Of a stretch of 64,000 nucleotides of DNA, positions 1 to 64,000 are shown piece after piece. Source of the stretch: Terriglobia bacterium. Lineage in GTDB: Bacteria > Acidobacteriota > Terriglobia > JAIQFV01. Within the stretch, counting starts at the first letter, position 1, and each line of letters starts with the position of its first letter. A program made the position numbers and the translations under genes. Under the pieces are notes generated by a model, which was not told where the DNA came from, did not search any database, and worked only from the letters and a program-made list of their open reading frames with translations. The stretch is from NCBI GenBank assembly GCA_020072965.1, contig JAIQFY010000001.1, forward strand, positions 124,001 through 188,000, written 5' to 3'.

Positions 1-840
1 CGAACGCTCGTCTCCAGCTTCGATGATGTATTTTCCCTGAGCGAGTCCGTGGATGGAAAAATTTCCCGACCCGTCAGTGTATGCAAACCGTTCGGGCTGG
101 TTCCCCTCGACGGGGACAGCAACCGCCATGACCTCAGGAAGCGGCTCGTTGCTCGTTGCCAAGATGATGCGACCCTGAATCGTGGCTCCAAAATCAAGCT
201 TCAGATCAATTCCGGAAGCCTTGTCGCCAGGGTGGATCGCGATGCGTTCTCCTTGTTCTCGAAAGGCCGAACGCGGGTAGAAGCTGGGAATGTATCTTGA
301 ATCAAGCACTCCGGCTTGGACTGAATAGTCGTCCGGTGGGAGGGCTCGGACCAGGTATCGCCCGTCCTTTCCGGTCGTGGCGACCGCCCTAAATGTCTCC
401 CCTTCCACTGTCACGCGTACGTTATCAAGGGAAATCCCGTCAGCCACCCGGGTCACCCGTCCCTCGATGGACCCTCCCAATTCCAGTCTAATGTTCGCAA
501 AACTGAAGACATCCTCCGCCACCAGCTCTACAACACCCGGCAGCGTTGGATTCTCAGCCTGGCGGTAGACACCCGGAAGATAATTGGTGCCGGAAGGAAT
601 GGCCTGGACACGGTAACGGCCCCGGGGGACCTTTATGATATACGCACCCTCGCGGTCGGTCAGAGTTTCATAAGTATTGGGCCTCTGTTCGACGGAGGTG
701 GCGCGAACTAAGACCCTGGAAACCCCTCTCCCTGTTTCCTTGTCCTTCACCTCTCCGCCAATTTGGGCCGCCCATGCTGTGGTAACGGCCAATGGAATGA
801 AACACAAGACCGCCACTAGCCGATGGGAACGTGTACACAT
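1..840 (-). CDS. Secreted carboxypeptidase-regulatory-like repeat protein (3' end outside window)
   Basis: The minus-strand frame is open from an ATG at 840 to the left edge: 280 codons with no stop, so the C-terminus is missing. It begins with a signal peptide (basic MCTRSHR, a hydrophobic stretch, cleavage near AWA-AQ at about residue 25). At least three copies follow of a beta-sandwich domain of the carboxypeptidase regulatory-like type, roughly residues 27-110, 115-195 and 205-280. Each has the family pattern of G-x-I/V-x-G-R/x-V at the start, then a T-D/G-x-x-G-x-Y turn and a G-x-Y-x-V/I-x-A end, for example TDREGAYIIKVPRGRYRVQA. Such domains occur in secreted or outer-membrane proteins of Acidobacteria, often as binding or structural modules. 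No catalytic motif is visible in the part present. The function is unknown; a longer membrane-anchored protein is possible. Confidence 0.85.
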   Translation of the reverse strand, partial: MCTRSHRLVAVLCFIPLAVTTAWAAQIGGEVKDKETGRGVSRVLVRATSVEQRPNTYETLTDREGAYIIKVPRGRYRVQAIPSGTNYLPGVYRQAENPTLPGVVELVAEDVFSFANIRLELGGSIEGRVTRVADGISLDNVRVTVEGETFRAVATTGKDGRYLVRALPPDDYSVQAGVLDSRYIPSFYPRSAFREQGERIAIHPGDKASGIDLKLDFGATIQGRIILATSNEPLPEVMAVAVPVEGNQPERFAYTDGSGNFSIHGLAQGKYIIEAGDERS

Positions 841-1008
841 GAGATCTCCGAGCTGGCATTCATCGCCTGGTCTCTATTCTAATTAATTTGAGCGCACGGA
901 GCATCACCTTTTTACACCTGTGAGAATAAGACGGGATTCGAGACTCTTGGGTCTGAATATTATTCGGGAAGGTTGCAAGTCTCCGAGGGGATGGACATTC
1001 AGGCCGGT

Positions 1009-1779
1009 CTATAATTTCAAGAATTCCCTCAGCTTCTTGGTCTGCGTCCGGCTGACGGGGATTTCCGTTTCTTTCTTGTCCGTCATCTTCAACTGCAGTG
1101 AGCGGTTGAACCAGGGGATCACTTCTTTGATCTTGTTGATGTTCGCGATATAGGCTCGGTGTACCCTCCAGAAGACCTTGGGATCGAGGTTTGCCTGAAG
1201 ATCTTCGAGAGTCCGATAATTCGAGGTTCCCACAAGATCGTTCGTCACCACCGAAATCACGCCGTCCTCGACATTGGCAAATATCATATCCGTTGAATCC
1301 ACCAGGAGCATCCGGTTCCCGGATTTCACCAGCAACTTAAACCGCTGCTCCGGCTGGGCCTGAACCATATTGAGCAGGTTTTTGAACTGGTCCTCCATGA
1401 AGGCCGTATTATTAATTTGTTGCTTGGCCTTGGCGATAGCTTTATCGAGGCGCTGTTTATCGACCGGTTTCAGAACATAATCGACGGCATTCAAATCGAA
1501 CGCTTTGAGCGCGTAATGGTCATAGGCGGTTACGAATATGACTTTGGGAAGCGGGATCTTCTTTGCGATCAGGCGATCAATGGTCTGAAGGCCATCCAGT
1601 CCCGGCATCTGAATATCCAGGAACAGCAGCTGGGGCTTGGTCTTTTTCACCAGGTCTACCGCCTCCAGGCCGTTCTTCGCCTGACCCACCACTTTGACGT
1701 CGGGATTCGCCTCGAGAAGGAACATCAGTTCCTCTCTCGCAAGCGGTTCATCATCCACTAAGACTGATTCAATCTGCAT
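1009..1779 (-). CDS. LytR/AlgR-family response regulator (REC-LytTR)
   Basis: 256-aa DNA-binding response regulator. Residues 1-120 form a receiver domain with the acidic pair D9-D10, phospho-acceptor D55 (FLDIQMPG), T84 of the VTAYD segment and K104 (YVLKPVD). Residues about 148-256 form a LytTR DNA-binding domain (VHRAYIANINKIKEVIPW, then the IPVSR strand). The frame could begin at 1830, but the ATG at 1779 gives the normal REC start (MQIESVLVDDE) and has purine-rich GGAGGAAT upstream. The gene lies 88 nt downstream of a LytS-like histidine kinase on the same strand, so the two form a two-component system. LytTR regulators usually control cell-wall, autolysis or exopolysaccharide genes; the target here is not known. 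Confidence 0.93.
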   Translation of the reverse strand: MQIESVLVDDEPLAREELMFLLEANPDVKVVGQAKNGLEAVDLVKKTKPQLLFLDIQMPGLDGLQTIDRLIAKKIPLPKVIFVTAYDHYALKAFDLNAVDYVLKPVDKQRLDKAIAKAKQQINNTAFMEDQFKNLLNMVQAQPEQRFKLLVKSGNRMLLVDSTDMIFANVEDGVISVVTNDLVGTSNYRTLEDLQANLDPKVFWRVHRAYIANINKIKEVIPWFNRSLQLKMTDKKETEIPVSRTQTKKLREFLKL

Positions 1780-1867
1780 AGCTCGCCTTATTCCTCCGTT
1801 AAAAGGGCTTTCCGTTTCCTTTACAGGCAATCTCCATCAAGACACGGCCTTCCGGCCCATATCAGAA

Positions 1868-3196
1868 TCATTTCGCCGGGCTCACCGCCTCCAATTCCGG
1901 AATTCGTATGAGAGTTTGCGTTCCGCGGCCGTTTTCACTTTTCAACTGCATTTGGTATTCGCTTCCATAAACCACCTTGAGCCGTTCATTCACATTGGAT
2001 ATGCCGATCCCCTCGGTGTACACCGTCTCCAGTTGCTCCTCTGAAATTCCGATCCCGTCATCCGAAATCTTGATGACGAGATGCCCGTCCTCGCGGTACG
2101 CCCGGATACTGATCGTGCCTCCTTCAACTTTGGGTGCCAAACCGTGCTTGATGGAGTTTTCAATGATCGGTTGAAGAATCATACTGGGTACGACGGCTGA
2201 CACCGTGTCAGGATCGACCGACTTCTCGATCCGCAGCTTGTCGTGGCCAAACCGGGTCACCTCAATATCGAGGTAATCATCGATCGATTCCAGCTCTTCC
2301 TGCAGCGTCACGAAATTATCGTGGGTCTTGAGCAGCTTCCGGAGCAAATTCGAGAGCTTCAAAACCATCCCGCGGGCGTGTTCAGGCCGCGTGCGAATCA
2401 AGGAGGCGATGGAATTCAGAGTGTTAAACAGAAAGTGCGGATTGATCTGGCTGGAAAGCGCCTCGAGCCGGGCGTTCATGACGAGCCGTTCCTGCTCCTC
2501 CAGTTTGACCTCAATCCTGCGACTGTTCCATACCTTCAAAGCGATGCCGATGGCCATCGGGGTAGAAATCAAGATACAGAACAGAATCCACGGGTTGGGA
2601 CTTGAAGCACTGTAAAGCCACACCGAATTCGGCCGAAGGAGGCGCGCCAGGCTGATTCGCAGCACCTCAATCATGAGACTTGCAAGCAAAAGAATGAACT
2701 GCCAGTCGATGTTTCGAAAAGTCAAGGCATTCTTCATGGACCGATAAATATTCAAGTCAAAGAACGGAGAGAAATGCCAGATATCCTCTTTGTTCTTGCA
2801 CAATGCCCGCAGGCCGCCACCCACCAGTCCCGCCAGTCCGAGGATGAGCGGGGCCAGCCATTCCCTGCGGAAGAGCGGGAGCAGTCCCAGCACCCCACCG
2901 GTTACCCCTCCAGTAATGGACCCTCCCAATAGCCCCACTAGAAAACAACACTCCAGGCTCACATCGGCCGCAGCATACCCGAGCAGCAACCGGGCCGCCA
3001 CGCCTACCCCCAGCGGCAATCCCAGCAGGGCAACAAAATGCATTTTCTGGCGAAAATTTTTCTTTTCAACAAAGAGGAGATCGAGAAAGGTTCTGGAGCG
3101 AGCCAAGACGCTGGCCAGAGAGGCAATTACCGCCATCTTCAGGAGCAGGTTCAGGAGGATAAACTCGTTTTGTGAGAACGATGGGGTCTGGTGCAT
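1868..3196 (-). CDS. LytS/YehU-type sensor histidine kinase
   Basis: 442-aa membrane histidine kinase. The N-terminal 235 residues are hydrophobic with about six predicted membrane segments; a Gly-rich one (VGLLGGSITGGVTGGVLGLL) resembles the 5TM-LytS type input region. The phosphoacceptor region follows at about residue 252, INPHFLFNTLNSIASLI, with His in the HFLFN motif that defines the His_kinase family of LytS. The C-terminal HATPase domain shows the N box IIENSIKHGL and the G1 motif SDDGIGI. It is transcribed before the LytTR regulator at 1009-1779. The start at 3196 has no obvious Shine-Dalgarno sequence, so a nearby alternative cannot be excluded. The stimulus is unknown. Confidence 0.92.
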   Translation of the reverse strand: MHQTPSFSQNEFILLNLLLKMAVIASLASVLARSRTFLDLLFVEKKNFRQKMHFVALLGLPLGVGVAARLLLGYAAADVSLECCFLVGLLGGSITGGVTGGVLGLLPLFRREWLAPLILGLAGLVGGGLRALCKNKEDIWHFSPFFDLNIYRSMKNALTFRNIDWQFILLLASLMIEVLRISLARLLRPNSVWLYSASSPNPWILFCILISTPMAIGIALKVWNSRRIEVKLEEQERLVMNARLEALSSQINPHFLFNTLNSIASLIRTRPEHARGMVLKLSNLLRKLLKTHDNFVTLQEELESIDDYLDIEVTRFGHDKLRIEKSVDPDTVSAVVPSMILQPIIENSIKHGLAPKVEGGTISIRAYREDGHLVIKISDDGIGISEEQLETVYTEGIGISNVNERLKVVYGSEYQMQLKSENGRGTQTLIRIPELEAVSPAK

Positions 3197-3332
3197 AGCA
3201 ACCGGATTCCGCCGAATGATGAATTGACAAAAAGGGACAAACTCATTCTACCCACCCTGGCAAAATAATTCAACCAGCGACTCATCAGGGTCGGGAGACC
3301 GGCTGAATTCACGACAAACAAGCGGGCGTTCT

Positions 3333-3361
3333 TTGCTTTCCCGCAAGGTGGTTGCTATAAT
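3333..3361 (+). promoter_or_regulatory. sigma70-type promoter of ribA
   Basis: A -35 box TTGCTT (3333-3338), a 17-nt spacer and a perfect -10 box TATAAT (3356-3361) predict transcription start near 3368. The upstream in-frame start codons TTG 3333 and ATG 3360 lie inside this promoter, so translation should start at ATG 3408. Confidence 0.6.
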
Positions 3362-3407
3362 GGCCCGCTTTGGGCGGAGTAATCTTTGTCGCCGTAAGAC
3401 GGAGCAT

Positions 3408-4037
3408 ATGAACCGACGCAGGAACAGAGGGATCGCGAGGATAAAGACGCGCAAGGTTGCGGAGGCCAAACTCCCCACCCGATTGGGGCGATTTCGAATC
3501 CTCGGGTTTGAATCACAGGGGGGGGTGGAATCCGCAGTAGCCTTGATTATCGGACAGCCGCAACGGGCCCGGGCGCCTCTTGTGAGGATTCACTCGCAAT
3601 GCTTGACAGGGGATGTTTTGGGATCACTGCGCTGCGACTGTGGCTGGCAATTGCAGACCGCGCTGAAACAGATTGCTCGGGAAAAATGCGGGGTGCTGAT
3701 CTATCATCTCCAGGAAGGTCGCGGCATCGGTCTGCTTAACAAACTCCTTGCCTATGAGCTGCAGGATCGAGGGAGTGACACGGTCGAGGCAAATCAACAG
3801 CTGGGTTTTGCGGCCGATGCGCGTGATTATAATATCTGTATTGATATCCTCAAATTGTTGTCCATCAAGCAGGTGCGCCTGCTCTCCAATAATCCCGATA
3901 AGATTGCGGCCCTGGAAAGAAATACCATCACTGTGGTTGAACGGGTTCCCCTGGTTATGAAGCCCTCAAAGATGACGCGCAAGTACCTGGCAGCGAAGAT
4001 GAAGAAGATGGGGCACCTGCTGGAAGGAGTGGCGTAG
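3408..4037 (+). CDS. ribA: GTP cyclohydrolase II
   Basis: 209-aa enzyme for the first step of riboflavin synthesis, converting GTP to 2,5-diamino-6-ribosylamino-4-pyrimidinone 5'-phosphate, formate and pyrophosphate. The zinc ligands are visible in HSQCLTGDVLGSLRCDCGWQ (the C-x10-C-x-C pattern of E. coli RibA). The GTP-binding and catalytic segments are also present: YHLQEGRGIGLLNKL, DTVEANQQLGFAADARDY, and the C-terminal LLSNNPDKIAALE. It is monofunctional: no DHBP synthase (RibB) domain is fused, unlike many bacterial RibBA proteins. The open frame extends upstream to 3333, but a clear promoter overlaps that part, so ATG 3408 is used (GGAG at 3401). About 20 basic residues (MNRRRNRGIARIKTRK) precede the catalytic core. 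No riboflavin neighbours are present. Confidence 0.93.
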   Translation: MNRRRNRGIARIKTRKVAEAKLPTRLGRFRILGFESQGGVESAVALIIGQPQRARAPLVRIHSQCLTGDVLGSLRCDCGWQLQTALKQIAREKCGVLIYHLQEGRGIGLLNKLLAYELQDRGSDTVEANQQLGFAADARDYNICIDILKLLSIKQVRLLSNNPDKIAALERNTITVVERVPLVMKPSKMTRKYLAAKMKKMGHLLEGVA

Positions 4038-4133
4038 GGATGGGAAAATCTTACGGGGGACAGCACATCTTCTGAGCGCAGCCGGGAGCAAAAGGACCGG
4101 GATCAATCCCCCGGAGCAGTCCCAAAAGGGGTC

Positions 4134-4646
4134 TCAATTCCCGAATTCACGTTTCATCAGGAGGGCGTCTTCGGTGGGATTGCTGTAATAGTCTTTCCGG
4201 CGACCGACTTCCATGAATTTTTCTTTCAGGTAGAAATCCCTTGCCGGTGCGTTCGAGGGACGAACTTCGAGGAATAAATTTTGGACTCCCTCCCTGGTCA
4301 CTTGTATCTCCAAATGATGTAGCATCTGCGTACCGATCTGGCGCCTGGTACAAGCAGGGTCCACCGCAATGTTGAGGATCTCGGTGTCGGGCAGGGTGAT
4401 TCTATAGACCAGGAACCCGACCACCCGCTCCTTCAGGTCGGACTCCCTCTCGATAGCCACCAATCCCTGCGCATTCTGCCGCCCCCCCGCCACTCCGTAG
4501 TACACCTCGATGTCCCAATGGGAGAGCAGCGGCCAGGCCATTTCAATGCCCTTCACTTGTTCCACATCTCGCCCTTGGAGAGGACGCAAATAGATCTCTG
4601 GGGACAGCGGAGCCACTGCGGACTGTTTGGATTCGCGCTGGCTCAT
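4134..4646 (-). CDS. rimI: Ribosomal-protein-alanine N-acetyltransferase-like GNAT
   Basis: 170-aa GNAT-fold acetyltransferase. The acetyl-CoA-binding motif A is RRQIGTQMLHHLE (R/Q-x-x-G-x-G/T pattern), preceded by the strand ILNIAVDP and followed by LFLEVRPSNAPARDFYLKEKF, which is typical of RimI. It probably acetylates protein N-termini such as S18 Ala1. The neighbour just upstream on the same strand is tsaB, a classical partner: rimI and tsaB are often adjacent or linked to tsaD. A GTG at 4658 would add four residues, but GAGGTGG sits 8 nt before ATG 4646, which fixes the start. An N-terminal tail of about 20 residues precedes the GNAT core. The exact substrate is not proven by sequence. 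Confidence 0.85.
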   Translation of the reverse strand: MSQRESKQSAVAPLSPEIYLRPLQGRDVEQVKGIEMAWPLLSHWDIEVYYGVAGGRQNAQGLVAIERESDLKERVVGFLVYRITLPDTEILNIAVDPACTRRQIGTQMLHHLEIQVTREGVQNLFLEVRPSNAPARDFYLKEKFMEVGRRKDYYSNPTEDALLMKREFGN

Positions 4647-4785
4647 TAAGTATTCCACCTCACGACGGCTTGAGAAAGGATACCGCTCATGGCAGGCCCT
4701 CCGACTCTCATAAAGGATTCAGCGCCTCGCCCGAAAGCCCGGTGTATCTGCCAGTTGCGGGATTCATTCCAGTCGGGACCGATCC

Positions 4786-5484
4786 TCATCCCTTGAACAT
4801 CATTTCCGCATCCGACCGTCGAATATAATGGATCGAGACCCGGTCACTTGAAACCATTTCCGCCCTCTCAAATTTCCGGGCCGCGAGCCTGGCAACTTGT
4901 GGTGCAAGATACCACGATGTCTTCAGAAAAGACCAGCCGGAACCCGAGTTGGGCGCGATAAATGAAGTAAACCTGTCCACATCAGGGCCGGCGAATTGAC
5001 AAGGAGCCTTGGGTTGTGACGCGAAAAAAGACTCCACCCTCATGAGCCGGTCAGACTCAACCGCCTTCAATTCTCCCTCAGAGACGCCGTAGATTCCCGC
5101 ATACAACTCGGAACGCCGTGCGTCCAGCAGCGCAACAATGCGAGGACTCGGCAAGACCTCGGCAGCGGTGGCGGCAATGGCCTCAAGGGTGGAAACGGGA
5201 ATGACCGGTGTTTGGTGCATTTCCGACAGCCCTTTGATGGTTGCGACACCGATGCGTAACCCGGCAAACGACCCGGGCCCGGTCGTCACAGCAAAGGCGT
5301 TAAACTCATTCATCCTCAGTTTGAGCTGCCCCATCAAAAACTGAATCGCCGCGAAGAGCCGAACTGAATGACTTTCCGCGCTTTCGGTCTCCACACACCC
5401 GAGGAGGACATCGTCGCGGAGAATGGCGATGCTGCCGGCCTTGCTCGAGGTGTCAACGCTCAAGATTAACATTTCTTCACTCAT
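4786..5484 (-). CDS. tsaB: tRNA threonylcarbamoyladenosine biosynthesis protein TsaB
   Basis: 232-aa ASKHA-fold protein, a partner of TsaD in the complex that transfers threonylcarbamoyl to A37 of ANN-decoding tRNAs. It shows the N-terminal ILSVDTSSKAGSIAIL phosphate-loop segment, the family hallmark TTGPGSFAGLRIGVATIKGL at about residues 66-85, and VALLDARRSELYAG. Length is normal for TsaB (about 220-240). The first Met (5484) lies four codons before a second (5472); the second is closer to the family's usual start, and neither has a strong ribosome-binding site. It is divergent from mutS, and rimI follows after 139 nt on the same strand. tsaD and tsaE are not in the window. Confidence 0.93.
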   Translation of the reverse strand: MSEEMLILSVDTSSKAGSIAILRDDVLLGCVETESAESHSVRLFAAIQFLMGQLKLRMNEFNAFAVTTGPGSFAGLRIGVATIKGLSEMHQTPVIPVSTLEAIAATAAEVLPSPRIVALLDARRSELYAGIYGVSEGELKAVESDRLMRVESFFASQPKAPCQFAGPDVDRFTSFIAPNSGSGWSFLKTSWYLAPQVARLAARKFERAEMVSSDRVSIHYIRRSDAEMMFKG

Positions 5485-5494
5485 TGCGATCGAA

Positions 5495-5523
5495 TTGACA
5501 GCCCAAAATTCGAATACTATACT
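5495..5523 (+). promoter_or_regulatory. sigma70-type promoter of mutS
   Basis: Consensus -35 TTGACA (5495-5500), 17-nt spacer, -10 TATACT (5518-5523). It lies in the tsaB-mutS divergent region and predicts a start near 5530 and a leader of about 130 nt for mutS. Confidence 0.65.
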
Positions 5524-5662
5524 TGGCGGCGGTCGCGGTTCCGCATCGAGGTCTCAGAGCACGAATATCAATCCCACAGCATTCCATTGCCGACATTCTA
5601 CCAAACGTGTTACCTCATCACGAGGGAGATTTTGTCGTCTGAGCGAGGTCCCCAGGTAGATC

Positions 5663-8287
5663 ATGGACAACCTGACTCCCATGATGCGTCAATACTCGCA
5701 AATCAAGCAGGCTCACCCCAATGCCCTGCTGCTGTTCCGCCTGGGAGACTTCTACGAACTTTTCTTCGAAGACGCCATCATCGCCGCACGCGAACTTCAA
5801 ATTGTCCTGACATCCCGCAACCGGGAAAAGGGGGTACAGGTCCCCATGTGCGGGGTACCCTATCATGCTGCCGACAACTACATCGCAAAGTTGATCCACA
5901 AGGGATATCGCGTTGCCATCTGCGATCAGACCGAAGATCCCAAGCTGGCAAAGAAGCTGGTGCGCCGCGAGGTGACGCGCGTCATCACTCCTGGAACCGT
6001 GGTGGACTCCAGCCTCCTTGAGCCCTCACAAAACAATTATCTGTGCTCCCTCTGTTGTGGTGACCGGATTGTCGGGCTGGCGTGTGCCGACCTTTCCACC
6101 GGCGAGTTCAAGATTACTCAACTCTCCGGCGAGGCATGGGAACAGCAACTCACCGATGAGTTGGAGGGATTGAGCCCGAGCGAAGCTTTATATCCGGCGA
6201 GCGCAGCGGCCTCGCTTGAGCCCCTTTTGCGCCTGGACCGGGCACATCCGGCCTCTACCCCGCTGGATGACTGGATCTTCAGCGCAGAATATGCGGAACG
6301 GGTCTTGACTCAACATTTTGGTGTGATGACCCTGGCCGGGTTCGGTTGTGAGACTTTTCCTTATGCCATTCGGGCCGCCGGCGCCGTTATTCATTACCTC
6401 CGCGAAACGCAGCGTGCCGCCCTGTCCCACCTGGTCTCCCTCTCAAATTACAACCCGGCGGAGTTCCTGGTCCTCGATCAGATCACACAGCGGAACCTGG
6501 AATTGGTGGACCCGCAATTCCCCGAAAACAAGGATGCAACCCTCCTCCGAACGCTGGACGGCACCTCGACCCCGATGGGCGCCCGCCTTTTGCGGAACTG
6601 GATCCTGCGGCCCTTGCGTGACCTCGGAGCCATCAGGGGCCGTTTACAGGCTGTGGAACAGTTCAAACACTCCACCATCAACCGCGAAGAGATTCGAAAT
6701 GACCTCAAGACGATTTGCGATTTGGAGCGGGTGCTGAGCCGGATCGCCCTGGGAACCGTCATGCCCAGGGAACTGATTGCCCTGAAGAACTCCTTGTTCC
6801 ATCTCCCCGTAATCAAGACCTTCATCTCCAACTACGGTTCTCCGCTGGTCCGCGAGATTCACGGCCGCATTGATCCTCTTGAAGATATCCGCGCGCTGAT
6901 TGAATCTCAGATCAAACCGGATCCTCCCCCCATTCTTTCCGAGGGCGGGATCATTCAGGACGGAGTGGATGAAGAACTCGACTCCCTGCGCCACATTAGC
7001 GTTAACGGGAAGACCTACATTGCGCAACTCGAGGCCCGGGAGCGGGAGCGCAGCCATATCGGTTCTTTGAAGGTGAAATATAACCAGATTTTCGGCTATT
7101 ACATCGAGGTGTCCCGAGCGAACCGGGATTTGGTTCCCAGCGATTACGAACGCAAGCAGACCCTCGTCAATGCCGAGCGGTTTACCACGCCAGAATTGAA
7201 AGAATACGAAGTGAAGGTCCTGAGCGCAGAGGAGCGGATCTGCGAACTGGAAAAGTCTCTCTACGAAAAGATCCGCACCCAGATTGCGGCCGAGGCAAAA
7301 CGCATTCGCGAGACGGCCCAGGCCCTGGCCGAGCTGGATGTTCTGGTCTGCTTCGCGCACCTGGCAAACGAATACCGCTATGTCCCCCCCGCCTTCAGTG
7401 AGGAAGGCGAACTCCTGGTGGTGGCGGGACGCCATCCGGTGATTGAGCGACTCTGTGAAAAGCAGCGTTTGGGCGAATTCATTCCCAACGATCTCTACTT
7501 AAACTCCTCCACGGATCAAATCATCATCCTGACGGGCCCCAACATGGGGGGCAAGTCAACCTACCTCCGACAGGCGGCCCTCCTGGTGGTGATGGCTCAG
7601 ATGGGCTCCTTCGTGCCGGCGGAAAAGGCACTGCTTCCCCTCGTTGACCGCATCTTCACGCGCATCGGGGCCTCTGACAATCTGGCCCGTGGGCGCTCCA
7701 CGTTCATGGTGGAGATGACTGAAACAGCAGCCATTCTTCACTCGGCGACGCCCCAGAGCTTGATCATTCTCGACGAGGTCGGTCGGGGTACGGCCACTTT
7801 CGACGGCCTCTCCATCGCCTGGGCGACTGTTGAACATCTTCATCAGAAGTTGAAGTCGAAGACTCTCTTTGCCACCCACTATCACGAACTGACGGAACTC
7901 GGCTCTCTTTTCCCGGGCGTGAAAAACTATCACGTCTCGGTACGGGAGTCCGGACATCGGATCGTATTTTTGCGCAAGGTGGAAGCGGGCCCGGCGGACA
8001 AGAGCTACGGCATCGAGGTGGCGCGTTTGGCAGGTCTCCCGCTCCCCGTGGTAGAGCGGGCCCGGGCAATCCTTCACCGCCACGAGCGGCGGGAGCAGGA
8101 TGTGAGCGATGATCTGCTGTCCCAATCCCTGGGCGCGGCAGGCAACAAGAGGATGACGCAGATTCCTCTGTTTGAGTTCTCCGGCAACGGCGTCCTGGAA
8201 GCATTGCGCGAGGTGAAGCCGGATGAACTCACGCCGATCGAGGCGCTGAACTTACTGAATGAACTTGTAAGGAAGGTTCGTCCGTGA
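5663..8287 (+). CDS. mutS: DNA mismatch repair protein MutS
   Basis: 874-aa mismatch recognition ATPase (MutS1 class). The N-terminal mismatch-binding domain starts at TPMMRQYSQIKQAHPNALLL with the GDFYELF motif, which carries the Phe-x-Glu mismatch reader. The connector, lever and clamp domains follow in the middle. The ATPase has Walker A TGPNMGGKSTYLRQ at about residue 623, Walker B LIILDEVGRGTATFDG, and ATHYHELTEL. The C-terminal helix-turn-helix dimerisation region contains KSYGIEVARLAGLP. Length is normal. Its strong promoter lies at 5495-5523. anmK follows 56 nt downstream and may be read through. No mutL is nearby. All key residues appear intact, so methyl-independent or MutL-dependent repair is expected. 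Confidence 0.98.
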   Translation: MDNLTPMMRQYSQIKQAHPNALLLFRLGDFYELFFEDAIIAARELQIVLTSRNREKGVQVPMCGVPYHAADNYIAKLIHKGYRVAICDQTEDPKLAKKLVRREVTRVITPGTVVDSSLLEPSQNNYLCSLCCGDRIVGLACADLSTGEFKITQLSGEAWEQQLTDELEGLSPSEALYPASAAASLEPLLRLDRAHPASTPLDDWIFSAEYAERVLTQHFGVMTLAGFGCETFPYAIRAAGAVIHYLRETQRAALSHLVSLSNYNPAEFLVLDQITQRNLELVDPQFPENKDATLLRTLDGTSTPMGARLLRNWILRPLRDLGAIRGRLQAVEQFKHSTINREEIRNDLKTICDLERVLSRIALGTVMPRELIALKNSLFHLPVIKTFISNYGSPLVREIHGRIDPLEDIRALIESQIKPDPPPILSEGGIIQDGVDEELDSLRHISVNGKTYIAQLEARERERSHIGSLKVKYNQIFGYYIEVSRANRDLVPSDYERKQTLVNAERFTTPELKEYEVKVLSAEERICELEKSLYEKIRTQIAAEAKRIRETAQALAELDVLVCFAHLANEYRYVPPAFSEEGELLVVAGRHPVIERLCEKQRLGEFIPNDLYLNSSTDQIIILTGPNMGGKSTYLRQAALLVVMAQMGSFVPAEKALLPLVDRIFTRIGASDNLARGRSTFMVEMTETAAILHSATPQSLIILDEVGRGTATFDGLSIAWATVEHLHQKLKSKTLFATHYHELTELGSLFPGVKNYHVSVRESGHRIVFLRKVEAGPADKSYGIEVARLAGLPLPVVERARAILHRHERREQDVSDDLLSQSLGAAGNKRMTQIPLFEFSGNGVLEALREVKPDELTPIEALNLLNELVRKVRP

Positions 8288-8343
8288 GTTCGGCAGGGTC
8301 CTCGAAGGAGCCTGATTTTTCCGCAGGGCTGCTTCTTTAGACT

Positions 8344-9498
8344 ATGAAACGAATCATCGGCTTGATGTCAGGAACTTCGGCGGATGGCGTCGATGCGGCC
8401 GTGGTCGATGTCTGGGGCAAAGGATTATCGACCCGATTCCGGATGATCGCCTTTGAGTCCGTCCCCTATCCAAAGCGGACCCGCCAGTTGATCCTCTCTT
8501 TGCTCAATGCCCGCGGCATTTCGGTGGCCGAGATCAGCCAGTTGAATTTCTTGATTGGACATCTCTTTGCGGAGGCCGTCCTGCGCTGTTGCCGCCGTCA
8601 TCACATCACGCTGAAGTCGGTCGATCTTATCGGGTCCCATGGTCAGACCGTCTACCATCAATCCGTCCCTTCTTTCTTTGGCGGCCGGGCACTGGCCTCC
8701 ACCCTGCAGTTGGGGGAAGGGGCGGTCATCGCCGAACGGACCGGGATTGCCACCATCTCCGATTTTCGGGTGCGCGACGTCGCCGCCGGCGGCACCGGGG
8801 CTCCATTGGTTCCCTATGTCGATTACCTGTTGCTCCGGAGCCCATCCAAGAATCGCGTGGCCCTGAATGTGGGTGGCATTGCCAATCTCACTTCCATTCC
8901 TAGGAATTGCAGGCTTGCGGAACTACGTGCCTTCGACACCGGACCCGGGAACATGATGATGGATGCTGCTGTCGCGATCCGCTCCAGAGGCAAACTGAAA
9001 TTTGATCGCCACGGCGCGCTAGCCTCACGGGGAAGGGTGATCCCTTCGGCGCTTGAATGGCTTCTCACCCATCCGTTTTATCGACGGCGTCCGCCCAAGG
9101 CAGCCGGTCGGGAACAGTTCGGCATCGAATATACCGAAGCCGCTTTGCGGCAGATGCGGTTTGCCCGGGTGGAGGACGTTCTCGCCACCCTGCTCGATCT
9201 GACCGCTCGCACTGTTCTCGCGGCCATCAAGAAATATGCCGTGCCCTCCGGCCCAATCGACGAGTTGATTGTCTCGGGCGGGGGTGCCCGGAATCGCTTC
9301 CTGATGCAGCGTTTGCAGTTTCTTTTGCCGGAGACCAGGGTGATGAACTCGAGTGAGCTAGGAATTGACCCGGATGCCAAAGAGGCCATTGCCTTCGCGA
9401 TCCTGGCCAACGAAACCTGGCATCAGGACCCCGCCAATGTTCCTTCGGTCACAGGAGCTCGTCATCCGGTCATCCTGGGGAAAATCACACCCGCATGA
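8344..9498 (+). CDS. anmK: Anhydro-N-acetylmuramic acid kinase
   Basis: 384-aa kinase of peptidoglycan recycling. It opens the 1,6-anhydro ring of anhydroMurNAc and phosphorylates it to MurNAc-6-phosphate with ATP. The diagnostic segments are IGLMSGTSADGVDAAVVDV near the N-terminus, IGSHGQTVYH, NVGGIANLTSI, FDTGPGNMMMDA with the catalytic region, and VSGGGARNRFLM near the C-terminus. Length matches the family (about 370-390). Its stop codon overlaps the start of the next gene by 4 nt (ATGA), so it is translationally coupled to a peptide-type solute-binding protein, which would fit uptake or sensing of muropeptides. No murQ or nagZ is seen in the window. Confidence 0.96.
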   Translation: MKRIIGLMSGTSADGVDAAVVDVWGKGLSTRFRMIAFESVPYPKRTRQLILSLLNARGISVAEISQLNFLIGHLFAEAVLRCCRRHHITLKSVDLIGSHGQTVYHQSVPSFFGGRALASTLQLGEGAVIAERTGIATISDFRVRDVAAGGTGAPLVPYVDYLLLRSPSKNRVALNVGGIANLTSIPRNCRLAELRAFDTGPGNMMMDAAVAIRSRGKLKFDRHGALASRGRVIPSALEWLLTHPFYRRRPPKAAGREQFGIEYTEAALRQMRFARVEDVLATLLDLTARTVLAAIKKYAVPSGPIDELIVSGGGARNRFLMQRLQFLLPETRVMNSSELGIDPDAKEAIAFAILANETWHQDPANVPSVTGARHPVILGKITPA

Positions 9499-11090
9499 AC
9501 TGGACATTCCCCCCTTCCCGGTCACTCCGCGCACGAGGGCGAGCCCTTTTGCAGCCCGGCCTGTTGTGGGGATCTATCCTTTTGATCGCACTGGTCGGAA
9601 CGTATTCATGCGGTCATCCCCCTTCCAACTTGCACACCCTTGTCTTCCTGCTGGAATCCAGTCCTGTCAGCCTGGATCCCCGCGTCGGCACCGACGCCTT
9701 TTCCGAGCGTCTTCATCAGCTGCTCTTTAATTCGCTGGTCCGGAGGGACATTCACGCAGACCTCCAGCCTGATCTGGCGACCGGCTGGAAGACGCCCGAT
9801 TCACTGACCTATGAGTTCCATCTTCGCCCTCATGTTCTATTTCACAATGGCCAGCCCCTGACTTCCCGCGATGTTCGCTACACCTTTGAAAGCATCCTCG
9901 ATGGAAAGATAAACACCGTCAAGCGGCGCCAATACCAGATCATCGCTCAGATTCAGACGCCGGACGCGTATACGGTCATCTTCAAGCTCAAGGAACCCAA
10001 TGCCAATTTCCTGTGGCTCCTCTCGCTCGGGGAAATCGGGATCGTGCCCCATACCGCCGGCCCGGAATTCGCGAATCACCCCGTGGGCACCGGCCCGTTT
10101 CGGTTCGAAAGCATGCGTGAGGACGAGAACGTTACTCTGATGTCCAACCCGGGGTATTACGACGGGCCGCCGCGAGTCAAGCGGGTGCTTTTCAAAATCG
10201 TCCCCGAGGCCATTGTCCGCGCCCTCGAGATGAGAAGTGGATCAGCAGATGTCGCTCTGAACGAGCTGACGCCCGACATTGTGCACGCGCTGAATTCGGA
10301 CAAGAAATTGGTCGTGATCGAGCAGCCGGGAACCACGTACAAATACCTGGCATTCAATCTGCAGGATCCCCTCTTAAGGAACCTGAAAGTGCGTCAGGCT
10401 ATTGCCTATGCCATCGACATCCCGGCCCTCATCCATTATCTATGGCGCGATGAGGGAGACCCGGCGACAGGCATCCTGCCGCCGAACGTCTGGGCTTACG
10501 AACCGAATGTCACAAAATATTCCAGGGATCTGTCGAAAGCCAGGGCCCTGCTGGACGAGGCCGGATATCCTGATCCGGACGGGGAGGGTCCGCTGCCCCG
10601 CTTCACCCTGACTTACAAAACGTCCACGGAAGAGTTGTCCCGCTCCGAGGCCTCCGTCATCCAACAGCAGCTCCGCGAAGTAGGGATCGGGGTCGAAATC
10701 CGTTCGTTCGAGTTTGCCACGTTCTACTCTGACATTGTTCGGGGAAACTTCCAGATGTATTCTTTGCGCTGGATCGGCGATAATTTGAATCCGGATATAT
10801 TTGACGCCGTGTTCGGATCCGGGAATATTCCTCCGGACGGGAAGAACCGAGGGCACTACCACAACCCCCGCGTCGATCAACTGATCCTATGGGCCCGGAG
10901 CGAACCGGACCGCGCAGTGCGGAAGGGATATTATTCTCAGATCCAGTCCATCGTCGCCGAAGACCTTCCGTACCTCAGCCTGTGGAATATTCACAATGTG
11001 TGCATCGCGAACCGGAGGGTCAAGAACATTCATCTCTATCCATCTGGGGATTTTGACTTCTTGAAGGAAGTTATACTTGAAGGAGAATGA
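9495..11090 (+). CDS. ABC-type peptide/muropeptide solute-binding protein (SBP family 5)
   Basis: 531-aa extracytoplasmic solute-binding protein of the OppA/DppA/MppA class. A basic N-terminus and hydrophobic segment (LLWGSILLIALVGTYSC) end at a Cys, probably the lipoprotein attachment site although TYSC is not an ideal lipobox. The SBP_bac_5 fold is shown by LDPRVGTDAFSERLHQLLFNSLV, ATGWKTPDSLTYEFHLRPHV, FHNGQPLTSRDVRYTFESIL, GTGPFRFES, and NLKVRQAIAYAIDIPALI. No permease or ATPase genes accompany it, so it is an orphan binding protein, as MppA is in E. coli. Coupling to anmK suggests cell-wall peptide recycling, but this is inference from context. The substrate cannot be read from sequence. 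Confidence 0.9.
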   Translation: MNWTFPPSRSLRARGRALLQPGLLWGSILLIALVGTYSCGHPPSNLHTLVFLLESSPVSLDPRVGTDAFSERLHQLLFNSLVRRDIHADLQPDLATGWKTPDSLTYEFHLRPHVLFHNGQPLTSRDVRYTFESILDGKINTVKRRQYQIIAQIQTPDAYTVIFKLKEPNANFLWLLSLGEIGIVPHTAGPEFANHPVGTGPFRFESMREDENVTLMSNPGYYDGPPRVKRVLFKIVPEAIVRALEMRSGSADVALNELTPDIVHALNSDKKLVVIEQPGTTYKYLAFNLQDPLLRNLKVRQAIAYAIDIPALIHYLWRDEGDPATGILPPNVWAYEPNVTKYSRDLSKARALLDEAGYPDPDGEGPLPRFTLTYKTSTEELSRSEASVIQQQLREVGIGVEIRSFEFATFYSDIVRGNFQMYSLRWIGDNLNPDIFDAVFGSGNIPPDGKNRGHYHNPRVDQLILWARSEPDRAVRKGYYSQIQSIVAEDLPYLSLWNIHNVCIANRRVKNIHLYPSGDFDFLKEVILEGE

Positions 11091-11106
11091 GATCAAAAGG
11101 AGTAGC

Positions 11107-12441
11107 TTGAGATCATCCGATCGGAACCCAGGGATCCTCTTCCGAAGGGTCGCGTTCATCCTGTGGGCGGCGGCCGCGCTTCCGGGCTGGGCTCAATCCC
11201 CCGCTGTTCCCTCCCGCACCGCGCCGGGAGCACGCAAAAGCACCTCCAAACCGATCGACAATCTTCGGAAGCAGGCCCAGCAGGCAATCGAACGCAAGGA
11301 TTGCGCTGCGGCGATTGATCTCTTAAAGAAAATTGTGGAGACCGACCCTCAGGACGCGGTCGCCTGGTTTAACCTGGGGAATTGCTATGCGGTCACCAGC
11401 GCGCGGGATGAAGCGGTCGTAAGTTTTAGGACCGCCATGAAAGTGGAGCCGGAACTCTATGAGGCCGCCGCCAACCTTGGACTCCTGCTTACTCAGGCAG
11501 GCCGTTTCACGGAAGCTCTGCCCTATGTTCAGCAGGCCCTTAAGAAGGACCCTAACAATTTCAGTCTTCGTCTCGCCGCTGGAGTGTGCCTCTCTGACCT
11601 TCAACGCGACGCCGAGGCGATCGTCCAGTACGAGGCCGCGGCGGCATTGAAACCATCGGATATAGATGTCTTGTCCCAGCTCGCACAGGCCTTTCTCAAG
11701 AACCACAATTCAAACCAAGCCGGGCGAATCCTGGAGAAAATTCTGACGCTGGATCCCAACAACGAAAATGCGAGCCTCGGTTTGGCGAATCTTGCCCTTG
11801 AGTCCAACAATACCGCCGAGGCCATGAAACACCTGAAGACAATACTGGCCCTCCATCCCGATAACCTGGAGGCGCGCGAACAGGTGGCTACCTTGCTCCT
11901 GAACCAAAAGGAGTTCGCAGAAGCCGCCACGCAACTGGAAAGTGTGAGGGCCACGGATCCCAAGCGCCGCTCGGCGGCCATCAAACTGGCACATGCCTAC
12001 GCCGAGCTGAACCAGCCCGACAAGGCCATTCCACTCTATACGGAACTGCTCGCCCAGGACCCCAATAATTTTGATTTACTCTCCAACCTGGGAAAGCTTT
12101 ACTTACAGAAGAAAGATTTGGCCAAGGCACAGACCGAGTTGCGCGCCGCCCTCGCCCTCAAACCCCGCGACCTGGAAACCGCCAAGAACCTTGCTTCCGT
12201 ATTTCTGCTGCAAGAACAGTATCCTGCGGCTGCAAATTTACTGGAACAAATTGTGCGCCTGGAGGGATCCAGTGCAGGCGATCACTTCTTTTTAGCTCTC
12301 TGCTACGATAAAATGAATATGGTTGAACAAGCTTATACGCACTATCAACAGTTTCTTGAATTGGATCATGGAAAGAACGATACGCAGGACTTTCAGGCGC
12401 GACAGCGAATGAGAATCCTGGAAAAGCGGAGGAAGCGATGA
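11107..12441 (+). CDS. Secreted tetratricopeptide-repeat protein
   Basis: About 444 aa. A signal peptide (RRVAFILWAAAALPGWAQ) is followed by a linker and then roughly ten TPR units from about residue 65 to the C-terminus. The TPR consensus W/Y-x-x-L-G-x-x-Y/F ... A-x-x-x-F/Y ... P is clear, for example AWFNLGNCYAVTSARDEAVVSF and NLGKLYLQKKDLAKAQTELR. The ORF is open from TTG 11077, but TTG 11107 follows AAAAGGAG by 4 nt and lies just after the stop of the preceding gene, so 11107 is preferred. The role is probably a scaffold in the cell envelope; no enzymatic motif is seen. The stop overlaps the next ORF by 4 nt. Confidence 0.88.
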   Translation: MRSSDRNPGILFRRVAFILWAAAALPGWAQSPAVPSRTAPGARKSTSKPIDNLRKQAQQAIERKDCAAAIDLLKKIVETDPQDAVAWFNLGNCYAVTSARDEAVVSFRTAMKVEPELYEAAANLGLLLTQAGRFTEALPYVQQALKKDPNNFSLRLAAGVCLSDLQRDAEAIVQYEAAAALKPSDIDVLSQLAQAFLKNHNSNQAGRILEKILTLDPNNENASLGLANLALESNNTAEAMKHLKTILALHPDNLEAREQVATLLLNQKEFAEAATQLESVRATDPKRRSAAIKLAHAYAELNQPDKAIPLYTELLAQDPNNFDLLSNLGKLYLQKKDLAKAQTELRAALALKPRDLETAKNLASVFLLQEQYPAAANLLEQIVRLEGSSAGDHFFLALCYDKMNMVEQAYTHYQQFLELDHGKNDTQDFQARQRMRILEKRRKR

Positions 12442-12968
12442 GGGAGGTTGGCCTGATTCTTCCTCATTTTGATTCGATCACGGTGCCGGGGCGACTGCCC
12501 CGGAGAATTCTCCGGGCCGTCCTTGCCATGAGCCTGCTGCCTCTGCCTCTCCTGCAGGCCGCAGAGAAAAACGTGAATCCGCTGAAACAAATTGAACAGA
12601 ATGTCAGACTGGCTGACAACATGCTCGACGGTGTCGACAAGAACCTCCAGGCAAATGAGTTTGAAAATGTTCAGACGGGACTGCGCCAGTACAAAGCAAT
12701 CCTCGATTCGACAGAATCAGACGCCAGGGAATACCTTGAGACCCACCGGAAGACTCCCCATCAGTTCAAGGATGCTGAAATTAGACTTCGAAGGCAATTG
12801 AGGAGACTCCAAGACCTTCGCCCCGGCTTGCCCATCCCGCTCCGACAGGATCTGGATGCGGTCGTAGAAAGCGCGAACAAACTGCGAAAACAATTCATGG
12901 GTGACCTGTTTAATTTGAAGCCCCCTCCGCCACCACCACCCAAAGACAATGCGAGGAACAATCCTTAA
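12438..12968 (+). CDS. Secreted helical protein of unknown function
   Basis: 176 aa. A long N-region precedes a hydrophobic segment (ILRAVLAMSLLPLPLLQAAEK) that looks like a signal peptide ending near residue 40. The rest is charged and strongly alpha-helical (heptad-like LKQIEQNVRLADNMLDGVDK, then helices to about residue 160), followed by a poly-proline tract (7 Pro) and a polar tail. I do not recognise a family. It overlaps the TPR gene by 4 nt (ATGA) and the next gene by 20 nt, so it is part of one translationally coupled set. A periplasmic partner of the TPR protein is plausible but unproven. Confidence 0.75.
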   Translation: MREVGLILPHFDSITVPGRLPRRILRAVLAMSLLPLPLLQAAEKNVNPLKQIEQNVRLADNMLDGVDKNLQANEFENVQTGLRQYKAILDSTESDAREYLETHRKTPHQFKDAEIRLRRQLRRLQDLRPGLPIPLRQDLDAVVESANKLRKQFMGDLFNLKPPPPPPPKDNARNNP

Positions 12969-13617
12969 CCGGCTAAAAACGACTTCCTCAACCCGGCCCA
13001 ATCTCGGCTGGGCTGGAGTATCCCTGCGCATTGGAACCGTTCTAGTTCTGGCATGGCTTACCCTCAGCTCGACCGCCAAGGCTCAGTCTGATCAGAAGGA
13101 GTATCTCAGCCCGGCGGAAATCGACCTGATTCGCGAGGCACAGGACATCAATGAGCGGGTTCCCCTTTACCTGGAGTTTGCAAAAGCGCGACTGATGGCC
13201 ATCATGAAGCTTGCCGGTGTCGAGAGTGCGGAGCATCCCGTGGAAGGCGCCAAAGGGACGAAGAGCCCGGCCGGTCACAAATCCGCCGAGGACAAGAAGG
13301 AGCCTGAGAAATCGCTCTCGGACTACCTCGAGGAATATGACTCCATCTATGAAGAAATGTTGAGGCATCTGGATGAGACGCTGGATCACGGGGGCGACGC
13401 CCGTAAGGCACTTAAGGCGATCCTTAAAGAATCCCCGCTCCATCAGGCCTCTTTGAAATCAGTGGAGACAAAACTGGGAGAGGATTCTCCCAACATCCTT
13501 TCGGAAGCGCTGAGTGATACGGCTGATGCCATCGAAGGGTCTCAAAAAACCCTGCCCGATCAGGAGGAGAAGTTCAAACAGGAGAAGGAACGGCAAAAAG
13601 AAAAACACCGTGACTAG
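12949..13617 (+). CDS. Secreted charged helical protein of unknown function
   Basis: 222 aa. The N-terminus has a signal peptide (LRIGTVLVLAWLTLSSTAKA-Q, cleavage near residue 45). The mature part is helical and highly charged, with a Lys-rich tail (EEKFKQEKERQKEKHRD). Residues about 50-75 (SPAEIDLIREAQDINERVPL) and a central acidic region (SDYLEEYDSIYEEMLRHLDE) look like an alpha-helical bundle. No known domain is recognised. It overlaps the upstream ORF by 20 nt and the downstream metalloprotease start by 8 nt. Together with the previous gene it may form a pair of small periplasmic proteins. Confidence 0.75.
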   Translation: MRGTILNRLKTTSSTRPNLGWAGVSLRIGTVLVLAWLTLSSTAKAQSDQKEYLSPAEIDLIREAQDINERVPLYLEFAKARLMAIMKLAGVESAEHPVEGAKGTKSPAGHKSAEDKKEPEKSLSDYLEEYDSIYEEMLRHLDETLDHGGDARKALKAILKESPLHQASLKSVETKLGEDSPNILSEALSDTADAIEGSQKTLPDQEEKFKQEKERQKEKHRD

Positions 13618-14332
13618 AGAGACCGGGATATTCAACAGGGCGTTTCTGGACTGGAACCCCTCTGCTTCAGTTCCCAGGATCGAAATCCGCTACTACCCCT
13701 ACGCCACGCTGACTCACACCATCCGTTACCGGAAAAGTATCATCAAGGTGCGGATCAATCTCCTCTTCAAGAATGCACCCAGTGATGTCCTTGAAGCGGT
13801 CGCCCACATTCTGTTCTCAAAACTCTACCAGCATCGCACACCCGCAGAGGCCCTGGACCGGTACCATCGCTTCGTGGAAGGCAATCAGCACCGCTTCCGT
13901 GCGCTTTTGCAGGCCCGATCCAACAAAGCCCCGGCGCTGATCCCGGCCAAGGGACATCACTTCAATCTTCAGCAGATCTTTGACCGGATAAACCGCCACT
14001 TGTTCCGTTCAAGACTGGTCATGCCGAGCCTGGGATGGAGTCGTCGTGCCGTGCAGACAAAGCTGGGCGAATATCAGGCTCTGCGGCAGGCCATTGTGAT
14101 CAACCGGCGACTGGATAGCGCCGACACACCCGGCTATGTTCTGGAATATTTGATGTTCCACGAGATGTTGCACATGAAACACGGGGCCGAGATCCGCAAC
14201 GGGCGCCGCGTCGTTCACACCAAAAAGTTCCGAATTGAAGAGAGGAAGTTTGAGGGTTATGCGGCGGCCAAGGAGTGGATCCGCCGGATGACAAGGCATC
14301 CCGAGTGGAGCCGTCCTCCGCGTGACTTCTAG
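13610..14332 (+). CDS. SprT-like zinc metalloprotease domain protein
   Basis: About 240 aa. The C-terminal half carries the zinc-protease signature YLMFHEMLHMKHG (HExxH) and a downstream H-x-x-x-F region (VVHTKKFRIEERKFEGY) that can provide the third ligand, as in SprT-like or DUF45-type peptidases. The N-terminal half is basic and contains QIFDRINRHLFRSRLVMPSLGW, which resembles the SprT-like N-terminal helix followed by the substrate strand. No signal peptide is seen, so the product is probably cytoplasmic, unlike the two genes before it. The ORF is open from 13514, but GTG 13610 overlaps the previous stop by only 8 nt and removes a shadow segment, so it is preferred; no strong ribosome-binding site supports either start. 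Biological substrate unknown. Confidence 0.78.
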   Translation: MTRETGIFNRAFLDWNPSASVPRIEIRYYPYATLTHTIRYRKSIIKVRINLLFKNAPSDVLEAVAHILFSKLYQHRTPAEALDRYHRFVEGNQHRFRALLQARSNKAPALIPAKGHHFNLQQIFDRINRHLFRSRLVMPSLGWSRRAVQTKLGEYQALRQAIVINRRLDSADTPGYVLEYLMFHEMLHMKHGAEIRNGRRVVHTKKFRIEERKFEGYAAAKEWIRRMTRHPEWSRPPRDF

Positions 14333-14944
14333 TCCCTCCGTTTGAGTCGACCGCAATGCACCTCCCCTCCCCGCGCAGACTTGGGTTCTAATTTCACAAA
14401 TCAGGCCTGTCCAATTAAAACTCAAAGAGATTCGGTTGTTGAAAAGACACCTCCGCTTCCGGTTCAGGGGAGAATCTAACAATCTCCTGTGAATCGTGGT
14501 TTTTTCGGAAATCCTATCACTGAGATTCTGGAGAATTTCAGAGGAGAGTGCGGCCAGACAACGGCCGACAGCGGCGGGGGACAAGCCTTCCCCCGATCGA
14601 ATGGCAAATCTTAAGTTTCAAAATTGAGATCGGAAACTGAGAGGTACCGGAGACACCGAGCAGCCACGGGGAGCGAGGCTCGTGACGAGATCGAGACGGT
14701 TTTTAAGATCATGTATCATGCCGCCGCGAACCTCGATCACGGGGTGGCCCTTTTCGGGGGGAGGAACGTGTTCGAGAACACTTTCAGCGTCAAACAGGTT
14801 TCGGGCTCAAGGACGGAAGGGACGGATTGAGAACCCTCTCCGCCACAGACTCCACTGCAGGATCTATCCCAAGCGAGGAAGCTCTGATCTCCGCAGCCTC
14901 TCCCGGTTCCTCGCCCGATATCCCTGCTCTTTGAGCGCCCCGGG
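14333..14944. other. Intergenic region, 0.6 kb, no gene recognised
   Basis: Between the metalloprotease gene and proline dehydrogenase (convergent). Short open frames exist (for example 14624-14830 on the plus strand, 68 codons), but they lack a ribosome-binding site and recognisable protein features. No strong intrinsic terminator was found by eye. Confidence 0.6.
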
Positions 14945-15793
14945 TTATCCCTTAAACAAATTGCTCACGACGAACCAGACGTTCTCTTTCCGTTCACGCA
15001 GTCTTCTGTAGAAGTAGGGCACCCAATGCGTGCCAAAAGGTACATAGATACGCATGCGATAGCCTTCCCGCACGGTGGCTTCCTGTGTCCCCTTTCGGAT
15101 TCCGTAAAGCATTTGAAACTCGAATTTGTCGTTGGCGATCCCCCGCTCGGCCGCGAATTGCTTCGTCCATTTGATCAAGGAACTGTCGTGTGTGGCAATG
15201 GCTGGATAAACTCCCCCGGTGAGAAGCTTCTCCGCGAGTTTCCTGTAATTCACCCGGATATCGCTCATTTTTTGGATGGCGACCTCGGGCGGCTCCCGGT
15301 AGGCACCTTTGCAAAGGCGGACACGAGCGCCGGCGGCATTGAGCGCATCAATGTCCCTTTCGCTGCGGTGCAAATAAGCCTGAATGACGGCTCCCACATT
15401 GGGATACTTTTTATGCAACTCAAAAAACACCTTCAAAGTCCGCTCGGTATAAGGAGACCCCTCCATATCGATGCGGGCAAAATTGTTCAGGGTCCTGGCT
15501 TTCTCCAGAATTCGCGAGACATTATCGAGGCAGTAATCATCCCCGATATCCAGGCCGGTCATAGTAAGCTTAACTGAGATGTTGGAGTCAATCCCCGCTG
15601 CATGGATCTCGTCAAGGAGGTTAATGTATGCCTGAACGGCACGGTCCGCGGTCGTTTTGTCGTGGACGTTTTCCCCCAGGATATCAAGAGAAGCGGTCAT
15701 GCCCTTGGAATTCAACTTCCGTACCGACGTAACTGCCTGGTCCACTCGTTCGCCTGCTACAAATCGGCTCGCGAGTCGAAAAAGTAAGCTCAT
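14945..15793 (-). CDS. Proline dehydrogenase (monofunctional)
   Basis: 282-aa FAD-dependent proline dehydrogenase, oxidising L-proline to pyrroline-5-carboxylate at the membrane. Beta/alpha-barrel motifs are visible: SVKLTMTGLDIG, FARIDMEGSPYTERTL, VIQAYLHRSERDI, RVRLCKGAYREPPEVA, AIATHDSSLI, FEFQMLYGIRKG, and RIYVPFGTHWVPYFYRRLRER, the last with the conserved R-x-x-x-R substrate carboxylate clamp. It is a short single-domain form without the P5C dehydrogenase (PutA) fusion. The start ATG at 15793 has AAGGA five bases upstream. No P5C dehydrogenase or proline permease gene is adjacent. Confidence 0.95.
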   Translation of the reverse strand: MSLLFRLASRFVAGERVDQAVTSVRKLNSKGMTASLDILGENVHDKTTADRAVQAYINLLDEIHAAGIDSNISVKLTMTGLDIGDDYCLDNVSRILEKARTLNNFARIDMEGSPYTERTLKVFFELHKKYPNVGAVIQAYLHRSERDIDALNAAGARVRLCKGAYREPPEVAIQKMSDIRVNYRKLAEKLLTGGVYPAIATHDSSLIKWTKQFAAERGIANDKFEFQMLYGIRKGTQEATVREGYRMRIYVPFGTHWVPYFYRRLRERKENVWFVVSNLFKG

Positions 15794-16369
15794 AGGAGTC
15801 CTTAGTAAGTGTTGGATTTTTGATGACGGGCATTCGACTTTGACAGGTCAGGGTCGAAGGCATGAATGAAAATACGGGGTGCGGCCTTTTACGACGTCAA
15901 CTGGCATCCCCGGTGCGCCGGATTGACGCCAACCAGCCTATTTCATTATAAGCGCTCTCCCGCATTCTTTTCAACCACCGGTCGCGATTCGATTGGGATT
16001 CCGATGCCGCATGAGGCAAGAAAATGCGTTGACAATAATCTCTGGCCGCACTTAAAATTTTGACGCGTACCTTATTTAACAGCACTGAACAGATCTCATT
16101 CATAACTTGCTCCCACTTCGTTGTTTCTGCGAGCCCGTTTGAGTGGCCCTGGGCATGCCTTGGAAAATCATCAAATGCGTGCCCTGAGTGATGGATCGGA
16201 GAATTGTCAGGAGGCTCTGCGTATCCTCCCACCTCATTGAATATCTGGATTTGAGTCGTGATGACCCTGCCGGGGCGGCAAGTGATGTGGCCTGGGGGAA
16301 GGAATGTTTTGAGCTCAGAACAACGAGTCGAATTGTCACAATAACCAAGGGTTCAGGGAGATCACTGTA
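15794..16369. other. Intergenic region upstream of the kinase gene
   Basis: Divergent region between proline dehydrogenase (minus) and the Ser/Thr kinase (plus). It holds a promoter-like site at 16029-16058 on the plus strand. Open frames crossing it (15897-16232 minus and the 5' part of 16100-17035 minus) have no protein-like features and were not called. Confidence 0.55.
16029..16058 (+). promoter_or_regulatory. Candidate sigma70 promoter, kinase leader
   Basis: Consensus -35 TTGACA (16029-16034), 18-nt spacer, -10 TAAAAT (16053-16058). It would start transcription near 16065 and give a leader of about 300 nt before the kinase gene at 16370. Confidence 0.5.
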
Positions 16370-18568
16370 ATGATTGGAAGAGAGATCGAAGGGTTTCAGA
16401 TCATCGAAAAGCTCGGGGAAGGCGGAATGGGTGAGGTGTATCGCGCCACGGACACCTCGCTCGGTCGCGTGGTCGCATTGAAATTGCTGCATACCGAGTT
16501 GACGAAGGAGCCCCAACTCACAGAGCGATTCCTTTCGGAAGCGCGAACTCAGGCACAGCTCAACCATCCCAACCTCGCCACTCTTTATCGATTGTTTCAG
16601 TTCGAAGACAGCTATTGCATGGTGATGGAATACGTGGACGGGGAGACCTTCGCTCAAATGATCCGGCGGGTGGGTCCGATCGCACAGGAACGAGCCCTTC
16701 CCCTGTTCAAGCAGGCGCTGGCGGGTCTGGCGCATGCTCATCATGCCGGGATCATTCACCGGGATATCAAGCCCTCCAATCTTATGGTGAACAAGGACGG
16801 GATTGTCAAAGTGATGGACTTTGGCATTGCCAAGATTCTTGGAGGGCGCGGGCTTACGGCGACGGGAGTGCGCCTGGGAACCCTTTATTACATGTCCCCG
16901 GAACAGATTCGAAACCAACCGCTCGACATCCGCACCGACATTTACGCCCTGGGAATCACGCTTTATGAAATGTTGACGGGGCGGGTTCCGTTTGACAGCA
17001 ACAGTGATTACGACCTGATGCAACAACACATCCAACAGCCGCCTCCGCTGCCGCGCCAGTTCTTTCCCTATCTATCGCCGGCTGTTGAGGACGCGGTTCT
17101 GCAATCCCTGGAGAAAGAGCCCTCTCGTCGATTTCAGACGGTCGAGGCCTTCTCGAGGGCCCTGGATGAAGGAATGAAGGCCATTACAGGCGTCGGGGGA
17201 GCCACGGTGGCACTCCCTCCCACCGCCATGGACCAGACTGTCATGGCACCACGGGCATCTCAGTCAGTTCCACGGACGCCGACTCCACCGGGTGTTGGCG
17301 GTCCCGCTCCGCCTCCGCCACGCGTGTTTACCCCAGCCCCGCCTCCACCCGCCCCAAGACCTGGAACGCCATTTCCAACGGGGGGAGGTCAAGTGGTGGG
17401 ACCACCTCCTCGGGTAAGCACTCCGGTGTCGACGCCCCCGGTTGCATCTCCGAGGACCCCCTTTCCGGGACCCGGACGACCCGTGACTCCTCATCCACGC
17501 GTAACGACACCGGCGCCGCATGGAACTGTCCCACCGGCGAGGACCCCGCTCCCGACGGGGGGTGGACAGCCGCCGTTGGCCGGCACGCGCGTCGCCACGC
17601 CACTACCACATCCCACGGGCCTCTCAACCCAGACACCCCCTCCCTCGACGGGGGGTTATGCACCTGGCCCGGGATCATGGCCTCCCCCTACACCTCTGCC
17701 CGGCGGATACGCACCTCAGATGACTGGAGAGGGTGTTCCCCCTGTTGGAGCAAAGAGGAACATGACCCCCTTAATTCTGGCAGCGGTAGCCATCCTGGTG
17801 ATTGGTGCTGCGGTCGTGTTTTTTGTGGCCAAACGTTTTTTGAACAAGCCCAAACAGGAAGTCGCTCCGTCTGAATCAGCGAGCAGTTCTCAGCTGGCGT
17901 CGCCTGCAACAGCTCCCCCCAGCAGCGCCGCGACACAGCAACAAACCCCCGAGCCTGCCGTAGCTCCACCCCCTCCGCCTCCGGAGACCACTGAAGCAAC
18001 CCGACCGGCGGAATCAAAGCCCATCGCCAAGCCCCCTCCCAAGGAGCCTCGTAAGGGTAAAGGCACGCCTCCAAGCAAGGTGGTGGAAAACCCTCCAATG
18101 CCGGTCTTGACGGCGGAGCAGCAGGCCCAAATCCAGCAGCAGATTGAAGCCGAGAAACAACGCCAGTTGCAGCAACAGCAGAAGGAGCTGCAAAAGGCCG
18201 CGCCGCCGGCGATTCAACCTCCTTCAACTCCGGCCGAGAATAAAGCCCCCGCCTCTCAGAGCTTCCGTGTGGCTCATTCTCATGGGGGGTTCAATTTTGA
18301 TCAGAAATGTGTTGGCACCCTCACGGTGAGTAACACACGCATGACCTTTAGCCCTGATTCCGGACCGCACGCTTTTGATTTGCCCATCGGGGATGTGAAA
18401 GAAGTCAAGAAGAACAGCGGGTTCTGGTCCGTCCCCTCCTTTCATGTCAGACTTAAGAATGGTGAGAACTATAATCTGGCGCGGTTTACACCAGACAATC
18501 GCGTCGTCTCAGGAGTAGACATTCTTCCCCAGATCAACGCGCTTCTGCCGCCGGGAGTCAAACATTAA
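16370..18568 (+). CDS. Membrane-anchored Ser/Thr protein kinase with C-terminal beta domain
   Basis: 732 aa. Residues about 10-270 are a Hanks-type kinase: G-loop LGEGGMGEVYRA, VALKLL with the ATP-binding Lys, catalytic loop HRDIKPSNLM, DFGIAK, GTLYYMSPEQ and the RTDIYALGITLYEML region. A proline/threonine-rich linker (about 275-460) follows, then one membrane helix (about 466-488, LILAAVAILVIGAAVVFFVA), a second proline-rich and Gln-rich coiled-coil segment (about 490-625), and a C-terminal domain (about 631-732) with alternating beta strands (GTLTVSNTRMTF, FHVRLKNGENYNL) that looks PH/GRAM-like. There are no PASTA repeats. A PP2C phosphatase gene follows after about 70 nt, so the two form a kinase/phosphatase pair. 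GGGAG precedes the ATG. Confidence 0.93.
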   Translation: MIGREIEGFQIIEKLGEGGMGEVYRATDTSLGRVVALKLLHTELTKEPQLTERFLSEARTQAQLNHPNLATLYRLFQFEDSYCMVMEYVDGETFAQMIRRVGPIAQERALPLFKQALAGLAHAHHAGIIHRDIKPSNLMVNKDGIVKVMDFGIAKILGGRGLTATGVRLGTLYYMSPEQIRNQPLDIRTDIYALGITLYEMLTGRVPFDSNSDYDLMQQHIQQPPPLPRQFFPYLSPAVEDAVLQSLEKEPSRRFQTVEAFSRALDEGMKAITGVGGATVALPPTAMDQTVMAPRASQSVPRTPTPPGVGGPAPPPPRVFTPAPPPPAPRPGTPFPTGGGQVVGPPPRVSTPVSTPPVASPRTPFPGPGRPVTPHPRVTTPAPHGTVPPARTPLPTGGGQPPLAGTRVATPLPHPTGLSTQTPPPSTGGYAPGPGSWPPPTPLPGGYAPQMTGEGVPPVGAKRNMTPLILAAVAILVIGAAVVFFVAKRFLNKPKQEVAPSESASSSQLASPATAPPSSAATQQQTPEPAVAPPPPPPETTEATRPAESKPIAKPPPKEPRKGKGTPPSKVVENPPMPVLTAEQQAQIQQQIEAEKQRQLQQQQKELQKAAPPAIQPPSTPAENKAPASQSFRVAHSHGGFNFDQKCVGTLTVSNTRMTFSPDSGPHAFDLPIGDVKEVKKNSGFWSVPSFHVRLKNGENYNLARFTPDNRVVSGVDILPQINALLPPGVKH

Positions 18569-18641
18569 GATGCCATGACTCTGTCAGAGGGATGAAACCC
18601 TGCAGGGTGGGACCGGACCCTTCATTTCTCAATTTCTATTA

Positions 18642-19400
18642 ATGAAAATTCAAGTCGCACAAGCTTCTCATATTGGAATGCATCGCCGCGAGAATCAGGA
18701 TTCCGTCAACTACGTGAATCCTGAAGGCAAGCGTCTTCAGAAGGCATTGGGCTGCCTCCTCATGGTGGCGGATGGGATGGGGGGAGCGGCTGGCGGAAAG
18801 GTTGCCAGCGAGATGGCGGTGTCGATCATTCCGAACGCTTACTTCCAATACACCGTGGACCCGCTGGAAAGCTTGAAACACGCGTTTGAATCCGCCAACA
18901 CGGAGATTTTTCAACGAAGTCAACACGAACCCGCTCTGCGCGGGATGGGAACGACGGTGACGGCAGTGGCCTTTATCGATGGCCGGTATATTTCGGCTCA
19001 CATCGGCGACACCAGGCTCTACCGTCTGCGCGAGCATACGTTTGAGCGGTTGACTGCTGACCATTCCATGGTCGCACAGATGGTTCGCGAGGGATTGATC
19101 CAGGAGGAAGACGCCCGTCACCATCCTCACCGCAACGTGCTTCTGCGATCGATGGGTATTCAGGAGAACCTGGTGGTGGATTTTCAGTCGGACCACATCA
19201 AAGCGAATGATCTTTACGTGCTGTGTACGGACGGGCTGCATGGACTGGTCGAGGACAACGAGATCGCCGCCATTACAGATGCCAATCCCCCCAAGGAAGC
19301 GTGCGAGCTCCTGGTCAACCTCGCCAATGAGCGCGGAGGCTTTGACAACATTACCGTTCAAATCGCCCAAATCGAAAGTACAGGCTGGCTGCTAGGATAG
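18642..19400 (+). CDS. PP2C-family Ser/Thr protein phosphatase (Stp1-type)
   Basis: 252-aa metal-dependent phosphatase. Motifs in order: HRRENQDSVNY (motif 1, Arg and Asp), LLMVADGMGGAAGG (motif 2 with the metal-binding Asp), GMGTTVTAVAF, AHIGDTRLYRLR, LTADHSMVAQMV, LLRSMG, LYVLCTDGLHGLVEDNEI (metal-binding Asp) and FDNITVQIAQ (final Asp-Asn). All metal ligands are present. It is the bacterial single-domain type without a sensor domain. It probably reverses the phosphorylation made by the kinase encoded immediately upstream in the same orientation. Confidence 0.95.
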   Translation: MKIQVAQASHIGMHRRENQDSVNYVNPEGKRLQKALGCLLMVADGMGGAAGGKVASEMAVSIIPNAYFQYTVDPLESLKHAFESANTEIFQRSQHEPALRGMGTTVTAVAFIDGRYISAHIGDTRLYRLREHTFERLTADHSMVAQMVREGLIQEEDARHHPHRNVLLRSMGIQENLVVDFQSDHIKANDLYVLCTDGLHGLVEDNEIAAITDANPPKEACELLVNLANERGGFDNITVQIAQIESTGWLLG

Positions 19401-19456
19401 GAATTGATGCCGGGCGCATTCTTCAGCGGTTGGAACCGAAACTCTGGGGTCCAGTT

Positions 19457-20092
19457 CTATTTGCGCCGGCCCTCACTAATTCTCTTTAACTCCCTGGACA
19501 CGCTCGCGATCGGCAATCCCATCACGTTGAAGTAGCATCCTTCGATCCGTGTCACAAATTTTGAAGCCAAGCCCTGGACGGCATAGGCGCCGGCTTTGTC
19601 AAAGGGCTCTCCGGAATCAATGTAGGCTTCGATGTTTTTTTTGCTCAACCGGGAGAATGTAACGCGCGTGCGTTCGCTCCAACGAAACGACTGACGGGTG
19701 TCGGGACAAATCAGGGCGACCCCGGTGATAACCCAATGCGACCGGCCCGAGAGCAATCGCAACATCCGGCGGGCCTCCCCCCTGGAACTTGGTTTGCCCA
19801 GGATTCTGCCTCCCACGCAAACGATGGTGTCTGCGGCAAGGATCACGACGCCTGGAGAGACCCCGGCCACAACCGAACGCGCTTTCTCCATTGCGAGCCG
19901 GATCGCATAGGCGGAGCGTCTCTCCCTCACGCGCCGGGGCCCCTCCACAACATGACTCGCCTTGGTTCGAAATCGAATGCCCGCATTGCGGAGGATTTGA
20001 CGACGCCGGGGAGAAGATGAGGCGAGCACGACCTCGAACCGACCTTCTTGCTCCTCGGGGCTCTCCGTGGACTGGGTTCTGGCCTTTTTCAT
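19457..20092 (-). CDS. maf: Maf-like nucleoside triphosphate pyrophosphatase
   Basis: 211-aa Maf/YceF/YhdE-type protein that hydrolyses non-canonical or modified nucleotides such as dTTP/UTP or m7GTP. Motifs: VLASSSPRRRQILRNAGI near the N-terminus, the central ADTIVCVGGRILGKPSS (catalytic Asp), YAVQGLASKFVTRIEGCYFNVMGLP. The C-terminal R-E-L-K-R tail is usual. The frame extends to 20143, but the Met at 20092 starts just before the low-complexity N-terminal tail and the conserved core; both starts lack a clear ribosome-binding site. Substrate subgroup is not resolved. It converges with the phosphatase gene. Confidence 0.93.
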   Translation of the reverse strand: MKKARTQSTESPEEQEGRFEVVLASSSPRRRQILRNAGIRFRTKASHVVEGPRRVRERRSAYAIRLAMEKARSVVAGVSPGVVILAADTIVCVGGRILGKPSSRGEARRMLRLLSGRSHWVITGVALICPDTRQSFRWSERTRVTFSRLSKKNIEAYIDSGEPFDKAGAYAVQGLASKFVTRIEGCYFNVMGLPIASVSRELKRISEGRRK

Positions 20093-20285
20093 ACTTTTTT
20101 CTCGCTGAGAGTGGCGCCATTTTATCGAATTTCCTGCCGCCAAACCATCCTCACATGAAAATGAATTTCACAACTCATTTTTTTGTTTCCAAAAAGTAGT
20201 TTTTGATGTAAAAGAAGTGACCCGCATTTCAGCTCGTGATCAGTTTTTTCAACTCAAGTGAATCTTTGGAGAAAGAGCTTCGCTC

Positions 20286-20630
20286 ATGCAGCACGTCACC
20301 CGAATGTTCCCTGGACTCCTACAAAGCCTGCGCCACGCAGCTCCTCTCATGACTTCGGTGTGGCGCGCCGTGTGGATAGCCAATGTGGGCGATGCGACGG
20401 CCGCTCATACTCATGTCTCCCGCTTTGAGAAAGGAACCCTCACGGTTCTGGTCGACCATCATGCCTGGCATCTGCAATTGATTCGGATGCGACCGGATCT
20501 GATTAAGACTTTGAATCAAGCTTGTGGAAGGACAGCGCTGATGGATGTGGAATTCATTTACTCCGCCTCTCAAACCGCCCCGTCCAAGTTCTCCAACCCT
20601 GACGCTACCAATCATCCCACCTCCCTGTAA
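20286..20630 (+). CDS. DciA-like protein (DUF721 family)
   Basis: 114 aa. The pattern SVWRAVWIANVGDATAAHTHVSRFEKGTLTVLVDHHAWHLQLIRMRPDLIKTLN matches the DUF721/DciA core: a W-x-x-V-x-G-x-x-x-x-x-H-T helix-strand followed by the L-x-V-x-V-x-x-x-x-W-x-x-x-L segment. DciA helps load the replicative helicase DnaB in bacteria that lack DnaC/DnaI. The C-terminal tail after residue 95 is polar and probably disordered. GGAGAAAGAG lies about 10 nt upstream of the ATG. The gene lies upstream of gatC with a 221-nt gap. Family assignment is from pattern only. Confidence 0.78.
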   Translation: MQHVTRMFPGLLQSLRHAAPLMTSVWRAVWIANVGDATAAHTHVSRFEKGTLTVLVDHHAWHLQLIRMRPDLIKTLNQACGRTALMDVEFIYSASQTAPSKFSNPDATNHPTSL

Positions 20631-20851
20631 AATTTGCGATTCAGCCCCGAAGGATATGTCTACTGATCGGATTCGTCGGACAATCGATGAGTAAGGCGAA
20701 TCCCCGGTGATACGGGTAACCAGGGATTGCCCACGTGCACGACCCTTCCTTGAGATCCCTTCCTCTTGGAGTGTCTAATCCTGTTGATTTTCAATGGTTC
20801 TAATGTTAGTTTCATCCCCTCATTTTTCTCAAGAATATCAAGGCGGACGAA

Positions 20852-21163
20852 ATGAAGATCTCTGAAGAAGAAGTCCAATACGTGGCCAAACTTGCCAATC
20901 TTGAACTCACTCCTGAGGAAGTCAAGACGTTTACCCATCAGTTGAGCAGCATCCTCGAGCACATGGAGACCTTGAATGAGGTCTCCACGGACGACGTCGA
21001 GCCCATGACGAGGATTCCCGACTTCGGAGAGCTGGCTTCATCATCGACCCCTTTCCGGGAGGATGTCCCCGGACCCACGATCGGCACTGAAAGAGCTTTG
21101 GGAAACGCGCCTGATCCCGGTCAAAAATACTTCCGTGTGCCTAAAGTGATTGCAGACCGTTAG
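20852..21163 (+). CDS. gatC: Asp-tRNA(Asn)/Glu-tRNA(Gln) amidotransferase subunit C
   Basis: 103 aa. GatC holds GatA and GatB together in the tRNA-dependent amidotransferase. Visible features: ISEEEVQYVAKLANLELTPEEV (the N-terminal helix), LSSILEHMETLNEV, the conserved D-V-E-P-M-T segment, then the extended C-terminal PFREDVPGPTIG and FRVPKVI at the end. Length is normal. gatA follows after 34 nt. gatB is not in the window. Confidence 0.95.
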   Translation: MKISEEEVQYVAKLANLELTPEEVKTFTHQLSSILEHMETLNEVSTDDVEPMTRIPDFGELASSSTPFREDVPGPTIGTERALGNAPDPGQKYFRVPKVIADR

Positions 21164-21197
21164 GTCATAACATGATATTCAAATCACTCGAACGCCT

Positions 21198-22630
21198 ATG
21201 GCCCCTTTGAACCCAAACACATTCTCCGTGGCATCACTGCGCCAGGCCCTCTCTGCAGGGGAACTGTCTGCGCGGGAAGTCTGTGCCGCCGTTTACGAGC
21301 ACGTCGGGAATGTGGATCCCAAGTACCGGGCGTTCCTTTCGTTGAGCCGGAAGCGCGCTGAAGCACAGGCCGCCCGAGTGGACTCGATGCCCCGTGCGCA
21401 ACGGCCTCCCCTGGCTGGAGTACCCGTGGCGCTCAAAGACAATATGCTCCTGGAGGGATTCCCCGCGACTTGCGGCTCCAAAATTCTGGCGAACTACATC
21501 TCGCATTATGACGCGACGGTGACCCGGAAACTTGAATCGGCCGGGGCGCTCATCATCGGCAAGACAAACCTCGATGAGTTTGCCATGGGGAGTTCAACCG
21601 AGAACTCGTCATTCTTCCCCACGTTGAACCCCAATGCACCCGACCGAGTGCCGGGTGGATCGAGTGGGGGTTCGGCAGTGGCCGTCGCTACGGGGATGGT
21701 GGTGGGCGCGTTGGGGAGTGACACCGGTGGATCGATCCGGCAGCCGGCGGCACTGACGGGAGTGGCGGGTCTGAAGCCCACCTATGGCCGGGTCTCTCGA
21801 TTCGGATTGATTGCGTTCGGGTCCCCTTCGGGCGCTCGGTCGCGGACGTCGCGGAACTGCTTCATGTCATCGCCGGCCATGACCCCAACGACTCGACCTC
21901 AGTCCCCCTGCCTGTTCCCAACTATCCCGAGGCGCTGGGACGTGACATCAAGGGCCTGGTCGTCGGCGTTCCCTGGGATCTTCTCGGGGAGGGTCTTGAG
22001 ACCGAAGTGAAAGGACATATTACCGGGGCCGTCCGCTTGCTCGAGAGGATCGGATGCAAAATTGAACCGGTCCAACTTCCCCATTCGAAGTATGCAATCG
22101 ATGTGTACTACATTGTGGCCCCCGCGGAAGCCAGCTCCAATCTGGCGCGATTCGATGGAGTCCGTTACGGCTTTCGCTCACCGAACGTCCACACCCTTTC
22201 TGAAATGTACCGGCAGACGCGAGAATGCGGGTTTGGGCCGGAAGTTAAACGGCGCATCATGCTGGGAACCTATGCCCTGAGCGCCGGCTACTATGATGCC
22301 TATTATCTCAAGGCCCAAAAGGTTCGGACGCTGGTCGCACGGGATTTCAAGGAGGCCTTCAAGAAGGTGGATGTGGTGGTTTGTCCGACGTCTCCCACCA
22401 CGGCATTCAAGTTGGGGGAAAAAACTGAAGACCCGCTCTCCATGTACCTGAGCGATGTGTTCACTATTACGGCCAACCTGGCGGGAATCCCAGGAATTTC
22501 TCTCCCCTGCGGGAAAGACAAGCATGGTCTTCCCATCGGCATTCAATTTCTCGGCCGGCCTTTTGATGAACTCAAGATGCTTCAACTCTCCTACGCTTAC
22601 GAGCAGGCCGGGGGATTCGGTTTCGGATGA
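21198..22630 (+). pseudogene. gatA: Amidotransferase subunit A, frameshifted by a deletion of about 19 nt
   Basis: GatA is the amidase that frees ammonia from glutamine for tRNA amidation. The catalytic triad is intact: K80 (PVALKDNM), S155 (VPGGSSGGS), S179 ([13 protein letters not shown]). The 5' frame then reads [19 protein letters not shown] and breaks at about 21824. The family continues [15 protein letters not shown], and [20 protein letters not shown] is found in the +2 frame beginning at 21824. Six codons plus one base are thus missing. The first frame runs on to a nonsense stop at 22010, and the second continues normally to 22630. The C-terminus (SYAYEQAGGFGFG) also departs from the usual EQA-T/D-x-x-x-R-R-P ending; its stop lies in repeat sequence. 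Either a real lesion in a normally essential gene, or an assembly error. Confidence 0.9.
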
Positions 22631-22800
22631 TCCAACCGGGACAGACGTCGGGTGGCGCACACATGCGCTCTCGGCCCGCCGCGGCGGGCGGCCTTCCGCA
22701 AGAGAGACCTCGTCAAGAGGTTAGAGAACTGATCGATTCTTCACCGCACACCTCGCAAAAGGCGCGATGTATGCGCCACCCTATCCAACCGGGACAGACG
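22630..22800. repeat. Palindromic region bounded by 18-bp direct repeats
   Basis: Identical 18-bp direct repeats (ATCCAACCGGGACAGACG) lie at 22630-22647 and 22783-22800. Between them are inverted arms GGGTGGCGCACACAT (22650-22664) and its near-complement (22767-22781, 14 of 15), and a perfect 16-bp palindrome centred on CCGCGG (22674-22689). The first direct repeat overlaps the gatA stop codon. It looks like a small non-coding mobile or REP-type element. Confidence 0.65.
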
Positions 22801-22857
22801 CGAACGGCACGAAGTCACTATTAAACCCAGTTCATTTGTTTCATCTTCCAATGGATA

Positions 22858-23196
22858 ATTCCCCCGACGGAAGTCGGGGGATACTTCAGATTCAGCCTAC
22901 TGCCCCCTTCGACATTCCCGCCTTCAATCCCCCCAACGGTAGTTGGGGGATGATTCAAATACTACCTCCCCGGCCCGACGCGCGTGCTCGTTCAATTGTA
23001 TCAACCGCCCCGCCGACGGGATTCGGGAATTGCTATTCTGATTCCAGCGCGCGCAATCCGGCGAGATCCTAACTCCCGCCTCAGCGAGCGGCCGGGTCTG
23101 AACTATCCCCCACCTCCCGGTGGGGGAATTTGAATATACCAGCTAGCCCGTCGGTAGGCTGAACTTGAATGTTCCCCCACCTGCCGGTGGCGGGAT
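22858..23196 (-). repeat. Four-hairpin palindromic element, copy A
   Basis: Four hairpins with 8-9-bp stems and 4-nt loops at 22860-22881, 22928-22951, 23106-23127 and 23173-23195 (one mismatch). The outermost pairs carry the tag TTCARGTWCAGCCTAC or its inverse on their inner side (22885-22900 and 23153-23169). Read on the minus strand, the whole block aligns with copy B at 44187-44520, including parts of the central 150 bp (for example a GGATAGTTCAGAYCCGGCC segment). Confidence 0.8.
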
Positions 23197-23367
23197 TCGA
23201 GAAAATAGCAGCCACTACTCCTTTCTTCGACAGTTCGAGGCGTCAAATGTCTTCAATTTTCATTTTGCTTTGCAGGCGTGCCTTGATCTGTCTGCGTTTA
23301 TCATCCAATTGGAATTGAAAAGACTCGACCGCAGATCCAAGCCGTTCAGTAGTCTGTTGTGCTGAAC

Positions 23368-23429
23368 AAAAAAACAACCCTCGATAAGCGCCGCCGCTCC
23401 AAGACGCTGGAGACCGCTTCTCGAGGGTT
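23368..23429 (-). terminator. Intrinsic terminator of the candidate RNA gene
   Basis: On the minus strand a long hairpin with arms AACCCTCGA/TCGAGGGTT (23376-23384 with 23421-23429) contains further paired segments AAGCG/CGCTT and CTCCA/TGGAG. It is followed directly by a run of seven T (23374-23368). A strong Rho-independent terminator for minus-strand transcription. Confidence 0.75.
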
Positions 23430-23706
23430 CGGTAGGCTGTTTGGATTGGTTCGAATCAATTGCCGGCTCCACAAATTCCCTGCCCGACAATCAATCCGCC
23501 ATGAGCAGTTCCGCTCGCGGTTTATCGCAACAACGCGCGGATAATCCGCCCTGTGACTGTTCTACTGCTGCTTATGGTAAACGAATCAACCCAAAACTAC
23601 TCAATGGATGCCCATCCACCTGAAGGATTCACATCCCAGAGGATTGGAGGTATCCATCCGCAACGATCTACACATGTGATCGCTGCTAGATTTCAGGCGA
23701 TTCGGT

Positions 23707-23766
23707 CTAAACCGCAGTCACCTCACATGGGTCATGGTTGATACTACATAATCCTTCTTGCAACAT
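23707..23766 (-). CDS. 19-aa small ORF at the head of the candidate RNA
   Basis: ATG at 23766, stop TAG at 23707. Product MLQEGLCSINHDPCEVTAV. The ribosome-binding site AAAGGAGGTG is a full match to the 16S anti-Shine-Dalgarno and sits 6 nt (from GGAGG) before the ATG, much stronger than at most genes in this window. Two Cys and one His are present. It is too short to infer function; it may be a leader peptide or a real microprotein. Confidence 0.45.
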   Translation of the reverse strand: MLQEGLCSINHDPCEVTAV

Positions 23767-23795
23767 GGACCACCTCCTTTCCTGTGTACGCTGAC

Positions 23796-23823
23796 AATAC
23801 ACAATTCAAAAAACCAAAGTCAA
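23796..23823 (-). promoter_or_regulatory. sigma70-type promoter of the candidate RNA
   Basis: Minus strand: -35 TTGACT (23823-23818), 16-nt T-rich spacer, -10 TGTATT (23801-23796). The predicted start is near 23789, about 23 nt before the small ORF. Confidence 0.55.
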
Positions 23824-23928
23824 GAAAAAACCCATTAGTTGCGGTGAAATCCCGATCTTCCCCCAAATGTTCCCCTGAGGAGGCAGTTTGGCGGACGCCG
23901 CGAGAGCGGGATATGTCTGGAAGGAAAC

Positions 23929-24660
23929 CTATTTCAGGAGGGCAATCATTTCGCGCACCGCCTGGTCGAGACCGACGAGCGAGGCGCGGGCAATAATGTT
24001 GTGACCTATGTTGAGTTCCTCGATCTCCCCAACGGCCACGATCGAACGGACGTTCCGGTAAGTCAGCCCATGGCCTGCGAGCACCTGCAAGCCGGCCTCC
24101 GCAGCCATTTCCGCGGCGGCGCGCACCTTCCGGAACTCTGCTTCAATCGCCTTCTCGTTGGCCGGTGTAATGTAAAGCGAAGCCTCCGAATATCGTGCCG
24201 TGTTCAATTCAATCATCTTGACCTTCAGATCTCCTGCCGCCTCGATCTGTTCCCCTTCGGGGTCAATGAACAGGCTGACGGCCATCCCGCCCTCGTGCAA
24301 TTTTCGAAGGGCATCCTTGAGCGGATCAAAGTGAGCCACGCAATTCAACCCCCCCTGGGTGGTAATCTCGTTGGGCTGCTCCGGAACCAGGGTGCACACA
24401 TCGGGCCTCACCTCAAGGGCGAAAGCGATCATTTCAGTGGTCGCCGCCATTTCCAGGTTCAACCGCGTCTTGATCACCTCCCGCAGGAGCTCGACATCGC
24501 GGTCCTGGATGTGACGGCGATCTCCCCGCAGGTGAACCGTGATCTGATCGGCCCCGGCATTTTCAGCGACCAAGGCCGCCGTGACGGGGTCCGGCTCGTT
24601 GGTCTTCCGGGCCTCGCGGAGCGTTGCAATGTGATCCACATTGACACCCAATCGCGTCAT
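23929..24660 (-). CDS. pdxJ: Pyridoxine 5'-phosphate synthase
   Basis: 243-aa PdxJ, the TIM-barrel enzyme that condenses 1-deoxy-D-xylulose 5-phosphate with 3-amino-2-oxopropyl phosphate to form pyridoxine 5'-phosphate. Motifs: LGVNVDHIATLREARKTNEPDP at the N-terminus with the catalytic His, GADQITVHLRGDRRHIQDRD, LNLEMAATTEM, VCTLVPEQPNEITTQGG with the catalytic Glu, VSLFIDPE, LNTARYSEA, VLAGHGLTYRN, and ELNIGHNIIARA. The frame is open to 24873, but GGAGG stands 6 nt before ATG 24660, which is the family start. It follows the glycosyltransferase stop by 1 nt and is probably co-transcribed with it. Confidence 0.97.
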   Translation of the reverse strand: MTRLGVNVDHIATLREARKTNEPDPVTAALVAENAGADQITVHLRGDRRHIQDRDVELLREVIKTRLNLEMAATTEMIAFALEVRPDVCTLVPEQPNEITTQGGLNCVAHFDPLKDALRKLHEGGMAVSLFIDPEGEQIEAAGDLKVKMIELNTARYSEASLYITPANEKAIEAEFRKVRAAAEMAAEAGLQVLAGHGLTYRNVRSIVAVGEIEELNIGHNIIARASLVGLDQAVREMIALLK

Positions 24661-24661
24661 G

Positions 24662-25408
24662 TCACTCCTCCCAGCGGTATTTTCCGCTGAAATGGTTCCA
24701 GCGAATCCGAACCAAGTCGAAAAACATGGAGATGGCATCCGAGAGAAAATGCACCTTGGATCCTTGCACGTGGTTCCACCGCACCGGGATTTCACCCACC
24801 CGGAGACCCCGTTTCCCGGCAAGGTAGAGCATCTCGGGATCAAATCCAAAACCAAATATCCTCTGCCGTTCAAACACTGGGATCATGGGACCCCGCCGGA
24901 AGGCTTTAAATCCGCATTGGGTGTCACTGTACGGCAGATCCAGGATGATCCGGACGAACGCATTAAACACCTTTCCCGATTGCTCGCGCAACCAGGATTG
25001 GCGCACCCCGATCAGGCTTCGGTCGAGCGCCCGCGAGCCGATGGCCAAATCGAGATGCCCATTGCGAATGGGATCCAGAATCTTTTTCGATTCTTCAATG
25101 GGTGAGGAGAGGTCGGCATCACTGAAAAGCACGATGGCTCCCCTGGTCTCTAACACGCCGTGACGAACGCTGAATCCCTTCCCCCGGTTGCGATCGTTGC
25201 GCACCAGGCGCACCCGTGGGTCCTTCGTCGCCCAGGCTTTGACCATCTCAACGGTGTTGTCGCTTGAACCGTCATCCACCACCACGATTTCAACAGAAGC
25301 TTGTTCGTTGCTGAAGTAAGCCGCTATGCGCTCAAGCGAGAGGGAGATTCGTTGTGCTTCATTGAAAGCCGGGATGACAACCGAGATTTCCACTGCGCCT
25401 GAGGACAT
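24662..25408 (-). CDS. Family 2 glycosyltransferase, dolichyl-phosphate-glucose/mannose synthase-like
   Basis: About 248 aa. GT-A fold with SVVIPAFNEAQRI, the nucleotide-binding VVDDGSSDNTVEMV, the metal-binding FSDADLSSPIEE, and the acceptor region DTQCGFKAFRRGPM that is typical of the ALG5/DPM1 group. No C-terminal membrane helices are seen, so the product may be soluble or peripheral. It probably transfers a sugar from a nucleotide donor to polyprenyl phosphate. The frame starts at 25453, but ATG 25408 lies 13 nt after the stop of the upstream gene and matches the family start; neither has a clear ribosome-binding site. It is coupled to pdxJ downstream, without an evident functional link. 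Confidence 0.9.
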   Translation of the reverse strand: MSSGAVEISVVIPAFNEAQRISLSLERIAAYFSNEQASVEIVVVDDGSSDNTVEMVKAWATKDPRVRLVRNDRNRGKGFSVRHGVLETRGAIVLFSDADLSSPIEESKKILDPIRNGHLDLAIGSRALDRSLIGVRQSWLREQSGKVFNAFVRIILDLPYSDTQCGFKAFRRGPMIPVFERQRIFGFGFDPEMLYLAGKRGLRVGEIPVRWNHVQGSKVHFLSDAISMFFDLVRIRWNHFSGKYRWEE

Positions 25409-25421
25409 GGGTTTAGGAAGG

Positions 25422-26249
25422 CTATTGGGCTGGGAGCGCGGGTTTGCCGGCATTCACCCACGCGGTGTACCAGTAGGATCCGACATTCTGAATGGCTTCA
25501 GAAATCTGGCGCGAGATGACGGAACCGATGTCATTGTACAGCTTCTCATAATAATCGTCGTTGAAGCCGCCGGCCGCGGTGAACGCGCGCCGGTCAGCCA
25601 AGAGGTAATTATCCGCCCACACGTAGTTCTGAAGGGCGAGCTGAAACGCGCTTTCGGTGGGGTCTTTGAGGTATCCCACCTGACCTGGCCGCAGCAGCAG
25701 AAAGTTCGCATAACGGTCGAACAGACCCATCCCAATCCGGTCGTCAATCCCGTTCTGTCCTGAAAGCTGGCCGTTATAATTCTCGGTCAAATGAAACGGG
25801 TCGGTGATATCGGCGACGTAGTGTGCCAGCCAGGCCGAGGTTTCACGCACGGCGTCCCAGTTATGTGACCGGAAGGCCTGGGTCAGGCGCAGATGGTACT
25901 CTCCGACGTACCACGGCAGGATCCCGTTTTTGTTGAGCTTGAAGCCGCCGTAGGTTTGCAGAGCGAGGTTGTAATTGTGAGGCAGAAGGGGGAATGGATA
26001 TTTGCCGTACCGGTCGAAATAAATGAAATGCCGGACCGCTTCTGCCCGGTTCGTCTGCGGCACCTTCCTGGCATCAAAGGAGTGCTCTCCGAGGTAAGTC
26101 CGGTTTGCACTGTAAAAGGCCTTAATTTCGGCAGGTAGTTCGTCAACCGCCTTTTCAGAAATGATACGGTGTGCCTTCGGACCCCACGCAAAGAGAGTCG
26201 ACGCAGCGGCGAAAACCAGCACCCCGAGCAATAGTGGCGTCTTTTTCAT
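25422..26249 (-). CDS. Secreted S1/P1 nuclease- or phospholipase C-like zinc protein
   Basis: About 275 aa. The signal peptide MKKTPLLLGVLVFAAASTLFA is followed by a mature N-terminus starting W-G-P-K-A-H-R-I-I-S, which matches the zinc-binding N-terminal Trp and His of S1/P1 nucleases and bacterial phospholipase C. Further potential zinc ligands are in AHYVADITDPFHLTENYNGQ (H-x-x-x-D ... H), the region that binds two zinc ions in these families, and in the H of VRHFIYFD. A Met at 26288 would add 13 residues before the signal peptide. Whether it cleaves nucleic acids or phospholipids cannot be decided; the D-I-x-D/Q-P-x-H segment is common to both. Confidence 0.8.
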   Translation of the reverse strand: MKKTPLLLGVLVFAAASTLFAWGPKAHRIISEKAVDELPAEIKAFYSANRTYLGEHSFDARKVPQTNRAEAVRHFIYFDRYGKYPFPLLPHNYNLALQTYGGFKLNKNGILPWYVGEYHLRLTQAFRSHNWDAVRETSAWLAHYVADITDPFHLTENYNGQLSGQNGIDDRIGMGLFDRYANFLLLRPGQVGYLKDPTESAFQLALQNYVWADNYLLADRRAFTAAGGFNDDYYEKLYNDIGSVISRQISEAIQNVGSYWYTAWVNAGKPALPAQ

Positions 26250-26373
26250 CCAGCGAGCAGTTTCAACAGACCGGGAATGGACAGACATTCATCTCTCTTG
26301 GATGTGCGGCTTCGTTGTCGAACATCAAGCTCTACCGCTTGGAGCAACAAACGCCCTTCCTTTGGTCGTGCGC

Positions 26374-27858
26374 TTAAGGATTGGCCCCCGCCTCGGTTCG
26401 TTCCTGCGCCCGAAGTTTACTATTTTTTTGGCCGTATAGGAAATAGATTACGATCCCCAGGAGAAACCAGCCGATAAAGCGGAGCCAGGTGACCCAGGGT
26501 AAATATCCCATCAGAACGATGCAGGAAATAATGGCGAGAACCGGAATGACGGGTACCCAGGGGCAGCGGAAAGGTCGGACTCGGCTCGGGTCGCTGTAGC
26601 GCAGAACCATGACTCCCGTCGCCACGAGGATGAACGCAAACAAGGTCCCAATATTGGTGAACTCCACCGCCGAATTGATGTCGACGAACGCGGCAAAGGC
26701 CGCCACCGCAACCCCCGTCAAGATGGTCGGCACATGGGGAGTTCGAAAACGGGGATGGACGGTCGAGAATTTACGGGGTAACAGGCCGTCCCGGGACATG
26801 GAGAAGAAGATGCGAGGTTGACCCATTTGAAAAACCAATAATACCGCAGTCATGGCAATCACAGCCCCGAATGATAAGATTCCTGAAGCCCAATTCAGAT
26901 GGATCAGGCGCAAGGCTGTGGAGAGCGGTTCCGCCGTTCCCAGTTCCTGATAGGGAACGATCCCCGTCAGGACCGCGGTAACGGCCACGTAGAGAATGGT
27001 ACAGACGATCAAAGACGCAATCATCCCGATCGGAAGATCCCGTTGTGGATTCCGGCACTCCTCCGCCGTCGTGGAAACGGCGTCAAACCCAATGTACGCA
27101 AAGAAGACCAGAGAGGCCCCCGTCAACACGCCCGTCCAGCCGTTGGGCATGAACGGCTGCCAGTGGGCCGGCTTTACATATTTCGCGCCCACCACAATGA
27201 ATCCCACCACAACGACCAGTTTGATGGCGACAATCACGGAATTGAAATTGGAGGATTCCCTGATGCCGATGACAAGCAGCGTCGTAATCGCAGCGACAAT
27301 CACCACGGCCGGCAAGTTGATAAACAGAGGGATTCCAAAAATGTGGGGGGCTGAGGAAAGTAACTCCGGGGATTGAATGGCGTTATTATAGTTGGTCGCC
27401 AGCCACTTCGGGATTTCAATACCCATCCCGCGGAGGAGATCCTGAAAATAACCGGACCAGCTCACCGCGACGGCAACGTTTCCAACGGCATACTCGAGGA
27501 TCAAATCCCACCCGATGACCCAGGCGACGAATTCGCCCAGCGTGGCATAAGCATAAGTGTAGGCACTGCCCGAGATGGGAATCATTGACGCCAGTTCGGC
27601 GTAACAGAGGGCGCAGAACCCGCAGGCAACTGCAGTCAAGAAATACGAGAGGATCAGGCCCGGCCCCGCCCCGACGCGCAATGAGTCGCCCGCTGCAGCA
27701 GTCCCGGTCGTGGCAAAAATTCCCGCCCCAATGATGGCTCCAATGCCCAATGCGGTCAGGCTGAGAGGACCCAACACACGTTTTAATTGATGCTCGGGCC
27801 TGTCAGCTTCGCGCAGTATTCGATCAACCGTTTTCCTATGAAAGAGTGGTGAAGCCAC
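26374..27858 (-). CDS. APC-superfamily amino acid permease
   Basis: 494-aa membrane transporter of the cationic amino-acid transporter-like (YfnA/CAT) group with about 12-13 hydrophobic segments. The N-terminus carries LKRVLGPLSLTALGIGAIIGAGIFATTG (TM1, with the GAGIF substrate-binding turn), and FFAYIGFDAVSTTAEECRNPQRDLPIGM marks TM6 and the conserved loop of this group. The start codon is GTG 27858 with a strong AAGGAGG upstream. It lies between the UvrD helicase and the zinc protein, all on the minus strand but well separated. Substrate not determinable. Confidence 0.95.
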   Translation of the reverse strand: MASPLFHRKTVDRILREADRPEHQLKRVLGPLSLTALGIGAIIGAGIFATTGTAAAGDSLRVGAGPGLILSYFLTAVACGFCALCYAELASMIPISGSAYTYAYATLGEFVAWVIGWDLILEYAVGNVAVAVSWSGYFQDLLRGMGIEIPKWLATNYNNAIQSPELLSSAPHIFGIPLFINLPAVVIVAAITTLLVIGIRESSNFNSVIVAIKLVVVVGFIVVGAKYVKPAHWQPFMPNGWTGVLTGASLVFFAYIGFDAVSTTAEECRNPQRDLPIGMIASLIVCTILYVAVTAVLTGIVPYQELGTAEPLSTALRLIHLNWASGILSFGAVIAMTAVLLVFQMGQPRIFFSMSRDGLLPRKFSTVHPRFRTPHVPTILTGVAVAAFAAFVDINSAVEFTNIGTLFAFILVATGVMVLRYSDPSRVRPFRCPWVPVIPVLAIISCIVLMGYLPWVTWLRFIGWFLLGIVIYFLYGQKNSKLRAQERTEAGANP

Positions 27859-27984
27859 GATCCTCCTTGGTCACATCAAATCTCCATGCCCACATTCACT
27901 GATACCACCTGCCACTTGTAGACCCTTCTGGACTCGGGCGTCCGGAGGGCATCACCTGAGGAGACAGCTTCGGCCCGCAGTGTT

Positions 27985-30261
27985 TCAAGGCTCCGCTTCC
28001 TCCAACCCGGCAAACTTTTCTATGAGCTTTTTCAACCCGTACCGCCGGAAGTTTACGCTCAGTTTGAGGGTGTCCCCTTCCCCCTCACTCCGGAGCACCG
28101 TTCCGATTCCATACTTGGGATGCCGAACTTGACTTCCGAGTTGGAATTTTGATTTCCATTTAGTCACGCCCGGCTTCGAACGAGGTGAGAACGAGGAGGG
28201 GACTGCCGACCTTACTCCGGCGAGGTCCTTGCCGCGGCCACGCAGCGCCTCCTTGATGTGGTCGACGGTGTTGTAGGTCGGGCCTTCGTAAACCCGCCGG
28301 AACCTGGATCCCGGAAGCATCGCCGAGAGGTCTTCCACAAGGGTAGACGGAATCTCGTTTAGAAAGCGTGAGGGCTCAGTGACGTCATACGACTCCGCGC
28401 CATAGAATCTTCGCATCCGGACTCGAGACAGAAATAACTGGTCCTGGGCCCGGGTCATGGCCACGTAGAAAAGGCGCCGCTCCTCCTCCAGGTCCTCCTC
28501 GGTCACCAATGACCGGCTGTGTGGGAACAGCCCTTCCTCCAATCCCACGACGAAAACCACGGGAAATTCGAGGCCTTTCGCGCTGTGAATGGTCATGAGC
28601 GACACGCCCGCCCTCTCGTCAAAACTGTCCTGATCGGACACCAGGGCAGCACGGTCCAAAAACTCCCGCAATGTCTCCTCCCGCTCCGCCGCATCTGCCG
28701 CAGCATTCATCAATTCGTTCAGATTTTCAATCCTGGATCGCGCCTCGTCTGTGTTCTCATCTTGAAGCATCTGCCGATATCCCGACGCCTCCAGGATGAA
28801 TCGGATCAGGTCGGGCAAGGGACGCACTTCCAATTTTTCCTGAATTTCTCCGACCAGGCTCTGGAACGATTTCAGGGCATTCCTGCCCCTTTCGGACAAG
28901 GTTTGCCGTTCCATCAGCAGCCCGATGGCCTTCCAGAAGCTGACCGCCTGATCGCGGGCGAGTTGGCCAATCCCCTCCCAGGTCGAGCGGCCAATCCCTC
29001 GCGCCGGGGTGTTGATGATTCGTTCCAGGCTGACGGAGTCCTCGGGATTCATGCAGAACCGCAGATAGGAGAGGATGTCCTTAATCTCCGCACGATCGTA
29101 GAAACTGAATCCCCCCACCATGTGATAGGGGATCGCCAAGCGGCGGAATGCCTCTTCAAACGACCGCGATTGCGCGTTGGTTCGATAAAGGATAGCGCAC
29201 TTTGCCTCCCCGCGATTCGTTCTCATCACCTGCATCCTGTTTGCCACAAACAGGGCCTCGCTTTCAGCGTCCGGAGCTTCAAAAAAACCGAGACGTTCAC
29301 CTTCTTTGCGCTCGGTCCACAGGGACTTCCCCTTGCGGGCGACATTATTGGAGACGACGGCACCTGCGGCGTCCAGAATGACCTGAGTCGAGCGGTAGTT
29401 CTGCTCCAGTTTGATGAGTGTAGCGTTGGGATAATCGAGTTCGAAGTTTAGAATATTCTGGATATCTGCGCCTCGCCAACGGTAGATGGACTGGTCTTCA
29501 TCCCCCACCACACACAGGTTTTGTCGGGCCCTGGTCAAATGGCGGATGATCCGGTATTGTGACTGGTTTGTATCCTGATACTCGTCCACCAGGATGTACT
29601 GGAATTTCTCGTTATATCGATCACGAACCTCAGGAAACCCGCCCAGAAGTTCGACCGTTCGCAGTAGAAGATCATCAAAGTCAAGGGCATTGGCCCTTTT
29701 CAGTTTCTTCTCGTAGAGTTCGTACAGGATGGCTGCCTGCTCGCGCCGCGGATCAGACGCCATCGCGTAATACGCCTCCGGGGAGATCGATTGATTCTTG
29801 GCATAACTGACCTGCGCCATCACCGACCGAGGCGTTACGGCCTTGCTGTCAAGACCCACCTCCTTGATACACGCCTTCATGAGGCTTTCCTGGTCGGACT
29901 CATCATAAATGGTGAAATCCCTGGAGTATTTCAGATTTTCGATCTCCCGCCGGAGAATTCGGACACACAACGAGTGGAAGGTACAAATCAGCGGCCTGCC
30001 GGAGTGCCTTCCCTGCAGCAGTTTGAAGACCCGCTCCTTCATCTGGTCCGCCGCTTTGTTGGTGAAAGTCACGGCCAGGATGTTCTCCGGCCGGACGCCA
30101 CACCCTTCGATCAGGTGGGAGATACGGTAGGTAATGACTCGCGTCTTCCCGCTGCCGGCGCCTGCCAGGATCAACAGGGGCCCTTCAACAAGTTCGACGG
30201 CCTTTCGCTGGTCCGGATTCAAATCATTGAATACCGACAAAGAAATTTTGGAGGCACTCAT
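27985..30261 (-). CDS. UvrD/PcrA-type ATP-dependent DNA helicase
   Basis: 758-aa superfamily 1A 3'-5' helicase. Q motif LNPDQRKAVELVEGPLLILAGAGSGKTRVITYR with Walker A; Walker B ILVDEYQDTNQSQYRIIRHL; motif III GDEDQSIYRWRGADIQNIL; motif IV QNYRSTQVIL; motif V MTIHSAKGLEFPVVFVVGLEEG; motif VI LFYVAMTRAQDQLFLS. The C-terminus (from about residue 700) ends with a Tudor-like RNA polymerase-binding motif typical of PcrA/UvrD (KFQLGSQVRHPKYGIGTVLR). The open frame starts at a TTG (30264), but ATG 30261 is the next codon and is preferred. Roles would be nucleotide excision and mismatch repair, and clearing of RecA or stalled RNA polymerase. Confidence 0.97.
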   Translation of the reverse strand: MSASKISLSVFNDLNPDQRKAVELVEGPLLILAGAGSGKTRVITYRISHLIEGCGVRPENILAVTFTNKAADQMKERVFKLLQGRHSGRPLICTFHSLCVRILRREIENLKYSRDFTIYDESDQESLMKACIKEVGLDSKAVTPRSVMAQVSYAKNQSISPEAYYAMASDPRREQAAILYELYEKKLKRANALDFDDLLLRTVELLGGFPEVRDRYNEKFQYILVDEYQDTNQSQYRIIRHLTRARQNLCVVGDEDQSIYRWRGADIQNILNFELDYPNATLIKLEQNYRSTQVILDAAGAVVSNNVARKGKSLWTERKEGERLGFFEAPDAESEALFVANRMQVMRTNRGEAKCAILYRTNAQSRSFEEAFRRLAIPYHMVGGFSFYDRAEIKDILSYLRFCMNPEDSVSLERIINTPARGIGRSTWEGIGQLARDQAVSFWKAIGLLMERQTLSERGRNALKSFQSLVGEIQEKLEVRPLPDLIRFILEASGYRQMLQDENTDEARSRIENLNELMNAAADAAEREETLREFLDRAALVSDQDSFDERAGVSLMTIHSAKGLEFPVVFVVGLEEGLFPHSRSLVTEEDLEEERRLFYVAMTRAQDQLFLSRVRMRRFYGAESYDVTEPSRFLNEIPSTLVEDLSAMLPGSRFRRVYEGPTYNTVDHIKEALRGRGKDLAGVRSAVPSSFSPRSKPGVTKWKSKFQLGSQVRHPKYGIGTVLRSEGEGDTLKLSVNFRRYGLKKLIEKFAGLEEAEP

Positions 30262-30493
30262 CAAAATTCATCTTAACGGAATTCTTCAGCCCACGCAAAT
30301 ACGGAATGGCCGTTCTGCACCCCACGAAAGTGGGTCGGAAGTCCCGCCCGTGCGAGGCCCAAGGGGCGGCGGCCGGTTCACAACCCGATCGAATACTGAT
30401 CAAAGAGAGATTTTCTCTTGTCTGGAAAAGCTTAAGAGTTGAGGGATCAAACCCTAGCCGCGAGTCAAGGCCGGCAGATATGCCTTGATCAGT

Positions 30494-31585
30494 TTACCCG
30501 ATCGATCCAACTTTTTTTTCAGGGAGGGTTTCCCGGCGGATTTCTGTCCACTCGTGGGGGGGAATCTCGAGGAAATGTTTCACCACATAGGGATCAAATT
30601 GCATCCCCGAACAACGGATAATCTCACCGCGCGCGGTCTCGTAACCAGCGGCCTTTCGATAGGGGCGGTCGGACGTGATGGCATCAAAGCAATCAATCAC
30701 GGCAAAAATGCGGGCTCCCGGAGTGATGTCTTCCCCTTTCAGGTTCCGGGGATATCCCGAACCGTCAAATTTCTCTTGATGGGCCAGCACAATCTCGCTG
30801 GCCGCTTTAAGTCCTTGAATACCGTCTAAAATCCAGTATCCGGTTTGAGGGTGTTTTCGCATTTCAATCCATTCAGTTTCTGTCAGCTTGCCAGGTTTCA
30901 TGAGAATGTTGTCTGACACGCCGATCTTGCCGACATCGTGGAGCATGGCCCCTCGCGAGAGGTCCGGGAGCAGGGTGGCGTCTACACCCAAGGTGCGCGC
31001 CAGGTGGAGCGTATACTCCCGCACGCGCTTCGAATGCGCCTGGGTTTCATGTTCTCTCGCATCAAGAGCAGCAACCAGGGCTTCAAGGGCGGTCTCGGAG
31101 GAATCTTGCAAGTGCTCGAACGTCCTGCGGAGTTCAAATGTCTGCTCCTTGACAACCTCCTCCAGCCGCATGACATAGCGGCGCTCTTCCAATTCCTTCT
31201 GATGACGATTCAAAGCCCGTTGGATGGTTTTGTTGATTTCATGAAGGCGCAGGGGTTTGACGACGTAGTCAAGCGCACCCATCTTCATGGCTCGAACTGC
31301 CATCGAGACATCCTCACAGGCCGTCAACAAAAGCACCCCCACATCCTCATGCCTTTTGCCGATCTCCGCCAGCAGTCCGAGCCCGTCCATGCCAGGCATT
31401 CGAACATCAGAAAGGACGAGATCAAAGTGCTTTGATGAAAGTACTGCGAGCGCTTCGTCGGCGTTGCAGGCCGCCCTTGTCCGGTAGCCCTGATCACTTA
31501 ACGCCACTTCTAACAAGAGACGAATGGCTTCCTCATCGTCGACGATCAAAATCTGCTCTTTCGTGACTGTGTCCATAACTGTCAT
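30494..31585 (-). CDS. Response regulator with HD-GYP domain (c-di-GMP phosphodiesterase)
   Basis: 363 aa. REC domain (about 10-125) with DD at 16-17, phospho-acceptor D60 (LVLSDVRMPGMDGLG), a conserved T and the Lys of YVVKPLRLHEI. A coiled-coil linker (about 130-175) leads to the HD-GYP domain (about 180-345): HDVGKIGV with the metal-binding His-Asp, AHQEKFDGSGYP (the GYP motif), IFAVIDCFDAITSDRPYRKA. It is the RpfG type, expected to hydrolyse c-di-GMP when phosphorylated. A GGDEF cyclase gene lies immediately upstream on the same strand (gap about 305 nt), giving an antagonistic pair. A second Met lies three codons downstream of the chosen start. Confidence 0.94.
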   Translation of the reverse strand: MTVMDTVTKEQILIVDDEEAIRLLLEVALSDQGYRTRAACNADEALAVLSSKHFDLVLSDVRMPGMDGLGLLAEIGKRHEDVGVLLLTACEDVSMAVRAMKMGALDYVVKPLRLHEINKTIQRALNRHQKELEERRYVMRLEEVVKEQTFELRRTFEHLQDSSETALEALVAALDAREHETQAHSKRVREYTLHLARTLGVDATLLPDLSRGAMLHDVGKIGVSDNILMKPGKLTETEWIEMRKHPQTGYWILDGIQGLKAASEIVLAHQEKFDGSGYPRNLKGEDITPGARIFAVIDCFDAITSDRPYRKAAGYETARGEIIRCSGMQFDPYVVKHFLEIPPHEWTEIRRETLPEKKVGSIG

Positions 31586-31890
31586 AGCCCCAGGAATCTA
31601 AGAGTCCTCTCCCGTAGAGACCGGAATGCCAATCCCCGCGGATTTCCTTCTTGATTGATTCTGGCTGCCGGGTTCAAGTTCGTCATCCACTGTTCGCGCC
31701 ACTGGTTCTGGCCCACCAGGGGTCCGGGTTCCCATCGGCGGCAGGGTCTGTGAGCTTGACTCAACCATTGACGTGCCACCGATTGGCAGTGCAAGGACCC
31801 ATCGCTCTCATCTCTCCTCTTATTTCTGTTCATCGGCTTGTTTTCAGGATTCGCGCCAGCCACACACTCCGGGCTGCGATGGAAGTTCTC
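31586..31890. other. Intergenic region between cyclase and HD-GYP genes
   Basis: About 305 nt. A 93-codon minus-strand frame (31582-31863) crosses it but has no ribosome-binding site and no protein-like pattern. No terminator or clear promoter was seen. Confidence 0.5.
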
Positions 31891-33969
31891 TCAGACCGGT
31901 TGGCTAACGCTGTGCTGCTCAATGGGCATCTTCGTGAGATGCAAATCGGCGCTCACCACCCGGTTGCGACCTGCCTGTTTTGCCTGGTACAGGGCCGCAT
32001 CCGCGGCGCGTTGAAGTTGCTCGATCGTTCTTCCGTGATTCGGGAAGCAGGCCACTCCGATACTCACGCTGATACTCGGAAGATCCGGCAGGAATTGCGC
32101 CAGGTTCACATCCGTCGTAACGACGCGTATTTTTTCCGCCAGTTCCAGAGCGCCTTTCAAGCCTGTGTTGGGCAGAACGGCTACAAACTCCTCCCCGCCA
32201 TAGCGAGCAGCGATATCGCTGATGCGAAGGCTCTCCTTCAGCCGGAGGGCAAAGAGCTTCAGAACAATGTCACCGGACTCATGACCATAGGTGTCGTTGA
32301 CCCGTTTGAAATGGTCGAGGTCCAGCATCAAGATGGAGAGCGGATTATGGTAGCGCCGCGACTGCACAATCTGCTGTTGCATGAACTCGAAAAGGAATCT
32401 CCGGTTGTACAGGCTGGTCAATGAATCGATAATGGCGCGTTGCTCCGCCTGGCGCAAGGAGTTGAGACTGGAAAGGATGGGAGCGGTTTGGTCGACGAAG
32501 GACTCCGCATATGAAATGTGCTCGAGGCTCCAGTAACGGGGTTTCCGGCTGTTGAGGTGAACGACTCCGGTCACTACCCCTCCGATGATGAGCGGCAGGC
32601 AAAGGTAGCTGCCCACAGACTCATCGTGGCAGTTGTGAGGGCACGAATTGTCGGGGGTCATTTCATTCACCAGAAGTCGCCGGCTCGACCGGAGGGCACG
32701 ACAGCCGTCCGGCTCCCCCAGCACGGAGAATCTGAAATCTGGGGATGTCGGTATTCGCAGATTTCTCAGCTCCAGATGGCGGCCCGTAGGGGTTTTCTTC
32801 ATTACGAGGATCTGGTTGAGATCGAACTCCCGTTCCAGGACACGGCTGAGGGCTTTGGTTACCGCACTCTCCTCCTCCGCCATCTGAATTGTGTCTCGGT
32901 ACTTCTTAAGACCTGCCAGGCGCCGGACGCGCTCGTTTTCCTGGGCGAATAGGCGGCTATTGTTCAAGGCAATCGCACTTTGCGCGGCAAACGAGCGGCA
33001 CAACGAGATCTCGTCACTGGTAAATCGGCGGGGCTGCAAGGTGGCAATCTCGAGAACACCAAGCAGCCGCTCCCCGAACAGCAGCGGGAACGCCATGTAG
33101 GACACGATTCCCTGCTGTCGCGCGATGTCGCGGAATTGGATGCGCGTGTCTTCCATCACATCCTCCAGCACCACCATTTCGTGTTTGGCTGCCACCCATC
33201 CAACCAACCCCTGCCCCACGCTCAGCTGGCAGGCCTCATCGGGCAAGGGAGCGGGAGTCCGGATCGCCCGGGCCTTGAGGTCGTTGGTGTCTTCACCAAC
33301 AGTCCAGAGAAAGCACATCGGGACGTTCAAGAGTTGGCAAATCGAATCCACCACGTGCTCCAGGATCTTCCCGTCTTCCAGGGTGGAAGTGAGCTTTTGA
33401 GTCAGCGTATTGAGAGCGGAAAACTTCTCGGCTTTGGATCGGGCCAATCTCCCGCGCTCCTTGATCAACTGGGCCAGGACGGATCCAAAGCCTGCCATCA
33501 GGACCAAGCCGGCCATGTTGACCAGTTGCACGAATCCCCCGCCAGTAAGGGCGAAGAGCGGGTGTCCAGCAAGCTTCGCCATGCATAAGTAGCAGGCTGC
33601 GATTAATGCCGAAAACATGATGGTTTCGCGGGGACCCAGGTAGAGAACGCTGGTCACGATCGCCAAGTAATAAAGGAAGAAGAAAGGACTTTGATCGAAC
33701 CCCGAATACCACAGGGCCACGTTAATGAAGAAGACGGCGAAAAGGGTTCCTAGAAGGGTCTTATTGCGGCCAGTGAATCGCCCGGGAATCAAGAAATAGA
33801 AAACGATGTTGTAGAGGACCGCAATAATTCCCCACTTATAAAACCCGGAAATATTGTGTACCTGGGAGCCGGGAAAGCGGACCATGATCAGAATCAAAGC
33901 GATGGCGATCGCGTAAGCGAAAACGAAGACCGTTTCATTTCGTCGGTGGATCTCTGGTCTAATGGTCAT
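31891..33969 (-). CDS. Membrane GAF-GGDEF diguanylate cyclase
   Basis: 692 aa. The N-terminal 170 residues contain about five to six membrane segments. A GAF domain follows (about 185-340, with the LLNVPMCFLWTVGEDT and QGLVGWVAAKHEMVVLEDV pattern), then a second sensory module (about 345-505). The C-terminal GGDEF domain (from about 520) shows DSLTSLYNRRFLFEFM, LDLDHFKRVNDTYGHESGD and the catalytic RYGGEEF. The RxxD inhibitory site (RISD) sits five residues upstream of GGEEF, so product feedback inhibition is expected. It would synthesise c-di-GMP from two GTP. GGGGAG precedes the ATG by 7 nt. It pairs with the HD-GYP regulator downstream. Confidence 0.95.
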   Translation of the reverse strand: MTIRPEIHRRNETVFVFAYAIAIALILIMVRFPGSQVHNISGFYKWGIIAVLYNIVFYFLIPGRFTGRNKTLLGTLFAVFFINVALWYSGFDQSPFFFLYYLAIVTSVLYLGPRETIMFSALIAACYLCMAKLAGHPLFALTGGGFVQLVNMAGLVLMAGFGSVLAQLIKERGRLARSKAEKFSALNTLTQKLTSTLEDGKILEHVVDSICQLLNVPMCFLWTVGEDTNDLKARAIRTPAPLPDEACQLSVGQGLVGWVAAKHEMVVLEDVMEDTRIQFRDIARQQGIVSYMAFPLLFGERLLGVLEIATLQPRRFTSDEISLCRSFAAQSAIALNNSRLFAQENERVRRLAGLKKYRDTIQMAEEESAVTKALSRVLEREFDLNQILVMKKTPTGRHLELRNLRIPTSPDFRFSVLGEPDGCRALRSSRRLLVNEMTPDNSCPHNCHDESVGSYLCLPLIIGGVVTGVVHLNSRKPRYWSLEHISYAESFVDQTAPILSSLNSLRQAEQRAIIDSLTSLYNRRFLFEFMQQQIVQSRRYHNPLSILMLDLDHFKRVNDTYGHESGDIVLKLFALRLKESLRISDIAARYGGEEFVAVLPNTGLKGALELAEKIRVVTTDVNLAQFLPDLPSISVSIGVACFPNHGRTIEQLQRAADAALYQAKQAGRNRVVSADLHLTKMPIEQHSVSQPV

Positions 33970-34188
33970 CAGCGGCTCCCCTCTCTCACCTTTCAGACGA
34001 CCGGTACGACATCCTTTAAATCGCGTTTAAGCTACCGCCAAATCTTCACAAGATGTTTACACGGGCGAAGATAAGGGCCGGACTGGTTTGATCGTAAGCC
34101 ACCCTGTGATGTGAAATTGACTTTGCCCGCATTCGTGTCTAAACTGGCGCATCTTTGGGGAGGTGCTTCCTCGGAGGCGCAAGAGCGC

Positions 34189-34371
34189 ATGGGCTCCTGG
34201 AGGACGGAATTGGAATGCCCGCAGTGCAAGACGGTGTATACAATCTACCCTCTCCCCGAGGAGTTCCGGCACATCGTCCAGATACGAAGGCTCCTAATGG
34301 AATATGATTTCTGCGAAACCAAGTTGGAATTTGAACCGTTTCCCTATGAGAAAAAACAGGCGTATTTCTGA
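34189..34371 (+). CDS. Small zinc-ribbon-like protein of unknown function
   Basis: About 60 aa. A CxxC pair in TELECPQCKTVYTIYPLPEEF resembles half of a zinc ribbon, and a third Cys lies in MEYDFCETKLEF. The frame is open from a GTG at 34111, but ATG 34189 has GGAGG 11 nt upstream and removes an atypical leader. The gene lies 9 nt before holA on the same strand. Only weak evidence supports it as real: position, ribosome-binding site and a conserved-looking Cys motif. I do not recognise a family. Confidence 0.5.
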   Translation: MGSWRTELECPQCKTVYTIYPLPEEFRHIVQIRRLLMEYDFCETKLEFEPFPYEKKQAYF

Positions 34372-34380
34372 ATCTTGACC

Positions 34381-35424
34381 ATGCCAAACGATCGGAAAGT
34401 GATCGCCCAAAAGTTTCTGGCTACGCTTGCTGGCGGGAAGATCGAACGGAATCTTCTGCTCCTTGGAGAAGAAACATATTTCCACGACCGGGTCCTCGCC
34501 TCATTGAAGGCGACCCTGCTGAGTGAGGAAAACGCCCCCTTTTCCACTTTTACTTTTAACCTGATCGAGACGCGACTGGAAGATGCCCTTGACGCCGCGG
34601 CCACGAGCTCGCTCCTGGCCCCCTGCAAAATCATCGTGGTGCGCGATATCGACCGGCTGCGGGAGAATCAGATCAAAAAAGAAGACGAAGATGCTTTAGA
34701 GCATTATCTCGCCAATCCCAATCCTCAGACCCACTTCGTCATCACCGCAGAAAAACTGGACGGCCGCAAGCGGGTGACGCAACTGATTCAAAAGCACTCC
34801 CTGACCATTGACTGTGCCCCTCTTCCACGGGATGAGGTGTTTCGCTGGATCGTCGAGAAACTCAAGCCGGAGGGTGTGACCATCGAGCCTTACGCGGTCC
34901 AGGAAGTGATCGATGCAGTGGGAAATAACCTGACCCTGCTGGAGCAGGAGCTCCAAAAGCTTCTCACCTTCATAGGTATCCGCCGCCGCATCACCCTTGA
35001 TGACGTTGGGATGTTGATGTTCCGCGCCCGGGTAAACACCGTGTTTGATCTCGTCGACGCCATCAACCGTCGTGACCGCCTGGGCTCACTTGTAATTCTC
35101 AACAACCTTTTTGAAAACGATATCGAAGCCCCGCAAGTGCTCTTCTGGTTGGTCCGCCTGTATCGCCAGCTTCTGGTGCTGAAGGACCAGAAACGCCGGC
35201 TCAATGCCTGGGAAGCTGCCGGTCGATTACATGTCCCCCGCGAGTTTGCGGAACGACTTATCCAGCAGGAAAAAAAATTCTCTCGCCAGGAGATCATCGG
35301 AGGGTTTAGTAAATTCGCTTCTCTGGATCGCTCCATTAAGAGCTCTTCAGTGAGTCCCCATTTTTGGTGCGAATTCTTTGTGTTTGAACTTATCCCTGAA
35401 CAACCCCATTCGCGGGTTTCATGA
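34381..35424 (+). CDS. holA: DNA polymerase III delta subunit
   Basis: About 347 aa. HolA opens the beta sliding clamp as part of the clamp loader. Family features: LLLGEETYFHDRVLASLKATLL (N-terminal AAA-like module, normally without a functional Walker A), then CKIIVVRDIDRLRE, LEHYLANPNPQTHFVITAEKLDGRKRV, DCAPLPRDEVFRWIVEKLKPEG, AVQEVIDAVGNNLTLLEQELQKL, and the C-terminal helical collar with FDLVDAINRRDRLGSLVILNNLFENDIE. Length is typical. A TTG at 34375 is in frame just upstream, but ATG 34381 is used. Confidence 0.93.
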   Translation: MPNDRKVIAQKFLATLAGGKIERNLLLLGEETYFHDRVLASLKATLLSEENAPFSTFTFNLIETRLEDALDAAATSSLLAPCKIIVVRDIDRLRENQIKKEDEDALEHYLANPNPQTHFVITAEKLDGRKRVTQLIQKHSLTIDCAPLPRDEVFRWIVEKLKPEGVTIEPYAVQEVIDAVGNNLTLLEQELQKLLTFIGIRRRITLDDVGMLMFRARVNTVFDLVDAINRRDRLGSLVILNNLFENDIEAPQVLFWLVRLYRQLLVLKDQKRRLNAWEAAGRLHVPREFAERLIQQEKKFSRQEIIGGFSKFASLDRSIKSSSVSPHFWCEFFVFELIPEQPHSRVS

Positions 35425-35631
35425 CCCGGTGGAGCTGCCCCGGCGAGGGAAGAAGGCGCTCAAGGAGGGATGCTCAGCTCAATGAATTCCAGGGAGGGGC
35501 CAGGCAGGAAGGACTTTCTTCACTGACACGACTCCGCGTTCCCGGCCCACGAGGAGTTGTGTGGATCGGGCGGGAGCCGTTATCCAAACTCAGGGGTGAT
35601 TCGATCCGGGAGGAGTGTGCCGGCTAAACGG

Positions 35632-35916
35632 TTAGGCCGCCGACGGAGCTTTCTGACGAAGAGCGTTGACCCTCTTGGTCAGGCGTGATTTATGCCGGTT
35701 CGCGGCGTTTCGATGAATCACCCCTTTGGTTACTGAGGCATCGATCAGGGCGATGGTAGCCTTCAAATTCTTGCTGGCTTCGTCCGCTTTACCAGAGGTC
35801 AGAGTTTTCCGCAAAGATTTGATCTGTGTTCGCAGACGGCTCAGGTTTCGACGATTCACCTGTGTCCGACGCAGGGTCTGTCTGACCCTTTTCAAGGCAG
35901 ATTTGTGAGTTGCCAT
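35632..35916 (-). CDS. rpsT: 30S ribosomal protein S20
   Basis: 94-aa S20, a primary 16S rRNA-binding protein. The N-terminus MATHKSALKRVRQTLRRTQVN and the segment KGVIHRNAANRHKSRLTKRVNAL match the family (K-G-x-I-H-x-N-x-A-x-R-x-K-S-R-L). It is highly basic, as expected. It is a single gene, convergent with holA and divergent from phoH. AAAGGA lies about 13 nt before the ATG. A candidate promoter with -35 TTGACT (36016-36011) lies upstream, but its -10 (TAGGTT) is weak. Confidence 0.97.
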   Translation of the reverse strand: MATHKSALKRVRQTLRRTQVNRRNLSRLRTQIKSLRKTLTSGKADEASKNLKATIALIDASVTKGVIHRNAANRHKSRLTKRVNALRQKAPSAA

Positions 35917-36180
35917 TCCCCAGCTTTATCCTTTCAATATTCAGCCACTTAGAGATTCGGTTCGACCTACGTTTTTTGAGGCTCGTTAACCTACAATAGA
36001 ATTGCACGAAAGTCAAACGAACACATTTTCGTTGACACTCCCTGGGCCGTGGTGTAGCCTCGATTGACGACTGGTTGACGGGTATTCCCAGTGAAGCTGA
36101 AGAGGAGCATAGCGGTCTGCCCACCTTCGAAATCCGCTGACGAAGGATGTTAACCAGCGAGGTGCCGCGCGTCTGATTCG

Positions 36181-37230
36181 ATGAAGAAAAGCATTACTAT
36201 CACGCAAGGACTTCGGTCCTTGTTCGGCACATTCGATCGCAACATTCGCTTCCTCGAAAAGTCCTTCAACGTTCAAATTCAGACCCTGGACGGCAATCTT
36301 GAGATTGTCGGTGACAACGGTGGCGTGGCTGCCGCCGAGGAGATTCTCCGCGGTTATTCCCAGCTTGCCACGGACGGGATTCGTCTTGACAATGGAGAGG
36401 TGGAATCCCTGCTCAAAATAGCCGTGGATGATCCCACACGTTCCTTGCGTGAAATCGCTTCCAGTCTAAGGACCCGCGCTTTCGGAAAGAAACAGGTTAC
36501 CCCGAAGAGCTTGAACCAGCGACTCTACGTGGAAGCGATCGAGAGCCATGACATCGTGTTTGGCGTCGGGCCCGCGGGCACGGGAAAAACGTATCTGGCT
36601 GTGGCCCTGGCCCTGGCAGCCCTGCAAAACCACACCGTGAGCCGGATTGTCCTGGCGCGTCCCGCGGTCGAGGCAGGGGAACGACTGGGGTTCTTGCCCG
36701 GAACTCTGCAGGAAAAAGTTGATCCATACCTGCAGCCTCTCTATGATGCGCTCTACGATTTGTCGGAACGCGACAAGGTGGACCGATTCCTGGAAAAGAA
36801 TGTCATAGAAGTGGCGCCGATTGCATTTATGCGCGGCCGCACATTGAACGAATCATTCGTCATCCTGGATGAAGCCCAGAACACGACCCACGAACAGATG
36901 AAGATGTTTCTGACCCGCATCGGGTTTAATTCCAAAGCCGTTATTACCGGCGACATCACTCAGATTGATCTGCCCAGCGGCAAACGATCCGGCTTGGTCG
37001 AAGCCATTGATGTGGTTTCGAATATCGCCGGGATTGCGTTCGTGTGGTTTAACGAAAAGGACGTTGTCCGCCACGCCCTGGTCCAGGAAATCATCAAGGC
37101 CTATGAAGCGTATAATCTTTCGCGCGTCCTGACCGGGGAGGGGAGCCATTCCCAATCTGTAAACGGCGGCAATACCGGGTCAGGCGAGACTCCGGATCAT
37201 CCGGTTTCCCCGAGACGAGTCCATGAGTGA
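36181..37230 (+). CDS. PhoH-like ATPase (YbeZ family)
   Basis: 349 aa. A KH-like N-terminal region (about 1-65, [21 protein letters not shown]) is followed by the PhoH P-loop domain: Walker [18 protein letters not shown] at about residue 127, the [18 protein letters not shown] segment that is diagnostic for PhoH, Walker [22 protein letters not shown], and [11 protein letters not shown]. PhoH-like/YbeZ proteins work with YbeY in RNA metabolism. Here the order phoH / HD / ybeY / corC-like / era matches that of many bacteria. The tail after residue 320 is polar and probably disordered. It overlaps the next gene by 8 nt. Confidence 0.95.
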
Positions 37231-39589
37231 TCCCCCCTCAAATCCTGCCGACAAAAAGAAGGGTCGGACGGGGAATGAATCCCCGTTTCCGACGAGCCTT
37301 GCGGCCTTGCAGAAGCAAGCTCAGGCGGCCTCTTCCCTCCCTTCTCGGATTCTGCAAAGTCTTGCCACCCCGATCACCCTGCGAGACGTCGTGGTGGGGG
37401 TGATGCTGATCGGTTTGGTGGTCGTCCTCCTCGCAAGAATCTCCCTGGCCCCCATCCCCCGGTATCAGGTCGGAGAACTGGCCACTAGCGACCTGGTGAC
37501 ATCTGATGAGTTGATCATCACGAACCAGGCTCTCTCCCGGTTGCAGAGGGATGAGGCGGCATCCAGAGTGCCGGTGGTTTTTGATTATGATCCGGCCGTA
37601 TTGAATGCCACGCTCCTGCGTCTTCATACGTTTTTCACGGAATCGCGAAACGTCCTGGCTGCGGCCGGTCCAGAGACGAAAGTGCGACCTGCCCTTGCCA
37701 AGGCCTTCGAAAACGAATTTGGACGCCCGGCGTCAGGGGCCTTACTCGCCGCCCTGTCGGCACGCCACTACGATGAAGCCCTGGAACAGCAACTAATCTC
37801 AGACCTGCAGCGACTCATGCATGACAGCGTTTTGAATGACACGGAAGTCCTGGAGATGGCCTCCCCGGGCACCCGGATTGCCCTGCTCAATATCGATAAG
37901 AGTGGCGAGACGGTTCTCCCGGGCCTGCCCCCACACGCTACTCTGGCACGCGCCCGGCAATGGCTGCGCGAGCAACTGCTTCAGTCGACCCTCCTTCCCC
38001 CTGAAGTGAGGGAGGAGTTTTCCTCCGCTGCCGAGAACCTGGTCGCCGTCAACGGCCTGTACAACGCCCGCGAGACGCTGGCCCGGCAGCGGGCCGCAGC
38101 CCAGGACGCACGCCCTGTTCAAGATCATATTCCTGGCCGGACAAGACTGCTGCGCGCTGGCCAACCTGTCACCCCTGACGTCGTCGAGGCCCTCCAGGCG
38201 ATGCGGGAAATGGAATCGCGCCGTCGCCGGCCCGAGTACTTCGCAGGCCTCTACATAGCTGTGGTCCTGTTGTCTTTCTTCCTGTGGCATTTCCTCACCC
38301 AACGACGCAGTGACGGAATAAGCCCGCAGAGACAGTTCCTGCTGGTCATGATCTCGTTTGTGGTTCTACTGGTCCTCTCCCGGGTCCTCCTGTTTACATT
38401 CGATGTGATCAATCAGAATTTTGCCGTTCCGCCGTTCAACGACGTCCTTTCGTCAAAGTTTTCCATTCCCTTTGCCGCAGGGGCGATGCTCGTCACGCTG
38501 TTGCTGGACGGCGGGGTGGGTATGATTTACGCGGTCGTTTTGTCGATGTTTGTGGGGTATCTGGGACGCTCTCCGCTGCTTGCGGCCTACGCCCTGGTGT
38601 CGAGTCTCGCGGCGATTTATGCGGTGCGTCAGTACCGCGATCGAAGCGCCGTCCTCAAAGCCAGTTTGATTGTGGGCGCCTCCAATTGTGTGATCGTGGC
38701 CGGTCTGACACTCCTCGGGGAACGGCCGAATGGCTGGAGGATGCTTATCTTCGATTTTGGAAACGCCATGGTGGGGGGATTTTTCGTAGCCGGGCTGGTT
38801 TCCCTGCTTTTGCCCTTGTTCGAGAATGTTTTTGATATATGCACGGACGTGCGTCTGTTGGAGCTTTCAAATTTGAATCTGCCCATCCTGCGCAAGCTCG
38901 CCGCCGAGGCCCCCGGAACTTACCACCACAGTATCCTCGTCGGGATTCTCGCCGAGGCGGCCGCTGAAACCATCGGCGCGAATCCCCTTCTGGCCCGGGT
39001 GGCCTGCCTCTACCATGACATCGGAAAGATCGGAAAGTCCTCGTATTACATCGAGAATTCCAAGGAGGCGACCCTGCGGCATTCACGCCTGGCCCCGAAC
39101 ATGTCGAGCCTGGTGATTATTGACCATGTCAAGGAGGGTTTGGCGATCGCAAAACAGATCCGCCTTCCTAGACGAGTCACCGATATCATTCCCCAACATC
39201 ATGGGACCAGCCTGGTGGCGTATTTTTACCACAAGGCTAAATCGGATCAGGATGCCGACGAAATCGGAATTTCCGAGGAACAGTTCCGTTATCCGGGACC
39301 TCGTCCGCGATCCAAAGAGTCAGCCCTGATCATGCTGGCCGATTCCATTGAGGCCGCCGCACGGACGGTTGAGAGCCCGAATCCGAAGCGATTACAAAAT
39401 GTGGTGGATCGCATCGTTGATCGGTTTTTGAATGACCATCAACTCGATGAATCCCAACTCACCTTGAACGAGATCGCCGTCGCGAAACAGGCATTCACTC
39501 GAACCCTGTCGGGGATATACCATGAGCGGATCGCCTACCCCGGATTCGACTTCAGCCAGGTGGCCGTTGATGAAGCCTCCTCCGGGTAA
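37223..39589 (+). CDS. 7TM-HD membrane protein (PgpH-type c-di-AMP phosphodiesterase-like)
   Basis: 788 aa. The order is: a cytoplasmic N-tail; one membrane helix (about 55-75, [18 protein letters not shown]); a large extracytoplasmic 7TMR-HDED-like domain (about 80-340); seven membrane segments (about 345-560); then a cytoplasmic HD domain with [15 protein letters not shown] and [13 protein letters not shown] (metal-binding His-Asp) at about residue 595, and [17 protein letters not shown]. This is the PgpH/YqfF architecture, which hydrolyses c-di-AMP in Firmicutes; whether it does so here is inference. It sits between phoH and ybeY in the conserved cluster. The final residues are [12 protein letters not shown]. 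Confidence 0.93.
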
Positions 39590-39782
39590 GAGACTCATGG
39601 TGGATCAGATAGCCACATCGGGGCAGACCCATAGCCACGGCTTGCTCACTGCCGGATAGAGCCGGATGAGCCGGCACCTGCCAGCACGCTCTATGAGGCC
39701 ATTTCTCTCCCCCGAAACCCCAAACCGCAATCTATGAGATAATGTCATGGCAGGCTTTGGGCTGCGCCGCTGAAGACCAACC

Positions 39783-40217
39783 ATGCCTCTTTTCAACCGG
39801 CAAAGACGCGTTCGGATTGATGTTCGGCATTTCTACCCGTTCTTGAAACGGCTGGCGGAGACCCTCGGACATGCGGAAACCGATGTCACAATTACTCTGG
39901 TGAGTGATCGCACGATACAGACGCTTAATCGACGCTTCCGGGGGAAGGATCGGCCGACCGACGTGCTTTCATTCCCTGCGGACCGGGACGGCGATCCGTG
40001 GAAGCACGTTGCCAGAGAAGAGACCTCCGCCCTCGGAGAAATCATCATTTCGGCGGAAACGGCCCGGCGCCAGGCCGACGAAGAAGGACATTCCGTGCTC
40101 GAAGAGATCAAGTTGCTGATCATCCATGGCGCCCTGCACCTGGAGGGATTCGACCATGAATCTGATGGCGGGGAAATGAACCAAAAGGAATATGCACTCC
40201 GGGCACGACTCCTATGA
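39783..40217 (+). CDS. ybeY: Endoribonuclease YbeY
   Basis: 144-aa zinc-dependent single-strand RNase needed for 16S rRNA 3'-end processing and ribosome quality control. Motifs: SDRTIQTLNRRFRGKDRPTDVLSFP, EEISAL-type GEIIIS, and the metal site IIHGALHLEGFDHESDGGEM (three His). The small N-terminal VRIDVRHFYPFLKRL strand is usual. The gene overlaps the corC-like gene by 4 nt (ATGA). Confidence 0.96.
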   Translation: MPLFNRQRRVRIDVRHFYPFLKRLAETLGHAETDVTITLVSDRTIQTLNRRFRGKDRPTDVLSFPADRDGDPWKHVAREETSALGEIIISAETARRQADEEGHSVLEEIKLLIIHGALHLEGFDHESDGGEMNQKEYALRARLL

Positions 40218-41482
40218 ATGTTTTGCAGACCATCCTTTTTCTCCTCGTGCTAATGCTGTGGTCCCTGATCGCCGTGATGGAGGTGGCCCTGGCCTCCTTC
40301 AGCAAGATCAGCGCCCGACTTCTGGCGGAAGAGGAAAAGAATCCCCGTACCGCATTTCTCCTGCAGCTGGTCGAACAACGCGAGCAGCGCCGCATTGCGC
40401 TATCCATGGGATCGCAGACTTGCCTTGTGCTTATTGTGTACCTGCTCGCCTCGCTCTATTTCACCCACCAACGCTTGTTCCATCTGGCCTTTTTAGAGAC
40501 CTTTGGCACCCTTGTTTTTTTAATCGCGATTTTTCACCAGTTCCTTCCCCGGCTCGTCGCCACCCGTCATCCCGACCGGGTTCTGTTGAGACTGTTCCCA
40601 CTCGTCGAGGTTTTTTTCGCGATCACTCTTCCCATTGCGGAGCTCCTTCTGAGGGCCCTGCGTGTGTTTGAAGAACCCGATATGCCCGGCGAAAAACCGG
40701 ATGAACCTGCCAATCCCGGAGAGATTCAGGCGCTGCTGGACGTCGGCGAGGAGGAAGGGATCATCGAAGAATCCGATGGCGCCCTGATCCAATCGGTCGT
40801 GGAGTTTGGTGATAAGTTGGCGAAAGACTGTATGACGCCCCGAACGGAAATAGTGGCCATTGAGGACACCGCCACCCTGGACCAGGTTCAGGAATTGATG
40901 GTGGCCAGAAAACACTCCCGCATCCCGGTCTATCACGAAGACATCGACAACATCTGGGGAATCGTTTTTGTCCGGGACCTGCTCGTGGAGCTGGAGAAGG
41001 GAGATCCGCATCGCCTGGTCAAAACCGTCGTGCGTCCCGTCCTCTTCGTGCCTGAGACCAAACCCGTGGCCGATCTGCTGAAGGAACTGCAGAACGAAAC
41101 GGTCAAAATGGTTATTGTCATTGATGAGTTTGGCGGAGTGGCCGGACTGGTCACCATTGAGGACCTCGTTGAAGAGATCGTGGGCGAGATTCATGACGAG
41201 GACGAGGACCGGACGGAAGCCTATTTTCGGATCAGCAACGACAAGTATATTTTCTCCGGGAGCCTCCCGATCGGGCGAGTGGAGGAGTTGCTCAACATGG
41301 AGATCAGCGACGAAGATTACTCCACGATCGCCGGGTTCGTGATCTCGAAGCTCGGCCGCGTTCCTCAGGCCGGCGAGCGCCTCGATCTGGACGGGTTGCA
41401 CGTTGAAATCCTCGATTCCACCTCGAAACAGATCCAGAAATTGCGGGTTGAAAAGCGACAGCAACAGACCGCGTCCGAGTAA
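40214..41482 (+). CDS. CNNM/CorC-family (hemolysin C-like) transporter
   Basis: 422 aa. An N-terminal membrane domain (about 1-155, four hydrophobic segments, EVALASFSKISARLLAEE at the start of the CNNM domain) precedes a CBS-domain pair. In it, EGIIEESDGALIQSVVEFGDKLAKDCMTPRTEIVAIE contains the M-T-P-R signature and DEFGGVAGLVTIEDLVEEIVGEI the second CBS motif. A C-terminal CorC_HlyC domain ends the protein (about 335-410, GSLPIGRVEELLNMEI). It is probably a divalent cation (Mg/Co) efflux or uptake protein. ybeY overlaps its start and era starts 7 nt after its stop. Confidence 0.93.
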   Translation: MNVLQTILFLLVLMLWSLIAVMEVALASFSKISARLLAEEEKNPRTAFLLQLVEQREQRRIALSMGSQTCLVLIVYLLASLYFTHQRLFHLAFLETFGTLVFLIAIFHQFLPRLVATRHPDRVLLRLFPLVEVFFAITLPIAELLLRALRVFEEPDMPGEKPDEPANPGEIQALLDVGEEEGIIEESDGALIQSVVEFGDKLAKDCMTPRTEIVAIEDTATLDQVQELMVARKHSRIPVYHEDIDNIWGIVFVRDLLVELEKGDPHRLVKTVVRPVLFVPETKPVADLLKELQNETVKMVIVIDEFGGVAGLVTIEDLVEEIVGEIHDEDEDRTEAYFRISNDKYIFSGSLPIGRVEELLNMEISDEDYSTIAGFVISKLGRVPQAGERLDLDGLHVEILDSTSKQIQKLRVEKRQQQTASE

Positions 41483-41488
41483 TTCTCT

Positions 41489-42379
41489 ATGGCAAAGTCG
41501 GGATTTGTGGCCATCGTTGGAAGACCCAATGCGGGTAAGTCAACGCTGTTGAACCGCCTGGTCGGAGAGAAGGTGGCTATCGTTTCGGTCGTCCCGCAGA
41601 CGACCCGCAACCAGATCCGGGGAGTCGTCAACGGCCCCGAAGGTCAGATCGTCTTCATTGATACCCCCGGCATCCACCGGCCCCTCCATCGATTGAATCA
41701 ACGCATGATGAAGATGGTTCATGCGGCCCTGGAGGGCCTCGATCTGGTACTGCTGATCGTGGACGCCTCATTGCCTTTCGGCGAAGGGGATCGTTTTGTT
41801 TTGAACCTGCTGCGGGAGAAGAACCTGCCCTCCTTCCTTCTGCTGAACAAGATCGACCAGATTAAGAAGGCTGACCTTCTCCCGCTGATCGCTCGATATG
41901 CCAATGAATTGAGCTGGCTCGAAGTCATTCCTGTCAGCGCCCTGACGGGCGAAAATGTAGACCTCCTTCTAAAACGCATCTTTGCAGCCTTGAGGGAGGG
42001 CCCGTCCTACTTCTCCCAGGATGAGTACACCGACCAACCCGAACGGATCCTCGCCGCAGAGTTCATCCGGGAGAAAATCATGCATCACACGCGAGAAGAG
42101 GTTCCGCATTCCGTGGCCGTCATCCTCGAGAAATTTGAAGAGGGAGAGCGATTGGTTCGAATCTATGCCTCGATTCTGGTGGAACGCGATTCACAAAAGG
42201 GGATCTTGATCGGCCAGAAAGGAAGAATGCTCAAGCAAATCGGTACCGACGCGCGCTGGGAACTGGAGCGCCTTTTAAACACGAAGGTCTATCTGGAATT
42301 GTTTGTGAAGGTCAGGCCGCACTGGCGAGATAACGAGGCCGTGTTGGACGAGATTGGGATCGCGAAGATCCGATCGTAG
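41489..42379 (+). CDS. era: GTPase Era
   Basis: 296-aa ribosome-assembly GTPase binding 16S rRNA 3' end. GTPase motifs: G1 GRPNAGKSTLLNRLVG, G2 around TTRNQIRGVV, G3 DTPGIHRPLHRLNQRM, G4 LLNKIDQIKKADLL, G5 SALTGENVD. The C-terminal KH domain has the RNA-binding VERDSQKGILIGQKGRMLKQIG motif (GxxG) and ends in VKVRPHWRDNEAVLDEIG. All residues appear intact. It follows the corC-like gene closely (7 nt) and is the end of the phoH-ybeY-era cluster. Confidence 0.98.
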   Translation: MAKSGFVAIVGRPNAGKSTLLNRLVGEKVAIVSVVPQTTRNQIRGVVNGPEGQIVFIDTPGIHRPLHRLNQRMMKMVHAALEGLDLVLLIVDASLPFGEGDRFVLNLLREKNLPSFLLLNKIDQIKKADLLPLIARYANELSWLEVIPVSALTGENVDLLLKRIFAALREGPSYFSQDEYTDQPERILAAEFIREKIMHHTREEVPHSVAVILEKFEEGERLVRIYASILVERDSQKGILIGQKGRMLKQIGTDARWELERLLNTKVYLELFVKVRPHWRDNEAVLDEIGIAKIRS

Positions 42380-42395
42380 GGAACTAATTCAAGAG

Positions 42396-43586
42396 ATGAC
42401 AGCGATAAGCCCGGATACGCAATCGCCTGATGTAGCACGCGCGGCCACGGGGGCGGAACACGGAAGCACCACGGTCACAGGCAGCAGTCAGCGGATGATC
42501 TCGCTGGACGTCTTCCGTGGCCTTACCATTGCCGCCATGATCCTGGTTAATAACCCCGGAACATGGAAGAGCGTGTATGGCCCCTTGCGGCATGCCGAAT
42601 GGAACGGATGGACCCCGACCGATTTGGTTTTCCCTTTCTTCCTGTTCATCGTAGGGGTGTCACTGACCCTCTCCTTCGCCCGCCGCCGAGCGCAAGGCGC
42701 CTCCCAAGCCGATCTGTTTAAGCAAGTAGTGCGCCGGTCTTTGCTCATCTTCGCTCTGGGATTATTGTTGAACGGCTTTCCCTACTATGATCTCTCCAGG
42801 ATCCGAATTCCCGGGGTGCTCCAGCGCATCGCCCTTTGTTACCTCTTCGCCGCTCTTATTTTCCTGACCACAAGGATCAGGGGACAAATCATCGCAACGG
42901 TTGGATTGCTGGGAGGATACTGGATCCTGATGACGGCGGTTCCAATTCCCGGGATAGGTCACAGTTCCCTGACGATGCAGTCGAATCTCGCCGCCTACAT
43001 CGACAATGCCCTGCTCCATGGCCATATTTACCGACCCGCCTGGGATCCCGAAGGATTGCTGAGCACTCTGCCGGCCATCGCGTCGGTGCTGCTCGGCATC
43101 CTTACGGGTCACTGGCTGCGCGCAGCGAAATCACCGCTCTCTCGCACTCGGGGCCTGTTGCTGGGGGGAGCGATCGGAATCCTCGCGGGCCAACTCATGA
43201 GTTTCTGGTTCCCCATCAACAAAAATCTCTGGACCAGTTCTTACACCGTGTTTACAGCCGGAATGGCGCTGGTCTTGTTTGGGATCTGTTATTGGATCAT
43301 CGACGTCCAAGGATACCGGAAATGGGCCATTCCGTTTGTGGTCTATGGAATGAACGCCATCGCAGTGTACGTCCTCTCCGGGCTGGCGGCAAAGGCGTCC
43401 GTTACCTGGACGGTCACGCAGGCTGTCGGCAGCAAGGTCTTGATTCAAACATTTCTCTATACGAAGTTCTTCGCTCCGCTCGCCTCCCCGGTCAACGCCT
43501 CCCTGATGTGGGCAATCGCTTATGTGGTCTTCTGGATGGGTGTGATGTGGGTGTTCTACTGGAAGAAAATCTTTATCAAGATCTGA
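42396..43586 (+). CDS. DUF5009/HGSNAT-like membrane acetyltransferase
   Basis: About 396 aa. A short polar N-tail is followed by about ten membrane segments. The first conserved block is RMISLDVFRGLTIAAMILVNNPGTW, then HAEWNGWTPTDLVFPFFLFIVGVSLTLSF, with the W-x-P-x-D-L-V-F-P-x-F-L-F pattern that identifies the HGSNAT/NagX-like family (DUF5009). A later GVLQRIALCYLFAALIF and VYGMNAIAVYVLSGLAAK complete the match. These proteins transfer acetyl groups across membranes to sugars. The frame is open from 42354, inside era, but ATG 42396 follows the era stop by 16 nt. Physiological acceptor unknown; a muropeptide or polysaccharide is possible. Confidence 0.88.
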   Translation: MTAISPDTQSPDVARAATGAEHGSTTVTGSSQRMISLDVFRGLTIAAMILVNNPGTWKSVYGPLRHAEWNGWTPTDLVFPFFLFIVGVSLTLSFARRRAQGASQADLFKQVVRRSLLIFALGLLLNGFPYYDLSRIRIPGVLQRIALCYLFAALIFLTTRIRGQIIATVGLLGGYWILMTAVPIPGIGHSSLTMQSNLAAYIDNALLHGHIYRPAWDPEGLLSTLPAIASVLLGILTGHWLRAAKSPLSRTRGLLLGGAIGILAGQLMSFWFPINKNLWTSSYTVFTAGMALVLFGICYWIIDVQGYRKWAIPFVVYGMNAIAVYVLSGLAAKASVTWTVTQAVGSKVLIQTFLYTKFFAPLASPVNASLMWAIAYVVFWMGVMWVFYWKKIFIKI

Positions 43587-43688
43587 AATCGCAGGTAGGC
43601 CTCGTAAACTCCAATCTGTCCGGCCAATCGGCGTAAGAATAGTGGATTCTCCAGAGTTAAAGGGTGGAACCCCCAAGGAAAATAAGCG

Positions 43689-44012
43689 ATGCAGGCTCTT
43701 CCCAAATTGAGAATCCTATATAGACTCACCCTCGGGTTTGTCTTCGGATATGCCTCATACTGCCTCCTGGTTGTTTTTTATGAGTTATACAGAGATGTCC
43801 AATATGGAGCGCGTTTCGACGGAGAACACGTCGTCCACTTCTGGATTTTTCCCATTGGCATTCTTGATCTGTTTATGGGTGATTGGAGAGTATTCTGGCG
43901 TGATCTAATGCCGGGAGACGTTCTCTGTTACAGCCTGATTGTCTTCTGGAGTTGGTGGTTTCTCCGCGGTTCTTCGTTGCGAAAATTCTATCCAAAGAAA
44001 AATGATGATTGA
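43689..44012 (+). CDS. Small membrane protein of unknown function
   Basis: 107 aa with two clear hydrophobic segments (LTLGFVFGYASYCLLVVFY at about 13-31, LCYSLIVFWSWWFL at about 79-92) and a middle hydrophobic stretch (HFWIFPIGILDLFMGDW). The N- and C-terminal tails are basic. A purine-rich AAGGAAAATAAG precedes the ATG. It shares its strand with the acetyltransferase gene but is separated by 102 nt. Family not recognised. It is more A/T-rich than its neighbours. Confidence 0.65.
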   Translation: MQALPKLRILYRLTLGFVFGYASYCLLVVFYELYRDVQYGARFDGEHVVHFWIFPIGILDLFMGDWRVFWRDLMPGDVLCYSLIVFWSWWFLRGSSLRKFYPKKNDD

Positions 44013-44126
44013 TCGGTATTTGGTTGGCCAGAAAGTAGAAACGTTGGTGTTCACGCAGGTGCTGCTGAGTCAGAACATGCGCCCGGAGAGTTTTCAGCGA
44101 TAAAGGATGGAGACTGGCAACTTTCT

Positions 44127-44601
44127 CGATATCAATCGGAGACCCCTGAAGATGTAGCTGTCTGTCCTGGCTTGATCTATTTTTCCGAATCCCCCCATCG
44201 GAAGGTGGGGGATGATTCAGGTACAACCTACCGACGGGCAAGCCTCAACATTGAAATCCCCCCACCGGAAGGTGGGGGATAGTTCAGATCCGGCCTCTCG
44301 CTCAGCCGGGAGTCGGGACCCCTATCGATTCCGCCCGGCAACATCAGAAGAACAATTCCTAAATCCTGGTAGTAGATTGATTGAAGCGATTCCACGCGCG
44401 CGTGTCGGTGAGGCGGAACTTGAAGTATCCCCCGACTCCCGTCGGGGGGATTCATTAGGAATGTGATGGGGGCCCCAGTAGGTTCGGTCTGAAGCATCCC
44501 CCAACTACCGTTGGGGGGATTGCCTGACTAAAAGGAGGAGTAAAGGGGACTGACACCTTTTCCGATATCAACCGGATGCCCCTGAAGATGCAGCTGTCTG
44601 T
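44127..44601. repeat. 39-bp direct repeats flanking element copy B
   Basis: Sequences at 44127-44165 and 44563-44601 match at 35 of 39 positions (CGATATCAA ... CCCCTGAAGATG ... AGCTGTCTGT). They enclose element copy B and could be a duplicated target or remains of a larger repeat unit. Confidence 0.7.
44187..44520 (+). repeat. Four-hairpin palindromic element, copy B
   Basis: Hairpins at 44189-44213, 44256-44280, 44427-44451 and 44496-44520, each an ATCCCCC.../...GGGGGAT stem of 8-10 bp with a 4-nt loop. The first two stems have GGAA loops; the last two have the complementary TCCC and TACC loops, so the element is inverted about its centre. Inner tags (GATTCAGGTACAACCTAC at 44214-44231, AGTAGGTTCGGTCTGAAGC at 44478-44496) are the same as in copies A and C. 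Copy A on the minus strand aligns over the whole length. Confidence 0.82.
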
Positions 44602-44655
44602 TCGCACTTCAACGCCACGGACACCGAAGGGTCGGAGTTTGTGAGGATGGTTCTC

Positions 44656-46452
44656 CTACCGGGCCTTCATGATGACCAGTGTTTGATCATCCCTCTGCGG
44701 AGATCCTGCAGCGAATTCACGAACGGTCTCGAATAATATTGTTTTCAGTGCAGCCGGATCCAGATGACATTGGTTCTTGATGGTCTCGAGCAAGCGCTCC
44801 GTTCCAAATTCCTCGCCCTCATGATTCATGGCCTCCGAAATTCCATCGGAGTAAAACACGATCGTATCCCCCGCGGCAAACGCCAGTTTGCGCTCGTCGT
44901 AAACCACGTCCTGAAAAAGCCCCAATGGGACCCCCGAAACCTCCACTAACTCGGCCGACCCCTCATGGCAGAAGATTGGTTTGGGAAGGCCTGCATTGGA
45001 AATGATCATCGTCCGGGCCGATTCATCCCAAACGGCATAACACAAAGTCATGTAACGGCCCTCGATGCGGCGCTGGCAGAGCGACCAGTTGACCCGAACC
45101 AGCATCTCCGCCGGGGAATACTGCCGCGTGGCGCGCGTTCGAATGATCCCGCTGGTCATGGCGCTGTAGAGCGCCGCGGGGGCGCCTTTGCCTGAGCCGT
45201 CTCCCACCGCGATCGCAAGCTTGGAGCCGTCGTAAGGGAGGAAGTCGTAGAGGTCTCCCCCCAGGATATGGGCCGGCTTGAACTCCGCCGCTATCTCCAT
45301 TCCCTCCAAATGAGGAATTTCGTCGCTGACGAGATGGTACTGGATCTCGCGGGCAAACTGCATCTCCCGCTCCATCCGTGCTTCTTGCCGCGCGACCCGT
45401 TCATAGAGCCGGGCATTCTCAATCGCAGTGGCAATCTGGCTGGCGAGCAGGGTCAAAATCCATTCGTGTTCTTCGGTAAAATATCCCTGCTTGCCGCTTT
45501 CCAGGTCGAGGACGCCGATGGCCCGATCCTTATGAATCAAGGGAATGACCAGTTCGGATCGGGTTTCTGAATTGCAGCTGAGATAACGAGAATCCTGAAG
45601 GACGTTGTCCACCCGAATCGCCCTCTTTTCGGCGGCAGCCGCACCAACCAGACCTTCTCCAAGGGGCACCCTCAGCTTATCCTGGGTCCGCTGGTCAAAT
45701 TTGAACGACATGCGCGTCTTGAGCACGTCCTGCCGCTCGTCCACCAGCATGATGGCAAACATGTCGTAATCGATCACCTGCTTGATGACTTCCGCCACCT
45801 TCTTGAGCAGGCTCTCCAGGTTCAGGATCGCGATCATCTGCTCGCTGATTGAATTGAGCGTGCTCAACATTTCGGCCTGTTTCCGGGTCCTCTCGTATAA
45901 CCTCGCGTTTTCAATTGCCGTGGCAATCTGGCTCCCCAACAGCTCGAAGACGTGGCTGTGGTAAGACGAGAAAAAGTGGGGCTTGGGGCTCTCGATATCC
46001 AGGACTCCAATGACCCGGCCCTGGGCAATCAGCGGAACAGCCAATTCCGATTTCACCGTCTCGTAGGCCTTGATATATCGAGGGTCCTTGGAAACGTCTC
46101 CCACCAAAAGGACCCGGCGTTCCGCCGCCGAACTTCCGATCAATCCCTCCCCTATCTTAATGCGGAGATGGTCGACCACTTCCGGCGAATGACCAATCGC
46201 AAAACGGATAAAGAACTCCTGCGTTTTTTCCTCGAGTAGAAAAATGGCAAAGATCTGGTAGTCCACAACACTCTTGAGTAACTGCGCGATTTTGGGAAGC
46301 AGTAGATCAAGATCCAGAATGGCATTGATCTCTCTACCGATCTCCACCATCGCCGTCAGGATGCGCGTGCGCTCCTCCAACTCGCGCTTCACGGTCGGAG
46401 AAGTCGTCCGAATCTTATAAATGGTTTCCATTTGATCTTTTTGATCTTTCAT
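44656..46452 (-). CDS. GAF-GAF-SpoIIE serine phosphatase (RsbU-like)
   Basis: 598 aa. Two GAF sensor domains (about 30-190 and 200-360; each has the family G-E-G-L-I/V-G-x-A/S motif and the LAVPLIAQGRVIGVLDIES or LVIPLIHKDRAIGVLDLES strand) precede a SpoIIE/PP2C phosphatase domain (about 395-598): GGDLYDFLPYDGSKLAIAVGDGSGKGAPAALYSAM, with metal-binding Asp residues, and later FYSDGISEAMNHEGEEFG, DDQTLVIMKAR. Such proteins dephosphorylate anti-sigma-factor antagonists in partner-switching. No RsbV/RsbW-like partner is nearby. The start ATG 46452 is weakly supported; METIYK at 46431 is an alternative. Confidence 0.93.
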   Translation of the reverse strand: MKDQKDQMETIYKIRTTSPTVKRELEERTRILTAMVEIGREINAILDLDLLLPKIAQLLKSVVDYQIFAIFLLEEKTQEFFIRFAIGHSPEVVDHLRIKIGEGLIGSSAAERRVLLVGDVSKDPRYIKAYETVKSELAVPLIAQGRVIGVLDIESPKPHFFSSYHSHVFELLGSQIATAIENARLYERTRKQAEMLSTLNSISEQMIAILNLESLLKKVAEVIKQVIDYDMFAIMLVDERQDVLKTRMSFKFDQRTQDKLRVPLGEGLVGAAAAEKRAIRVDNVLQDSRYLSCNSETRSELVIPLIHKDRAIGVLDLESGKQGYFTEEHEWILTLLASQIATAIENARLYERVARQEARMEREMQFAREIQYHLVSDEIPHLEGMEIAAEFKPAHILGGDLYDFLPYDGSKLAIAVGDGSGKGAPAALYSAMTSGIIRTRATRQYSPAEMLVRVNWSLCQRRIEGRYMTLCYAVWDESARTMIISNAGLPKPIFCHEGSAELVEVSGVPLGLFQDVVYDERKLAFAAGDTIVFYSDGISEAMNHEGEEFGTERLLETIKNQCHLDPAALKTILFETVREFAAGSPQRDDQTLVIMKAR

Positions 46453-46574
46453 GGCGACTCGACAAGCAGCTCATGCCACGGCGGAGGCGTGCTGACCCAC
46501 CTTCCAGACCGTGCGCAAAAATATAGGCAGGATGGCTCCTGCCTCGATCCCCACCGGAAATTTCCCGCGAAGGG

Positions 46575-47483
46575 CTACCCTTGGATCTTCAATTCCGGAC
46601 TGTGCCGGGATCCCTCGACGATCTTTACGCTGGCGCTCGCCCCGATGCGGGTTGCACCGGCTTCCACCATCTGCCTGGCGTCTTCGAAGGTTCGTACTCC
46701 CCCCGACGCCTTGATGCCGATGTCCGGACCCACGACTCTTCGCATTAACTCAATATCCTTCGCGGTCGCCCCGCCCCCCGAAAATCCGGTTGATGTTTTC
46801 ACAAAATCCGCCCCAGCCGCCTTCGCCAGCGTGCAGGCTTTAATCTTCTCCTCGTCATTCAGGAGAAACGTTTCAATAATCACCTTGGTAATCGCCCCAT
46901 AGCGGTGACAGACATCGACCACGCCGGCGATATCTTCTTCCACCAGGGTATACTGCCGGGATTTCAGGGCCCCGACATTCATCACCATGTCCACCTCGTC
47001 CGCCCCCAGACAAATCGCCTGTTTGGCCTCATAGGTCTTCACGCTGGGCAGCGTTGCCCCCAGGGGAAAACCCACGACAGTCGCCACCTTTACGCAGGAG
47101 TCCTTCAGCAACCGTGCGCACAGCTTGACCCAGTTCGGATTGATGCACACGCTGGCAAACTGAAAGGTCCGTGCCTCCTCACAAAGCCGGCGGATCTGAT
47201 CCTCCGTGGCGTCCGGCTTGAGGAGAGTGTGATCGATGACGTGGGCAATCCCCTGGTCGATACAGGACATGCCCGAGCAGGTCGAAATCCGGTCAGCGCC
47301 GCAATCGAGGATCTTATGCGCTTTGACGGAACAATCGCCGCGGCACTCTGCAGTGCATTCCTGGCTGATGCGGTCATCGATCCAGCTGCTGTCCGAGCGA
47401 GCGGGGATTCCCCCCGCGTGCATGCGCGACCAGAGCTCGGCGGCAATCGACTCAATCAACTTCTCAAGATCCGTTGGGGACAT
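46575..47483 (-). CDS. deoC: Deoxyribose-phosphate aldolase with 78-aa N-terminal extension
   Basis: 302 aa, against about 220-260 for typical DeoC. From about residue 79 the aldolase core is complete: [15 protein letters not shown], the catalytic Asp in [25 protein letters not shown], the Schiff-base Lys in [18 protein letters not shown], and the second Lys in [14 protein letters not shown]. It cleaves 2-deoxyribose 5-phosphate to glyceraldehyde 3-phosphate and acetaldehyde. The N-terminus opens with a short amphipathic helix ([17 protein letters not shown]), a form used as an encapsulation peptide, then a linker and six Cys (43, 47, 51, 61, 69, 74) spaced C-x3-C-x3-C. It is downstream of rpiB and hpt on the same strand. 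Confidence 0.92.
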
Positions 47484-47589
47484 GTTCCTATCAAGACTAA
47501 TGCGGCAGGAGCCCCCGCGTGTGGTCCCGCTCCCATCCGACTTGGCGGTGCGGATCCCCTGCGTGAAATGGAAGAAACGGCCGGCGAAC

Positions 47590-48225
47590 CTATTCCTTCC
47601 TCAAAAATCTCTTTTCGATCTCCATGATCTTGTCGACGCGCTTCTGATGGCGTCCGCCCGCAAACTTCGTGGTCAGCCAGGTCGTGACAATGTCTTTCAA
47701 TTGATCCAACGAATGCAACTTGCCTCCCAGTGACAGCACGTTCGCGTTGTTATGCTCGCGCGAATTCCGCGCAGTGGCTTTATCGTAACACAGGGCTGCA
47801 CGAATTCCAGGCACCTTGTTGGCGGCCATGGCGGACCCGATCCCGGCGCCGTCAATCATAATTCCCTGCCGGCATTCCCCTTTGGCGACCGCCTGCGCCA
47901 CCAGATAGGCATAATCCGGGTAATCGACAGGCTCGCTGTCGTAGGTCCCATAGTCTTTGACAGTAAAATGAAGCTCATCGAGAAGAAACTTCTTCAGCTG
48001 CTCCTTCATGGCAAAACCGCCATGGTCAGCCCCGAGCGCAATCGAGCGGTCAGCAGAAGCCGGTGAGCCGATCGCGTCCTTCGGCAGAAGGACAATCGTG
48101 ACCCCGCGCTCAGCCGCTTCCTCCCGCGCGCTGTCGGTCACGATGGCCTCAGCCGCGACTTCAATTCGGGCTCCCCGCTCCAGGGGGAGGATATCCTGCC
48201 GCGTCAAAACTTTGAGTGGGTTCAT
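47590..48225 (-). CDS. rpiB: RpiB/LacA-type sugar-phosphate isomerase with N-terminal extension
   Basis: 211 aa; RpiB proteins are usually about 145-160. Residues 1-60 are extra ([19 protein letters not shown]... [20 protein letters not shown]) and resemble the N-terminal segment found on EutQ and other microcompartment proteins. The isomerase core begins near residue 61: [49 protein letters not shown]. The position of E. coli Cys66 (ICGTGVG) is Asp125 here ([14 protein letters not shown]), as seen in the LacA side of galactose-6-phosphate isomerase. The catalytic His of the HNNANV segment is conserved. Substrate could be ribose 5-phosphate or another aldose phosphate. It lies between hpt and deoC on the same strand, 16 nt after hpt. 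Confidence 0.9.
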
Positions 48226-48241
48226 TGCAGAATGAAGGCGG

Positions 48242-48799
48242 CTAGTGGATGTCTGCGTTGGGATCGATCACGACACAGATGTCGGGAAGATTCCGGTACT
48301 TCTGTCCGACATCCAGGCCATACCCCACCACAAACTTGTCCGGAATATCGAAGCCAATGTAATCGGCGTGAACTTCCTTGATGCGTCTTGCCGGTTTATT
48401 TAAGAGCGCGCAAATCTTCAAGGACGCCGGTCTTCGGTTCACCAGATAGTCCTGAAGGTAACTGAGGGTTAACCCGGTGTCCAGGATGTCTTCGATCAGA
48501 ATGACATCCCGTCCTTCAATCGAGGAGTCGAGATCCTTGGTAATTCGAACCACCCCGGAACTCTTGGTGCTCGCCCCATAACTCGAAACAGCGATGAAAT
48601 CCAGCGACAAGGGAAGGGGGATGTTACGGACCAGATCCGAGAGAAAGATGCAGGCCCCCTTCAGGATCGCAATCAAATGAGGCGTCCGCCCCTGATAATC
48701 AGCCGTGATTCGCTGTCCCAGTTCCTGAACGCGTTTCTGGATCGCTTCATGAGACAACAGAAGCTCGAGGTTGCTTCGAAAGGACGCCGGCGCAGACAT
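48242..48799 (-). CDS. hpt: Hypoxanthine phosphoribosyltransferase
   Basis: 185-aa purine salvage enzyme making IMP/GMP from hypoxanthine/guanine and PRPP. Visible motifs: LIAILKGACIFLSDLVRNI, FIAVSSYGASTKSSGVVRITKDLD (flexible loop), PRPP-binding VILIEDILDTGLTLSYLQ, KPARRIKEVHADYIGFDIPDKFVVGYGLDVGQKYRNLPDI at the C-terminus. The length is normal (about 180). It is the first gene of the hpt-rpiB-deoC run on the minus strand and diverges from a TonB receptor gene about 550 nt away. Confidence 0.95.
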   Translation of the reverse strand: MSAPASFRSNLELLLSHEAIQKRVQELGQRITADYQGRTPHLIAILKGACIFLSDLVRNIPLPLSLDFIAVSSYGASTKSSGVVRITKDLDSSIEGRDVILIEDILDTGLTLSYLQDYLVNRRPASLKICALLNKPARRIKEVHADYIGFDIPDKFVVGYGLDVGQKYRNLPDICVVIDPNADIH

Positions 48800-49351
48800 T
48801 TATTTTTCCTCAAAAGAGAGGTGAGAAGCAGTCGAACAGTAGCCCGCAATTTACACCATTTGTGCTAGGTTGGCAAGGCGCGCATACAAAGTATTTGGTA
48901 GGACGGCTTGACCTCCCCTCAAATTCGAGCTACATTCCTCCACAGAATTAGGGTTGGATGTCGGGGGGCTGATTGTTTTTCCGCAGGCGCAGTCCAGAGT
49001 CATATCTCACAAGTCTATTTGGGTGAACCCTCAGGCATCAGAGTTTTTCCAGGCAATAGAACGTGCGCGGACAGATACCCCATCGCGAAGGCTGCTCATT
49101 CTCCCTTCTACAGACGAAGAGGCAAAAGGAAGGATAGGCTCAACCGTAGGCTCTCTCCAAGTTAAATATCGGCATCATTGAATGACGACAATGCGTGTGT
49201 CGATTCATCCCCAGATCTGCAAGTTCGATTTAAAGTTTGACACCTCTCCTCGGGGGAGTGTCTCGCGTGTGAGATCAGCGTTAACTCTCGCCCCGGATTT
49301 CGATGTTCGAGAACATACTAATCGCAATGAAACAATTCCTAAGGAGGAACA
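48800..49351. other. Intergenic region between hpt and the first receptor
   Basis: About 550 nt. No convincing gene. A GC-rich hairpin lies at 49239-49262 (GACAC ... GTGTC), and a perfect 12-nt palindrome TGTTCGAGAACA lies near 49301-49312, close to the receptor start; both may be regulatory. Confidence 0.5.
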
Positions 49352-52300
49352 ATGAGAATCACAAATTCTCTCCGCTTATGGGCCATTCTCTCAGTCTTGG
49401 TGTTCTTGGCCGCGACGCCGGCACTTGCACAATCGCAGGCGAGCACTGGCCAGATTGTCGGGATTGTTTCGGACCAGACAGGCGCAGCGATTCCCAGCGC
49501 TAAAGTGACCATCGTCAATCCGGCCACCGGTCTGATCCGAGAGTTGTTGACGAATGACGTCGGGCAATACCGGGCCCAGCTCCTGCCCCCTGCCAAGTAT
49601 TCGGTAACGGTTGAAAAGCAGGGATTCAGCACCGCCAAGGAGCCGGATGTGGTAGTGACGGTCGGCAGTTCCATCGACCTCAACATCACGATGCAAGTGG
49701 GAGGTCTGAGCCAAGTGGTCGAAGTCTCCGCGGCCCAACTTGAAGTCACCCGCTCAGAGGCGGGGTCGACGCTGAACGACGACTATATTTCGAACCTTCC
49801 TATCAATGGCCGCCGGTTCCATGACTTTGTCACGATCACACCCACGGTTCAGGTGGAGCCCCAGCGACAACAGCTTTCCTTTGTGGGCCAACGTGGAATC
49901 AATGGGAACGTCAACATCGATGGGGCGGATTATAACGAGCCCTTCTTCGGCGGTCTCCGCGGCGGAGAGCGGTCTAACCTCGCCTTTACGATTCCTCAGG
50001 AGTCCATCCAGGAATTTCAGGTCGTGGCACAGGGGTACTCCGCCGAATTTGGCCGGTCTACGGGTGGACTGGTCAATGCCATCACGAAATCGGGCACCAA
50101 TGAGTTTCATGGAACCATCTTTTCCCTCATGCGTCTCAAAGGACTAGGGGCCAATAACGCCTTTGGCCAGCGCGCCGTGACGAACCAATGGCAGGAAGGG
50201 GGTTCCGCGGGCGGTCCCATCCGGAAGGATAAAACTTTCCTCTTTGGTTCCATTGAGCGGCAGGACCAGAGAATCCCGCGGCAGGTGGGATTCACGGCGT
50301 TGAACAACGTCGTCCGGGATGCCACCAACGCTGAAGCCTTCGATTACTTCAAAACGCTGGAGGGACCCTATACAGCGACCAACGATGCGACGGCTTTTCT
50401 GGTCAAGATTGACAACAACTTCGGGATCAAGAATCGGCTGTCGGTCCGATACAACTATTCGAGAAACACCGGATTGAATGCCGTCAACGCCGGGACACAA
50501 ATTGACCCCACCACCAACACCGCACTTACGAATAACGGGACGGAGGGCGATCGAATCCATACCATCGCAGGACAGTTGACCACGGTCTTCTCCTCGAACC
50601 TCCTGAATGAGCTCAGGATGCAGTATTCCCGCGAAGAGCGCCCCCGCGATGCCAATGCGATCGCCACAACCGTCGAAGCCAGCGGGGTCGGGAGTTATGG
50701 GACCGTGAGTTTCCTGCCAACAACGGCGACTGACTATCGGATCCAGCTCTCCAACTCGATTGCCTGGACCAAAGGCAGCCACAGCATTCGCGTCGGCGGA
50801 GAATACAATTACACCAACATCTTCCAGCTTTTTGCGTTCGACCAAAGCGGGGCCTTCCGTTTTACCGGGAGCGTCCCGACGACGAATCTCCAAATCATGT
50901 CGCTCAATGCCGCCCAGCCCACCAAGAACCGGTTTGATAACACGACGGCTTTTTATCAACACGCCCTGGGCAACGGGACCCTGGGGGCGGGGGCCAACGG
51001 GTTGGCGTTCTTCGCACAAGATAACTGGAGAATCAGCCGCCGATTCACGTTGAACTATGGTTTGCGCTGGGAGGCGGCACTGAACCCCCCACCTGAGGCG
51101 AACAACACCTCCATGATCAACAAGGTTCAGAACGTCACATTCCCCGTCGGGCTCTCGTTCGATCCCACCTTCATTCCTGACCAGACCAAGCAGTTTGCAC
51201 CCCGCCTGGGGTTTGCCTTTGATCCCAAGGGGGATGGAACCACCGTGATTCGCGGCAACGCGGGAGTCTTCTATGCCCCTACCCCTCTCCTGGTCTTTTC
51301 CAATCCCCTGAACAATTTCCGTATCCCTCCTGGAGACCTGCGCATCCGCTTGCCCCTTGCCGTCCCGGCCGGAAATCCCAACAACACGGTGTACAAGCAG
51401 CTGCTCGCGATCGGGATTGACCTGAACAAATTCTCGCTGGGGAGCTTGCCGATCCTGACGGTTCAACAGGTCCAGAGTATCGCCACGGCACTCGGTCTGA
51501 CATTCGATCCCTTTGCGGGGGCTGGGCCTCTGGGCATGGCACGGGATTTCGAGAATCCCCGATCTTTCCAGTGGGCCCTGGGCATCGAACACGAACTCGC
51601 CCGGGGTATCACGGCGGGCGCTGACTTTTATTACGTCAACACCGTGCATCTCGAACGAAACCACGAACTGGACCTTCCGGCCCCGACCCTTCGGGCCGCC
51701 GATGGACGGTTCGTCTATAACGTGCCCTCGCTCATCCGTCCTGTCTCGTCGCTCAGCAGTGTTCAGATCCGCGAGTCGTCAGCCCGCTCACTTTACAAGG
51801 GATTGGTCTTCCGGTTGAACTACACTCGTACCAAGCTCCAGATGAAGGCCTTTTACACACTCTCGTGGAACTATTCTGATGACGACAATGAGAGAAGTTC
51901 GGGCGGCTCGGACGCGGTCGATCAGTTCCACCTCAATCTGGACTATGGCTTTTCCCGCCTCGATCGCAGGCACCAGTTCAGCTGGATTACAAACTACTCC
52001 TTGCCCGCGGGATTCGAGATCAGCTGGAATGCTCGCATCTACTCGGGAATCGCCCTCAATGCAACTGCCGGAAGCGATACGAACGGCGATGCGATTAGTA
52101 CCGATCGCCCGTACTCCGCTCCCGGGGTTATCTTCCCGCGGAACTCCTTCCGGAACCAGCCGATGTACAATGTGGACATGCGCTTCTCCAAGACCTTTAA
52201 GTTCAAGGGCGATCGTTTTGGGCTTCAGTTCCTGGCTGACTTCTTCAACCTGTTCAACTTTGATAATGTCCAGATTGGTAGTACCAACTCCCGCTACGGT

Positions 52301-52441
52301 GTCGGCATCGATGCAACGGGGGCGACCGTAGCGCGCCTGGCTCAATTTCAGCGCATATTCCTGCCGGATGGAACCTACGACAAGACCAATAGCCCGGGGC
52401 CACCATTTCAGACGCAGTTGGGAATCCGTTTCACCTTCTAA
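49352..52441 (+). CDS. Oar-like TonB-dependent receptor 1
   Basis: 1029 aa. A signal peptide (LWAILSVLVFLAATPALAQ, about 8-27) is followed by a carboxypeptidase-regulatory beta domain (about 30-115, GQIVGIVSDQTGAAIPSAKV), a plug domain (about 120-230, ISNLPINGRRFHDFVTIT, IDGADYNEPFFGGLRGGE, SAEFGRSTGGLVNAITKSGTNEFHG), and a long outer-membrane beta barrel ending in the aromatic LGIRFTF. This is the Oar type that is abundant in Acidobacteria. AAGGAGG is 4 nt before the ATG. The stop at 52441 is followed by a terminator. Substrate cannot be read; uptake of polysaccharide or protein breakdown products is often assumed. Confidence 0.94.
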   Translation: MRITNSLRLWAILSVLVFLAATPALAQSQASTGQIVGIVSDQTGAAIPSAKVTIVNPATGLIRELLTNDVGQYRAQLLPPAKYSVTVEKQGFSTAKEPDVVVTVGSSIDLNITMQVGGLSQVVEVSAAQLEVTRSEAGSTLNDDYISNLPINGRRFHDFVTITPTVQVEPQRQQLSFVGQRGINGNVNIDGADYNEPFFGGLRGGERSNLAFTIPQESIQEFQVVAQGYSAEFGRSTGGLVNAITKSGTNEFHGTIFSLMRLKGLGANNAFGQRAVTNQWQEGGSAGGPIRKDKTFLFGSIERQDQRIPRQVGFTALNNVVRDATNAEAFDYFKTLEGPYTATNDATAFLVKIDNNFGIKNRLSVRYNYSRNTGLNAVNAGTQIDPTTNTALTNNGTEGDRIHTIAGQLTTVFSSNLLNELRMQYSREERPRDANAIATTVEASGVGSYGTVSFLPTTATDYRIQLSNSIAWTKGSHSIRVGGEYNYTNIFQLFAFDQSGAFRFTGSVPTTNLQIMSLNAAQPTKNRFDNTTAFYQHALGNGTLGAGANGLAFFAQDNWRISRRFTLNYGLRWEAALNPPPEANNTSMINKVQNVTFPVGLSFDPTFIPDQTKQFAPRLGFAFDPKGDGTTVIRGNAGVFYAPTPLLVFSNPLNNFRIPPGDLRIRLPLAVPAGNPNNTVYKQLLAIGIDLNKFSLGSLPILTVQQVQSIATALGLTFDPFAGAGPLGMARDFENPRSFQWALGIEHELARGITAGADFYYVNTVHLERNHELDLPAPTLRAADGRFVYNVPSLIRPVSSLSSVQIRESSARSLYKGLVFRLNYTRTKLQMKAFYTLSWNYSDDDNERSSGGSDAVDQFHLNLDYGFSRLDRRHQFSWITNYSLPAGFEISWNARIYSGIALNATAGSDTNGDAISTDRPYSAPGVIFPRNSFRNQPMYNVDMRFSKTFKFKGDRFGLQFLADFFNLFNFDNVQIGSTNSRYGVGIDATGATVARLAQFQRIFLPDGTYDKTNSPGPPFQTQLGIRFTF

Positions 52442-52460
52442 TGAGCCCGCGGGCCTGACA

Positions 52461-52498
52461 AATCGCCAATCCTCCGTGGAGGGTTGGCGATTTTTTTT
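52461..52498 (+). terminator. Intrinsic terminator of receptor 1
   Basis: Stem ATCGCCAA/TTGGCGAT with inner CCTCC/GGAGG, closed by a 2-nt loop and followed by eight T. Confidence 0.85.
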
Positions 52499-52522
52499 GT
52501 CCAATTGGCGGATAAGAACCGG

Positions 52523-52556
52523 AAAAAAAAGCGGGTCAGTTTTTCACCGACCCGCC
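52523..52556 (-). terminator. Intrinsic terminator of receptor 2
   Basis: On the minus strand a stem GCGGGTC/GACCCGC is followed by eight T (52530-52523). It serves the gene at 52898-55903, but element copy C sits between the stop codon and this terminator. Confidence 0.75.
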
Positions 52557-52573
52557 ATCAATCCCTGTCTGTG

Positions 52574-52882
52574 CGGCGATCCCGCAAAGCGCATACGCGT
52601 CAACCTAAAGAGGATTGATTTTAAAGGTGGAAGGGGACGGTTCTGTCGAATTCCCCCAGCGGAAGCTGGGGGAAAGTTCAAGTACAGCCTACAAACACAG
52701 GCTCTAAAAATAAACTACCCCTCCCCCATCCCGCTTCGCGGGATGGGGGAGGGAAGATAATGAAAATGGGATCGCTACTGTAGGCTGTAACTGAATCATC
52801 CCCCGGCTGCCGCCGGGGGGATTATGAACCGCTCGTTACACCGCTCTTAGGTTGACGCGAATGCGCAAAGCGGGATCGCCGG
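52574..52882. repeat. Palindromic element, copy C, with outer inverted repeats
   Basis: Outer inverted arms of about 36 bp (52574-52611 and 52842-52882; they share GGCGATCCCGC and CGCGTCAACCTAA) enclose a hairpin (52651-52674) with tag TTCAAGTACAGCCTAC (52677-52692), a perfect 15-bp central stem CCCTCCCCCATCCCG (52719-52733 with 52739-52753), the inverted tag GTAGGCTGTAACTGAA (52780-52795) and a second hairpin (52798-52822). The tags and hairpins are those of copies A and B. Confidence 0.8.
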
Positions 52883-52897
52883 ATTAGTTAAATCCCT

Positions 52898-55800
52898 TCA
52901 GAACGTAATCTTCGCCGCCAGCTGCAAAATCCGCGGTCCCGCGGTTGAAAGCGGGGTCCCGAAATTGGATTGCCGCACGAGGACCTGTTGCGCCGCGATG
53001 GTCTGCAATGACCACTGCGTCGTTCGGACGGTGTTGAAGTTGGTACGGTTAAAGATGTTGAAACCCTCAAAGATCAACTGCAACCGGGCACGTTCGTGAA
53101 TTGGAATCTCGCGCGTCACCCGCGGATCCACCGACACGAAATTCGGGAGTGTGAAAGTATCACGACCCAAACCCGGGAAGCGATCGGTCTGCTGATTCGA
53201 ATCGCCGTTCAAATCGCCTCCCCCAACCTTCCCGGTGAAGGGTTGACCGGACTGCGCAGTCAAAATACCGCTGAGCGACCATCCACTGGCCAAAGCACGA
53301 ACAAAGGGGTTGGTCAGGCCCTTCGCATAGTTGTTCAAATCCCACACCGTGCTCACCACAAACCGGTGCCGTTGATCATTGATGCCGAGCGCCCGGTCCG
53401 AACGGATATCAAACGTGCTCTGGATTTGTTTGCCGTCATCCCCGCTGCTGAACGGAACGACGGATGTTGCATCCGGAACGTCATCAATGACTTTGCTTAG
53501 CGTGTAGGACACTAAGAGCTGATAGTTCCGAGAGAACCGCTTATTCAACGAAACGGTCATCCCGTGGTAAATGGAATTGGCGTCACTCTCAAAGGTCTCG
53601 ATGCGGAGGAAGTGGCTGAGCGGCCGGGGGCTGGAATAGAACGGAAACGCCACCTGAGTTCCATCCGAGGTGGGCAGCGTCCTGAGCACTGGCGGCGCCA
53701 GATTGCGATCCAGGGTACGCTGCAGTTTGGCTCCCCGAACCCCTAAATACGATACCGTGATGGAGGTATCCTTCATGATCTGGTACTCAAATCCAAAACT
53801 TCCCTGCTGCACATAGGGTTGGACATAGTCTTTTGAGAAAGCGTAGATCGTGGGCGAGGGAAGGGTCACTCCGGTCGGGATGCCCGGTAGAATATTGGGA
53901 TAGGTCGGGACCCCGGCGCCCCGGAAGGTCAAGGTTTGAACGTTAATCCCATTGTTGGAGTGCGCTGTTCCCACCATGATCGAGGGGGTGCGTCCATAGA
54001 AGATCCCGTACCCGCCGCGCACGACCAGCTTGTCCGACCCCCCGAGTTTCCACGCAAATCCGAATCGAGGCCCGAAGTTGTTCTTGTCGGTATTCAGAAA
54101 ACTGGTATCGATGCCCGCCGCGGCCAATTGGGGATCCGGATTCTGCGTGGGCGGCTGATTGAAATTCTGGATGTCATAGCGAAGGCCAAAATTCAAGGTC
54201 AGGCTGGGAGTGGCATGGAATTCATCCTGAATGAACCATCCCAATTCCCAGAAGTCCGGGAAGGTGGAGGGTCCCGAAGTTCCACTGCCGGGGAATGCCT
54301 GAACGTATTGCTCCCCCGGGCCGTTCGGGACTCCGCCGGCAAAACTGGCCAGACTATTGAAGGTGTAAGACCCTGAGAAGTTTCCTGGAAAGAAGTTCAA
54401 TATTCGATCAATGTTGACATCGAATCCCGCCTTGAGATTGTGTTTGCCGAATGTGTGCGCCACATTGTCAACGAACTGGACGCGCTTGATGGTCGTCTCT
54501 CGCGGGCTGAAAGAGTTTCTTCCAATGGTCAGCACGTTTTGCCCACCTTGATTGATGACCGCCTCAGGATTGGCACTATTGGCCAGGCCCGGCTCCTTGT
54601 CCCGCGCAAACTGGAAACGGACTTCATTCACCGTGTCTTTCCAGAGGACGGAGGTGAGACTCGCGCTCACGGTGTCGGTAAAGACGTTGGAAGCTCCGGT
54701 ATGTTGAGACGAGTTCTGAGCTCCGCCATTTTCAAAGCCCTCACCATTGAATTTCTGGTGGTTGAACCGCCCGGTCAGATGGTTGTTCTGAGACAACTGC
54801 CAATCGATCTTCCACAGGAAAACGTCCTGGTTCTGGGTTCGATTCCAGCTGTCGGCCAGTGGAGTAAGAATGGCCAACGCCTGCTGTGTCGCGGGATCGC
54901 TCGGAAAGGGTTGCTTTCCGCCCAGGAACACAACGTTTGGCTGCGTGTTCCGTTGTCCGTCGTAATCAAAAAAGAAGAACGCCTTGTTTTTCACGATGGG
55001 ACCGCCGATGTTGCCACCGAATTGATTGAAGTGAAATGGCGACTTGGGACGGTTCAGCGAATTGTTGAAAAAGTCATTGGCGTTGAGCGATTTGTCACGG
55101 TAGAACTCAAAGACCGTCCCATGGAATGCGTTTGTGCCCGACTTCGTCACGACATTGATCACGGCGCCGCCAGCCCGGCCGAATTCTGCGGAGTACGAAT
55201 TGGAATTTACCTGGAATTCCTTGACCGAATCTTCGCTGAACTGGTAGGGGGCGCGGCCGGATCCGGTGCGGCCCAGGGTTTGACCAAAGAAGGTATTGTT
55301 GTTGTCGGTTCCATCAATCTGCAGGCTGTTCAAGGTTCCGCGTTGGCCCGCGAAGCTGATATCCCCGAGGCGGTTGTCCCGCGTCACCCCGGGAGTCAGC
55401 AAGACAAAATCGATGAAGTTCCGGCCGTTGACCGGCAGATCGGCGATCGAGACGTCTCCGATAGTGTTGGACACGCTGCTTCGCGTTGTTTCCACCACCG
55501 GCGCTTGCCCCGTCACTGTGATGGTTTGCTTTTGACCCGCCACCGCGGCTGTGAAATTGACAGTGAGGACTTGACCGACGGTCAGTTTGACCGAGGAGGA
55601 TTTTGAAGTATTAAAACCTGTCGCCTCAACCGTGACTTCATATTCACCCACCGGGAGTGCCGGGATGCGGTAGTACCCGGTGGTGTCCGTGGTCATCGAA
55701 CGAGTCAGTCCGGTAGCCAGATTTCTTGCCGTGACCTGGGCGCCGGGAACCACGCCCCCCGACGGATCAACCACGGTTCCTTGAATGGCGCCCCCGGTTG

Positions 55801-55903
55801 ATTCCGTCTGTGCAAATGCAGGACACGTGCTCCCTGCGATCAAAAGGAGTAGCGCCGTCACGCCACAGAAAATTGTGCGTAGGGTTTCAGACATCCTTGA
55901 CAT
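52898..55903 (-). CDS. Oar-like TonB-dependent receptor 2
   Basis: 1001 aa. A signal peptide (TIFCGVTALLLLIAGSTCPAFAQ) leads into a carboxypeptidase-regulatory domain (about 35-120, GGAIQGTVVDPSGGVVPGA), a plug (about 125-240, IADLPVNGRNFIDFVLLTPG, IDGTDNNNTFFGQT, SAEFGRAGGAVINVVTKSGTN) and a barrel ending in LAAKITF. It is the closest in layout to the receptor at 56633 and divergent from it. The start ATG 55903 has AGGAG about 10 nt upstream. It terminates beyond element C. No TonB/ExbB or transporter partner is nearby. Confidence 0.94.
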   Translation of the reverse strand: MSRMSETLRTIFCGVTALLLLIAGSTCPAFAQTESTGGAIQGTVVDPSGGVVPGAQVTARNLATGLTRSMTTDTTGYYRIPALPVGEYEVTVEATGFNTSKSSSVKLTVGQVLTVNFTAAVAGQKQTITVTGQAPVVETTRSSVSNTIGDVSIADLPVNGRNFIDFVLLTPGVTRDNRLGDISFAGQRGTLNSLQIDGTDNNNTFFGQTLGRTGSGRAPYQFSEDSVKEFQVNSNSYSAEFGRAGGAVINVVTKSGTNAFHGTVFEFYRDKSLNANDFFNNSLNRPKSPFHFNQFGGNIGGPIVKNKAFFFFDYDGQRNTQPNVVFLGGKQPFPSDPATQQALAILTPLADSWNRTQNQDVFLWKIDWQLSQNNHLTGRFNHQKFNGEGFENGGAQNSSQHTGASNVFTDTVSASLTSVLWKDTVNEVRFQFARDKEPGLANSANPEAVINQGGQNVLTIGRNSFSPRETTIKRVQFVDNVAHTFGKHNLKAGFDVNIDRILNFFPGNFSGSYTFNSLASFAGGVPNGPGEQYVQAFPGSGTSGPSTFPDFWELGWFIQDEFHATPSLTLNFGLRYDIQNFNQPPTQNPDPQLAAAGIDTSFLNTDKNNFGPRFGFAWKLGGSDKLVVRGGYGIFYGRTPSIMVGTAHSNNGINVQTLTFRGAGVPTYPNILPGIPTGVTLPSPTIYAFSKDYVQPYVQQGSFGFEYQIMKDTSITVSYLGVRGAKLQRTLDRNLAPPVLRTLPTSDGTQVAFPFYSSPRPLSHFLRIETFESDANSIYHGMTVSLNKRFSRNYQLLVSYTLSKVIDDVPDATSVVPFSSGDDGKQIQSTFDIRSDRALGINDQRHRFVVSTVWDLNNYAKGLTNPFVRALASGWSLSGILTAQSGQPFTGKVGGGDLNGDSNQQTDRFPGLGRDTFTLPNFVSVDPRVTREIPIHERARLQLIFEGFNIFNRTNFNTVRTTQWSLQTIAAQQVLVRQSNFGTPLSTAGPRILQLAAKITF

Positions 55904-56632
55904 AGTCGGTCGCTCCTGTGTATCGGGTTATAGTAACGATTTTGTTTTAATGGGAACAAAACTGGATCGAACTTGAAGTCAATCTACTCTAACAACACAT
56001 CGCCGGGATCGTATGTCCCATCCCCATCTCGGGAACCTACAACTCATCTCCTAAATTGATCCGGAATCGTGACCGAAAAAGTAACCAAACTTGGGAGAAT
56101 TATCAAGGGGTTTTTCTGGGGCAAAAGTCAAGGCTCAGATGAGGTGATGAAACTCAAGAATAGACCGGTTGAGGCTCGGGCAGAAAGGCCAGGTTCGAGT
56201 CTTCCTGGCCTGGCATAGTCATCTTCTTCAGATGGACGCGGCCTGGACAAGGGACAGGGTCGCCATACTCTATATAGCCGCTTTGTTTGAAGGGCCTCAA
56301 GTTGTTGTACCTATCGTGGAGCTTCCAGAATCCATAACAGTTTTCCAAAAGTTGGAATATATTCCAAAGTGCTCGAGATGTGAGCACGGACGCACCACCG
56401 TAACTGTTGAAACTTCAGAGGTTATTAATAGGATCGATTTTATTGAATTTGGCCTCAGAGATGCTCCCTTAATGGTCGTAGGCTCGGGTAGAACTTTCCC
56501 TTAGGAGCCGATGCAATTCTCAATCCCATTTCTAAAGAACCATAACCGGCAGTGGGACCCTTCAAATCGGTTAAACCTGTGAAATCTAAGAAAGACCTAA
56601 TATCCAATCTTTAAAAACAAAGGAGTTAAGAA
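55904..56632. other. Divergent intergenic region between receptors 2 and 3
   Basis: About 730 nt. No convincing gene; a 111-codon plus-strand frame (56169-56504) has no ribosome-binding site and is treated as spurious. An inverted repeat TTTTGTT-N8-AACAAAA (55940-55961) lies just upstream of receptor 2 and could be an operator. A small hairpin AGGCCAGG/CCTGGCCT lies at 56186-56211. Confidence 0.55.
55940..55961. promoter_or_regulatory. Inverted repeat upstream of receptor 2, possible operator
   Basis: TTTTGTT and its complement AACAAAA separated by 8 nt, about 37-58 nt before the start codon at 55903. Perfect arms, A/T-rich, in the right place for a repressor or activator site. No protein is known to bind it. 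Confidence 0.3.
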
Positions 56633-59600
56633 ATGAAAAAGAGGCTTTTGTTTTGCGCCCTGGTTCTGGTTTTTGCGGGCCTGACGTCGACTCAGATTTG
56701 GGCCCAAGGACAAGGTACGGGCTCGATTGATGGCACCGTAACTGACTCCTCCGGCGCGGTGATTCCCGGCGTCAAAATTGTCATACAAAACCTGGGAACC
56801 AATTCGACTCGGGAGATGACGACCGACGCCTCAGGACATTATCGGGCGGATATCCTTACTTCCGGCGAGTACTCAATCACCGCGAGCCAAGCCGGCTTTA
56901 CAACCACGAAACTTGAGAAGGTGACGGTGTTCGTTGGAACCTTGACCTCTGGCGATTTGAAAATGGCGGTCGCCGGGACACAGCAAACGGTCGAGGTCAC
57001 AGCGGAAGCTCCGCTTACTGACGCAGAAAAGATCGCCGTGGGTGGCTCCGTAGGCGAACGCGCCATTGAGGACCTCCCGGTCAACGGTCGCCGATGGTCC
57101 AATTTCGTCCTTTTGACACCCGGCACGATTCCTGATGGAAACTTCGGCCTGGTCAGCTATCGCGGGATTTCGGGACTTCATAACAACAACTCCATCGATG
57201 GGGCGGATGACAACCAAGCCTTTTTCTCCGAAGCGAATGGCCGCACTCGTACGCCCTATGCCATCAGCCAAGCCACCATCAAAGAATTCCAGGTCGGCTT
57301 GAGCAATTATTCGGCTGAGTTTGGCCGTGCCGCGGGCGGGACAGTCAATGCCGTCACAAAATCCGGGACCAACCAGTTCCATGGAGAAGGGTTCTACTTT
57401 TTGCGAACGAAGGCCTTCATTGCCATGGATCCCTTCATCAAAGCTCAAGGCAAACCCCAACCCGATGAAAAACGCCAGCAGTTCGGAGGCGCCGTGGGCG
57501 GCCCCCTCGTCAAAGATAAACTCTTTATCTTCGGGAACTATGACGAGCAACTACGCAACTTTCCTATCACGACACTCCCGAATGTTCCTCTGGCTTCACA
57601 GGCCTGCACAGTGCCCGGATGTGCCGCAACACTGGCATTTCTCAACAGCCAGGTCGGCACCTTCCCGCGCCAGGGAAATAACTATATTTTCCTAGTCAAG
57701 CTAGACTGGCTCATCAACCAGAATAACACCCTGACAGGCGAGTATAATTATCACAAGTGGCACTCTCCCAACGGCATTCAGACAGCTGCGACGGTCACTG
57801 TCTCACCCTCAGCCAATGGTAGCGATGATGTGCGGACCGATCTCCTGACCGCCCGGCTGACTTCAGTGTTGTCCGGCAGCAAGGTTAACGAATTCAGGTT
57901 CCAGTTTGGCCGTGATTTTGAATTCGAGTTTCCCAATGCGCCCGGACCCAGTGTTTTCTTTACCAACGGCATCCAGTTTGGCCAGCCCAATTTCCTGCCA
58001 CGCGCGGCTTTCCCGGATGAAAAGAAGCTCCAGTTTGCCGACAACTACTCCTTTGTCCATGGAAACCATTCCTTCAAGGCGGGATTGGACATCGTGCACT
58101 ATGACGAATTGCTCATCAACCTGTTCAGCGGGGGCGGCGTTTACACTTATGGAAACGCCCTTTCATTCAACGGGGGAAGCAGTCAATTGAATGCCCTGGC
58201 AGCAGACTGTCCGCCTCAAGCCACAGGTTGTGTTCCTCTCAGCTCAGGGGCGACCACTGGAAAGCACTACTCCTCATTCGTTCAAGCGTTTGACCTGACG
58301 GGCCAAAGTGGCAGGTCAAGTTTTGCCACCACCAACTGGAACTTCTATCTCCAGGACAATTGGCGAGTACGCCCGAGTTTCACTCTTTACCTCGGAATCC
58401 GGTATGAATTACAGCATCTGCCGCAGCCGGGGGCCGCCAACCCCGCAGTTCCACTCACAGGCCAAATCAACCAGGACACCAACAATTGGGCCCCTCGGAT
58501 TGGCTTCTCCTGGGACCTGTTCGGAAGCCACAAGACGGTTCTTCGCGGCGGGTATGGCATCTATTACGGCGTGACCTCGAGCAGTTATGTTTCAAGTTCC
58601 ATAACTGGAAATGGAATGATTCAGACCAGCCTCTCTTTGAACCCGACGAGAGCAGCCGATTTACCACTCGCTCCTGTTTTCCCGAACATCCTGACGACAC
58701 CCGGAGGAGTTCCTGGCACGATTACGCTCTTTGATCCGAATTTTGTGGAACCTGTTATCCACTCGGCGGATCTGGTTCTCGAGCATGAGCTGGCGAACGG
58801 CTTGACGATTTCGGGGTCGTACCTGTTCAGCCGAGGGCTACACCTTTTTGCGACGTCGGACCTTAATCTTCCTGCGCAGACGGGAACCGTAACTTACAAA
58901 CTTCCAGATGGAACAACCGCAGGGGTCTTTCCGTTCTATAGTGGCGCACGACCCAACCCTGCAATCGGGGCTGTGATCGCGGCACAGAGCATCTCCAATT
59001 CTGCATACCACGGGTTCGTCTTTTCCTTGAACAAGCGATTTAGCCATGGAGTCCAGATCCAATCCAATTTCACACTCTCCAAGGCCATCGACAGTGGACA
59101 AACCTCATCGACCTTTATTCCCACCTTTTCCTCGGCCTACGACCAGAACAATCGAGGTTTGGAGAAGGGCCTTTCGGGATTTGACGCCCGTAAGCGGTGG
59201 GTAACTAACTTCCTCTTGTCCCCCTCCGTGAACCGATACACTGATAATGGCTTTGCGCGTGCATTGTTTAACGATTGGCAGTTCAGCGGGGTCTTAACCC
59301 TTTCAGACGGCAAGGCGTTCACTCCAAATCTTAGCGGCGGAAGCGTCGGCCTGGGTGGGACGAATGGAAGTAACGGAAGCTTCAGGGTACCCTTTTTAGC
59401 GAATGGGGCCTTCACGACTCCGGGTTTCGCTGCTTTCGATATGCGCTTCGCTCGTAATTTCAGGGTTGGTGAGAAGGCGCACTTCCAGTTCATTTGGGAA
59501 GGGTTCAACCTTTTCAACCGGGTGAACTACACGGGTTTCCTGAACAACCTGTATAATGCGAGTACGAAGGTTACAGGGGGCAATGCGGTTGTCACCCTGA

Positions 59601-59701
59601 CCAACCCCAGTGCCTCGTCTACTTTCCTGGCTCCGACCGGGGACACCAGCTTCTTTAACGGGCCGCGCGAGTTCCAACTCGGATTGAAATTCGTCTGGTA
59701 G
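56633..59701 (+). CDS. Oar-like TonB-dependent receptor 3
   Basis: 1022 aa. A signal peptide (KKRLLFCALVLVFAGLTSTQIWA-Q) leads into a carboxypeptidase-regulatory domain (about 28-115, GSIDGTVTDSSGAVIPGVKI), a plug (about 125-235, IEDLPVNGRRWSNFVLLTPG, SIDGADDNQAFFSEANG, SAEFGRAAGGTVNAVTKSGTN) and a barrel ending in LGLKFVW. AAAGGAG precedes the ATG. A strong terminator follows. Two VWFA-domain genes lie downstream on the same strand; the same grouping of Oar-type receptors with VWFA-related proteins is common in Acidobacteria. Function unknown. Confidence 0.94.
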   Translation: MKKRLLFCALVLVFAGLTSTQIWAQGQGTGSIDGTVTDSSGAVIPGVKIVIQNLGTNSTREMTTDASGHYRADILTSGEYSITASQAGFTTTKLEKVTVFVGTLTSGDLKMAVAGTQQTVEVTAEAPLTDAEKIAVGGSVGERAIEDLPVNGRRWSNFVLLTPGTIPDGNFGLVSYRGISGLHNNNSIDGADDNQAFFSEANGRTRTPYAISQATIKEFQVGLSNYSAEFGRAAGGTVNAVTKSGTNQFHGEGFYFLRTKAFIAMDPFIKAQGKPQPDEKRQQFGGAVGGPLVKDKLFIFGNYDEQLRNFPITTLPNVPLASQACTVPGCAATLAFLNSQVGTFPRQGNNYIFLVKLDWLINQNNTLTGEYNYHKWHSPNGIQTAATVTVSPSANGSDDVRTDLLTARLTSVLSGSKVNEFRFQFGRDFEFEFPNAPGPSVFFTNGIQFGQPNFLPRAAFPDEKKLQFADNYSFVHGNHSFKAGLDIVHYDELLINLFSGGGVYTYGNALSFNGGSSQLNALAADCPPQATGCVPLSSGATTGKHYSSFVQAFDLTGQSGRSSFATTNWNFYLQDNWRVRPSFTLYLGIRYELQHLPQPGAANPAVPLTGQINQDTNNWAPRIGFSWDLFGSHKTVLRGGYGIYYGVTSSSYVSSSITGNGMIQTSLSLNPTRAADLPLAPVFPNILTTPGGVPGTITLFDPNFVEPVIHSADLVLEHELANGLTISGSYLFSRGLHLFATSDLNLPAQTGTVTYKLPDGTTAGVFPFYSGARPNPAIGAVIAAQSISNSAYHGFVFSLNKRFSHGVQIQSNFTLSKAIDSGQTSSTFIPTFSSAYDQNNRGLEKGLSGFDARKRWVTNFLLSPSVNRYTDNGFARALFNDWQFSGVLTLSDGKAFTPNLSGGSVGLGGTNGSNGSFRVPFLANGAFTTPGFAAFDMRFARNFRVGEKAHFQFIWEGFNLFNRVNYTGFLNNLYNASTKVTGGNAVVTLTNPSASSTFLAPTGDTSFFNGPREFQLGLKFVW

Positions 59702-59720
59702 TAACGAATTCATTCGTTAC
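59701..59720. repeat. 9-bp inverted repeat at the receptor 3 stop
   Basis: GTAACGAAT and its complement ATTCGTTAC separated by 2 nt, directly at the stop codon of receptor 3 and upstream of its terminator. Confidence 0.6.
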
Positions 59721-59730
59721 TACATTTTGG

Positions 59731-59764
59731 GCAGGAAGGGTAGCAAGTCCCTTCCTGCTTTTTT
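59731..59764 (+). terminator. Intrinsic terminator of receptor 3
   Basis: A perfect 10-bp stem GCAGGAAGGG/CCCTTCCTGC with an 8-nt loop, followed by six T. Confidence 0.9.
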
Positions 59765-59915
59765 GTTTCAGTGAAAGATGCTCAGGCTCCCGCCTGGGGC
59801 GATCTTGGGAGCTTGCAAAATGTTTCATCTTACGTGACAGTTCAGGTTGCATTTTCATTGAAGCAAGCATAGAATTCAAGTCTACCCTCTGGTTAAATCT
59901 ACAACAGGCGTTAAC

Positions 59916-61649
59916 ATGGCACCGGCATCAACAAACAGAAGCAGTGCCACACTTGCAGCAGCCCTGGCTTGCGGCTTGATCCTCCTTCTCACGAATTCAT
60001 TTGCCGCAGAAAAGAAAACGAAGCCCGGGACAGACACTCCCCAGGCAGCCGGCAAATTCAAGATCGCTGTGGACCTGGTGTCGGTCAATGCGACGGTGAC
60101 CGACAAGAAAGGTAACCCGGTCACCAGTCTTACGCAGAATGACTTCCAGATTATTGAAGACGGCGTCCCGCAACCGATTACCGTTTTCCGAGTGCAAGCG
60201 GCTCCGGGCGCTGTCGTTGCCGGCCCCGCCCAGGAAGAAGGCACGACCGCGCCAGTTGCGGTCAATCTTCTTTCGCGAAAAGTTATTCTCTTCGTGGACG
60301 ACTACCATCTGGATTTCGAAAACCTGAGCCGCTTGAAAATGGCAGGTGAAAAGTTTGTTCAGACCGGACTCGGCCCGACCGACATGCTGGCTTTGATCAC
60401 CGCCTCCGGCAAAAATTCCACTGAGTTCACCAAATACCGTGAGTACGTGGTGGCCAATCTGAAAAATGTCTTTCCCATCGAGACGATGCACCGCCGAACT
60501 TCCGACTGCCCTCCCCTAACGGACTACCAAGCCTCTCTCATCAACGCCCGGGAGGAACATGCGGGCGAAGCCTACGACGTTGCCGTGAATGACACCATTC
60601 ATTGTGCCAACTTGGAGGGTATTCCAAACGCCGCAGACATCGCAGCGAATATGGTCAAGGGATTCGCGCGATCGAGGGGCTCTGAGATTACCGAAGACTC
60701 CCGGCGCACGCTTTACTCCTTGCAGGCGCTGGCCCGTCGACTGCGCGCCATTGAAGGGCAGAAACTACTGGTCTTCCTATCCGAGGGGTTGCTGACTCAA
60801 GACATCATCTCGCAGCTCCAGGACGTCATCGACTCCGCGATTCACGCCAATACCATCATCGATTCAATTGATGCAAACGGCCTGTCTGCAACACCCCCGG
60901 GAGGTGACGCTTCCAGTACCCTGCCCATCTCCCTTCAAGCCGCCTCCATAAGGCCGCGACTGGAAACCGAGGAGCGTTTCGCGAAAGAGGACCCCCTCAA
61001 CGCCCTGGCTGCCGACACGGGGGGCACCTTTTTCCGAAACAGCAATGATCTGCTGGGGCAGATGAAGGCGGCGATGTCCAGGACCCAGGTGAGTTACTTG
61101 TTGGGCTATTACTCCACCAATACAAAACGGGATGGGAGTTTCCGCAAGATCGCGGTCAAGGTGAACCAGCCGGGCGTTACCGTGTCTGCACGCAAGGGTT
61201 ACTTCGCCCCCAAAGGAGAGGAAGCCTTTGAGCTGGCCAAGAACGAAGACATCCGGGAGGCGCTGCGGACCTCCGAAGATCTGAAGGAGATCCCGGTTAC
61301 TGTTGGGTACAACGTCACTCACCCGGACCCCGCACACTCCCTGGTGGCCATCCAAACCCGAATTGATGTCCGGAAGATTCACTTTCAAAAGCGCGAAAAC
61401 CGCAACCGCAACATCTTTACGATTGTCACGGTGGTCTATGACTCCAACGATCGCTACATCGAAGGCAAGGAAACACGGATCGATTTCAACCTCACGGACC
61501 CGAGTTACCGCAACGTCATGGAAGAGGGGCTGCTCGCACAGGCAAGTTTTCGATTGGAGCCCGGAAGCTACAGGCTGAAAACAGTGGTGCGCGAGGCCGG
61601 AGAAACAAAGCTCGGCAGCGCCACCAAGACGATTGAGATCATGAACTGA
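59916..61649 (+). CDS. VWFA-related secreted protein, Acidobacteria type
   Basis: 577 aa. An N-terminal signal segment (LAAALACGLILLLTNSFAA) is followed by a beta domain with VDLVSVNATVTDKKGNPVTSLTQNDFQIIEDGVPQPI, the typical opening of the Acidobacterial VWFA-related family. The von Willebrand A-like domain (about 125-380) shows VILFVDDYHLDFENLSRLKMA in place of a classical DxSxS MIDAS and RLRAIEGQKLLVFLSEGLLTQ later. A C-terminal region of about 200 residues is beta-rich (YLLGYYSTNTKRDGSFRKIAVKVN). No enzyme motif. The next gene is a paralog, 56 nt downstream. Confidence 0.88.
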   Translation: MAPASTNRSSATLAAALACGLILLLTNSFAAEKKTKPGTDTPQAAGKFKIAVDLVSVNATVTDKKGNPVTSLTQNDFQIIEDGVPQPITVFRVQAAPGAVVAGPAQEEGTTAPVAVNLLSRKVILFVDDYHLDFENLSRLKMAGEKFVQTGLGPTDMLALITASGKNSTEFTKYREYVVANLKNVFPIETMHRRTSDCPPLTDYQASLINAREEHAGEAYDVAVNDTIHCANLEGIPNAADIAANMVKGFARSRGSEITEDSRRTLYSLQALARRLRAIEGQKLLVFLSEGLLTQDIISQLQDVIDSAIHANTIIDSIDANGLSATPPGGDASSTLPISLQAASIRPRLETEERFAKEDPLNALAADTGGTFFRNSNDLLGQMKAAMSRTQVSYLLGYYSTNTKRDGSFRKIAVKVNQPGVTVSARKGYFAPKGEEAFELAKNEDIREALRTSEDLKEIPVTVGYNVTHPDPAHSLVAIQTRIDVRKIHFQKRENRNRNIFTIVTVVYDSNDRYIEGKETRIDFNLTDPSYRNVMEEGLLAQASFRLEPGSYRLKTVVREAGETKLGSATKTIEIMN

Positions 61650-61705
61650 AACTAGTGAACTGCCGGATTGTTCCCGGCGGCTTGCCGACAATGGGAGAGA
61701 AATTC

Positions 61706-64000
61706 ATGAGAATCAAGAGCTGGCTCACTTGGTCGACCCTATGCCTTTTAGTCATAGGCTGCTCCATCGGTGCAGGGGTGGCCCTCAAGGCCTCAGCACC
61801 TCAGTCCCCTTCCCCGCAATCGAGTCCTGCGCCTCCTCCTTCCCCACCGGCCCCACAAACGAACGGTCAGGTGTCTCTTTCCAATCAAAACGTGATTCGC
61901 GTTGAAGTACCGATCGTCACCGTTGATGTGGTGGTCACCGACAAGAAAGGAAAACCCATCAAGGGACTGACCAAGGAGGATTTCAAGATCTTCGAAGATG
62001 GTGCGCTGCAACAGCTCACCAATTTCGAATATCTCAGTGAAGAGGAGCCGACGGGAGAACTTGCTTCCATCACAACGGATCGGCCCCTCGGCGGTGAGCG
62101 GCAAAACTACATCCTTTTTCTCTTTGACAATATGTCGATGGATCCAAGCAGCCAGGAGCGCTCCCGTCATGCCGCCGCAAAATTCATAGACGAAAACCTG
62201 CACACCGGGGATCTTGTCGCTATCGCGAACTATCGAAATTCCATGCAGATTATTCAGAACTTCTCCAGCAATAAGACCCGCCTCGCCAGGGCCCTGGGCG
62301 TTCTTGTGAGTGGAGAGACCGCCGATAAGCCGGATCCGGGTGCTAATACGGCGACCAATACCACTTTTGATCGGGCACAGCAGAGCCTCCGGACGCTGGG
62401 CTCTCAATTCGACGCGCGCAATCTCATGATTGCCATGCGGGGATTATTCAATTCCATGCGCCCCATTAAAGGCAGGAAATCCCTGATCGTGTTCTCCGGA
62501 GGAGTTTCGCTCTCTGCCGACAACCATGTTGACTTGATCGCGGCGATTGATGCCGCCAACAAGGCCAACGTGACGGTGTACACCATTGATGCCAAGGGCT
62601 TAAGTGTGGACATACCCACCCCCAACACCCCGAACCCGCGCCGCATAAGTCTCAATACTTCTCCGGCTGCTCCGTCCCTCGGTTCCTTTGTGAATGCCTT
62701 CCAGGGATCCCCTCGAGGCGGGGGAGGATCGACGGGAGGTGGCGGTAGGACCGGGGGTGGGAGTACGGGCGGCGCCCCTGGCGGGGGTGCTCCAGGTAAT
62801 CCCGGTGGCCTTTCGGGAGGGAATCCTGGCGGCCTTCCAGGAGGAGGCAACACGGGCAACTCCAGGGGGAATACCGGCAGTTTCCCGGGGAACGACCCTA
62901 TGGACCCCAATAGCAACCCCTTTGGAAATCGGAGTCCGCTGGACCGAAGGCTTGACCAGATGACCTTGAGCGACCTCAAGGATGTCCTTCTTAGCATGGC
63001 CACAGAAACGGGTGGCTTTTACATTCGGAATTCGAACGATTTTAACCGCGGCCTTCAGGAAATTAAATCCGAGATGAGAAACTTCTATTCACTCGGATAT
63101 GAATCGAACAACCAGATGCACGACGGGAAATTCAGGGCGATCAAAGTGGAATTGGTTAAAAAGGGGATGAACGTCAAGTATCGAAAAGGCTACTTCGATA
63201 AGAAATCCCAAGACGCGCTGGCGGGAACGCCGGCTGAAAAGCCTCTCAACAAGGCTATCGAGGAAAGCAGCCCCTTGACCGCTCTCCCGCTTCAACTCGT
63301 CACCGATTACTTCTACGAGGGCCCCAGCCAAGCCCGCGCTCCCGTGAGTGTGCGACTCCCGATTTCCAAGTTGAAAATGAAGAAGGACCGGGGTCTGCGG
63401 AGTGATGCCATCGATATCCTGGGTGTGGCGCTTCGCGAGGATGGCACCAAGGCAGCCCGGTTCAGCGACACGCTCAATATAAAGATGGAGAACGACCAGT
63501 GGAAGAAACTGCCCGAGAATGCGACCGTCACATTCCCCAATTATTTCCGGCTGCCTCCTGGAAAGTACAGGTTGAAGGTGGCGGTGCATGATGAAGGGGA
63601 TCTTGTGGGGACGGTCGAACAGCCCGTCGAAATTCCGCCTTACACGGGCGGCCAGTTTACGACAAGCAGCCTTGTCCTCAGCGGCGAAGTCCGGCCCCTT
63701 TCCGGACTGATCAGCAGCCTTGAGTCGGAACTGCTCGACGATAAGAATCCCCTCATTTCGAATGGAATGAAAGTCTACCAATCCGTCGACAAGACGTTTT
63801 CTGCCGGTACCGCCGTCTGCATCTATTTCAGCCTTTACAATCTGTCAGTCGATCCGAATCAGAAGAAACCCACTTTGTTGTTGAGTTATTCGCTAATCTC
63901 CAACGACAAACTGGTTTACCAGATGCCTCTCTCAAACATCACTCAACTTCCCGCTATGGAAAACGGGGTGCTCCCGATCGGAATGTGGGTGCCTCTCAAG
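61706..64000 (+). CDS. VWFA-related lipoprotein with Gly-rich linker (C-terminus outside window)
   Basis: ATG 61706 opens a frame with no stop to the right edge (765 codons). A lipoprotein signal (LCLLVIGC, Cys19) is followed by a Pro-rich spacer and the family opening VEVPIVTVDVVVTDKKGKPI, then IKGLTKEDFKIFEDGALQQL. The VWA-like domain has ILFLFDNMSMDPSSQERSR (a divergent MIDAS) and MRPIKGRKSLIVFSGGVSLS. A Gly/Pro/Asn-rich linker (about residues 335-395) separates it from a FYIRNSNDFNRGLQEIKSEM segment and a beta-rich C-terminal part. GGGAGAG precedes the ATG by 6 nt. It is a paralog of the gene at 59916 but longer. Function unknown. Confidence 0.88.
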   Translation, partial: MRIKSWLTWSTLCLLVIGCSIGAGVALKASAPQSPSPQSSPAPPPSPPAPQTNGQVSLSNQNVIRVEVPIVTVDVVVTDKKGKPIKGLTKEDFKIFEDGALQQLTNFEYLSEEEPTGELASITTDRPLGGERQNYILFLFDNMSMDPSSQERSRHAAAKFIDENLHTGDLVAIANYRNSMQIIQNFSSNKTRLARALGVLVSGETADKPDPGANTATNTTFDRAQQSLRTLGSQFDARNLMIAMRGLFNSMRPIKGRKSLIVFSGGVSLSADNHVDLIAAIDAANKANVTVYTIDAKGLSVDIPTPNTPNPRRISLNTSPAAPSLGSFVNAFQGSPRGGGGSTGGGGRTGGGSTGGAPGGGAPGNPGGLSGGNPGGLPGGGNTGNSRGNTGSFPGNDPMDPNSNPFGNRSPLDRRLDQMTLSDLKDVLLSMATETGGFYIRNSNDFNRGLQEIKSEMRNFYSLGYESNNQMHDGKFRAIKVELVKKGMNVKYRKGYFDKKSQDALAGTPAEKPLNKAIEESSPLTALPLQLVTDYFYEGPSQARAPVSVRLPISKLKMKKDRGLRSDAIDILGVALREDGTKAARFSDTLNIKMENDQWKKLPENATVTFPNYFRLPPGKYRLKVAVHDEGDLVGTVEQPVEIPPYTGGQFTTSSLVLSGEVRPLSGLISSLESELLDDKNPLISNGMKVYQSVDKTFSAGTAVCIYFSLYNLSVDPNQKKPTLLLSYSLISNDKLVYQMPLSNITQLPAMENGVLPIGMWVPLK

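Follow-up and report, generated by a model that had tools for sequence, protein, structure and literature searches.

Small RNAs that carry an ORF are already known as a kind, and one branch of the family considered here has been described as Ms_IGR-5 (Rfam RF02471), which is present and expressed in Mycobacterium and Streptomyces (PMC8079986, PMC8780764, PMC4974804) and bears ribosome footprints in M. abscessus and M. smegmatis (PMC4974804). The mycobacterial RNA lies beside a PabC-like aminotransferase gene and an Rv0813c-like gene (neighbor gene names, here and below, come from reading protein sequences). In the RF02471 consensus structure, the 3′ box is unpaired and the helix that we call P2 is absent, and the model output carries no ORF annotation. 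Our literature search, with most subscription journals outside its reach, returned no paper on function for the RNA sequence, Rv0812/Rv0813c, or ncRv10812. Here, we report that a minus-strand unit in an acidobacterial window, i.e., the whole 64,000-nucleotide stretch of DNA that was analyzed, almost certainly belongs to a cross-phylum family that includes these RNAs.

The unit extends from ~23787 to 23368 with promoter, Shine-Dalgarno (SD) sequence, 19-codon ORF, structured RNA, and terminator all present; about 280 nt of structured sequence lie between the ORF and the terminator hairpin. It lies in the same orientation as pdxJ, 3′ of that gene, is convergent with gatA, and reads as a free-standing transcript with a predicted length of ~420 nt. 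Its parts are as follows:

23788–23823, minus strand: promoter, with TTGACT at 23823–23818, an 18-nt spacer, and TATTGT at 23799–23794.
About 23787, minus strand: likely 5′ end, ACAC; the spacing from −35/−10 to ACAC is the same in genomes G001 and G002 and in other families.
23767–23780, minus strand: extended SD, AAAGGAGGTGGTCC; its core is invariant in alignment A2.
23768–23771, minus strand: 5′ side of helix P1, GGUC at the 3′ end of the SD, which can pair with GACC at 23733–23730.
23707–23766, minus strand: 19-codon ORF, MLQEGLCSINHDPCEVTAV, ATG to TAG; frame and stop position are conserved.
23730–23733, minus strand: 3′ side of P1, GACC within the ORF; the counterpart pairs co-vary in other phyla.
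23715–23724, minus strand: ORF-end element, GAGGTGACTG (Glu-Val-Thr codons), the 5′ strand of P2; GAGG is kept and P2 covaries.
23553–23559, minus strand: lineage-specific internal CAGUCAC, a perfect complement of the ORF-end GUGACUG.
23428–23449, minus strand: conserved 3′ box, CCAATCCAAACAGCCTACCGAA, with the AAUCC motif at 23447–23443 and the 3′ strand of P2 at 23439–23431.
23368–23428, minus strand: intrinsic terminator, a long hairpin followed by TTTTTTT, kept in loci L003 and L004.

A first-pass annotation of this DNA had proposed a near-consensus promoter with a 16-nt spacer. The TTGACT is where it was placed and relatives keep it; for the −10, TATTGT after 18 nt is a better reading than TGTATT after 16, since relatives have a TAYRAT-like −10 about 6 nt before the conserved ACAC. 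Consensus matching by itself leaves the promoter within chance (1 found versus 1.4 expected), and the support for this putative promoter comes from its conservation, not from its match to consensus. The other parts noticed at that stage held up well. The SD pairs over 14 nt, including one G-U, with the 16S 3′ tail GGATCACCTCCTTT, which ranks it among the strongest ribosome-binding sites possible; AAAGGAGGTGGTCC is found once in the 5.9-Mb genome, AAAGGAGGTGRTCC is matched elsewhere only by the 16S 3′ end read in antisense, and the RNA is single-copy. The 456-nt RNA folds at −163.5 kcal/mol (z −3.6; 0 of 100 dinucleotide shuffles as good), and the terminator hairpin with its seven T is retained in both G001 and G002 despite sequence changes.

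Several side features of the neighborhood should be recorded. A frameshift divides gatA in the window (21198–22630, plus strand) into two overlapping ORFs of 270 and 207 amino acids, which in G002 are one 480-amino acid ORF; this is either an assembly error or a recent lesion. An 18-bp perfect direct repeat, ATCCAACCGGGACAGACG, lies at and after the gatA end (22630–22647 and 22783–22800), and between gatA and the RNA (22857–23200) there are REP-like palindromes (CCCCCGACGGAAGTCGGGGGAT and kin), for which the genome has 29 close matches, many of them spaced 65 to 69 nt apart.

Rfam cmscan at the gathering threshold returned no match in the window. Below it, RF02471 scored 15.4 bits (E 0.68; gathering cut-off 45 bits), which looked like noise at first and was later borne out as a true relative; the other weak matches by E-value, P9, Gut-1, and MIR531, were in the wrong place or of low score. 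The actinobacterial loci are RF02471 (67–176 bits) and some acidobacterial loci fall just above the cut-off (L026, 49.3; L042, 47.7; L076, 50.8), while Rfam misses nearly all acidobacterial copies. As a phylum-wide probe, RF02471 matched 8 of 199 genomes and none in the window’s class; owing to this weakness, we built a head model, R1, a sequence-based model that covers the first 71 positions of the RNA. Of 299 genomes in the window’s class, 179 have the RNA according to R1 (161 among the 240 good genomes), nearly always as one copy, and R1 also finds it in several families that belong to other acidobacterial classes; by R1, the RNA is mostly absent from families f3, f6, and f8. Please note that the contig of L076 is labeled Acidobacteriota and its copy is of Acidimicrobiia type (EVAGR), possibly through mis-binning or transfer.

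Full-length identity to the window unit is 93% in G001 and 72% in G002, where the unit again lies between gatA and pdxJ. Short matches in family f7 share only the SD and the ORF end with the window RNA, and for this reason a motif search was run (SD, then 20–50 nt, then GAGGTGRCTG), which recovered true homologues with promoter, ORF, and terminator in f1, f5, f7, f9, and f15 together with a few additional chance matches. The same motif over 84,980 named genomes gave at least 120 matches; among the matches listed, most are from Actinobacteria, with Acidobacteria besides, and others are in genomes labeled Deltaproteobacteria, Nitrospinae, Spirochaetia, Zixibacteria, and Sumerlaeota. Judged by this motif, the RNA spans at least six bacterial phyla, and the earlier suggestion of an Acidobacteria-specific RNA has to be given up. 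A profile made without the window’s family has its best window match at 23788–23707 (E 1.2e-9), an actinobacterial-only profile at 23789–23714 (E 1.1e-6; next match 0.097), and graded intermediates occur within the phylum. Common descent of the window RNA with the actinobacterial RF02471 members is what these results indicate.

Part by part, Ms_IGR-5 and the window RNA are alike in the 5′ end ACAC, in AAGGAGGTGRTCC, in a GUGAGGUGRCUG element followed by a stop, and in a 3′ box ahead of the terminator; they differ in ORF length (19 codons in the window versus about 12) and in a long insertion in the window copy. The window 3′ box (23449–23428) scores 13.5 by weight matrix, versus 3.6 for the next best site, and the terminator (23428–23368) comes after it, so the RNA has, after the SD and ORF-end element, a 3′ box and a terminator, as RF02471 does.

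The ORF was evaluated in 145 homologues picked irrespective of reading frame. A start codon at most 12 nt from the SD, open to GAG in frame, is present in 134 of the 145 (versus 30 and 1 for the two alternative frames), and in 144 exactly five codons separate the start of GAG from the stop (TAG 115, TGA 15, TAA 14), versus 0 in other frames. The 19-codon ORF reported at first pass follows this rule: it shares the frame of GAGG and has its stop at exactly this distance from GAG. Given the fixed stop and the in-frame start, the ORF looks translated; we consider its translation very probable, and the mycobacterial ribosome footprints are consistent with it. Six Acidimicrobiia-type loci (L085, L110, L125, L135, L156, and L157) have no in-frame ATG, GTG, or TTG; these ORFs may start at CTG or another unusual codon. 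Codon use, assessed in a set for which an open frame and no particular residue was required, is distinctive: serine makes up 24% of residues in acidobacterial ORFs versus 5% in flanking genes, the serine codon AGT occurs 79 times in frame versus 3 and 0 in the other frames, and the rare codons TTA, AGA, ATA, TGT, and CAA are enriched. The signature is weaker but the same in other phyla.

Two helices tie the ORF to the rest of the RNA. P1 is formed between the 3′ part of the SD and the ORF (AUCC-GGAU in 15 cases, GUCC-GGAC in 86), and P2 is a long-range helix between the ORF end, GGUGRCUG, and the 3′ box, CAGYCACC, a counterpart of which was found by weight matrix in most homologues. A third, P3, paired by eye between the P2 strands, would hold the stop codon. 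In 39 distinct combinations, mean P2 pairing is 8.14 of 9 versus 7.44 when shuffled (z 8.2; 0 of 3000 shuffles as high), to be read with the caveat that boxes were chosen by AAUCCC/ACC context and that the sequences are related; this curated set was preferred because an upstream-motif-only box finder and a bulge-tolerant class test have little power. Element position 6 shows five standard pair types (A-U, G-C, G-U, C-G, and U-A), position 8 shows U-A, G-C, or U-G, and position 9 shows G-C or U-A, while position 10 has many pair types and, in Acidobacteria, many mismatches. Examples of co-change are EVP with box CAGGCCACC, EVS with CAGAYUACC, and EGA (GAGGGUGCUGA) with box UCAGUAUCC. The compensatory changes that the first-pass annotation called for are thus found across the family, and its reading as a structured or leader-peptide RNA is upheld by homologues that keep the SD, frame, stop position, and covarying helix.

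In the window’s own lineage, P2 is seemingly weakened. The window element pairs with its 3′ box at 6.5 of 9; the helix has a bulge, a single mismatch (terminal box: CAGCCUACC), and one end left unpaired, and folding favors other pairings. This holds more widely: folding gives P2 a mean probability of 0.75 in non-acidobacterial copies versus 0.20 in Acidobacteria, where other pairings compete and P2 is unpredicted in most copies. The f1 copies also have a long insertion holding a second CAGUCAC (23559–23553), kept in all three (window, G001, and G002), although folding does not pick its pairing with the ORF end; this arrangement may represent either a switch or a decaying P2.

We give a probability of about 0.4 to the reading of this family, RF02471 included, as a translation-gated riboregulator acting in trans. 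It draws on what comparison has shown, i.e., a ribosome-recruiting site, a kept frame, a fixed stop on P2, covariation, and a changing gene context. With its strong ribosome-binding site and a stop that always falls at one place on a conserved helix, the RNA probably reports on or senses translation. Across the family, the last codons of the ORF double as the 5′ strand of P2, whose partner, the 3′ box, immediately precedes the terminator. A ribosome at the stop would cover and melt P2 and P3 and so free or remodel the 3′ box and the conserved AAUCCC motif; if free ribosomes are few, or if ribosomes stall at rare serine-, cysteine-, or arginine-type codons, then the RNA would keep its alternative shape, and slow codons would tune the opening of P2/P3. 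Candidate partners are mRNAs, a protein, or the 30S subunit itself. Against this gating stand the mismatched and bulged P2 of the window’s lineage, which thermodynamic folding does not choose, and the folding of most acidobacterial copies without P2; moreover, A-U-rich rare codons near the start can simply hold the initiation region unfolded.

Action in trans is suggested by the neighbors, which are not conserved: gatA/pdxJ in f1, Nudix genes in f7 and f9, rpmE in f5, and thiG in some f9 copies. Since they differ between lineages, the RNA probably acts in trans or on ribosomes. It may do so as an ordinary or dual-function trans sRNA, with the 3′ box pairing to target mRNAs and the ORF just protecting or tuning the RNA. 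The stand-alone gene with its own promoter and terminator, the naming of Ms_IGR-5 as an sRNA, and the C/A-rich, partly anti-SD-like box (AAUCCC..CAGYCACC), whose AAUCCC is conserved across phyla and mostly unpaired, all fit; we nevertheless hold it to be improbable, at roughly one chance in five, because the box changes track the ORF end in the same RNA, so that self-pairing explains much of the box, and because a strict stop position and in-frame serine codons would be unnecessary.

If the peptide itself is the product, then the family would be a micropeptide gene ending in EV(A/T)xx, in which RNA structure only controls translation. Frame, start, and stop are conserved, synonymous changes occur (GTG to GTA and GCT to GCC), and the composition is polar and Ser-rich; yet the start-proximal half is hardly conserved as protein between families, the total length ranges from 11 to 22 amino acids, and the conserved C-terminal residues coincide with P2, their variants (EVA, EVT, EVS, EVP, EVV, and EGA) following the RNA pairing. 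We regard this reading as unlikely. Equally unlikely in our estimate is a decoy of the 30S subunit or ribosome, a brake on translation in which the 14-nt 16S complement and a second SD-like GAGGUG before the stop hold the 30S: the SD is unique in the genome and GAGG is kept although its first two bases fall outside P2, while an in-frame ORF and a fixed stop would not be needed and GAGGUG is GAGGGU or GAGGUA in some families. A role in cis, as an attenuator or as the leader for a gene that follows, is very improbable and was rejected, since in the window the next gene, gatA, is convergent and no co-directional regulated gene lies downstream, the Nudix genes of f7 and f9 are convergent too, and neighbors vary by lineage with a terminator intervening, even though f5 copies (L182, L185, L195, L213, and L216) lie directly upstream of co-directional rpmE (ribosomal protein L31), in an interval that has a terminator and possibly a new promoter.

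In the literature searched, within the limit given above, we found neither the range across phyla nor the acidobacterial branch, the ORF with its fixed stop and in-frame Ser codons, or P2, so that the first-pass idea of an undescribed RNA is right for the branch, the conserved ORF, and P2, and wrong for the actinobacterial members, which are Ms_IGR-5. A supposed actinobacterial sRNA is a single-copy RNA of many phyla, and the current model misses both its ORF and its covarying helix; a corrected Rfam model would annotate hundreds of genomes where the intergenic region now appears empty. The predicted mini-ORF translation switch is testable in laboratory Mycobacterium and Streptomyces, as both carry and express the RNA. 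We would only tentatively go further, to an RNA of ancient origin and single copy that several acidobacterial families carry almost universally and share with Actinobacteria and further phyla. Such an RNA would measure translation through a ribosome-loaded mini-ORF of rare, Ser-rich codons, its termination hard-wired to an RNA switch, and would be a global regulator on a par with 6S RNA that had been classed as just another actinobacterial sRNA.

Among known systems, 6S RNA and tmRNA are likewise single copy and widely distributed. Their Rfam models have no match in the window, and a tRNA or tmRNA identity of the RNA was checked and rejected; the tag ORF of tmRNA is without SD or start codon. 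Amino-acid leader peptides and attenuators share a short ORF rich in particular codons (here the rare Ser codon AGT) and alternative structures, but no operon follows the RNA in the window and in most lineages, and the box always precedes the terminator. The dual-function sRNAs SgrS/SgrT and SR1/SR1P share the stand-alone transcript with a short ORF; unlike in those, the ORF end and the RNA helix here are the same bases, and the peptide is variable.
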